41,156 bases of DNA from Opitutaceae bacterium (lineage in GTDB: Bacteria; Verrucomicrobiota; Verrucomicrobiia; Opitutales; Coraliomargaritaceae). Shown here in pieces: positions 1-41,156 of this stretch. The stretch's first letter is position 1; the number at the start of each line of letters is the position of its first letter. A program made the position numbers and the translations under genes. The stretch spans positions 1-41,156 of the forward strand of contig QXZH01000108.1 in assembly GCA_009886465.1 (NCBI GenBank). Direction: 5' to 3'. The notes beneath the pieces were generated by a model. That model searched no databases, was not told the DNA's origin, and was given only the letters and a program-made list of their open reading frames with translations.

Positions 1-965
1 TGAGCCGCAAACGCGAGATAAACATAAGTCAAATTCGGCAGGTTAAGACAAATCGCCATGGTAAAGAGCGTCTTCTTTAACCCGTATTTAGAGATAAACA
101 TTCCTCCCAAGATACCACCCGCCAGACTCACCACCGTGCTCACCGTGCCATCGATAATACTCTTCTGAGCAAGAGATAGTCCAATGCCACCCACCTCCGA
201 GTCAGCTTGCAGAAACAAATGCCCCACACCTAATAACAAGCCCTCTCCACTTCGAAAAAGAAAAACAAAGGCTAACATGCCCCAGATTTGAGGCTTTCGA
301 AAGAAATCAATCCACGCATCGATAAAAGTGGCTCGCGCTTCTTTTATACTTTCAGGGCGATCCACAACTGAGCCCTTGGGTAAGAAAAAGATATGGTAGC
401 CAGCCAAAGCCGACATCACGACTGCCGCCACACACCAAGCGATCGTCCAAGAGGACGTCTCACCTTGCCCGAAGTAACTTGCAACATAGACGATGAAGGC
501 CATCGAAAAAATACGTCCAACGTTCCAGAATACACCCTGTATCCCCACATACTTGGCCTGGTCCTTCTTGTTCAAACTAGTGATATAGATACCATCCATA
601 CAGATATCCTGCGTCGCCGAAGCGAATGCCATCATCCACAACACTCCTATCGAAATCAGGAAGTAGCTCGACATTGGTAGACAAAAACCGACCAAGACCA
701 GAAGCCCAACCATTCCAAATTCCATCGCCAGGACAATCCACTTCTTTGTCTTAAACATGTCGAGAAAGACGGCCCAAAGCGGCTTCAGCGACCACATCAG
801 AGTAATGTTACCCACCCAGAAGGTGATCTCGGTGTCTGAATGCCCAAGGTCTTTAAACATTGTTGCCGCGACCCAGGTGATCATGACATACGGAATACCC
901 TCGGCGAAGTATCCCGACGGCACCCAAGACCAAGGGTTACGGGTGGAAGCTGTGCTTTGGCTCAT
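1..965 (-). CDS. MFS transporter, AmpG/PAT-like, partial (C-terminus beyond window)
   Basis: Manual reverse-strand translation from ATG at 965: MSQSTASTRNPWSWVPSGYFAEGIPYVMITWVAATMFKDLGHSDTEITFWVGNITLMWSLKPLWAVFLDMFKTKKW...; many TM-like hydrophobic stretches, PAT/AmpG-like start. Open to the window edge, hence not in the ORF track. Confidence 0.8.
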   Translation of the reverse strand, partial: MSQSTASTRNPWSWVPSGYFAEGIPYVMITWVAATMFKDLGHSDTEITFWVGNITLMWSLKPLWAVFLDMFKTKKWIVLAMEFGMVGLLVLVGFCLPMSSYFLISIGVLWMMAFASATQDICMDGIYITSLNKKDQAKYVGIQGVFWNVGRIFSMAFIVYVASYFGQGETSSWTIAWCVAAVVMSALAGYHIFFLPKGSVVDRPESIKEARATFIDAWIDFFRKPQIWGMLAFVFLFRSGEGLLLGVGHLFLQADSEVGGIGLSLAQKSIIDGTVSTVVSLAGGILGGMFISKYGLKKTLFTMAICLNLPNLTYVYLAFAA

Positions 966-1034
966 AGGGTAAGTGATAGAATATAGTGATAACAAGATCG
1001 AAACAAAGGCATTCGGCAAGCGCACACGCCCCGT

Positions 1035-1700
1035 TCAACTAACTTCCTTCCGCGGCTTGCGCGCCCTCTGTACGTCGCGCGCATCGAAGTGGAGGATATA
1101 TTTTTGTTCGAAGTATGGATCGCTGAAAGTCTCTCCCAAAGAGATCGTCTTTCGCGGGCAAATGCCGAGTACGGCTAATTCGTCGTCGAGTTCACCGCCT
1201 TTCCAATAGAGCACTCCGTTAGGAATTGAGTTGCGCTCGCCCCGACGAACGTTGCCTTTAATCCAGCTGAAATACTCAGGTAAATTTTTGACTGCACGCC
1301 CGGTAACAAAGTCGAACTGCTTTTTGACCTCTTCGGCGCGGCATTGACGAGCTTCTACATTTTTAAGCCCTAGTTTGTCTACGAGATCTTGAACCACGGT
1401 AATCTTCTTACCTATCGAATCGATCAAAGTGAAATGCGCCTGCGGGTAGCAGATCGCCATAATGATACCAGGAAAACCGCCACCTGTACCCACATCCATA
1501 ATGCGCGCACCACTCATCAGTTTAAGGTGATTAGTAATCGATAGGCAGTGTGACAGATGCCGCGCCTCGAGATATTCGATGTCTTTACGCGAGATAAGAT
1601 TAATCTTTGTATTCCAATCTCTAAGAAGCGCTGCCCAGGCTTCGAGCAATGGCCATGCAGCTTCTTCAATCTGGGGAAATTGCTTACGTATCGAATCCAT
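1035..1700 (-). CDS. rsmG: 16S rRNA (guanine(527)-N(7))-methyltransferase RsmG (GidB)
   Basis: [27 protein letters not shown] and [20 protein letters not shown] (SAM-binding) motifs typical of RsmG. Confidence 0.95.
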
Positions 1701-1971
1701 TGGTTTTTCAGGAAATTAAAAGATATTCAGATAAATAGCCACTGAGGCAGCATCTCAACTAATTCTAATATTCTTATAAATTTAAATCTTTTGGACTCTT
1801 GAGAGAGTAGCAAGCCATACGAGCTAACTTCACATAAGATTTCTGAATGATACCATACCGAAATCGAAATGGGTAGATCAAAGAATAAATAGAAAAAGAG
1901 AATACGTATAAATCTCCTCACATACCCATTGAAAAGTCAAAGCCATGTCATTGTAATAAAAAGAAAAATCC

Positions 1972-3021
1972 ATGAAGACCTCGCGCCGCATCATACACAT
2001 TGACATGGACTGCTTTTATGCAGCAGTCGAGATGCGCGAACGTCCCGAATTAGCGAATCGTCCATTGGCGGTGGGCGGAACCTCGGGGCGAGGCGTGTTG
2101 ACGACGTGCAATTATGCCGCTCGCGAATTTGGGGTGCGTTCAGCGATGCCCGTCTTTAAAGCGCGCGAATTATGCCCTCAGCTAGTTATCGTCCCAGTGC
2201 GCTTCGAGTTATACAGAGCTGCGTCTAAGGCCGTGCGGGCAGTTTTTGCTCGTTACACCGAGATAATCGAGCCGCTTTCGCTCGACGAAGCCTACCTTGA
2301 TGTGAGCCATTTAAAACGCTCCGGATCAGAGATCGCACAGGAAATACGCGCTACGATCCAATCCGAGACAGAATTAACTGCCTCGGCAGGGATCGGACCC
2401 AATAAGTTGATCGCCAAGATCGCAAGCGATTGGAACAAACCAAACGGCCAATGCGTCGTTGCGCCATCGAAGGTCGAGCTCTTTATGCGTGAACTCTCCG
2501 TGCAGCGTATTTGGGGAGTCGGCCCCAAAAGCTCAATCCGTCTAGCCGAGCACGGGATTAAAACCTGCGCACAGCTCCAAACTAAAGATAAAACTTGGCT
2601 TGCTCAGGAATTTGGTAGCTTCGGGCTGGAACTCTACGATCTTTGTCGCGGTATCGACGAGCGACCAGTGGAAGCGAATCGTATCCGCAAAAGCCTTAGC
2701 AATGAGCAAACATTTCCAAAAAACCAAGAAACGCTGGAAGAATGCCGCGAAGCCTTAAGCAGGCAGCACCGCGAGCTAGTCGAAGAGCTACGCAAAAACG
2801 CGCCCGATCGGAAGATAGCCAAACTGCTAGTCAAACTAAAGTTTAGTGACTTCCGCCGCACCACCGCGGAGATGTCAGGCCCACAGCCAGAGTTGACGCG
2901 TTTCCACAAACTACTCGACGATGCTTGGGGGCGAAGCGGCGAACCCGTTCGCTTGCTGGGTATCGGCGTGCGATTCGCTGAGAGCGAGGGAGGGAGCGAG
3001 CAGTTGGAACTTGGGCTTTAA
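1972..3021 (+). CDS. dinB: DNA polymerase IV (Y-family)
   Basis: RIIHIDMDCFYAAVEMRERPEL, SLDEAYLDV, ASAGIGPNKLIAKIASDWNKPNG; C-terminal QLELGL resembles the beta-clamp binding motif of Pol IV. Confidence 0.97.
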   Translation: MKTSRRIIHIDMDCFYAAVEMRERPELANRPLAVGGTSGRGVLTTCNYAAREFGVRSAMPVFKARELCPQLVIVPVRFELYRAASKAVRAVFARYTEIIEPLSLDEAYLDVSHLKRSGSEIAQEIRATIQSETELTASAGIGPNKLIAKIASDWNKPNGQCVVAPSKVELFMRELSVQRIWGVGPKSSIRLAEHGIKTCAQLQTKDKTWLAQEFGSFGLELYDLCRGIDERPVEANRIRKSLSNEQTFPKNQETLEECREALSRQHRELVEELRKNAPDRKIAKLLVKLKFSDFRRTTAEMSGPQPELTRFHKLLDDAWGRSGEPVRLLGIGVRFAESEGGSEQLELGL

Positions 3022-3057
3022 TATGTGATGCCTGCTTGCTGAAAGAATAGTCGGCAC

Positions 3058-3082
3058 AAAAAAAGCGACAAACGAGTCGCTT
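3058..3082 (-). terminator. Intrinsic terminator (minus strand), distal copy
   Basis: Minus strand AAGCGAC-tcgttt-GTCGCTT followed directly by a T run (A7 at plus 3058-3064). Confidence 0.65.
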
Positions 3083-3092
3083 CAAAATAAGC

Positions 3093-3130
3093 AAAAAAAT
3101 GGCGCAGTCCCTACCCCTAAGGACTGCGCC
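3093..3130 (-). terminator. Intrinsic terminator (minus strand), proximal copy
   Basis: Minus strand GGCGCAGTCC-ttaggggtag-GGACTGCGCC (10-bp perfect stem) then ATTTTTTT; no T tract on the plus side. Confidence 0.8.
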
Positions 3131-3437
3131 AACCATTGTCTACTTAATGCCTCTAAAGACTAATCTAAAGAGGACTTGTTGTTACCCCAAACTCCCTTGC
3201 GGGAGAAAAGTTAATTATTTGAGAGTGATTTAAGTAAAATCACGTGCAAGATGTTAATGAGCCTACGCGTGACATACTAATTTTACTTATAGTTGGTATT
3301 AATTTTACTTAATTAATGGGTTGAGGGCAAAGTGACGCGGAGCATACCCCTAGACCCCGCGCCACACTGTTTTATGCTTTGTTTTTATTACCCCAACTCC
3401 CATACATGAGAGAAAATGAAAAACCATTGGAAAGAAC

Positions 3438-3466
3438 AAAATAGTTTATAACAACTATTGTGCCAA
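3438..3466 (-). promoter_or_regulatory. Predicted sigma70-type promoter for the minus-strand ncRNA candidate
   Basis: Reverse strand TTGGCA (5/6 to TTGACA, plus 3461-3466), 17-nt spacer, TATTTT (4/6 to TATAAT, plus 3438-3443). Confidence 0.4.
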
Positions 3467-3874
3467 TTATCTCAAAGTTACCTAATTTACTCTAATTTTA
3501 AGCCACTCGTGAAATTTTCTAAAAACATCGAAGATGTCATCGCTGACTTTCGCGGTCTGCCCCACACGGTGAGCGCGTCTTCTCGGCGGGAACCCACGCC
3601 TCTTGATAGCGTGCTAATAGTACTTCAAGAACAATATAAATTAGAAAAACCCAGTCCAGAACGCAGCTTAGTCGAAAATTGGGAAAAAATCTTCGGCCCC
3701 AGTCTCTGTGAGCGCTGTCACCCCGTAAGGATCAAGGACGAACACACACTGATTGTTTCAGTGACAAATCAAACCCTTCGCTCTGAGTTACAGTTCATGA
3801 AACGCTCAGTGTTAAAAAAAGTTCAATCACTAGAGTATTGTAGCGAAATCAAGGAATTAGTGATCCGCAGTTGA
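3458..3874 (+). CDS. DUF721 / DciA-like protein
   Basis: C-terminal pattern ...HTLIVSVTNQTLRSELQFMKRSVLKKVQSL...IKELVIRS typical of DUF721. The tracked start is a TTG; an in-frame GTG at 3509 is an alternative. Confidence 0.75.
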   Translation: MCQLSQSYLIYSNFKPLVKFSKNIEDVIADFRGLPHTVSASSRREPTPLDSVLIVLQEQYKLEKPSPERSLVENWEKIFGPSLCERCHPVRIKDEHTLIVSVTNQTLRSELQFMKRSVLKKVQSLEYCSEIKELVIRS

Positions 3875-3909
3875 GTGTATTAATCCCTCCGGGACAAATA
3901 CCTGTCCAC

Positions 3910-4011
3910 ATGAGCATCGCGCGGTCAACTAGAGCGCGCACCCTTCAACTTTCAATCTGCGCTGGATTGACAGACGAGCAGATTCCTAAAGAGTCTAGCC
4001 ATCTGATATGA
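3910..4011 (+). CDS. Small ORF (33 aa from ATG 3910; up to 46 aa from TTG 3871), unknown function
   Basis: [33 protein letters not shown]; stop overlaps the thyA start as ATGA (4008-4011); TTG at 3871 overlaps the DUF721 stop. Confidence 0.35.
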
Positions 4012-4802
4012 AAAGCTACCACGATCTACTTCGCACCGTTCTGGAAACTGGCACCTACCGCGATGACCGTACCGGCACGGGCACTTACTCTCTTTTCGGG
4101 GCACAAGCTCGATTCTCACTAGATCCAGACTTCCCTCTGCTCACCACGAAAAAACTACACCTGCGCTCAATCATTCACGAGCTACTTTGGTTTATTCAGG
4201 GTAATACCAATATTGGCTACTTGAGGGAAAACAAAGTCCGTATCTGGGATGAATGGGCGGACGAAGACGGTAACCTCGGCCGCGTTTACGGAGCTCAGTG
4301 GCGAGACTGGCTTGCTCCCGGCGGCGAACGTGTCGATCAGCTGGCGGAAGTCATCGAATCGCTCAAAAAGAACCCTGACAGTCGCCGCCACATGGTCTGC
4401 GCTTGGAACCCTGGGGAGGTAAAGGACATGGCGCTTCCCCCATGCCATGCCCTCTTTCAGTTCTATGTGGCTAACGGTGAGCTAAGCTGCCAACTTTACC
4501 AACGTAGCGCCGACATCTTTCTCGGCGTGCCTTTCAACATAGCGTCTTACGCACTGCTCACCATGATGATCGCACAAGTCTGTGGATTGAAAGCCAAAGA
4601 GTTTGTCCACACCTTTGGCGACCTGCATCTATACTCAAACCATGTCGAGCAAGCCAAAGAGCAACTTTCTCGCAAGCCACGCGCACTTCCACAAATGAAA
4701 ATAAGCCCTAGCGTGAAGGACATTAACGACTTCAAATTTGAGAATTTTGAACTGGTCAACTATGACCCTCATCCTGCGATCAAAGCGCCAATTGCGGTTT
4801 AA
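4008..4802 (+). CDS. thyA: Thymidylate synthase
   Basis: [51 protein letters not shown] (catalytic Cys), [22 protein letters not shown]. Confidence 0.98.
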
Positions 4803-4804
4803 AA

Positions 4805-5278
4805 ATGATGGGCTGTTCGAAGAATTTTAAAGCCATCGCTGCGATGTCAGAGAATCGTGTGATAGGCAACACAGGCGACATCCCTTGGCACCTACCAGAG
4901 GACTTTAAATGGTTTAAAAAGACTACGATGGGCGACATCCTTGTAATGGGTCGAAAGACTTACGAGTCCATTGGTCGCCCACTACCAGGGCGTGACACTT
5001 ACGTACTGAGTCGAACTCCACGCGAGATCGCAGGCGTGCATAATTTTACCGATTTAGAAAGACTCGATCATCTTAAAACGAATCAGACTATCTGGATCGC
5101 TGGCGGCGGTGAAATTTACAAACAAATGTTAGGTAAATGTAGCGAACTTTACCTTACCCGTGTGCATCGCACCGTACAAGGCGACGCGTTCTTCCCAAAC
5201 TTTGAGAGCGACTTCCAATTAGACTTAGTCATGGAAAAAAACGATGATTTTTCAATCGAGCGTTGGTTAAAAAAGTGA
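4805..5278 (+). CDS. folA: Dihydrofolate reductase
   Basis: AIAAMSENRVIGNTGDIPWHLPEDFKWFKKTTMGDILVMGRKTYESIGRPLPGR. Confidence 0.96.
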   Translation: MMGCSKNFKAIAAMSENRVIGNTGDIPWHLPEDFKWFKKTTMGDILVMGRKTYESIGRPLPGRDTYVLSRTPREIAGVHNFTDLERLDHLKTNQTIWIAGGGEIYKQMLGKCSELYLTRVHRTVQGDAFFPNFESDFQLDLVMEKNDDFSIERWLKK

Positions 5279-5340
5279 CGTGTTTTGCGAGCTTATTCGC
5301 GCCTAGAATGACCCTTCGGGCATAGACCCGTATACAAGGA

Positions 5341-6999
5341 TCACCCTAACAACTCTTCTGCGTGTGCTCTTGCGGAAGCCGACTTACGGTCGCCGAGCAT
5401 TCGGGCGAGTTCTTCAAGACGAGCGCTGCGACTGTCGCCGAGTGGCGCTATGTTCACGGTTGTGGAGTCTTCATCCTGAGATTTATTGACGACGTAGTGA
5501 TTGTGCGCGAGCGAAGCCACTTGAGGTAAATGGGTAACACAAAGAACCTGGTGTTTTTTCGCTAGGCGCGCTAGTTCAGATCCGACAGTACGACCGACCT
5601 CGCCACCGACGTTGGCATCAACTTCATCGAAGACGAGGAGTGGCGTGGCGTCAGCCTCAGCAAGCACAGTTTTGAGCGCGAGCATCACGCGGGCGGTCTC
5701 GCCACTAGAGGCGATTTTATTAAGCGGTTGGAGGTCTTGCCCAGCATTGGGGGCGAAGAGAAATTGGCAATGGCTGTCGCCGTGCTCGTGTAGTTTAGCG
5801 TCGGCGATAAGATTGATCTCTAGGCGCGCTTTTTTGAAGCCGAGTGCTTGCAAGAGAGCAGCGGCTTTTTGCGCGAGTGCTTTAGCAGACTTCTTACGGG
5901 ACGCGGTTAGTTTGACGGCTTGTTTTTTAAGCTCGGCTTCAAGGTCGACGGTCGCCTTGCGTTTCTTAAAAAGCACGCCTTCAAGGTCACCCTGAATATC
6001 AATTTTCTGGGCGAGTTCTTCGCGCTTACACAAGACAGCTTCAACGCTACCACCATATTTTCGACGCAGCTCTTGCCAAAGATTCATACGCTCTGTGGCG
6101 ACCTCGATAGCTTCGGGATCGAAGTCGTAATCAGTCGCTAAGTTCCCAACTTCCTCGCCGAGATCTTGCAACTCGATCTGCAAGCTGCGAGCGCGCTCGA
6201 GGAGTGACTGCGAACCCTCGTCAAGTTCGACCAGTTCTTCTAGGCGAAGAAGAACGCTACCTAATAAATCGTTGACGCTTTGTTCACCGATCATGCCTTC
6301 GGAACAGGCAGATGCGAGACCGACTAACTCTTGCGCGCTGGACATACGGGTGTAGTCACGCTCCAACTCTTCTATGGAATCTTCATTCACGTCGACGGCG
6401 TCGATTTTTTTGATCTGTTTACAGACAAAATCCAGCTCATCTTGATCCAATTGTTCGCCCTTTTCGAGAGTCTCAATCTCGCGTAATGCGCCACGCCATT
6501 CGTCGTAGCCGAGGGCAAATACTGCGAGCGCCTTAGCGTTATCCGCGTAGGTATCGAGCATTTCGAGCTGACGTTTTTCTTGGAAAAGTTTTTGTGGTTC
6601 ACCAGGACCATGGAAATCGATCCATAACTCGCCGAGCGCTTGCAGTTGAACGAGCGTGGCAAGACTACCATTAACTTGAATCCGTGGAATCTTAGTGCGG
6701 TGAATGGTTCGTTGTAAAAGGAGCAAGCCGTCTTCGCATGCGGGTAAACCAGCGACCTCAAGCAAGTTATCAATGGGAAAGGCGTCTGCAAAGTAGAGAG
6801 CGGCCTCGACCTCGAGTAAGTCTTGGCCTTGGCGAATCATTCCTTTATCGGTGCGTGTACCTGAGAGCAAACCTAAGGCACCGAGGAGCACGCTCTTACC
6901 CGCGCCCGTCTCTCCTGTCACGGCGGTAAAGCCAGGCTCAAACTCAAGCTTGAGTTCTTCAAGTAGGGCGAGATTTTTTATACAGATGTACTTTAACAT
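5341..6999 (-). CDS. recN: DNA repair protein RecN
   Basis: MLKYICIKNLALLEELKLEFEPGFTAVTGETGAGKSVLLGAL (Walker A), LLVFDEVDANVGGEVG, CVTHLPQVASLAHNHYVV. Confidence 0.95.
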   Translation of the reverse strand: MLKYICIKNLALLEELKLEFEPGFTAVTGETGAGKSVLLGALGLLSGTRTDKGMIRQGQDLLEVEAALYFADAFPIDNLLEVAGLPACEDGLLLLQRTIHRTKIPRIQVNGSLATLVQLQALGELWIDFHGPGEPQKLFQEKRQLEMLDTYADNAKALAVFALGYDEWRGALREIETLEKGEQLDQDELDFVCKQIKKIDAVDVNEDSIEELERDYTRMSSAQELVGLASACSEGMIGEQSVNDLLGSVLLRLEELVELDEGSQSLLERARSLQIELQDLGEEVGNLATDYDFDPEAIEVATERMNLWQELRRKYGGSVEAVLCKREELAQKIDIQGDLEGVLFKKRKATVDLEAELKKQAVKLTASRKKSAKALAQKAAALLQALGFKKARLEINLIADAKLHEHGDSHCQFLFAPNAGQDLQPLNKIASSGETARVMLALKTVLAEADATPLLVFDEVDANVGGEVGRTVGSELARLAKKHQVLCVTHLPQVASLAHNHYVVNKSQDEDSTTVNIAPLGDSRSARLEELARMLGDRKSASARAHAEELLG

Positions 7000-7008
7000 G
7001 CGGATCGA

Positions 7009-7617
7009 TTATTGAGCGGAGAGAAAAAACGGCGCAAGCACTTGAAACAAAAAAGTGAGCGGGAACAGACTAAAAATGATTGTTAATACTAAGCAAAGAA
7101 AAGTCTTCAAAGGTCCCAGTCGAAGGACCGCGGTGAGTGAGAGTATGACAACTATGTAGCCATAAACTAAAGGGATAAAGAACAGCCAATAATACTGGCC
7201 GACCGCGAGCGAACCAAAATTTTGTCGGAAGAGGAAAAGTACTAAAAAACAAAGTAACCAAGGCATGAGGCCGAGCCCCAGCCCAGTGCGCACTTCGCGC
7301 AAGCTGGCCTGCGCTCCAAACCAACGCCCAAAATTACGCAGTAACCATGCGAATAGGTAGAGCCCGAAGAAGCCAATGACCGCACCTAACAGAAATACAA
7401 ATACACCCATGCTTTCATCTGAATAATAAACAGGCAGAGCCTGCATTATGCCAGAGGCTGTCGCTACGAAAAGGGCAGTATGATGCCCACGACCATTTTC
7501 AATTAGTCCTTGCATCGTTTTCCCCGGCTTATACCAGAGCGTGCATACATAGAGTGGATTGATTTGTTCAGTCATGTGTCTGACCTCAAAGGAAGACCTA
7601 AGAAACGAATCAGGCAA
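7009..7617 (-). CDS. Yip1-family-like multi-TM membrane protein (start probably 7575, MTEQINPL)
   Basis: N-terminal PLYVCTLWYKPGKTMQGLIENG followed by several TM segments, Yip1-like layout. Confidence 0.6.
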   Translation of the reverse strand: MPDSFLRSSFEVRHMTEQINPLYVCTLWYKPGKTMQGLIENGRGHHTALFVATASGIMQALPVYYSDESMGVFVFLLGAVIGFFGLYLFAWLLRNFGRWFGAQASLREVRTGLGLGLMPWLLCFLVLFLFRQNFGSLAVGQYYWLFFIPLVYGYIVVILSLTAVLRLGPLKTFLCLVLTIIFSLFPLTFLFQVLAPFFLSAQ

Positions 7618-7625
7618 GTCTCTGT

Positions 7626-9572
7626 GTGGACTATCGCACTATGCTCACCGTTTCTCAGATTAGTAAAGGCTTCGGCCAAAAAACACTTTTTACCGATATT
7701 TCGCTACGCTTATTACGCGGCGAGCGCATCGGCTTAGTCGGCCCTAATGGTGCGGGTAAGACGTCGCTCTTCTCTATCATAATGGGCGATATGGAGGCTG
7801 ACTGCGGCGAGATCGAACTGGAACGCGACACACGAATAGGCTTTCTGCCACAAGAAAGCGCTCCGGCGGGAGACGAAACCGTAGCAGAACTGGCGACCTC
7901 GATTAGCCCAGAGTTTACCAAAATTTACAAGTCGCTGCGCGAGTGTCCCGACCCCGATTCAATAGAGCGGATTGAAGCGATTGAGCGCTTTATTGAGCTA
8001 GACGGATACAATCTAGAAGCAAAAGCCAAGCGTATCCTAGCAGGGCTAGCCTTTCGGCACGAAGACTACGACATGCCTGCTAAGACCTTGAGTGGAGGCT
8101 GGATCATGCGGGCGCACCTAGCCCGCCTACTCGTGATGGAACCCGACCTGCTCATGCTCGACGAACCGACCAATCACTTGGACCTTGAGACGCTTGTTTG
8201 GTTTCAAAATCAGCTCAAGCGCTACTCCGGCGCGATCCTGACGATTTCGCACGACCGCGAGTTTCTCAATGCCATCTGCGACGGTATTGTGGAGATCGCC
8301 CACAACAAATTGCATCGCTACGTCGGCAATTACGAAAAATACCTTAAAGAAAAGGCCGAGCGCGAAGCGCAACATCTAGCAGCCTATAACAATCAACAAC
8401 GTGAAATCGCCCATCTGGAAGATTTCGTGCGTCGCTTCCGCGCCAAAGCCAGCAAGGCGACACAAGCGCAGGCTCGACTCAAGCAATTAGAGAAAATGGA
8501 GCGCATTGCGCCACCTGAGAGTGCCGCTGACACCATCCACTTTAAGTTTCCCCAACCGCAACGCAGTGGTCAGCGTATCGTTACGCTTAATCATGTGAAG
8601 CAGGCCTATGGGGAACACGTCGTCTACGAAGACCTCAACATAGAGGTCGAAAAGAAACAACGCATCGTCCTGGTTGGCCCCAACGGTGCAGGTAAATCGA
8701 CATTGCTCAAAATAATAGCCGAGATCATCCCAATCGAAGCTGGCACGCGCGAATTAGGTCATAATGTAAGCGTAGGCTACTTTTCGCAGCAGCGAGTCGA
8801 AGTGCTCAACCTGGAGCGCAGCGTGCTCGACGAAGCGATGGATCGGACCTCGGGCACAGGCGAGCAGAGCGTGCGCAGTATCTTAGGCGCCTTCCTCTTT
8901 CGCGGAGATGATGTTTTTAAGAAGGTCAAAGTATTGAGCGGTGGCGAGAAGAGCCGACTGGCACTGGTCAAACTACTGTTGGCTCCGCCTAACTTCCTCC
9001 TACTTGACGAACCCACCACCCACCTCGATATGCCGAGTATCGACGCGCTGATCAGTGCCCTCAAGGACTACACAGGCACTCTCATCTTCGTGAGTCACGA
9101 CGTACACTTTATCCGCGCGATTGCCGAGAGCACGACGCAAATACAAGCCGGCAAAGTTACGCATTATTCGGGTAACTACGATTACTACTTGCGTAAGTCG
9201 GGTGCCGAGTCCGAGCAGAGTGGCCTAATCGCTGGGCTGAAAAATGCTCGTCCGGACGGTGCGCCCACATCCCAAGGCAAGCACCAGAGTGTGAGTGCCA
9301 AAGAACGCCGCCGGATCGCAGCCGAAGAGCGTAAATCTGCCAGCAAGGCGCGCAAGCAAATCGAAAACCGAATCGCAAAAGCCGAGGTAGACATACTCAA
9401 GCTCGAAATCGAACAAACCGAGCTTTCCAAACAACTCGAGGATCCGAGCGCCTATACGGACTCCGAGGCGGCCAAAGATCTCAATATTAGGGCTGCCCGT
9501 ATCGCTAAATATTTAGAAGAGAAAAACTATGAGTGGGATCTGGCAACCGAGGAACTAAGTAAGCTAGATTAA
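7626..9572 (+). CDS. ABC-F family ATP-binding protein (start probably 7641)
   Basis: Two NBDs: GPNGAGKTSL/LSGGWIMRAHLARLL/LLMLDEPTNHLD and GPNGAGKSTL/LSGGEKSRLALVKLL/LLLDEPTTHLD; no TM domain; C-terminal coiled coil. Confidence 0.93.
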   Translation: MDYRTMLTVSQISKGFGQKTLFTDISLRLLRGERIGLVGPNGAGKTSLFSIIMGDMEADCGEIELERDTRIGFLPQESAPAGDETVAELATSISPEFTKIYKSLRECPDPDSIERIEAIERFIELDGYNLEAKAKRILAGLAFRHEDYDMPAKTLSGGWIMRAHLARLLVMEPDLLMLDEPTNHLDLETLVWFQNQLKRYSGAILTISHDREFLNAICDGIVEIAHNKLHRYVGNYEKYLKEKAEREAQHLAAYNNQQREIAHLEDFVRRFRAKASKATQAQARLKQLEKMERIAPPESAADTIHFKFPQPQRSGQRIVTLNHVKQAYGEHVVYEDLNIEVEKKQRIVLVGPNGAGKSTLLKIIAEIIPIEAGTRELGHNVSVGYFSQQRVEVLNLERSVLDEAMDRTSGTGEQSVRSILGAFLFRGDDVFKKVKVLSGGEKSRLALVKLLLAPPNFLLLDEPTTHLDMPSIDALISALKDYTGTLIFVSHDVHFIRAIAESTTQIQAGKVTHYSGNYDYYLRKSGAESEQSGLIAGLKNARPDGAPTSQGKHQSVSAKERRRIAAEERKSASKARKQIENRIAKAEVDILKLEIEQTELSKQLEDPSAYTDSEAAKDLNIRAARIAKYLEEKNYEWDLATEELSKLD

Positions 9573-9666
9573 CTAGTAGAGAGGAGAAACTTTGAATTTC
9601 GCTTTACAAGCCGCTCGTTAATGCGAAGTTTTTCTACCCCCCCACGAACATTCTCCCCGTCCATCT

Positions 9667-12600
9667 GTGATGTTGTCTAGATCTACTTTAAAAAGTTTAC
9701 TCACCGCCTCTTTAATCATCTGCTCATTTCAGATTTCTAATGCACAGAATGATGCTGGTCAACTAGGCTTCACCGCACTACAAGGCCAAGCCAATACGCT
9801 GGTCGAAGAAGGCAAACTTATCGAGGCCTTGCCTCTGCTCAAAGAGTTAGTCAAGCGCGTCGAAGCCTCTGATAACTCGGAAATCAAACTCGACTTTCCC
9901 ATATTCCTTATTGGAACTGGCCATATCCAGCAATATGTTGCTTCGGAACAAACGAATGAGTTAAGCGAAGCCCTCCGCTGGTATGATAGGTTAGAAAAGG
10001 AGTTCCCAAACTCACCTAAGATCAAGGACATGCTATTTAAAAGGATCGACGTTTTACGGGCTCTCAGCAAGAGCAATGAAGCGATTGACCTGATGCAAAA
10101 AATCCTTTCAGGCGGCTATAGAAATGTGCGCCTGAACCTAAGTGAGCAAACTAAGCTGCTCAAGGATCTCACCCAAATCTACTACAGCACGGGGCAACTA
10201 TCCGCTGGTCTGCCCTACTTTGGTCAACTCTTTGAAATCGCTCGCGACTCTGAAGATCAAGCTTTGGCTGCCGCTGCCAGCTTTGAGTCACTTTTTCAAG
10301 CCGAGCGGCTAGACGACGCACTCATTTTACTGCCTAGGCTGGCAAAGGAGTCAGCAGTTCGCTATCGCCCACGCCTCAATGTAGCCCTCCTAAAAGCAAG
10401 CGACAAGCTGGTCGAAGTAGGACGAGTCAATGATGCCGCTCTTACGCTGAACCTAATTAAAACGACCGACATCATGATCGAGTGGACCGAAGGTAAAATC
10501 GAGTCCAAGACAGCCCAAGTCGAACAACGAACCGCCCTAGGCAATTCATCAAGCGAATTCATTGAACGCCTCCAACAGGAGATAACCACACTCGAAGCTA
10601 ATCTAGAGCAACTGCGCAAACTACCAACACTGCGCAACGAATTGCTCGTCCGCCGCGCCCGTAACTACACTAAGACAGCACGGCGCTACGAAGCCTTCTG
10701 GATGTTCCACGATCTGATGGAGGAAAATCCCGATGATGATCAAGCAGAATTCTACCACTTCGCTACTTTCTCCAATGCCCTCCAAATCGCCAAAACTGGG
10801 ACCGCAATCGAAGTAGGCAGAGCCTATCGCAGCAAATTCCCAAATGGTGACTTCTACTCGGATGTGAGTGGTGCACTCGCCGTCGAACTCCAAAAGACTG
10901 GGCAAAACGAAGAGTTCTTAGCGCTCGCAGTCGACTTTTTAGGTAGTCGCCCTCTCGACGCAGTGTCTCGTAGCCTTTTCGCACAGTGGGCGACTTACCT
11001 TATCGAGCAACAACGCTACACCGAACTGATCACGCAAGCTGGCGAGTGGTACAACGCACACAGCAATGCGATCTACGAAGACGGCATCTTCTACTGGGGC
11101 GGTCTAGCAGAACTCCAAATAAGTCAGTTCGATGACGCTGTCGGCAGCTTTTCACGCTTAGTCGATCGATATCCGACTAGTGTTTATGCTGAAGACGGCT
11201 TACTACGCAAAGGTGCCGCCCTATTTTATGCGCAGCGATTTGAGGAATCTCGAGATGTGCTCTACGCCTATGTAGAGAAATACCCAAGAGGCAACGCTCT
11301 CGACCAAGCCTACTTCTTCCTCGGAGAAGTCGAATACCTCGCGGGTGACCTTGAGCTAGCTCTGGATCACTTCCGCAATGCTGACAGTATCACGACTCTC
11401 CAAGATGTTCACAACGGCGCAGCCTTCCGGATCGGCACAGTGCTCGAAGAGCTCGGTCGCTATAAAGAAATGGCCGCGCACTTTGAGGCTTACATTAAAC
11501 GATTTGGCGAAAAGGCTGATCTGACCCGAGCTGTCTTACAACTCGGATTAGCCTTTGAATATTTGATGCGCCCAGTGGACATGCTTTCTCTCTACCGCGA
11601 AAACATCGAAATTTACGCCACGAACCCAAATAACGAGGGCGTTGACGCGCTAATCGAAGGCTACGCTGAGAAATATAATAAAAATAAGATTATATTGACT
11701 CGCACCGTGGCCTTCTTTGACCGCATGGAAAGCGATCTGGACTTCCGCACAAAAATCATCACTGACCGTGGCTTCCTTTTTGAGCATTTTTACGTCAATC
11801 CAGACATTGATCAACCCCTCTACAATAAACTGCGTCGCGATCCAGCCTTTACTGACGCACTAGTACAAGACATGTCGCCGATCCAAGACTACATGACTCC
11901 CTACCGTTCACAACTGAAGGCCTATCCTAGCGAGATGCCCCAGGATTATTTCAAAGATCAATTGGAAAAGGCGCGTGAGGCTGACGATGTCATTGCAGAG
12001 ACAAGGATGCTCATGGGCCTCTACCGACTAGATGTCCAAATCGACCCCAGGCAGCGCTACGATTCCACACTCCTCCAACAGCTCACACCTCGCGCCATTC
12101 TCTACGTTGCTGACTACGAGCGTGACAAGCGTCTGCTTTTTGCCGAAGAAGCTTGGAACCAGTTGCTCATTAATTACCCGACCGACGATGCGACTATTGT
12201 TGCCTTCATGCGCTTAGCTGATGTCACCGCGGAGAAGGCTGACCTCGCAGGCGCGCTTAACTACCTTGAACAAATTGTGACACAATTCCCGGGCTCACCC
12301 AAAATCCCTGCAGTCATGCTGCGCCAAGGCGAGCTACTAAGCGAAATGGGGCGCGCGAAAGATGCACGTGAAAAATACCAGTATATACTCCGCGTCCCAG
12401 AGTGGCGTGGTATACTGCATGCGCGAGCACTCTACCAAATTGGTGAGTCTCACATGGCGGAAGATGCTTACGCGAAAGCTCACGGTTTTTACGAGCGCAC
12501 CTTTCTCGGCTACCCACATCTCGCCGAATGGAGTGCGCGCGCCTACCTCGCCGACGCCAAAGCCTTGATCGGCATGGGCGAGAAGCAAGACGCGATTAAT

Positions 12601-12693
12601 ACTCTCAGCGAAGCGGTGGCAGAAATTTCCGCGACCGCTCCCGCTGACATCCTAAAATCGATCAAAGCCAAATTGAAGGAGCTCCAAGGATGA
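9667..12693 (+). CDS. Large secreted TPR-repeat protein (Tol/Exb-associated)
   Basis: Signal peptide MMLSRSTLKSLLTASLIICSFQISNAQ; repeated TPR-like units (e.g. YAEDGLLRKGAALFYAQRFEESRDVLYAYVEKYPRGNALDQAYFFLGEVEYLAGDLELALDHF). Confidence 0.85.
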   Translation: MMLSRSTLKSLLTASLIICSFQISNAQNDAGQLGFTALQGQANTLVEEGKLIEALPLLKELVKRVEASDNSEIKLDFPIFLIGTGHIQQYVASEQTNELSEALRWYDRLEKEFPNSPKIKDMLFKRIDVLRALSKSNEAIDLMQKILSGGYRNVRLNLSEQTKLLKDLTQIYYSTGQLSAGLPYFGQLFEIARDSEDQALAAAASFESLFQAERLDDALILLPRLAKESAVRYRPRLNVALLKASDKLVEVGRVNDAALTLNLIKTTDIMIEWTEGKIESKTAQVEQRTALGNSSSEFIERLQQEITTLEANLEQLRKLPTLRNELLVRRARNYTKTARRYEAFWMFHDLMEENPDDDQAEFYHFATFSNALQIAKTGTAIEVGRAYRSKFPNGDFYSDVSGALAVELQKTGQNEEFLALAVDFLGSRPLDAVSRSLFAQWATYLIEQQRYTELITQAGEWYNAHSNAIYEDGIFYWGGLAELQISQFDDAVGSFSRLVDRYPTSVYAEDGLLRKGAALFYAQRFEESRDVLYAYVEKYPRGNALDQAYFFLGEVEYLAGDLELALDHFRNADSITTLQDVHNGAAFRIGTVLEELGRYKEMAAHFEAYIKRFGEKADLTRAVLQLGLAFEYLMRPVDMLSLYRENIEIYATNPNNEGVDALIEGYAEKYNKNKIILTRTVAFFDRMESDLDFRTKIITDRGFLFEHFYVNPDIDQPLYNKLRRDPAFTDALVQDMSPIQDYMTPYRSQLKAYPSEMPQDYFKDQLEKAREADDVIAETRMLMGLYRLDVQIDPRQRYDSTLLQQLTPRAILYVADYERDKRLLFAEEAWNQLLINYPTDDATIVAFMRLADVTAEKADLAGALNYLEQIVTQFPGSPKIPAVMLRQGELLSEMGRAKDAREKYQYILRVPEWRGILHARALYQIGESHMAEDAYAKAHGFYERTFLGYPHLAEWSARAYLADAKALIGMGEKQDAINTLSEAVAEISATAPADILKSIKAKLKELQG

Positions 12694-13823
12694 ATTTATA
12701 CTCCACAAGATTCCGACCTACGATGATGAAGCGCATTTTAACTCTAGTTTTAGCGGCCGCTACTGCGCAGTCCTCAGCTACCGCGCAAGAAATCAATTCT
12801 TACTGGATTGAATACGGAAACGAGCCTGTCCTCATCCAGCAAAACAATAACGGCGCCGCGCAAACGCTAAAATTTGTTAGCTTTCAAGACGGGATGCTAG
12901 TCGCAGAGCTTGAAGGTGGCGTCGGTGAAATCTCACTCCCCGTGAGTGAATCGATGGTGCGGACACTACGTCTTGATAATTCAAGAATGCCCGAAATTGA
13001 ACGGATGATCCGCCGCGGAAACTTCACCTCTGCGCTCGACCTACTTCGCCCCAAATCGTACCCATTGATCAAATTCCATCAGGTCCCTGAGAGTTTTACT
13101 CAACTGCACGCACCGATTCGCTCCCTAATCAACACGCTCATTAAGGCTAAAGAATATAAGGAAGCCCACGACCTACTCAATCGTGTCCAGCTCGACAAAG
13201 TCGGTATCAAGTACAGCCAAAGTGCCATTGCACTCATGCGTGCCTACCTGAGGGACGGTGACTACGATAAGGTGGCTAAAATGACTGAAATCATTCCTGT
13301 AAAAGGTCAGTATGCAGTCAACATACGCCCAATCGTGGACGCAGCTGATGCCCTCCGCGCCGCCGGTAAATACGAATCTGTCATTCCCCTCTACCGCCAG
13401 ATCGAGACCGTCGTATCCGACGATGTAAAAAAGAACGTTCAAATGTGGCTTGCCTATTGCCTAGTGCTCGCCGACCGCGTCGATGAGGCCACCCCGATGA
13501 TCGAGGCACTCGAAGAGCCAGAACCCAACGAGCGCCTCTTCTCACTCTACAAACTACTTCAAGGTTCTCGCGCACACCGCGGTGAGAACTACGGGCAAGC
13601 ACTTGATGTGCTGACACGCGGCTTCGTTCGCGCGCAGACTTCGTATGACTGGGTTCCAGAGATGCTTTATCTGATCGGCGACTGCTATGCGCGCTCCGAG
13701 GATAAGCTCGCCGCTCGTAATGTTTGGACAGAGATTGCCATTCTCTATCCAGAATCGCCGTGGGCAAAGAGTGCCGAAAGCTCGCTTGCACAACTTCCAG
13801 AACCTGAACAAACTATAGAATAA
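12690..13823 (+). CDS. Secreted TPR-like protein (start may be 12723 or 12726, MMKRIL)
   Basis: ATGA overlap with the preceding ORF; signal-like MMKRILTLVLAAATAQSSATAQ; TPR-like C-terminal region. Confidence 0.8.
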   Translation: MNLYSTRFRPTMMKRILTLVLAAATAQSSATAQEINSYWIEYGNEPVLIQQNNNGAAQTLKFVSFQDGMLVAELEGGVGEISLPVSESMVRTLRLDNSRMPEIERMIRRGNFTSALDLLRPKSYPLIKFHQVPESFTQLHAPIRSLINTLIKAKEYKEAHDLLNRVQLDKVGIKYSQSAIALMRAYLRDGDYDKVAKMTEIIPVKGQYAVNIRPIVDAADALRAAGKYESVIPLYRQIETVVSDDVKKNVQMWLAYCLVLADRVDEATPMIEALEEPEPNERLFSLYKLLQGSRAHRGENYGQALDVLTRGFVRAQTSYDWVPEMLYLIGDCYARSEDKLAARNVWTEIAILYPESPWAKSAESSLAQLPEPEQTIE

Positions 13824-13876
13824 CAAATAAAAATCCATTTAAACGTCCCCAACTAACGCACTTTAAAATAAACATC

Positions 13877-14650
13877 ATGAATACATCAAAGCTACGCTTC
13901 CTTCCCGCTATCATCGTCATCGCACTGTTCACCCTCGCTACGCAGTGGGTGCTCACACAACCGCTCAGCGCTCAGGATACTGAGGTTGCAACCGAGGTCG
14001 TCGACGAATCCCAAGAAAAGTCACTCATCGACATGTATAAAGCTGGTGGCTGGGCAATGTATCCCCTCACTCTCCTTTCAATCGGTGGCTTCGGATTGAT
14101 TGTTTATAACTTCATGGCGGTCCGTCCCGAACCCATCCTCAACGCTGCTGCGACTGTCCAAATCGACGAAGCGCTTGCTGCGATTGACGTCGAAAAAGCC
14201 AAAACCATCTGTAAAGAAAATCCTTCGCCTGTCACAAACATCATCGAAGCGGGCATGAACCGTGTCGACGTCAACAACTATGACCCCGAGCAAGTCAAAG
14301 AAGCGATCGAAGAGTCTAGCTCCGAAGAGCTCGCAGGTCCTTTCGTTCTAATCAACTATCTGTCCGTGGTTGGTTCGCTCTCCCCCATGGTTGGGTTACT
14401 CGGAACCGTTTCTGGTATGGTCAAAGCCTTTAACGTCATCGAGGCTGAGGGTGCGGGTAGTGCTCAAGCGCTCGCGGGCAACATTTCGGAAGCTCTAATC
14501 ACTACCGCCACTGGCATGATCGTTGGTATTCCTGCCATGTTCTTCTTCTTCTTTTTCAAGAATCGCTACGGTAAGATCACTTCGCGTATTGGCCGCGTAG
14601 TTGGCGAGTTACAGTTTACACTTAACAAAGCGATCAAGAACCGCACCTAA
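13877..14650 (+). CDS. MotA/TolQ/ExbB proton channel family protein
   Basis: FVLINYLSVVGSLSPMVGLLGTVSGMVKAFNVIE...ISEALITTATGMIVGIPAMFFFFFFKNR typical of ExbB/TolQ. Confidence 0.93.
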   Translation: MNTSKLRFLPAIIVIALFTLATQWVLTQPLSAQDTEVATEVVDESQEKSLIDMYKAGGWAMYPLTLLSIGGFGLIVYNFMAVRPEPILNAAATVQIDEALAAIDVEKAKTICKENPSPVTNIIEAGMNRVDVNNYDPEQVKEAIEESSSEELAGPFVLINYLSVVGSLSPMVGLLGTVSGMVKAFNVIEAEGAGSAQALAGNISEALITTATGMIVGIPAMFFFFFFKNRYGKITSRIGRVVGELQFTLNKAIKNRT

Positions 14651-14679
14651 TCCCGTCCACTCTCGCACCCTAAACAGCT

Positions 14680-15084
14680 ATGGCTATGTGGACACCAGAA
14701 GAGGTTGACCCGGAGTTTGAACTGACTCCGATGATCGACGTCGTCTTCCTACTGATCGCGTTCTTCATGACGCTGATCAGTTTCATCAGCGCTGAACTGG
14801 TCGAATTGGAACTACCCGAAGCAGCCGAGGCCAGCATCCCTGAAGAACCGGGCGAACGCCAATACATATCAATCGATCGAGAGGGCCAGCTCTACTTTGG
14901 TGCCTCACCGATCACTGAAGAAGCTCTCACTTCCCGACTGATGGCACTCAAGGCTGAACTTCCTAGGCTCAAAGTTTTCCTACGTGCCGATTCAAATACC
15001 GCCCACCGCCATGTCAACCGCGTGATGAAAGCCACCGCCAAAGCTGGCATCTTCGACCTTATTTTCGCCTCAGCTAAAGACTAA
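14680..15084 (+). CDS. ExbD/TolR family biopolymer transport protein
   Basis: FELTPMIDVVFLLIAFFMTLISF; conserved TM Asp; ExbD C-terminal domain. Confidence 0.92.
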   Translation: MAMWTPEEVDPEFELTPMIDVVFLLIAFFMTLISFISAELVELELPEAAEASIPEEPGERQYISIDREGQLYFGASPITEEALTSRLMALKAELPRLKVFLRADSNTAHRHVNRVMKATAKAGIFDLIFASAKD

Positions 15085-15086
15085 TT

Positions 15087-15518
15087 ATGAAGGTCAGCAC
15101 CGTACTCGAATCCGAAGATAAAGTCGACATCACCCCGATGATCGACGTCGTCTTCTTGCTGCTCATTTATTTCATGTTCCTTCCGCTCCAGCAAGAGGCG
15201 GATATCGGTATCAAACTACCGAGTAATACTCCCCCCGCAGAGAATCTAGAACTGCCCAGTGAGCACATCGTTGAAATCTTCCCCAATGGTCTGATCCTAC
15301 TCAATGGAGCACCCATGGATGGCATCGACGATCGTAATATGGAGCGTCTCAGCACGACCTTGACTCGCCTCAAGCTATCCTCAGATCGGGCAGGTATCGA
15401 CACCGTAGTCAAAATCCAAGCCGATCCTGACTCCCCACACCAGCGTGCGATCGACGTGCTTAACGCATCCGCTCTTGCGGACATTACTAAAGTCTCATTT
15501 GCCTCCTACGCGGAGTAA
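15087..15518 (+). CDS. ExbD/TolR family biopolymer transport protein (second copy)
   Basis: VDITPMIDVVFLLLIYFMFLP; conserved TM Asp. Confidence 0.92.
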   Translation: MKVSTVLESEDKVDITPMIDVVFLLLIYFMFLPLQQEADIGIKLPSNTPPAENLELPSEHIVEIFPNGLILLNGAPMDGIDDRNMERLSTTLTRLKLSSDRAGIDTVVKIQADPDSPHQRAIDVLNASALADITKVSFASYAE

Positions 15519-15527
15519 GCTTATACT

Positions 15528-16910
15528 GTGATTTCCCCACAAAAAAAACGTAGGATTAATCCAATGCTGCTCAACGTCTTGTTGATTAGCGGTGGAGTCC
15601 ACGCAGTCGCTCTCTTCATTCTCGGTTCGATAACTGTTTATAAGTACATCATACCCGATGAGGCTCAGTTTGAAGAGCCCTCCACTGTGGTCGAAGAGCA
15701 ACCTCCCCCCGAGGTAAAGATCGAGATCAAGCAGCAACCCCCCAAGCAGCAAGCCATGCAAAGCCTACGCATGAAGCAGGTGGGCAACATTGCAGTGAGT
15801 GCAGTCGATGTGAATCTGCCCAATATGCAGGAATCCTTCACAGTCAGTGCTGGAATGGGTGGTTTCGGCAGCGGATCCCTGCTCGGCGGTACACGTGGAA
15901 CACTTGGTATCGGTATGTCCGACATTAGCGTCTTCGGTCTCAAGACTCGCGCAGAGCGTATCCTATTTGTCATCGATGCCAATAGTCAGATGTTGACCGA
16001 CACCAAAGGAGGCCTAAAGAGTTACAAAATTATTAAGGACGAAATCACCGACATGGTAGGTAACCTCTCTGCGGGCACCTTATTTAATGTCATGATGGCG
16101 GATAGGCGTAACAGTAAATTTTTTAAAAAGCAACTCGTCCCAGCTGGGCAGGAAGTTCACCAACAATTAATCCAATGGATAACTCCGATCAATGCGAATG
16201 CTCGAAACGCAGGCCTAGTCGAAGGCGCTAGAGATGTTCGACGTGAAAGGCTTGAGACCTTAAGCAATGAAGCCAGACATGAAGATATCCTCTGGTCTAA
16301 GCAACCAGGTAATGACACCGCCTTCATGACACAGCTTGCGATCGAGCAGGATGTGGATGCCATATTTTTCATCGCTGGCTACCACCGGGGCTTTGAGAGA
16401 GTTCGCCGCCGCTTAACAGAGCAGGAGGAAGCTGACTGGATTCGATTTTCCACAAGTCGCAAATATCAGGATCAACTAGCTGTGCACCAAAAAGAAGTGC
16501 CTATCATGCAGAATCGTATTGATTATGAGATGGCGAAAATCAACGAAGAGCGAAAGAAAAAAGGGCAGCCAGCCCGTGTCTTAAACTCTAGGTGGGGCAT
16601 CTATTCCGACTATAGAGAGCTTGGATTGGAATGGGAAACTGAGCACCCTGGCTGGCGACCAGACTACTTCCTCGAGTCACGTGAGATTGAAAAATACTTC
16701 AAGAACGTCGTTGATATCCTCTACACAAATAAGGGTAGCGAAAAGCCATCCGTGAACGTCATACTTTTTCTAGCGGGTGACGAGGAGATGCGTAAAGAGT
16801 GGGAAGACCAACTCGACGATTATACGGACTTTTTCCGAGGCAAATACCGCATCATTCGAGGTCTAGACGAAATCAACGAGGCCCGCAGTTCGTCCAACAT
16901 ACAGAACTGA
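15528..16910 (+). CDS. TonB-like N-terminus (TM + Pro-rich) with VWA-like domain
   Basis: TM LLNVLLISGGVHAVALFILGSITVYKYII, then EEPSTVVEEQPPPEVKIEIKQQPPKQQ, Gly-rich linker, then TRAERILFVIDANSQMLTD...VDAIFFIAGYHRGFE (VWA-like strands). Confidence 0.7.
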   Translation: MISPQKKRRINPMLLNVLLISGGVHAVALFILGSITVYKYIIPDEAQFEEPSTVVEEQPPPEVKIEIKQQPPKQQAMQSLRMKQVGNIAVSAVDVNLPNMQESFTVSAGMGGFGSGSLLGGTRGTLGIGMSDISVFGLKTRAERILFVIDANSQMLTDTKGGLKSYKIIKDEITDMVGNLSAGTLFNVMMADRRNSKFFKKQLVPAGQEVHQQLIQWITPINANARNAGLVEGARDVRRERLETLSNEARHEDILWSKQPGNDTAFMTQLAIEQDVDAIFFIAGYHRGFERVRRRLTEQEEADWIRFSTSRKYQDQLAVHQKEVPIMQNRIDYEMAKINEERKKKGQPARVLNSRWGIYSDYRELGLEWETEHPGWRPDYFLESREIEKYFKNVVDILYTNKGSEKPSVNVILFLAGDEEMRKEWEDQLDDYTDFFRGKYRIIRGLDEINEARSSSNIQN

Positions 16911-16962
16911 GCTTTGAGCTCACAAATTCTTTAAAAAGGCTGTCTATATGTGGGCAACCGAA

Positions 16963-18300
16963 TCAATTGGTGGGATCAAAGATCCGGAAACTTACAGGCG
17001 CGCCGATCACGGAACTCTCCTCAGCAAGCAATGCGATCGCCCGTATAATCGCAGCCTCACTGCTCATGTGCGTTGTGACCATTAGTTTAGCGGTCCCATC
17101 GTCGAGCTCCTTCTGATTCACAGTAGCAAAGCTGATGTGTTCCTTGGCTAAAATGTCGGAAATCTTGGCGAGGACACCCTCTTCATCTCTAACGTGGATG
17201 CGCAAGTAGTAGCGACCGACGAGTTCATCTCCCAGAGCTAGTTCAAGACCATCAGCCAATTTTTGATGAGTGGCCTCATCTTCTTCAGAAATTACAGGCG
17301 ACGCTCCACCTTGCAGCATAAAGACCGCATCAGCAATATCGCTAATCACTGAACTAGAAGTCGCATCCTGACCAGCGCCACGCCCGATTAGAACTGTCGT
17401 GCCCACGACATCGCCCGTCACGCTGACGCCGTTATAAACCTCGTCCACTCCTGCAATTACTTCCTTTTTAGAAATCAGCGCAGGATGCAGGCGAACAGAG
17501 AGTTTGTTCGCCTCAAAGTCACGCGCGATCACCGCGAGTAGTTTAATTTTGTAACCGAGTTGACCCGCAATCTCTATATCCTCACCCGTGATCTCGCGAA
17601 TACCTTCGCAAATAATCTCCTCAAGCTTCACCCACTTGCCATGTGCCAAATAGGCCAGAATCACAGCTTTGTGTGCCGCATCGATCCCATCAAGGTCGAG
17701 TGCCTCATCAGCTTCCACGTAGCCAAGCTTTCTCGCATCGCCTAATGTAGCGTCAAAACTCAAGCCTTCCCGCTCCATGCGTGTGAGGATGTAGTTTGAG
17801 GTACCGTTCAGGATACCAAAGATTAGCTTAAAACGATTGGCTACCAATGCCTCCCGAATCGTTTTGATGATAGGAATACCACCCGCAACGGAAGCCTCGT
17901 AGAAATAGTGCCCTCCATTGCGTCGGGCGATTTCAAAAAGTTCTTCCCCGTGCTCGCAGATTAAAGCCTTGTTAGCCGTCACCACGATCTTGCCCTGATT
18001 AAGAGCGCGGCGCGTCAGCTCCAGTGCCTTACCCGTGCCGCCCATCAGCTCGCAGACGATGTCGATCTCAGGATTGTCAATCACCCTGGAGGGATCTTCC
18101 GAGTAGGACGCAGCAGGCACGACAACCTCTCGCGCCTTGGACGCGTCCTTGACCACGACCTGAGTGATTTCCAGCTGAGTGCCTAGTCTATACTCCAGAG
18201 CGACACGGTTTTTCTCGATATTTTTCCAAACTCCTTGGCCAACAACTCCAAAGCCGAGCAACCCAATACGAACTGTGCGTTTTTTAGACATATTATTCAA
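16963..18300 (-). CDS. hom: Homoserine dehydrogenase with C-terminal ACT domain
   Basis: RIGLLGFGVVGQGVWKNIEKN; VCELMGGTGKALELTRRAL; GILNGTSNYILTRM; C-terminal YYLRIHVRDEEGVLAKISDIL (ACT). Confidence 0.96.
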   Translation of the reverse strand: MNNMSKKRTVRIGLLGFGVVGQGVWKNIEKNRVALEYRLGTQLEITQVVVKDASKAREVVVPAASYSEDPSRVIDNPEIDIVCELMGGTGKALELTRRALNQGKIVVTANKALICEHGEELFEIARRNGGHYFYEASVAGGIPIIKTIREALVANRFKLIFGILNGTSNYILTRMEREGLSFDATLGDARKLGYVEADEALDLDGIDAAHKAVILAYLAHGKWVKLEEIICEGIREITGEDIEIAGQLGYKIKLLAVIARDFEANKLSVRLHPALISKKEVIAGVDEVYNGVSVTGDVVGTTVLIGRGAGQDATSSSVISDIADAVFMLQGGASPVISEEDEATHQKLADGLELALGDELVGRYYLRIHVRDEEGVLAKISDILAKEHISFATVNQKELDDGTAKLMVTTHMSSEAAIIRAIALLAEESSVIGAPVSFRIFDPTN

Positions 18301-18502
18301 ATTTCTAGATGTAAATGCTTAGCATACCGCTAATTAGGAGTGAACTTGGCATTTTTTAACCAATAGCTACTCCCGAAATACTCAAGGTCATAATCTAGAC
18401 CATCAAGCGAACAAAGATATAGACGACAGCAAGGTGAGCCCACGCCGAAAATAAGCAGCGAATTTTAGGAATCTGGTTTCTAGCCCTAGCTTGCACCACG
18501 TG

Positions 18503-20014
18503 CTATAATTTGAGAATCACAAATCGTTTCTTGCCATCCGCCCAGACGTAGAAACGATTTTGCCTATTCACGACCAGATTCTCTTCAATCCCATCGATGC
18601 TATTGACCACATTCCCGTTGATCTCGATGATCACGGTCAAAGGCTCCAATCTATCGACAAAAGATGAGCCATCTTCCACTTCCATGACTAAGACCCCGTC
18701 GATGTCTTTTGGAATTTTATAGTCATCGCGCAACTCATCGTCGAGCGGTCGGAGACTGACGCCTTTAAGGGCGCTAGAATCCGTATTGATGGTGCCCACT
18801 TTTCCAGTGAGACTACCCAGCGTGATTGGTAATACCATGGTCTTGCCTTGGCGTATTAAAGTCACTGCGACCTTAGTGCCTGGAAGAACTTGAGAAACCA
18901 CTAAGCGAAGCTCAGCAGCCGAATCGATCTCTCTTTCGTCGATTTTCAGAATAATATCCCCGTGCCGAATACCGCCTCTCGAAGCGGGCGAGTCTTCTTG
19001 CACTTGATTGACCAGCGCACCACGTGTGCTCTCTAATCCAAAGGCGTCGGCTATTTCTCGGTTTAGATCGTCTGGGAAAAGCCCCAGCATCCCTCGGGGT
19101 ACTTCGCCGCTTTTAATCAAATTCGAAGCTACATTGAGCACCATATTGACAGGAATGGCGAAACCGAGACCGATGCTACCTCCGCTGTTTGAGACGATTG
19201 CCGTATTGATACCAACCAGTCGCCCCCATGCATCGACCAGCGCACCTCCCGAGTTACCTAAATTGATCGCTGCGTCGGTCTGAATAAAGTTCTCATAAGA
19301 TCCTGCTCCGAGAATCTGGCCACCTCGATTACGCTCAAGCGCAGAAACAATCCCCTGAGTTGCTGTGAGTCCCAAATCGCGCGGGTTGCCAATCGCAAAG
19401 ACAATGTCCCCCACACGCAGAAGATCGCTATCGGCCAGCGTCACGGCGGGCAGGGACACATTCGCCTCAATCTTCAGGATGGCGACATCAGTCTTCGAGT
19501 CGGAACCGATTAGAGTAGCCACATACTCGGTGCCATCATTCAGGCGGACAAGTATCTCATCCACCTCGCGTCCTCGCATCCCTTGCACCACATGGTAATT
19601 AGTCACGATGTAGCCATCAGCAGAAATAATCACACCTGAGCCCACTCCTAGTCGCTCCTTACGCTCCCGGTTCGAACCCTCTTCAGGCATCACACGAGGA
19701 ATGGAGCGACCGAATTGCCGGTAGATTTCGGGCAAGGTTAGGCTTTGCCGAGCCGACACTATTTGCGAAGTATATATCGCCACCACCGAAGGTGTGGCTT
19801 TTTCTAAAACGTCCGCATACGAGACCAATGGCATATCCGCTATTTTAGAGATAGACTTAGCATCCACATTAACATCGAGAGGCGGATTCTTGTCCGCAAA
19901 CAAGAGTGAAGAAGTAAGTAGAGAGATTAGCGAGAGACGAGATGTGTATTTCATATTCGGATACGTGATTAGAGTGTAATTACATGACAGAACCCAAAGC
20001 TCGGAGTTCCGCAA
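18503..20014 (-). CDS. HtrA/DegP-type trypsin-like serine protease with PDZ domains (start probably ~19954, MKYTSRL)
   Basis: Catalytic triad contexts GYIVTNYHVVQG (His), SKTDVAILKI (Asp), INLGNSGGALVD (Ser); PDZ region GALVNQVQEDSPASRGGIRHGDIILKIDEREI. Confidence 0.93.
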   Translation of the reverse strand: MRNSELWVLSCNYTLITYPNMKYTSRLSLISLLTSSLLFADKNPPLDVNVDAKSISKIADMPLVSYADVLEKATPSVVAIYTSQIVSARQSLTLPEIYRQFGRSIPRVMPEEGSNRERKERLGVGSGVIISADGYIVTNYHVVQGMRGREVDEILVRLNDGTEYVATLIGSDSKTDVAILKIEANVSLPAVTLADSDLLRVGDIVFAIGNPRDLGLTATQGIVSALERNRGGQILGAGSYENFIQTDAAINLGNSGGALVDAWGRLVGINTAIVSNSGGSIGLGFAIPVNMVLNVASNLIKSGEVPRGMLGLFPDDLNREIADAFGLESTRGALVNQVQEDSPASRGGIRHGDIILKIDEREIDSAAELRLVVSQVLPGTKVAVTLIRQGKTMVLPITLGSLTGKVGTINTDSSALKGVSLRPLDDELRDDYKIPKDIDGVLVMEVEDGSSFVDRLEPLTVIIEINGNVVNSIDGIEENLVVNRQNRFYVWADGKKRFVILKL

Positions 20015-20031
20015 ATTTCAAAGTGAATCTG

Positions 20032-20772
20032 CTAAAAAGGATGGCAGACCCAGTCTTCTGCTCCCTCAATTCCCAAGGTAGTACGCAGACGCCAAGCTAC
20101 CACCAGAGCCGCAATCAGTGCCAGACTACGCTGTATTCGCAGCAGCTTCGTAGATGTCATACTGAGCTGCACGCGCATAAACTGGCTCTGAGCGAGCCAA
20201 AGCAGCGGTAAAGTGCCTAGGCCAAAGCCGATCGCAAACTCGGCCCCCTTCAGTGCCGACCCAGAGAATAAGGCCAGGCCAAAAATCATATAGAGTGGTC
20301 CACAAGGCAGCAGTGGACTAGCTAGCCCAATCATCGCAGCGGCTACGGGCTTTTGTAGGCGGCTGTAACGAGCGGTCATTTTTTTATATAGCCCCCCCAT
20401 CCAAATCGGCTTTGGAAAAAAACGGTCTAATCGAAAAGCCACCACCAAAAAGAAGACAACAAGTATCCAAGGTAATAAATTAAGCCACGAACTGGAGACC
20501 GAGCGAATAACCACCGAGCCAAAAGTACCTGCCAAAGTGCCGACAATCGCGTAGGAGAGGAGCTTAGCCAAATGGTAGCAGGTCAAAACAAACTGCGGAT
20601 TAGCATCATTCGCCTTAGTCGGCGTAAATGCGCAAGAGAGTGGACCGCACATCGCTACGCAGTGGACACTGGTGATCAGCCCAGCAATCAAGGCCGTGTA
20701 GGCATTGTAAACTGTTTGGTAATCAAACATCTCGTCTACCTTGGATTGGTTGCGTGGGTTCATAGAAGACAC
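20032..20772 (-). CDS. SafE/UreH2-like transmembrane protein
   Basis: LIAGLITSVHCVAMCGPLSCAF and AMIGLASPLLPCGPLYMIFGLALFSGSALKGA motifs. Confidence 0.8.
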   Translation of the reverse strand: MSSMNPRNQSKVDEMFDYQTVYNAYTALIAGLITSVHCVAMCGPLSCAFTPTKANDANPQFVLTCYHLAKLLSYAIVGTLAGTFGSVVIRSVSSSWLNLLPWILVVFFLVVAFRLDRFFPKPIWMGGLYKKMTARYSRLQKPVAAAMIGLASPLLPCGPLYMIFGLALFSGSALKGAEFAIGFGLGTLPLLWLAQSQFMRVQLSMTSTKLLRIQRSLALIAALVVAWRLRTTLGIEGAEDWVCHPF

Positions 20773-21010
20773 CCATGTAGGGCGTTAAGAAGGCCTGCAC
20801 ACAAATTGTAATCATTCATCTTAGGATTAAAAAATACGACCCGATGGCAAGCCGCATCAAGGAAAGAAAACGACTCAATTTAGCCGATTTTAAGCATGGC
20901 TTACGAGTGTGAATGTCATGTGAGAACGCAAGAACTCATCTCACACTTTCACTTCGCGCATTACGCGGCAGTATTGACTTCAAAGGCTGAGACGGTTCCA
21001 ATAGTATGCT

Positions 21011-22105
21011 ATGGGCAATTCATTTGGCACACTTTTTCGTATTTCCACTTGGGGTGAGAGTCATGGCGGTGGTATCGGCGTCGTTATTGACGGTTGCCCT
21101 CCCCGCCTACCCTTAAACGTCGAAGAGATACAATTCGAACTCGATCGCCGCCGCCCTGGACAAAGCGATATCACCACACCCCGCAAGGAGAGCGATACCG
21201 CCGAGATCATCTCAGGCCTTTATGACGGTCAAACCACGGGTACCCCTATCGGTATCTACGTGCCTAATGGCGACCACCGCCCCTGCGCATACAAGGAGAT
21301 GAAGGATAAGTTTCGTCCCTCGCACGCAGACTTCACTTACCAGACTAAGTTCGGCATCCGTAATCACGAAGGCGGCGGTCGTTCCTCAGCCCGCGAGACC
21401 ATCGGCCGCGTCGCAGCAGGTGCCATCGCCAAGAAAATTCTCAAGCTAGCCGGCGACATTGAGGTGCGTGCCTACATCACCCGCGTGCACGACATCGAGA
21501 TGCCCGCGCTCAAACATTTCCCAAGCCTCGAAGAAGTCGAAGCCAGTCCCGTCCGCTGCCCACACCCAAAATCTGCCGAAAAAATGGTCGACCGGATAAA
21601 AGCCATGCGTAAAGAAGGCGACTCTGTCGGAGGCATAATTGAGTGTCGCGTGCGTAATTTGCCCGTCGGCCTCGGCGTTCCTGTCTTCGATCGCCTCGAA
21701 GCGGATATGGCTAAGGCCATGCTCTCGCTCCCTGCAACAAAGGGCTTTGAAGTCGGCAGCGGTTTTGAAGGCTCCTTACAGCAAGGCTCTGAGCACAACG
21801 ATGTATTTGTCAATAAAGACGGCAAGGTCGGCACCGCGACCAACCGCTCGGGCGGTGTGCAAGGCGGGATCAGCAACGGCGAAGAGTTGATCTTTCGCGT
21901 GGCCTTCAAGCCGACCGCAACCCTTATCCAAAAGCAAGACACCGTCGATAAAGACGGCAACGAAACCGAGCTGATGGGTCGTGGTCGCCATGATCCCTGT
22001 GTGGTACCCCGTGCAGTACCCATCGTCGAATCGATGGCTGCTCTCGTACTAGTCGACCACTGGATGCGACATAAAGCGCAATGCGAGAGCTTCGATTTTT
22101 CCTAA
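21011..22105 (+). CDS. aroC: Chorismate synthase
   Basis: [76 protein letters not shown]. Confidence 0.97.
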
Positions 22106-22132
22106 CACATCCCATGTAGTCTTGGTGCTCCT

Positions 22133-22930
22133 TTGCCGTATGCACAGATCTCAACAGGACAGCCGAGTGAGGAGGCTACATCTTATCTTTACCCTATGTT
22201 AGATACCGCTCCTCTAGTTTATTTCGTCTTTGGCATCCCAAATTCGGGAAGACGAGAAATCATCTTCGATCTGATTGAAGGCGGCATTCCCCAGACCGAA
22301 CAAGTCATTTACTTCCGACCCGACGGGGAAGCGGCTTGTGATTACGATGAACCCATCGAAGCACTAGATAATGTTAGCGTCGTCGGATGGAAGTTGAAGG
22401 ACAGCAAAGTCACTCACGGTAAGATCTCTGCTGCGCCTGAAAAGATAATCTTTCTCGCCCCTGGCTTGAGCGACCCATCGGATTGCGCCGAAGCACTTAA
22501 GACATGGAGCGATCACAACAACTGCCAGATTGCCCGACTCATTACGGTCACGCATTGCCACTTCCTTTCAGAAAACCCAAAAGCAAAAGCCTGGTTCGAT
22601 GCCTGCATTCACTTCTCGGATGTTGTGCTCCTTAACCGCCGTGAAGAAGCGGGTAACAAATGGGTAAGGGATTTCGAGACCGCTTATAAAAAAGCATGCA
22701 GCCCCGCGCGTTTTGTCATGGTCAAGAAAGGCTGCGTAAGCAATCCTGTGGAAGTGCTCGACCCCGAAGCACGCCGTACTTCACTTTACTTCGACGAACT
22801 CCTACCCATTGAAGACGACGAGTTCGAGGACGAGCACCAACCTGACGATATCAAGATCGATACGTATATTGAGCGGCTAGAAAGCGGCCATCGCGCCAAA
22901 CCGATTCCCTCGATAGCGAAGTTTCTTTAA
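22133..22930 (+). CDS. CobW/P-loop GTPase-like protein with degenerate motifs (start probably 22197)
   Basis: VYFVFGIPNSGRREIIFDLIEGG in the Walker A position but without the GK[ST] Lys; FSDVVLLNRREE in the NKxD-like position. Confidence 0.5.
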   Translation: MPYAQISTGQPSEEATSYLYPMLDTAPLVYFVFGIPNSGRREIIFDLIEGGIPQTEQVIYFRPDGEAACDYDEPIEALDNVSVVGWKLKDSKVTHGKISAAPEKIIFLAPGLSDPSDCAEALKTWSDHNNCQIARLITVTHCHFLSENPKAKAWFDACIHFSDVVLLNRREEAGNKWVRDFETAYKKACSPARFVMVKKGCVSNPVEVLDPEARRTSLYFDELLPIEDDEFEDEHQPDDIKIDTYIERLESGHRAKPIPSIAKFL

Positions 22931-22932
22931 CC

Positions 22933-23808
22933 TTAGCGCCCCGCCATCTCACTCTCAATCGTGCTAAGACGCTTCTGCTTATGACCCAGCTTGGGGATGC
23001 AGGCGATCAAGGCTTTCGTATAGGAATGCTGCGGATCTTCTAGGACGGTCTCAACCGCACCTTGCTCAACGATCTCGCCGCGATACATGACAATGACCTC
23101 GTCGGCGAAGCCTTTGACAATGCCAAAATTATGCGTGATTAAAATTATGCTCATACCTAGCTTTTCGCGCAGTTCACGGAGCAGGTTCATTATCTGGGCT
23201 TGGATGGTAACGTCGAGCGCAGTGGTCGGCTCGTCAGCGACTAGCAGTTCTGGCTCGCAGGCCAAGGCCATCGCGATCATCACGCGCTGCTGCATGCCAC
23301 CACTCATTTCGTGCGGATACGCACTGTAGCGCTTTGCAGCATCACGGATACCAACTAGCTCCAACAGTTCGACCACGCGACCTTTGACATTCTCGATATC
23401 GGGTCGGTGCAATCGCACCGCCTCTGCGATCTGATAGCCAATGGTGAAGACGGGATTGAGCGAGGAGGACGGCTCTTGGAAAATATATGCGATCCCCTTG
23501 CCACGAACGCCACGAATCGCCTCAGCATCCATCTCAAGAACGTTTTCTCCCTGAAAAAGAATTTCGCCAGATACAGTGCAATTCGGAGGTTTTGGTAAAA
23601 GCTGGGTCAAAGACATACAGCTGACACTCTTGCCGCTACCGCTCTCGCCCAGTATGGCCACGGTCTGCCCACCGGTTTCCACGGAAAAGTTAACACCGTG
23701 CACGACCTCATTAGCCTCGTCACGAGAGTGAAAGGCGATACGCAAATCAGAGACTTTTAGTAGGTCAGACATAATAAGAAGATTAAACGTCGAAGATCGA
23801 AGGTCCAA
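22933..23808 (-). CDS. Oligopeptide ABC transporter ATPase, OppD-like (start probably 23772)
   Basis: [63 protein letters not shown]. Confidence 0.92.
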
Positions 23809-23882
23809 TGCTGAATGATTGTAAATTAAAAATTATTAGGTTCGTTCAGGATTCGAATTTAGACATTCAATGTCCGACCTTC

Positions 23883-26186
23883 TTAGCGGGTTTGCATTTT
23901 AGGATCCACGATATCACGGAGCACATCGCCCAACACATTATAGGCAATCACTGTGACAAAGATAGCAAAACCAGGAGTTAGCATCCACCAGAAATTCATG
24001 AAAAATACGATCATATTTCCCTGCGATTGCTTGAGCATCAAGCCCCACGAAGCGGAGGGCTCGGAGATGCCGAGGCCAAGGAAGGACAAGGCGGCCTCGG
24101 CCAGGATGTAACCAGGGATAGCTAGCGTGGCGGCCACGAGCAGGTAGCTCGCGATGTTAGGTAGAATGTGTTTGATCAAGATCATAGGTACGCACTGTCC
24201 CATGCTCTCAGCCGCAACAACAAACGGACGATTGCGTATCGAGAGCGTCATACCACGGATAATCCGTGCAGTGCCTGCCCAACCAATCACTGATAAAATT
24301 ACGATGATGACCATGTAGACCTGCGTCGGTGAAAAGTCAGGACTGATAAATGCGGAGCGGAGCGCGAGCAGGAGGTAGAGACCAGGGATCGACATTAACA
24401 ATTCCACTAAGCGCATGGCAACAAAGTCAACCGTGCCGCCATAGTAACCCGCTAGTGAGCCGACGATGAAGCCGAGTATAAGGGTGATCGAGATGCCTAT
24501 GAAACCAATCGAGAGCGAGACCTGAGAGCCGTGTAGCAAGCGACTAAATATATCGCGCCCCGTTGCGTCAGAACCAAGTAAATAAATCCGCGCTGCGGGG
24601 TCTTCCGTTTCGAGCTGAAAGAGTTTACGCTCCATCGGGATGAACCCGAACAATTTATAGGACTCGGACTTCGAAAACCAAACGATCGGCGCGGTCGCAT
24701 CCTCAGAATGGATGTAGGTAGGCGAACCAACAGCTTCTTTTTGATAGAGCTTAGCGTGTAGGGCACCGTCTTTCCAAGCATAGCCGGTCGGCGGGTGGTA
24801 GGGCTTTACAAGATTCTGTTGAGTGATTGGGTAAGGTGAAATTGCCGGCGCGAAAAGTGCCCCACAATAAAGTAAAGTAAGGACGGCCAGCGCAGCCGCC
24901 CCCATCGGACGACGTAAAACACCACCTATCAAACGGCGAAACAGAGTAAAGACGATGTAGCCGACGAGCAGCACACAGGCCACCGCAAGCAAGCCCACTA
25001 AAAGCAGGCCGATATATTTCAATACCAGACCAGTCATCCCGAGTAAGCTGGGGGCAAAAACTTCTAGTAAAATCTGAAGCGCGATGATGCCGATCAACAC
25101 GAGCCAAACGAGATTCGCCTTTTGCCCGCGAGCGCTGTTTTTCGCTCCACCCTCTTGGCGGATACGCGGATCCAGCCAGCCGAGTAGCAGGTCGGAGAAC
25201 AGATTACCAAAAACCAACATGACTACGCCGATAAGGACGCCGGCCATGACCACATACTGGTCCTCACGGATGAGCGCTTCGTAGATCAACTGCCCGAGAC
25301 CGGGATAGTTCATCACATTTTCAACGAGCAGTGCTCCTGAGAGCAGACTGGCAAAGGAATAACCAAATGCAGTAATCAGCGGGTTGATCGCATTTCGTAA
25401 GACGTGTTTAAACATAATCACACGCTGAGCTACCCCCTTAGCCCGTGCAGTGGTGGCAAACTCGGCCTGCATGTAATCAATGAAATTTGCCCGCATGATA
25501 CGCATCATCCCAGCGACACTCCCGATTCCCAAAACGACAGTCGGCAGTATCAGGTGATAGCCGTAGTCCAGGATGCGTGCCCAAAGACCGAGAAACTCAC
25601 TCTCAACGGACGAACGTCCGCCTTCTGGGAATATCCCTGTGATGGCGGCAAAATAGACCGCCAAAATAGCTAAGAAAAACTCAGGAATCGAGAGCGCAGC
25701 ATAGGCTAGGAGTGCAGAGATACGGTCAAAGATTGAGTCTTTATAAATAGCCGCGAGTACACCTAGCGGAATGGCGATGCACCATGCAAAGAAGATTGAA
25801 GTCAGCGAGAGGATGAAAGTGGCCGGCACTCGCTGTTTGAGTAGGGTGAACACTTCGACTTTATAAGTCCAAGACTCACCAAAATAAGGCCAGCCAAAGG
25901 AGAGTCCCTCTTCAGGCTGACCGACCCAAGGCCCGTATTTGACCGGCGAAATATTAGCCATCCAGTGCCCATAACGGACGAACCACGCAGTCGCTTCACC
26001 GTCGGCGTTGACGAGGCCGAGTTGACGCTCTTGCTGCTCAATGATCGCAGGATCAATATCTTTTGCGGCGCGCGCTTGCGTCAGAAAATCGCCTGGTGAT
26101 AGATACATGAGCAAAGAGACCAATAAACTCACCCCGAGTAAAAGCGGCACCAATGAAAACAGACGTCGTATAATGAAGGCAAACAT
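23883..26186 (-). CDS. Fused OppB-OppC type ABC transporter permease
   Basis: N-terminal OppB (MFAFIIRRLFSLVPLLLGVSLLVSLLMYLSPGD; ARAKGVAQRVIMFKHVLRNAINPLITAFG; LLLGWLDPRIR) and C-terminal OppC (LLGSDATGRDIFSRLLHGSQVSLSIG; ILPNIASYLLVAATLAIPGYILAEAALSFLGLGISEPSASWG) in one 767-aa ORF. Confidence 0.93.
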   Translation of the reverse strand: MFAFIIRRLFSLVPLLLGVSLLVSLLMYLSPGDFLTQARAAKDIDPAIIEQQERQLGLVNADGEATAWFVRYGHWMANISPVKYGPWVGQPEEGLSFGWPYFGESWTYKVEVFTLLKQRVPATFILSLTSIFFAWCIAIPLGVLAAIYKDSIFDRISALLAYAALSIPEFFLAILAVYFAAITGIFPEGGRSSVESEFLGLWARILDYGYHLILPTVVLGIGSVAGMMRIMRANFIDYMQAEFATTARAKGVAQRVIMFKHVLRNAINPLITAFGYSFASLLSGALLVENVMNYPGLGQLIYEALIREDQYVVMAGVLIGVVMLVFGNLFSDLLLGWLDPRIRQEGGAKNSARGQKANLVWLVLIGIIALQILLEVFAPSLLGMTGLVLKYIGLLLVGLLAVACVLLVGYIVFTLFRRLIGGVLRRPMGAAALAVLTLLYCGALFAPAISPYPITQQNLVKPYHPPTGYAWKDGALHAKLYQKEAVGSPTYIHSEDATAPIVWFSKSESYKLFGFIPMERKLFQLETEDPAARIYLLGSDATGRDIFSRLLHGSQVSLSIGFIGISITLILGFIVGSLAGYYGGTVDFVAMRLVELLMSIPGLYLLLALRSAFISPDFSPTQVYMVIIVILSVIGWAGTARIIRGMTLSIRNRPFVVAAESMGQCVPMILIKHILPNIASYLLVAATLAIPGYILAEAALSFLGLGISEPSASWGLMLKQSQGNMIVFFMNFWWMLTPGFAIFVTVIAYNVLGDVLRDIVDPKMQTR

Positions 26187-26195
26187 GGTTAAGAT

Positions 26196-28010
26196 TTAGG
26201 GCTCGGGCGTCCAGATTTCTTCGATATTCCACAGGGTGGTACCGGCGGATGGCACAAATACATTTCGCCATTTATTTTTAACGCCAACGTATCCGTAGGG
26301 AGTAAAGCCGTAGAGCAAAGGCAGTTCTTCAGCGAGGATGGCTTGCACCTCGTGCATATAGGCCACCCGGGCGGCTTCGTCGAGAGTCCTCTCTTGCAGG
26401 CCAATCAGCTCATCGATGCGCGCCTCCCACTCAGTCGCGGGTTCGGATTGCTCAGGATACCATTGGTGAAATTGCCCACTGCTAAGAAAGAGAGCTTTAC
26501 TTCCGGAAGGATCATAGGATGCATCGGGGGAGCCCCAACCTAACATCGTCATATCGTAATTGAAAGTATCGTCGGTGCGTCGAAGTAAGGTGGCAAAGTC
26601 GCAACGCTCCATCTTTACGCTCAAGCCAAGCGCTTTCATATTTTCTACAAAAGTCACACCAATAGTGTCAAAGGACGCACTCTCTACGAGGAGTAAGGTG
26701 AACTCCACCAGAATGCCCTCACGGTCAAAAAGTTTGCCCTGCGCGTCCCAATAGAAGCCAGACTCAATCAGTAAATCACGAGCTTTTTCGGGGTCGTAAT
26801 CGTAACGGGGTAGATCGGGATTATGCCATTTGCCCTGAGCGGGTGCGATGATCGAGGTGAGCGGTTCGCCCTTTCCGAAGAGCAATGCATCAATTATACC
26901 CTGACGATTTGTCGCGTAGTGGACTGCTTGCCGAAAACGTTTGTCCGTAAACCACCGTAGCTTATGCGGAGACAGATAGGGCTTACCCGCTTCGTCGCTG
27001 CCACGGTGCTGATTGAACCAAAAAAAGTTCACACTTGATGAAGGACCCCGATCGTGGAGAGTAAAACCGTAGGTTCCAGCGGCTTCTTTAACCCATACGT
27101 TATCAGATGCACCGACCCCAGAAGCGTCGCTCTTACCCGTCGCAAAGTGTGCAACAGCGGTGTTCGACTCCGAAACGAACTTGAGGATGAAATAATCGAG
27201 ATAAGGCAAGCGCTGACCGCTCTGATCAATTTTCCAATAGTGCGGATTTGGGGTCAGCACTAGTCTCTCGCCAGGCTTGTAAGAAAAGATTGTAAACGGC
27301 CCCGTGCCGACGATCTCTTCAGGCGACTCTATCGCGACTTGGGTCGACCACTGTTTAGTAAAACTGCCGTCCTCGAATGATGCGTGGAGCTTGTGTTTGG
27401 GTAAAATCGGCTGTCTGATATCGTAGATGAAGGGCCCGTAAACAGTCGGCAGGTCGAAGCGCACCGTATAGTCGTCGACTTTTGTATAGCGTAGCTTTTC
27501 TCCATTGATTAGATACTGCTTATAGTAACGCGAGGGATACTTTGGGCGTAGCTTACCCGACTCGGGGTCTTGAATCTCGGTGAGTATACAATCGAAGGTA
27601 AAGATCACATCGTCTGCCGTAAAGGGACTGCCGTCACTCCAAAGCACACCACGACGGAGGTGAAAGGTGTAGGACTTTTTGTCCTCACCAATTTCCCAAG
27701 AACGCGCCAGCGCAGGCTCATAAGTCTGCGAAGACGGGTCAAAAGCAACTAGAGGTGTCAGTAAGCGAGTGAGCAGAACACTGGTAGAGAGATTGTTCGG
27801 AACTTGGGGATTGAAAGTCGTGGGCTGCGTCGTCTCGTTAAGCACAAAAATGCCTCCATAGCGTCCCAATGGAGCATCCGTAACAAAGGCATCCTCAGGT
27901 AGAGGATGAATCGCCCGCTCGATCTGAGGTGGCTCCACGCAGGCGGTCAGGCCAAGCAAAGCGAACAATATCAGTAAAAGCGGGGCAGTCTTATTTTTAA
28001 AGCGTGGCAC
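26196..28010 (-). CDS. ABC transporter substrate-binding protein, family 5 (OppA-like lipoprotein)
   Basis: Lipobox-like LLLILFALLGLTAC; LARSWEIGEDKKSYTFHLRRGVLWSDGSPFTADDVIFTFD. Confidence 0.93.
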   Translation of the reverse strand: MPRFKNKTAPLLLILFALLGLTACVEPPQIERAIHPLPEDAFVTDAPLGRYGGIFVLNETTQPTTFNPQVPNNLSTSVLLTRLLTPLVAFDPSSQTYEPALARSWEIGEDKKSYTFHLRRGVLWSDGSPFTADDVIFTFDCILTEIQDPESGKLRPKYPSRYYKQYLINGEKLRYTKVDDYTVRFDLPTVYGPFIYDIRQPILPKHKLHASFEDGSFTKQWSTQVAIESPEEIVGTGPFTIFSYKPGERLVLTPNPHYWKIDQSGQRLPYLDYFILKFVSESNTAVAHFATGKSDASGVGASDNVWVKEAAGTYGFTLHDRGPSSSVNFFWFNQHRGSDEAGKPYLSPHKLRWFTDKRFRQAVHYATNRQGIIDALLFGKGEPLTSIIAPAQGKWHNPDLPRYDYDPEKARDLLIESGFYWDAQGKLFDREGILVEFTLLLVESASFDTIGVTFVENMKALGLSVKMERCDFATLLRRTDDTFNYDMTMLGWGSPDASYDPSGSKALFLSSGQFHQWYPEQSEPATEWEARIDELIGLQERTLDEAARVAYMHEVQAILAEELPLLYGFTPYGYVGVKNKWRNVFVPSAGTTLWNIEEIWTPEP

Positions 28011-28088
28011 GATGTAATCGCTCAGCGAAACTAGCCGTAAGGCTTAGTTCAACGCTTTTCCGGCATTTTTCAGCGCTATTTAAGGAAT

Positions 28089-29642
28089 TTGAAACTTTTC
28101 AACTGCGCCCGACTATGTAAAATAATACAAATTGTCATGTCTACCCTACTCCCCACCCCTGATACATTCGCTGTAAAAGATGCTTGGAAACCTTTGCCAG
28201 GCGGCTTTTGGGGCATGCAAACTGCCCAACATTTCCTTCGGCGTGTCGGTTTTTCCGCGACTCCAGAAGCGGTGACCTCCGCCCTGCGCAGTTCACCAGG
28301 TGCCTATATCGAAAAGGCCTACAGAGCAGGTGCTGTGTTGCCCCGATCTGAGGACTTGAAGACATTCACGGACGGAACGCCTGCACGCTATCAAAACATG
28401 TATAAAACCAAAGATGCAGAGGCAAAGCGGGAACTGCGTCGAGAATTGCAACGTGAGGAAAACGAACTATTTCGCAGTTTCGCGATGGATTGGTTTCATT
28501 ACGTGCGCGAGCCGGAAAATAGCGCCCGCGAAAAGCTCGTGATGTTTTTACAAGATATCTTTGTCGTGGAACAGCAAAAGGTTAAAGATCCTCAACAGCT
28601 CTACGCCATGCAGCAAATGCTCCGTGACGGCACGACGCTCAGCTACCCCGAGCTATGTAAGCGCGTCAGTCGCGAGCCAGCGATGATACGCTATCTAGAC
28701 CTCGACAAAAACACTGCCAAAAAGCCGAACGAGAACTTCGCTCGAGAGCTCTTTGAACTATTTACACTCGGAGAGGGTAATTATAACGAAAACGACATTA
28801 AGGAAGCCTCGCGCGCCTTCACAGGCTACCGCACAATGAAGCGCTACAAATATTACCAAGCAAAAAAGTTCCAAGATGAGTCCGAGAAAACCGTCTTCGG
28901 TGAGACGGGCAACTGGGATGGCGACGATGTGATCGACCTCACCTTCAAGCAGCCCGCCGCGAGGACTTTTCTAATCCGCGAGTTGATAAAGTTTTACCTG
29001 ACCGAAGAAGCCGTCGACGAAGCCTATATCGAAGCGCTTGGTGAACAGTGGGCAGATCACCAATTTAGCCTACCCTACCTAACGAAGACCTTCTTTGAAA
29101 GCCGCCTCTTTTTCCATCCTGCCTATCGTGGCAACATGGTTAAAAGCCCCGTTCATTTTCATATCGGCCTCTGCCAAGATCTCCGCATAGATGTCGCACC
29201 CTTTCAATCCCGCGTGCTCCGCGGCATGGCTACCATGGGGCAAGCTTTTTACAACCCACCCAACGTCCGTGGGTGGCTCTACGGTGAGTACTGGATCAAC
29301 TCTACCACAATCAGTGCGCGCCGCCAGCTAGTCGACTACCTCTTTGCAAACCTCAACGAGAAGAGACTCAATGGTAACGAAAAGCGTGCCCTCTCCGCGG
29401 CCCGCGAGGCAGGACGAGGCAACTTCCTCGTCACTAACGAGCGCCTTAAACAAGTCCTCAGCCTTGCCTCCGACGATCTGGCTAAACACTTTACGACCTA
29501 CTTTATCACTGAGCCCTCTCGCGCCAATTACTCGAAGTCTCTCAAAAAAATTATCGGCGACACCTCCAACGAAGGCGCCGCCAGGCGCGTCCGTTCTGCC
29601 ATTATCGCTCTCCTCCAATCGCCCGCTTACAATCTGAGCTAG
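28089..29642 (+). CDS. DUF1800 family protein (start probably 28137)
   Basis: HFLRRVGFSATPEAV; NENFARELFELFTLGEGNYNENDIKEASRAFTGY; FYNPPNVRGWLYGEYWINSTT. Confidence 0.9.
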   Translation: MKLFNCARLCKIIQIVMSTLLPTPDTFAVKDAWKPLPGGFWGMQTAQHFLRRVGFSATPEAVTSALRSSPGAYIEKAYRAGAVLPRSEDLKTFTDGTPARYQNMYKTKDAEAKRELRRELQREENELFRSFAMDWFHYVREPENSAREKLVMFLQDIFVVEQQKVKDPQQLYAMQQMLRDGTTLSYPELCKRVSREPAMIRYLDLDKNTAKKPNENFARELFELFTLGEGNYNENDIKEASRAFTGYRTMKRYKYYQAKKFQDESEKTVFGETGNWDGDDVIDLTFKQPAARTFLIRELIKFYLTEEAVDEAYIEALGEQWADHQFSLPYLTKTFFESRLFFHPAYRGNMVKSPVHFHIGLCQDLRIDVAPFQSRVLRGMATMGQAFYNPPNVRGWLYGEYWINSTTISARRQLVDYLFANLNEKRLNGNEKRALSAAREAGRGNFLVTNERLKQVLSLASDDLAKHFTTYFITEPSRANYSKSLKKIIGDTSNEGAARRVRSAIIALLQSPAYNLS

Positions 29643-29701
29643 CGCACAGGATCTCCAGTTTTCTAGTTTCCACATACTCCTTACTCACCACTCTCTACTT
29701 C

Positions 29702-30937
29702 ATGCAAAACCTACCCTTAACTCGTCGTGAATTTGTCCGCGGTGCCGGTGGCCTAGGCTTCCTCGCCTTTAGTGGTGTCGCTCCAGCCTTTCTAGCTCGC
29801 AGTGCCATGGCGCAGACCCCCGCCCCGGAGCGTGACCGCAGCATTCTCGTCATCGTGCAACTCGCAGGTGGCAACGATGGGCTCAACACTGTTATACCTT
29901 TTACTGACGACCGGTACTATAATTTGCGCCCAACGCTCGGCCTAAAAAATAATCTACTCGAGCTCAACGATGACCTCGCTCTCCACCCCGCTTGCCATCC
30001 GCTCCACGAGCTCTACGGCGAAGGCAAACTATCCATCGTTCAAAACGTCGGCTACCCCAATCCCAACCGCAGCCACTTTCGTTCAACTGAGATCTGGGAA
30101 ACTGCGAGTGATTCTGATACCTTCCAACGCGAGGGCTGGCTCGGTCGCTACTTTGACAACGACTGCGCGGGTAGTCCCAAAGCAGAGAGTGTCGACGCCG
30201 ATCCCGCCGCAATCCACGTAGGCGACATGATCCCCCAGACCTACCTCTCCCAGGAGTCGCATTCGCTCTTTGGCATGAAGCACTATGGTAAGTTCGACCG
30301 TGGCCAAGACCCCGCCGACCTCGCCTATGAAAAGTTACTCCAAGCCGACCACATCGAAGGCAATGCTAGCTATCTTCAGCACACTATGATGAATACACTC
30401 GTTACCGAGCGACGCGTGGAAAAAATAATCGGCAAATACAAACCCCAGACCACCTATCCTGGCACCAAGCTTGCCCAATCACTCAAACGGGTCGCCGCCC
30501 TCATTCACGCCGACATGGAGACCCGTGTTTACTTCGTTTCCCAAGGCGGGTATGATACCCACGCCAACCAATTATACAACCACCAGCGGCTCCTGACCGA
30601 GCTTTCTACGAGCATGAGCGCCTTCCAAAAAGACCTCACCGCACACGGTAAAGATGACCAAGTCATGACTATGACCTTCTCTGAGTTCGGCCGACGCCCC
30701 GCCGAAAACGGTAGCGGCGGCACCGACCATGGCACTGCCGCCCCTCTCTTTGTAATGGGTTCAAAAGTCAAAGGCGGCCTCCTCGGCCAGACCCCCGAAC
30801 TTGTGACCGACTCCAAAAAAGACCTCAAATACTCGACGGACTTCCGAGGCGTCTACAGCAGCGTCCTCGACAAATGGCTTGAAGCCGACTCCAGCAAAAT
30901 TCTCGGTGATAAATACGAGCACGTCCCCTTTGTGTAG
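29702..30937 (+). CDS. DUF1501 family protein with Tat-like signal
   Basis: LTRREFVRGAGGLGFLAFSGVAPAFLARSAMAQ; IVQLAGGNDGLNTVIPFTDDRYYNLRP; MTFSEFGRRPAENGSGGTDHGTAAPLFVMG. Confidence 0.93.
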   Translation: MQNLPLTRREFVRGAGGLGFLAFSGVAPAFLARSAMAQTPAPERDRSILVIVQLAGGNDGLNTVIPFTDDRYYNLRPTLGLKNNLLELNDDLALHPACHPLHELYGEGKLSIVQNVGYPNPNRSHFRSTEIWETASDSDTFQREGWLGRYFDNDCAGSPKAESVDADPAAIHVGDMIPQTYLSQESHSLFGMKHYGKFDRGQDPADLAYEKLLQADHIEGNASYLQHTMMNTLVTERRVEKIIGKYKPQTTYPGTKLAQSLKRVAALIHADMETRVYFVSQGGYDTHANQLYNHQRLLTELSTSMSAFQKDLTAHGKDDQVMTMTFSEFGRRPAENGSGGTDHGTAAPLFVMGSKVKGGLLGQTPELVTDSKKDLKYSTDFRGVYSSVLDKWLEADSSKILGDKYEHVPFV

Positions 30938-31053
30938 CGGAAGAAGGCACAACAGTGTGCGATCTTACTGGTCACCTCCTTGCATTGAGGAGCTGAGCCA
31001 ATTAAAACGCATAGCGTGCTAGAGTGTGTTTACGACCTTAGCGAGTTTGGTGA

Positions 31054-32388
31054 CTACGACTTCCGCCCGAACCGTATCCAATGAATCACGAACACCATCA
31101 CAGCAGTAAACGCGAAATAACAAGGGAAGAACTGCAGGGATTCGACAAATACCAAATGCTGCGCCGCTTCGCCCGTGGCTGAATTACCCGCCTTCGCTTT
31201 GATCCATACAATCAAACCAGAATACATGATCGAGACCGCTCCATAGCTAAAATTGGTCGAGAGCCCGCGGAAGCTCAGCACCGTCGCCCGTTGCTCGGAA
31301 GGTGCTGCCTCGTTCAAATAACGACTCACAAAAAATCCCATCAACTGGATCGACGCATAAAGTAAAACCGCAGGAAGGATACCCAAAACCGGAATCGCCA
31401 AACTTAAGCCCATCAACCCGACCATGACTGTGCCCACCGTGAGTAAAAAGTTTTTCACTGGTGTGTTCTTCTCTGCAAGCAACCGCGCAATACGCGGCAC
31501 AAAAAGCCCCATCAGCGCCATACCTGAACCAATCAATCCATAACTCGCAATCGGTAGCTCAATGACGCTCCAATACTCACTCGCCAGAGTGAGGAACTGC
31601 CGCACGACGCTATCAATCGCCATCGCTGCTAGGATGATGGCAAAGGGCAAAGGAGTCGCCCAAATCCAACGCGTGGCAGCACCAGTTAGTCGCCAGCTAT
31701 TGGCCAAGGTCTCGCGCACGGTTCCGCCTTTCTCGGCGGGTGGCTCCCTCATACGCAGCGCCATACAAAAAACAACGATACCCGAAAAGAAAGTCAGTAA
31801 AATCGGCAATTTGATCAGCTGTGTTTGTTCGACAATGAAAGAGATACCAAAGAACTGAAAGACCGCGTTCACCATCTGTGGATCATAAACCGCCGCACCA
31901 ATCATCATGGCAAAAAAGAAAGCCAAGGATGTGTCGCGCTGGACCCTTTCCAGCACTTTACCCCACTCACCCTCAAGGCCTGCAGCTTTGAGTGAATCAT
32001 AAGCCAGCGCTTCATCCGCCCCACTTACCGCTGCTTCAGCCGCGCCGCTAAGTAGGCGATTAAATGCAAAAAGCACAAAGAGCCAAGTCCCAGCACCAAT
32101 CGGCGCCACCAGAAGCACTGCCATTTCAAAGAGCATGCAAACAGCGCCAAATATCAGTAGCTTGCGCCGACCAATCGTATCGGCTAGCGCGCCCGAGGGA
32201 ATCTCCAACGCAACAATCGTTACCGCCCAAAGTGCATTGAGCATCCCAAACTGCCCAAGTGTGAGCCCGTAATCTAGAAACAACAGTGCATATACCGGAT
32301 AGTAAAAACGCGCCGAAAAGAACGCGCGGAAGAGCGTAAAGTTGCGCACGTTGCGCCTTGCTGTGGTTTCTAGGTCTGCGGAGGACAT
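31054..32388 (-). CDS. MFS transporter
   Basis: RFYYPVYALLFLDYGLTLGQFGMLNALWAVTIVALEIPSGALADTIGRRKLLIFGAV (MFS motif A-like); many TM segments. Confidence 0.9.
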   Translation of the reverse strand: MSSADLETTARRNVRNFTLFRAFFSARFYYPVYALLFLDYGLTLGQFGMLNALWAVTIVALEIPSGALADTIGRRKLLIFGAVCMLFEMAVLLVAPIGAGTWLFVLFAFNRLLSGAAEAAVSGADEALAYDSLKAAGLEGEWGKVLERVQRDTSLAFFFAMMIGAAVYDPQMVNAVFQFFGISFIVEQTQLIKLPILLTFFSGIVVFCMALRMREPPAEKGGTVRETLANSWRLTGAATRWIWATPLPFAIILAAMAIDSVVRQFLTLASEYWSVIELPIASYGLIGSGMALMGLFVPRIARLLAEKNTPVKNFLLTVGTVMVGLMGLSLAIPVLGILPAVLLYASIQLMGFFVSRYLNEAAPSEQRATVLSFRGLSTNFSYGAVSIMYSGLIVWIKAKAGNSATGEAAQHLVFVESLQFFPCYFAFTAVMVFVIHWIRFGRKS

Positions 32389-32614
32389 ATTAGTGTTAAG
32401 AAGTCAGAAAGCAGAAGGAAAGATAAAGCAACCCCCATCCCCGATCGGTGCTTTCCTTAGCGTAAAATTTTAAAAGATCCTTCGTGAACCACTTCGCAGC
32501 GGGGAAGCTTAAGCTACAATTGTAAAAGCACTTGCCCCATTGACGGCAATAACGGAGGATCATGGGAACGCTTCTAGTTTTTATCCTTCCCACCTTTAAA
32601 CTCTCCACCCAACA

Positions 32615-33598
32615 ATGAGCGAATTCAAGACTGTCCAAGAACTTAAGCAACTCGATCCTGCCATCGCGGCACCCTTCCGAAGTATCTTCATTCTTCGTCG
32701 TAAGACAGTTAAGACAGCCAAGAATGGCAACCCCTTCCTCAGTGTCGAACTCGGCGACGCGGGCGGCAGTTTTACCGCCAACGCCTTTGGCGATTCGGCT
32801 GTTTTCACTTCACTCGAAAATGTAGCCGAAGGCTCAATGATACGCCTATCTGGTAAAACTGAGTATTACCAGGACCGCTTCTCTCCACGTCTCCAAGCAG
32901 CCGAAGAAGTGGCGGCGGACGACGAGGAAGCGAAAAGCATGCTTAGCCAGTTAGTAGAGGTTCCGCCCGAGTCTGAAGACGAACTCTGGGCGCACATTGA
33001 AGAAGCGATCGCCGCAATTGATCACCTGCAGTTGCGCGAAACTGTGCGGCGCGTAATGGACGAAATGGGCTCACATTTTCGTATCAGCACGGCAGCGATC
33101 AGCATGCACCATGCCTACCGCCACGGTTTACTGGAGCACACCACGCACATGGTGCGTGCAGCTCGCGCCCTGCTACCACTCTATCCGCAAGTCGACGCCG
33201 ACCTCGCCATTGCAGGCATCATTTTACACGACATTGGTAAACTCGAGGAATACATCGGTGAATTTGCAGCTAAAGTGAGTCGCATAGGCACGCTGCAAGG
33301 CCACGTCGTACTAGGTTTCCGCACTGCGCGTAAAGCAGCCATCCAAAGCAAGCTCAACGCCGACCTGACCGAGCGCCTAGAGCACGTCATTCTCAGCCAC
33401 CAAGGCGAAAAGGAATGGGGCGCCGCCGCTATGGCTGCTACCCCAGAGGCAGTCTTCGTTTCCATGATCGACAACCTCGATGCCAAAATGGGCATGGTAC
33501 AACGTGTCTTGAGAAACTCCCCCGAAGGCGAAGAATTTTCCGAATATCTGATGGGCTTGAAAACACGCGTCTTACTCACACCGCCAGACAAAAGTTAG
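32615..33598 (+). CDS. YhaM-like 3'-5' exoribonuclease: OB-fold + HD domain
   Basis: N-terminal OB-fold-like region; HHAYRHGLLEHTTHMVRAARAL and AIAGIILHDIGKLEEY (HD). Confidence 0.8.
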   Translation: MSEFKTVQELKQLDPAIAAPFRSIFILRRKTVKTAKNGNPFLSVELGDAGGSFTANAFGDSAVFTSLENVAEGSMIRLSGKTEYYQDRFSPRLQAAEEVAADDEEAKSMLSQLVEVPPESEDELWAHIEEAIAAIDHLQLRETVRRVMDEMGSHFRISTAAISMHHAYRHGLLEHTTHMVRAARALLPLYPQVDADLAIAGIILHDIGKLEEYIGEFAAKVSRIGTLQGHVVLGFRTARKAAIQSKLNADLTERLEHVILSHQGEKEWGAAAMAATPEAVFVSMIDNLDAKMGMVQRVLRNSPEGEEFSEYLMGLKTRVLLTPPDKS

Positions 33599-33612
33599 TG
33601 ACTCCCTGTGTG

Positions 33613-34467
33613 ATGTTGACCAATCAAAAAATCGAAGCAGCACTCGCTGAATTAGAAGAGTCTGAAAAGGTACCGCTGATCTCTGAGCTAAAAGACCCCG
33701 ACTTTGGCGGACAGATCAGCTCGGTTGGCGTGGAGCGGGCAGAAGACTTGTTAAAGCTAGCGACTTGTTTTTCGGTCGCGCCTATCTCCGGCTTCTATGT
33801 TGGAGCCATCGCAGTTGGAAAATCAGGCAAGCTCTACCTCGGAGCGAATATGGAGTTTCAGGGCGTGCCGCTAAGCGCAAGCCTGCACGCCGAGCAGTCG
33901 GCCATCCTGAATGCGTGGATGCACGAAGAGCGTGAGGTCGTCGCAGTACACGTCTCGGAGACACCTTGCGGCCACTGTCGCCAGTTTATGCGAGAGCTAT
34001 CAAATCCTTCGAATCTTAAAATACATTGCAAGGGTCAGACCTTCCAAATCGAAGATCTGTTACCTGGGGCCTTTGGTGAAAATCGTAAAAAAGGCCACGG
34101 CTTGCTCGACAGCACGGGCACTAATTTTGGCCACGACAAAATAAAGCCGAAGACCCAAGCGCAACTTGCGATCAATGCCGCTCAGCTCAGCTATGCTCCC
34201 TACAGTCACGCACCAGAGGGCTTCGTCGCTCAGTGCCTAGATGGACATTCCTTCTCTGGTCGAGTAGCCGAGAGCATCGCTTTCAACCCAAGCGTTTCTG
34301 GAGTCGTGGTGGCGCTCAACCAGCGAAACCTATCGTCCAGAAGAACTATCGCTATCACCGCTTGCACACAGACGAAGCTGGCGACTGCATTGAACTGTCC
34401 CCTAGCGCAGGCCAAGGCAATCATAAAGCACATCGCTGACGCATCAGTCGATGAGGTGCAGATGTAA
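33613..34467 (+). CDS. cdd: Cytidine deaminase, two-domain E. coli-like
   Basis: In-frame ATG at 33613 within the 33415-34467 ORF; LSASLHAEQSAILNAW and SETPCGHCRQFMREL (HAE / PCxxC zinc motifs); second CDA-like half. Confidence 0.88.
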   Translation: MLTNQKIEAALAELEESEKVPLISELKDPDFGGQISSVGVERAEDLLKLATCFSVAPISGFYVGAIAVGKSGKLYLGANMEFQGVPLSASLHAEQSAILNAWMHEEREVVAVHVSETPCGHCRQFMRELSNPSNLKIHCKGQTFQIEDLLPGAFGENRKKGHGLLDSTGTNFGHDKIKPKTQAQLAINAAQLSYAPYSHAPEGFVAQCLDGHSFSGRVAESIAFNPSVSGVVVALNQRNLSSRRTIAITACTQTKLATALNCPLAQAKAIIKHIADASVDEVQM

Positions 34468-34497
34468 GTCTAATCGAGCGAAAGCCTGATTTTTTAT

Positions 34498-35844
34498 TCA
34501 ATGGTTCGAGAGGTTGACACACTCTGCGTCGACTTCCTCTTCATCGAGTGTTTCGTCGTCGTCCACGAAGCGGACACAAAATGCTGCGATAAGCAAAGAG
34601 ACGCCACCGAGGAGAACGGCATTCATAGTGCTTCCTGCCAGGAAGACTGACATGACCAGGCCAAGACCGAGAGATGCGGCGATCTGTGGCAACACGATGA
34701 AGAAATTAAAGATGCCCATGTAGAATCCCATTCTATTTCCAGGGATAGCGTTGGCAAGTATGGCATAGGGCATTGAGAGAATACTGGCCCAAGCGATACC
34801 AACGCAAAGCATTGAGACTAGCAGCAACTTAGCTTCAGCCGCAAACGCGACCGAGATAAGCCCTAACGCACCCAATACAAGGCAAGTCGTATGAATGCCT
34901 TTGGCGCTGAACTTTCGCACGAGTAAGAGTAAGAGAAAAGCGAAGACAAAGGCAACGCCGTTATAAACGGAGAAACAAACACCACCCCACTCAGCACCCG
35001 CTTGATACTCGGGACTGCCGTGATCAGCACCTCCAAAGATATGAGTCGCCACCGCAGGGATAAAGTAAATCCACATACAAAAGAGACCAAACCATGTAAA
35101 AAACTGCACTACTGCGAGCTGCTTCATCGTCTTTGGCATTGAGCCGATTCCTTGGACAATTTCTTTAAAAGCATTCCCCACACCAGCTGTCTCATGTTTC
35201 ATTTTTGAAAATGCTTCCATATCTTCGGGCGGATATTCCTCCGTCGTTAGGATGGTGTAGAGCACGGCGGCGAAAAAGACGCCTGCACCAACATAAAAAG
35301 CAATTTTGACCGTCTGAGGGATCGCACCTTCAGATTCGTTACTGACTTCAAACCAATTAGTCAAAATGTATGGCAGAGACGAGGAGAGTACGGCGCCAAG
35401 ACCGATCAAAAGACTCTGCATAGCGAAGCCTACTTTTCTCTGATTTTTCGCCAGCTTATCACCTACAAAGGCACGGAAGGGCTCCATACTGATGTTGACC
35501 GATGCGTCTAGAATCCAGAGTAAGCCAGCCGCCATCCAGAGGGTGCTGGAATTAGGCATCGCAATTAATGCGAGACTCGCGAGGATCGCTCCGACGAGGA
35601 AATAAGGGCGTCGACGGCCAAGTTTTGTCCATGTGCGGTCGCTGTAAAAGCCGACTATAGGTTGCACGATGAGGCCGGTGATCGGTGCGGCTAACCAGAG
35701 CAAGGGAATCGAGCTCTCATCTGCTCCTAGATATTGATAAATAGCACTCATGTTGGCCATCTGCAGGCCCCATCCAAATTGAATACCAAAGAAGCCAAAG
35801 CTCATATTCCAAATTTGCCAGAAAGATAGTTTGGGTTTGTTCAT
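34498..35844 (-). CDS. MFS sugar (maltose/sucrose-type, GPH/SLC45-like) transporter
   Basis: SFWQIWNMSFGFFGIQFGWGLQMANMSAIYQYLGA; GFYSDRTWTKLGRRRPYFLVGAI; adjacent to malQ. Confidence 0.85.
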   Translation of the reverse strand: MNKPKLSFWQIWNMSFGFFGIQFGWGLQMANMSAIYQYLGADESSIPLLWLAAPITGLIVQPIVGFYSDRTWTKLGRRRPYFLVGAILASLALIAMPNSSTLWMAAGLLWILDASVNISMEPFRAFVGDKLAKNQRKVGFAMQSLLIGLGAVLSSSLPYILTNWFEVSNESEGAIPQTVKIAFYVGAGVFFAAVLYTILTTEEYPPEDMEAFSKMKHETAGVGNAFKEIVQGIGSMPKTMKQLAVVQFFTWFGLFCMWIYFIPAVATHIFGGADHGSPEYQAGAEWGGVCFSVYNGVAFVFAFLLLLLVRKFSAKGIHTTCLVLGALGLISVAFAAEAKLLLVSMLCVGIAWASILSMPYAILANAIPGNRMGFYMGIFNFFIVLPQIAASLGLGLVMSVFLAGSTMNAVLLGGVSLLIAAFCVRFVDDDETLDEEEVDAECVNLSNH

Positions 35845-35870
35845 AGTCTAGGGTCGTTGAGGTATTTGAT

Positions 35871-37445
35871 TCAGCGTAGCTGAAGAGAAACTTGGCTTGT
35901 GCTGAGGCCGCGTGAGGTCTCTTGGGTGAGGCAATGTAAATGTTTAAGTGCAGTACCAAGTGCCTCGCGATCGGTGAGGCGCCATGCCCAGCTACCAGAG
36001 GGTTTGCCAGGAGTATTCATGCGCGCTTCGGAGCCGAGACCTAGGATATCCTGCACGGGCACAATGGCCGCACCCGCGCCAGAGCGGTAAAGGCTGCGAA
36101 TAAAGTCCCAGTGAATGTCCGAGCCATCGGTGCCAAAGTAATCGAGCGTGATCTTTCGCTCGGCCTCGACCTCATCCTTACTGCGCGTACTCCCTTCCCC
36201 CGCTTCACTGGAAAACCAGCCGACGACGGTATCGTTATCATGCGTACCGGAATAGGCGACGCAGTTAGCTACGTATTTTTCGGGTAGGAAGGTGTGACTC
36301 ATCGGGTCAGAACCAAAGGCAAATTGTTGAATGCGAATACCTGGTAAATTGTAATCGTCGCGCAATTTTTCCACTTCAGGCGTGATCACACCAAGGTCTT
36401 CTGCGATGAATGGAAGTGGTAAACCATGGTCATCAACAAAGGCATCGAAAACTTCATGGCCAGGCGCAGGTATCCATTGCCCGCCCGCAGCGGTTTCGGC
36501 ATCGCCAGGCACCTCCCAGCAAGCATCGAAACCACGAAAGTGATCGATCCGAACCACGTCAACCCAAGTCAAAATCTTACTCAGGCGCGCACGCCACCAT
36601 GCGTAGTGATCACTGCGGTGTGCATCCCAATCGTAGAGCGGATTACCCCAAAGCTGACCAGTCGATGAAAAGTAGTCAGGCGGCACGCCTGCCATCACGC
36701 TGGGGTTGCCTTCGGCATTGAGGCGGAAAAGCTCACGCTGGCACCAGACGTCGGCGCTATCGTGCGCCACAAAAATAGGCAGGTCACCCACAAGTCGCAC
36801 CCCAAGCTCGCGCGCGTGCTTCTGGACATTCATCCATTGCGAGCGGAGAATAAACTGCTCAAAGTAAATGCGCTCGATATCGCTTTTAAGCTCAATCGAG
36901 ATGGTCTCTAAAGCCACAGCATCCCGGTCGCGATATTTGGCTGGCCAATCCGTCCAAGCGACACCGCCGAAGCTAGCTTTGAGCGCGCTAAAAAGTGCGA
37001 AAGCTTTGAGCCAATTATTCTCGGCTTGGCAAAAAGCATTGTATTCTACGCGCAGCGGATGTCCGGTCTCTAAGGCAAAGAACCGAAGAGCTGCGCGAGT
37101 CGTCAACTCAGTCTTGTTGGAATAGACTTGAACATAATCGACACGCTCACCGAGCGGCATTTGCAGAGCCATTAGCTCTGAGTCATCGATCAAGCCCCGC
37201 GCATTTAAATCTTCTGGACTGATAAAAACTGGATTCGCTGCAAAGGCAGACAATCCTTGGTAAGGTGAATCCCCATAGCCAGCGGGATTGAGCGGTAGGA
37301 TCTGCCAAGTATTTTGTCCGTGTGCCGCCAGTGCCTCAATCCACTCAATAGAGGATGGCCCAAAATCACCGATTCCAAAATGATTCGGCAAAGAGCTGGG
37401 ATGCGTAAGAAGACCGCAGTCTTTATTGAAGAGTGTTTGAGGCAT
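35871..37445 (-). CDS. malQ: 4-alpha-glucanotransferase (GH77)
   Basis: GLLTHPSSLPNHFGIGDFG; WQILPLNPAGYGDSPYQGLSAFAANP; VVRIDHFRGF; PFIAEDLGVITPEV; YSGTHDNDTVVGWF. Confidence 0.96.
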   Translation of the reverse strand: MPQTLFNKDCGLLTHPSSLPNHFGIGDFGPSSIEWIEALAAHGQNTWQILPLNPAGYGDSPYQGLSAFAANPVFISPEDLNARGLIDDSELMALQMPLGERVDYVQVYSNKTELTTRAALRFFALETGHPLRVEYNAFCQAENNWLKAFALFSALKASFGGVAWTDWPAKYRDRDAVALETISIELKSDIERIYFEQFILRSQWMNVQKHARELGVRLVGDLPIFVAHDSADVWCQRELFRLNAEGNPSVMAGVPPDYFSSTGQLWGNPLYDWDAHRSDHYAWWRARLSKILTWVDVVRIDHFRGFDACWEVPGDAETAAGGQWIPAPGHEVFDAFVDDHGLPLPFIAEDLGVITPEVEKLRDDYNLPGIRIQQFAFGSDPMSHTFLPEKYVANCVAYSGTHDNDTVVGWFSSEAGEGSTRSKDEVEAERKITLDYFGTDGSDIHWDFIRSLYRSGAGAAIVPVQDILGLGSEARMNTPGKPSGSWAWRLTDREALGTALKHLHCLTQETSRGLSTSQVSLQLR

Positions 37446-37879
37446 TAATAGATTCCTTCTTGTCGGGATATTTAAAAGGATCCAAAGTAAACCTTCTTAG
37501 CACAGCTACCCAGATTAAATAGCACTAATTTTTTAAGGGAAGCATCAGTTAAGTCGCCTCCAGCCGAAGCATAGGACTGCGTGTGCGCGATTACTGGTAA
37601 GGGGGCAAAAATATGGAGACCTTGATGTAACATACTTTTAAGACTATTGAGAAAGTAAACATCCAAGCAAAATTCACAGACTAAGCGCTATTTGACGGTT
37701 GAACATACGTCCTCCTTATACTACTACATCAAGAACCATTGAGATGTAAAACAATGTAAGAGCTAAAGCGGTTCCGCTTGCCTTCATTTAAATTATCAAA
37801 ATACACAAGATGGGCATGAATACTGCCTAATAACTAAGAACGAATCACAAAACTGAATCTGAAAACAACTACCTACACA

Positions 37880-40800
37880 ATGGACTTTACCACACAGCTC
37901 GGACTTGATCCAAAAACTGCGGCTTACGCCCACGATGAAGATTCGCTCCTCGAATACGTCAATTTGAAGTTAACCTCAATCGGTCAGCCTACTTTCGATG
38001 GTGTCGGTGATTCTGGTTTCACGAGCTTGAGCAAGACACTACTCGCTAGCTATCAGGAAAAATCACGCCTACTCGCCGACTACCTTCCTCCCTGTGACCA
38101 GCGAGTGCAGAGCTTCCTAGTGGATTATTTTGGCGATCTAGACTCAATCGAAATGCCTTATCTGCCAAATAATACGCTCATCCTCGACCGCCATGGCGTG
38201 GCCCGTACCCTCTCGCTCCCCGCCAGAGGCGACCACTTCTCTTCCGAGATCATAGACTCTTACCGCATCCAACAAGGCGTACTTCATAACCCAAAGAGCG
38301 ACCGTCGCACGACCAAGGGCGTCTTTCACGTCACCGAAGGGGGACTTCCGATCCCCAATGATAAAAAAGCCGTTCCAAAACTAGCCGCCGCGCGCCTCTT
38401 CGCCAAAGCTCTCAAAACAGCGCCCGATTCTCTAACGACACTGCCCTTCCTCGCCAACCAAGAAGAAAAAGCCCGCGCTTGGGTCTCGCTTCTTCTTCGT
38501 CCGGTCGTCGTGCCCGAGGTCGATGGCTTCACCAAGGAAAAGACCCTCGAAGTCCGCTTCTTTGCGCCAGGTAACCTAGTTAGCAATCTCGACTTTGTAG
38601 AATCCATCTTCGGCAACGGCGGCGACCCTTTCATCGGCGAAAACGACGCTGCTCTCGATCCCGCCCATTGGACAGGTCACAGCGGTTGCGTCATTCTCGC
38701 GCCTCACCTTATGGGTACTACCAAGGTCGAACTCGGTCTACCCAACATCAAAGACGCCACCGAACGCCAAAAGCGCGACGGCATGTGTTGGGAAAAAGAA
38801 GGAGAACTCTACAACGACGGCGGTGCCTTCAAGATCACTTGCCGCGATGCCCGTGGTGTCGTCGTTACCGCGATCGCGGATAATTACTTCGGCTACTGCA
38901 AAAAAGAGGTCAAAACACAAATTGGTTTCTCCGCTAACCTTCACGGCCTTGCCGAAGAAGAGCACGCAGGCGGTACCCTCGCCTTCACTGGTTACGATCT
39001 GGGCGAAGATTTCCAGCTCAGCCATTACTACCCAGAGGTCGACCAGACCTTCGATGGCGTCGTCGCACGCTACATCGACCGTATTAATGTGAAGCCTGAA
39101 GGCTATGCAGTGGATAAGAACTTCAGTAACATCATCTACCTGCCCGAAGATGCCCGTATCGACCTCAATTCACAGCGCATCAGTTGGTCGAAGGTAGGAC
39201 AGGCGCAAGAGATCAAGCTCCTACCAAACAACACCTACGTGCTCCCCTCCGGCTACAAGGTTGAGATGATGAAGCCTGCCGAAGGTCGCCGCTGGCGTCT
39301 CGTCGGCTACACAGCAGAGAGCCGTGTGTGCCATAAGCCTTGCACCGTCTCTGGAGGCGGTAAATCCGAAATCTCCAAGCCGATTACTGATGCTATTATC
39401 TCAGGCCCGGTCTTTGTCAAAGACTTCGAAAAAGACTTCGATCTCGCCGAAGAGATCATCAATAAAGAATACGGCCAACGCTTCCTGGATAAGAAAAAGA
39501 ATACCGCTACCGGACGCCAATTACTCAGTAAAGACCGCTCACTTGGTTCCGTAATTAAACTCCTTACTGCATCCAAGGGTGAATACACAGAGGATTACAA
39601 TATTTGGCTTAAGTCCATTCCTCAACACGTCAAAGAGCTGGTCCTTATTATCAAGCGCTACTACAAAGGAGATTGGGGTACTGACTGGCGCAAGCGCTTC
39701 AGCGTCGACCTAATCAACGGCATACCAGGCAACTTCCTTCGCTACCGCGAGCAGCAAATGCTCACCCACTATCTGCGTATCGGCTACACCAGTAAGGGTT
39801 CTTGGCGTACTTTTGGACTACGCAAGGACTTCACCCCCGCAGCCAAGATCTCTCTCGAAGACGATATTACCGCTTCCACCGTTGCACCCAGTGCGCAGCT
39901 TAGCAGCCTACCTCCCGGTTGGTCGCTGCCCTCCGCGAAGTTTGTGCATAATTGCGAATATCGCTTCTTCCAGCGCCCTGACGACGCCGTCATCCGCGGC
40001 TACGACCACGCTGCCGAGGCCGACCTCAGCTCCTCTGGTAGCTTCCTTAGTAACTACGAGCCACTCGATCGGGAATTTGCCAAAAACGAAACCGAAGATA
40101 CCATCCGCTTCACCCAATACACTGACCCGATGCGTAAGATGGTAGTCAATTTCGACAAAGCCAACTCGCCCGACTACTACTCGACCAGTGCTTACCCTCG
40201 CGTCGTCGATGGTAAGCCGACCAAGAATCCGCGCTACCTTCAAGTCCGCCCCGACTTAAAAGACCCACGCGCGCTTTACCTCGCCGATTTAAGCTCACGC
40301 CTCTACCGCCGTCAGGATTCCTCTTCACCGCTGCTCCGTCCCGTCACTTCGATCCTTCCCGGTCGTCGTAACAACCCGGCCGAACCCGATGCAGGCGTTA
40401 AACCGCTCTGTGTGTTCAACCCGATCCACCACATGGAACTCCCTGAGCTTTTCATGGAGTACACCGCCAGCATCACTGGCAAATCTCCCTCCACCACTGG
40501 TGCTGGCTCCGAAGGTGCGCTCACTAAGGCACCCTTCAATGCACTTCCTCCGATCTACGATCTGAACAACGCACTAGTCTCCTACCTCATTACCGAGCAA
40601 CCGGCCTTCATCACCTCGGCCGGCTATGTAGGCCCTAAGTATCGAGTTGATCACGACATCAGCCTCCTCGTTCCCGAGATCTGGTGCCGCCTCAAGCCTG
40701 AGGAGACCGATCCTAAGTGGATGCTAGAGCACGGCTACCTAGAAAAAGTCGAAGACTTCGAGCACAAGGGCGAAATAGTCTTAGCCAGCCGAATCGGCTA

Positions 40801-41156
40801 TCGTATCACCGGGAAATTTGCCCGCATCTTCTTCGGCCGCGTATTCAATAATCCGACCTCTGTACTCGATGAGGCGATGCTCAAGCCCGAGCTGCAATGC
40901 ATGGATACTTTCGTCGAAGGTATGAGCACCATCGTGGCCGCGCACAAGCAATCCGCCGAGCACTACTTCGCCGACGGCTCTATCGAAGACGCCTGCCCTC
41001 CGCTCAAAGCCCTACTACATGTCATGAGAGACGGACATTACGAGGGCGAAGGTCTAGACTCACCAAAGATACGCAATCTATTCACCCGTGAATCCATGTT
41101 AGTCAGCGATTGGTATGCCGAACGCTTACAAAGTCAGCAGACGCACGATATTGCCA
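37880..41156 (+). CDS. Large protein (>1092 aa, 3' truncated), probable PPi-type phosphoenolpyruvate carboxykinase-like
   Basis: Manual translation from ATG 37880 gives a continuous frame to the window edge: MDFTTQLGLDPKTAAYAHDEDSLLEYVNLKL...VLHNPKSDRRTTKGVFHVTEGGLPIPNDKKAV...CHKPCTVSGGGKSEISKPITDA...GKSPSTTGAGSEGALTKAPFNALPPIYDLNNALVSYL. Family assignment is from recall; the presence of the CDS is secure. Confidence 0.6.
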   Translation, partial: MDFTTQLGLDPKTAAYAHDEDSLLEYVNLKLTSIGQPTFDGVGDSGFTSLSKTLLASYQEKSRLLADYLPPCDQRVQSFLVDYFGDLDSIEMPYLPNNTLILDRHGVARTLSLPARGDHFSSEIIDSYRIQQGVLHNPKSDRRTTKGVFHVTEGGLPIPNDKKAVPKLAAARLFAKALKTAPDSLTTLPFLANQEEKARAWVSLLLRPVVVPEVDGFTKEKTLEVRFFAPGNLVSNLDFVESIFGNGGDPFIGENDAALDPAHWTGHSGCVILAPHLMGTTKVELGLPNIKDATERQKRDGMCWEKEGELYNDGGAFKITCRDARGVVVTAIADNYFGYCKKEVKTQIGFSANLHGLAEEEHAGGTLAFTGYDLGEDFQLSHYYPEVDQTFDGVVARYIDRINVKPEGYAVDKNFSNIIYLPEDARIDLNSQRISWSKVGQAQEIKLLPNNTYVLPSGYKVEMMKPAEGRRWRLVGYTAESRVCHKPCTVSGGGKSEISKPITDAIISGPVFVKDFEKDFDLAEEIINKEYGQRFLDKKKNTATGRQLLSKDRSLGSVIKLLTASKGEYTEDYNIWLKSIPQHVKELVLIIKRYYKGDWGTDWRKRFSVDLINGIPGNFLRYREQQMLTHYLRIGYTSKGSWRTFGLRKDFTPAAKISLEDDITASTVAPSAQLSSLPPGWSLPSAKFVHNCEYRFFQRPDDAVIRGYDHAAEADLSSSGSFLSNYEPLDREFAKNETEDTIRFTQYTDPMRKMVVNFDKANSPDYYSTSAYPRVVDGKPTKNPRYLQVRPDLKDPRALYLADLSSRLYRRQDSSSPLLRPVTSILPGRRNNPAEPDAGVKPLCVFNPIHHMELPELFMEYTASITGKSPSTTGAGSEGALTKAPFNALPPIYDLNNALVSYLITEQPAFITSAGYVGPKYRVDHDISLLVPEIWCRLKPEETDPKWMLEHGYLEKVEDFEHKGEIVLASRIGYRITGKFARIFFGRVFNNPTSVLDEAMLKPELQCMDTFVEGMSTIVAAHKQSAEHYFADGSIEDACPPLKALLHVMRDGHYEGEGLDSPKIRNLFTRESMLVSDWYAERLQSQQTHDIA

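Follow-up and report, generated by a model that had tools for sequence, protein, structure and literature searches.

Qrr1-5, GlmY/GlmZ, NrsZ and CrcZ are sigma-54-driven sibling sRNAs of Gammaproteobacteria, and Yfr2 and similar cyanobacterial sRNAs form a multi-copy, order-level family characterized by one ultraconserved loop motif. A sigma-54-driven sRNA is exemplified by Qrr of V. fischeri (PMC10162802). Very few regulatory RNAs have been described in Verrucomicrobiota; a survey from 2022 counts 8 sRNA families in the entire Planctomycetes-Verrucomicrobia-Chlamydiae group (PMC9029176), and our literature search for Verrucomicrobia sRNAs found no papers. The Opitutales, largely marine members of this phylum, include consumers of the fucose and sulfated polysaccharides of algal blooms (PMC8857213).

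Here, we report a tandem pair of related small RNA genes, located at 3093-3440 on the minus strand, between dinB and dciA, in the window, that is, the whole 41,156-nucleotide stretch of Opitutaceae DNA that was analysed. In common with Qrr1-5, GlmY/GlmZ, NrsZ and CrcZ, these are short intergenic RNAs with terminators, a predicted sigma-54 promoter and paralogous copies or repeated modules. They differ from the gammaproteobacterial RNAs in the lack of any sequence or Rfam match, in the candidate seed, which in Opitutales is GGGGUA and lies both in a linear segment and in the terminator loop, and in the promoter of module 2, which apparently is not of the sigma-54 type. Moreover, Hfq was not found in the relatives searched (0 of 38 above the Pfam cut-off), which makes a classic Hfq sRNA unlikely; the locus offers a clear instance of a conserved RNA, bearing a candidate seed, in bacteria where Hfq is not detectable. 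The repetition of a short motif in loops and single strands is shared with CsrB/CsrC/RsmY/RsmZ, but the motif is GGGGUA rather than GGA and occurs only twice per unit, and CsrA was found in none of 25 genomes of the window's family, so that a CsrA sponge is unlikely. The resemblance to Yfr2 lies in the multi-copy, order-level distribution and the single ultraconserved loop motif, whereas sequence and lineage are unrelated.

From 5' to 3', a unit consists of a short hairpin, UUUGGGGUAAC, a AAAGUAGA linker and a terminator with the invariant loop UAGGGGUA; sequence comparison shows this unit, about 90-120 nt long, to be conserved. GGGGUA is thereby displayed twice per unit, once single-stranded and once in the terminator loop. 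The elements of the locus, in the direction of the predicted transcript, are the following.

3450-3466, minus strand: predicted sigma-54-type promoter of module 1, TTGGCAC-N6-TGTT, with GG at -24 and TGT instead of TGC at -12
3397-3412, minus strand: module 1 hairpin CUCUCA-UGUA-UGGGAG, from the sequence and an alignment of 18 module-1 units
3388-3396, minus strand: module 1 single-stranded motif UUGGGGUAA, kept in most of the 18 units
3332-3365, minus strand: module 1 long hairpin GUGGCGCGG..CCGCGUCAC with loop UAGGGGUA, two-sided changes at several stem pairs
3275-3312, minus strand: spacer element AATTAATACCAACTATAAGTAAAATTAGTAT with inverted and direct ATAAGT-like repeats (direct repeat D1)
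3245-3250, minus strand: CTTGCA box, kept about 40-50 nt 5' of module 2 in most loci of the family
3192-3205, minus strand: module 2 hairpin CUCCC-GCAA-GGGAG, two-sided changes in 5 of 5 pairs across the order
3181-3191, minus strand: module 2 single-stranded motif UUUGGGGUAAC, the candidate seed, with GGUAA invariant in 34 diverse units
3150-3173, minus strand: optional middle hairpin CCUCU..AGAGG, found in some genera only (alignment A1)
3132-3148, minus strand: unpaired linker AUUAAGUAGACAAUGGU, near-invariant in the window's family
3093-3130, minus strand: terminator hairpin (3130-3101) with invariant loop UUAGGGGUAG, then a U-tract; from the terminator scan and covariation
3056-3083, minus strand: second terminator-like hairpin (3083-3062), a backup, from the scan; missing in some members of the genus

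An earlier note on this DNA had described a structured minus-strand RNA in the dinB-DUF721 gap, and every element that it named, from 3056 to 3466, is present where it was placed. Both of its terminators exist as hairpins, but the second one is not kept in all relatives. The built-in duplication that it saw is borne out by model R2, which matches 3090-3210 and 3323-3417 in the same genome; the order-wide span of the RNA and GGGGUA as its invariant element are additional to that account.

The long hairpin of module 1 has no U-tract downstream, and module 1 is therefore probably read through into module 2. Where the middle hairpin of module 2 is found, its stem sequence differs, and alignment A1 lacks it in the other genera; the linker core AAAGUAGA is kept over much of the order. 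In G022 (L015:1687-1791, minus strand), the linker AAAGTAGACAATGG, typical of module 2, is found in module 1, which suggests recombination or gene conversion between paralogues. The ATAAGT-type repeat of the spacer is a possible operator for module 2 or binding site of a regulator. By eye, an element of the same type is also discernible in the intermodule spacers of L008, L009, L010, L016, L018 and L021, from several genera.

The fold of 3431-3096 on the minus strand is more stable than expected (z = -4.6 versus shuffles; 0 of 100 shuffles equally stable), and the plus-strand fold is similarly stable (z = -4.4), likewise exceeding all of its shuffles. Because both strands fold stably, the assignment of the strand rests on the U-tracts, which are confined to the minus strand, on the G.U pairs, which become A.C mismatches on the plus strand, and on the promoters.

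A DNA search of 57 relatives showed modules 1 and 2 to be separate conserved blocks with a poorly conserved spacer between them. A first covariance model, derived from alignments of 30 module-2 and 18 module-1 units, matches 142 of 273 sampled genomes of the order, in 64 of 88 genera, with one to six copies per genome, so that the RNA is common in an order with consumers of algal-bloom polysaccharides. With a second model, built on 34 diverse units, 63 of 388 genomes of the phylum were matched, 62 of them in the same order and the remaining one marginal (E = 0.005). Given the strict filters and short calibration of the model searches, failure to find a unit in any one genome counts for little. 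The window itself was placed near BACL24 and Coraliomargarita, and a related locus is present in Coraliomargarita sp. SDUM461004, through which the family should be testable. Searches of the window and 18 diverse loci against Rfam 15, at curated and lax thresholds, gave no match above the gathering threshold other than a tRNA; the best sub-threshold match was RyhB, with 24 of 55 bits.

Wide conservation in the order, together with a module 2 promoter that looks constitutive, is also what an RNA with a housekeeping role, or one that binds RNA polymerase (6S-like or otherwise structural), would present. That identity appears improbable given the lack of a match to any Rfam family, 6S included, the absence of a long bulged hairpin, the copy number of 1-6 and the sizeable share of the order's genomes in which no unit was detected.

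Among the 34 diverse units, 15 of 18 pairs show compensatory changes, a result matched by none of 500 shuffles, and 98.0% of cells are paired; the covariation score is 0.56, versus 0.19 for shuffled alignments and no more than 0.12 when partners were slid. Covariation peaks in the terminator stem (two-sided changes in 10 of 13 pairs, 99.8% of cells paired). The Rfam comparison, the search of sister genomes and the covariation analysis thus yielded, respectively, no known family, homologues and compensatory changes, in support of the proposal in the earlier note that this is a novel ncRNA. We consider it nearly certain, from these comparisons, that the tandem RNA is a genuine conserved structured RNA outside Rfam, and very probable that it acts as a regulator. 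The family is absent from Rfam; its kind, a bacterial small RNA, is already known.

Sequence is also conserved where pairing does not require it, namely, in the GGUAA 3' of the first hairpin, in the linker core and in the UAGGGGUA terminator loop, such that the stems drift while GGGGUA is fixed. The terminator loop is closed by a conserved U.G pair. In one family (L092), the first motif has moved into a hairpin loop of its own, as if the display of GGGGUA were the feature that matters. These patterns bear on a serious rival reading, in which the two GGGGUA elements would titrate an RNA-binding protein, either dimeric or with several binding sites, and free its mRNAs, in the manner of CsrB and RsmZ acting on CsrA, but with another protein. 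The motif occurs in loops and single strands, 2-4 times per locus, and is invariant while the stems change; the L092 arrangement, the U.G closing pair and the lack of target enrichment (below) fit such a decoy as well. Nevertheless, CsrA was not found in the 25 genomes of the window's family, GGGGUA differs from the CsrA site ANGGA and there is no known candidate protein, and we regard a protein decoy as somewhat unlikely. Two other explanations of the conserved segments were rejected. Against a G-quadruplex, GAGG and GUGG also occur in the first motif, where GGGG is therefore not required; against a small peptide, the linker varies in length by one base among relatives (AATGGTTGG / AATGGTGG), which breaks any reading frame.

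The DUF721 gene next to the RNA pair (3509-3874, plus strand) is dciA (PF05258, Dna[CI] antecedent), so that the RNA adjoins a replication gene. Within the window's family, the pair is usually found near dciA and dinB; families f3, f5, f20 and f22 have the unit in divergent orientation to an mcsA-like gene, and other families have other neighbours. The arrangement divergent from an mcsA-like (UVR motif) gene was seen at L078, L083, L086 and L089, in four families other than the window's, and this location is possibly ancestral. The position between dinB and dciA, convergent with dinB, would suit a cis element, that is, an antisense RNA, attenuator or terminator of either gene. Such a role is very improbable and largely refuted by the retention of the unit while gene context changes between families; furthermore, U-tracts occur on the minus strand only, and the coding regions are not overlapped. 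Judged by sequence only, this is a stand-alone intergenic gene with its own promoter and intrinsic terminator, and the changing gene context, combined with these terminators, points to action in trans.

The promoter that the earlier note had placed upstream of module 1 was misread in detail. The proposed sigma-70 promoter TTGGCA-N17-TATTTT matches at 9 of 12 positions, with about 1.3 such matches expected by chance in the region, and its TATTTT half is not conserved; conservation instead covers TTGGCAC-N6-TGTT, which resembles a sigma-54 -24/-12 promoter and predicts an RNA start at about 3439. This element precedes the first unit at a fixed spacing in 25 of 25 distinct sequences of the window's family, a descriptive count since the scan searched for the element itself. 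GTTCTTT usually follows about 16 nt downstream, and in G034 the distance from promoter to GTTCTTT is kept though the unit is much further off. Compared with the sigma-54 type TTGGCAC-N5-TTGC, the -24 half and the spacing match; the -12 half is TGT where TGC is usual, a point against the assignment, yet TGT is also found in a nifH promoter of the same genus. There, in G005 (L116:2989, plus strand, G005:C120), the same element, TTGGCACGCAGTCTGTT, precedes nifH, which is divergent from a NifA-like activator gene. Across the genus, TTGGCACR-N5-TGYWR has 36 matches versus 10 for the reversed pattern, among them sites upstream of mcsA-like genes, of glutamine synthetase and of a gene for a small peptide with repeats; the glutamine synthetase and mcsA promoters have the TGC form. 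Finally, rpoN was found in 35 of 38 genomes, and sigma-54 enhancer-binding proteins are also present. The nifH copy, the pattern excess and rpoN lead us to read the element as a sigma-54 promoter, and module 1 is likely to be sigma-54 dependent. A further point against is that units of other families showed no such sigma-54 element upstream; TTGAC-like upstream boxes are common there. Module 2 probably has a separate promoter that includes the CTTGCA box and is different from that of module 1.

The sigma-54-type promoters of the genus, noted also at L214, L216, L223, L225, L227, L234 and other loci, include that of an mcsA-like gene, TTGGCACAATTTATGCAA, in about eight genomes; a sigma-54 promoter before such a gene looks unusual. 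A sigma-54-type promoter of glutamine synthetase is found at L243. At L112, L113, L114 and L115, a sigma-54 activator gene is divergent from that of a small YRG-repeat peptide (MNNNIINYRGATTT..), which is preceded by TTGGCAYGGNGAATGCA, with the promoter at about 2604 (902 in L115).

The reading that we propose is that of a trans-acting sRNA, specific to the order and duplicated in tandem, with a GGGGUA seed and a sigma-54-fed module 1, to which, on the sequence patterns, we give an even chance; we lean slightly towards base-pairing as the way in which the RNA works. Nitrogen limitation, or another signal sensed by a sigma-54 activator, would induce module 1, which, probably reading through into module 2, would add to the basal output of the latter. 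GGGGUA would then pair with UACCCC by the start codons of a few mRNAs and block their translation independently of Hfq, sugar-uptake genes such as fucP being candidate targets. A counterpoint to pairing is that the conserved U.G closing pair exceeds the needs of a seed.

The search for targets combined pattern matching with sampled genome stretches. TACCCC near starts shows no genome-wide excess in a sample of about 900 genes from three genomes, so any target set would be small; an apparent excess of TACCCCA is not claimed, several words having been inspected. Puniceicoccaceae are described as fucose consumers with fucP (PMC8857213). The fucP gene, identified above the TIGR00885 cut-off, carries in its leader the site TTACCCCAAA, 27 nt upstream of the start, in G012 and G007 (10 bp). 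Pairing is kept in five genomes, with the variants TTGCCCTAAA, TTACCCTAAA and TTGCCCCAAA in G010, G003 and G014 still forming ten pairs. In G012, fucP ranks 2 of 317; shuffled seeds yield equally good best duplexes, and the site is therefore not significant alone. It is possible, if doubtful, that fucP is a true target.

More speculatively, and with a rather low probability, this could be an Hfq-independent, order-wide hub RNA linking a sigma-54 signal, either nitrogen limitation or stress, to the uptake of algal sulfated sugars, or one that sequesters an undescribed GGGGUA-binding regulator; either, if true, would be the first post-transcriptional control system described for Opitutales in the literature found.

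In the window's genome, a sodium:solute symporter gene has a site at about -24 and a sulfatase gene has one at codons 4-6, 2 of 16 sites in that genome, which is about the chance level. The symporter is a weak target candidate, its site being decayed or lost in other members of the genus. In G012, an autotransporter-like gene (L138, about 9220, minus strand) carries UUACCCC twice in the region of its start; one copy fits the linear version of the seed and the other the loop version.
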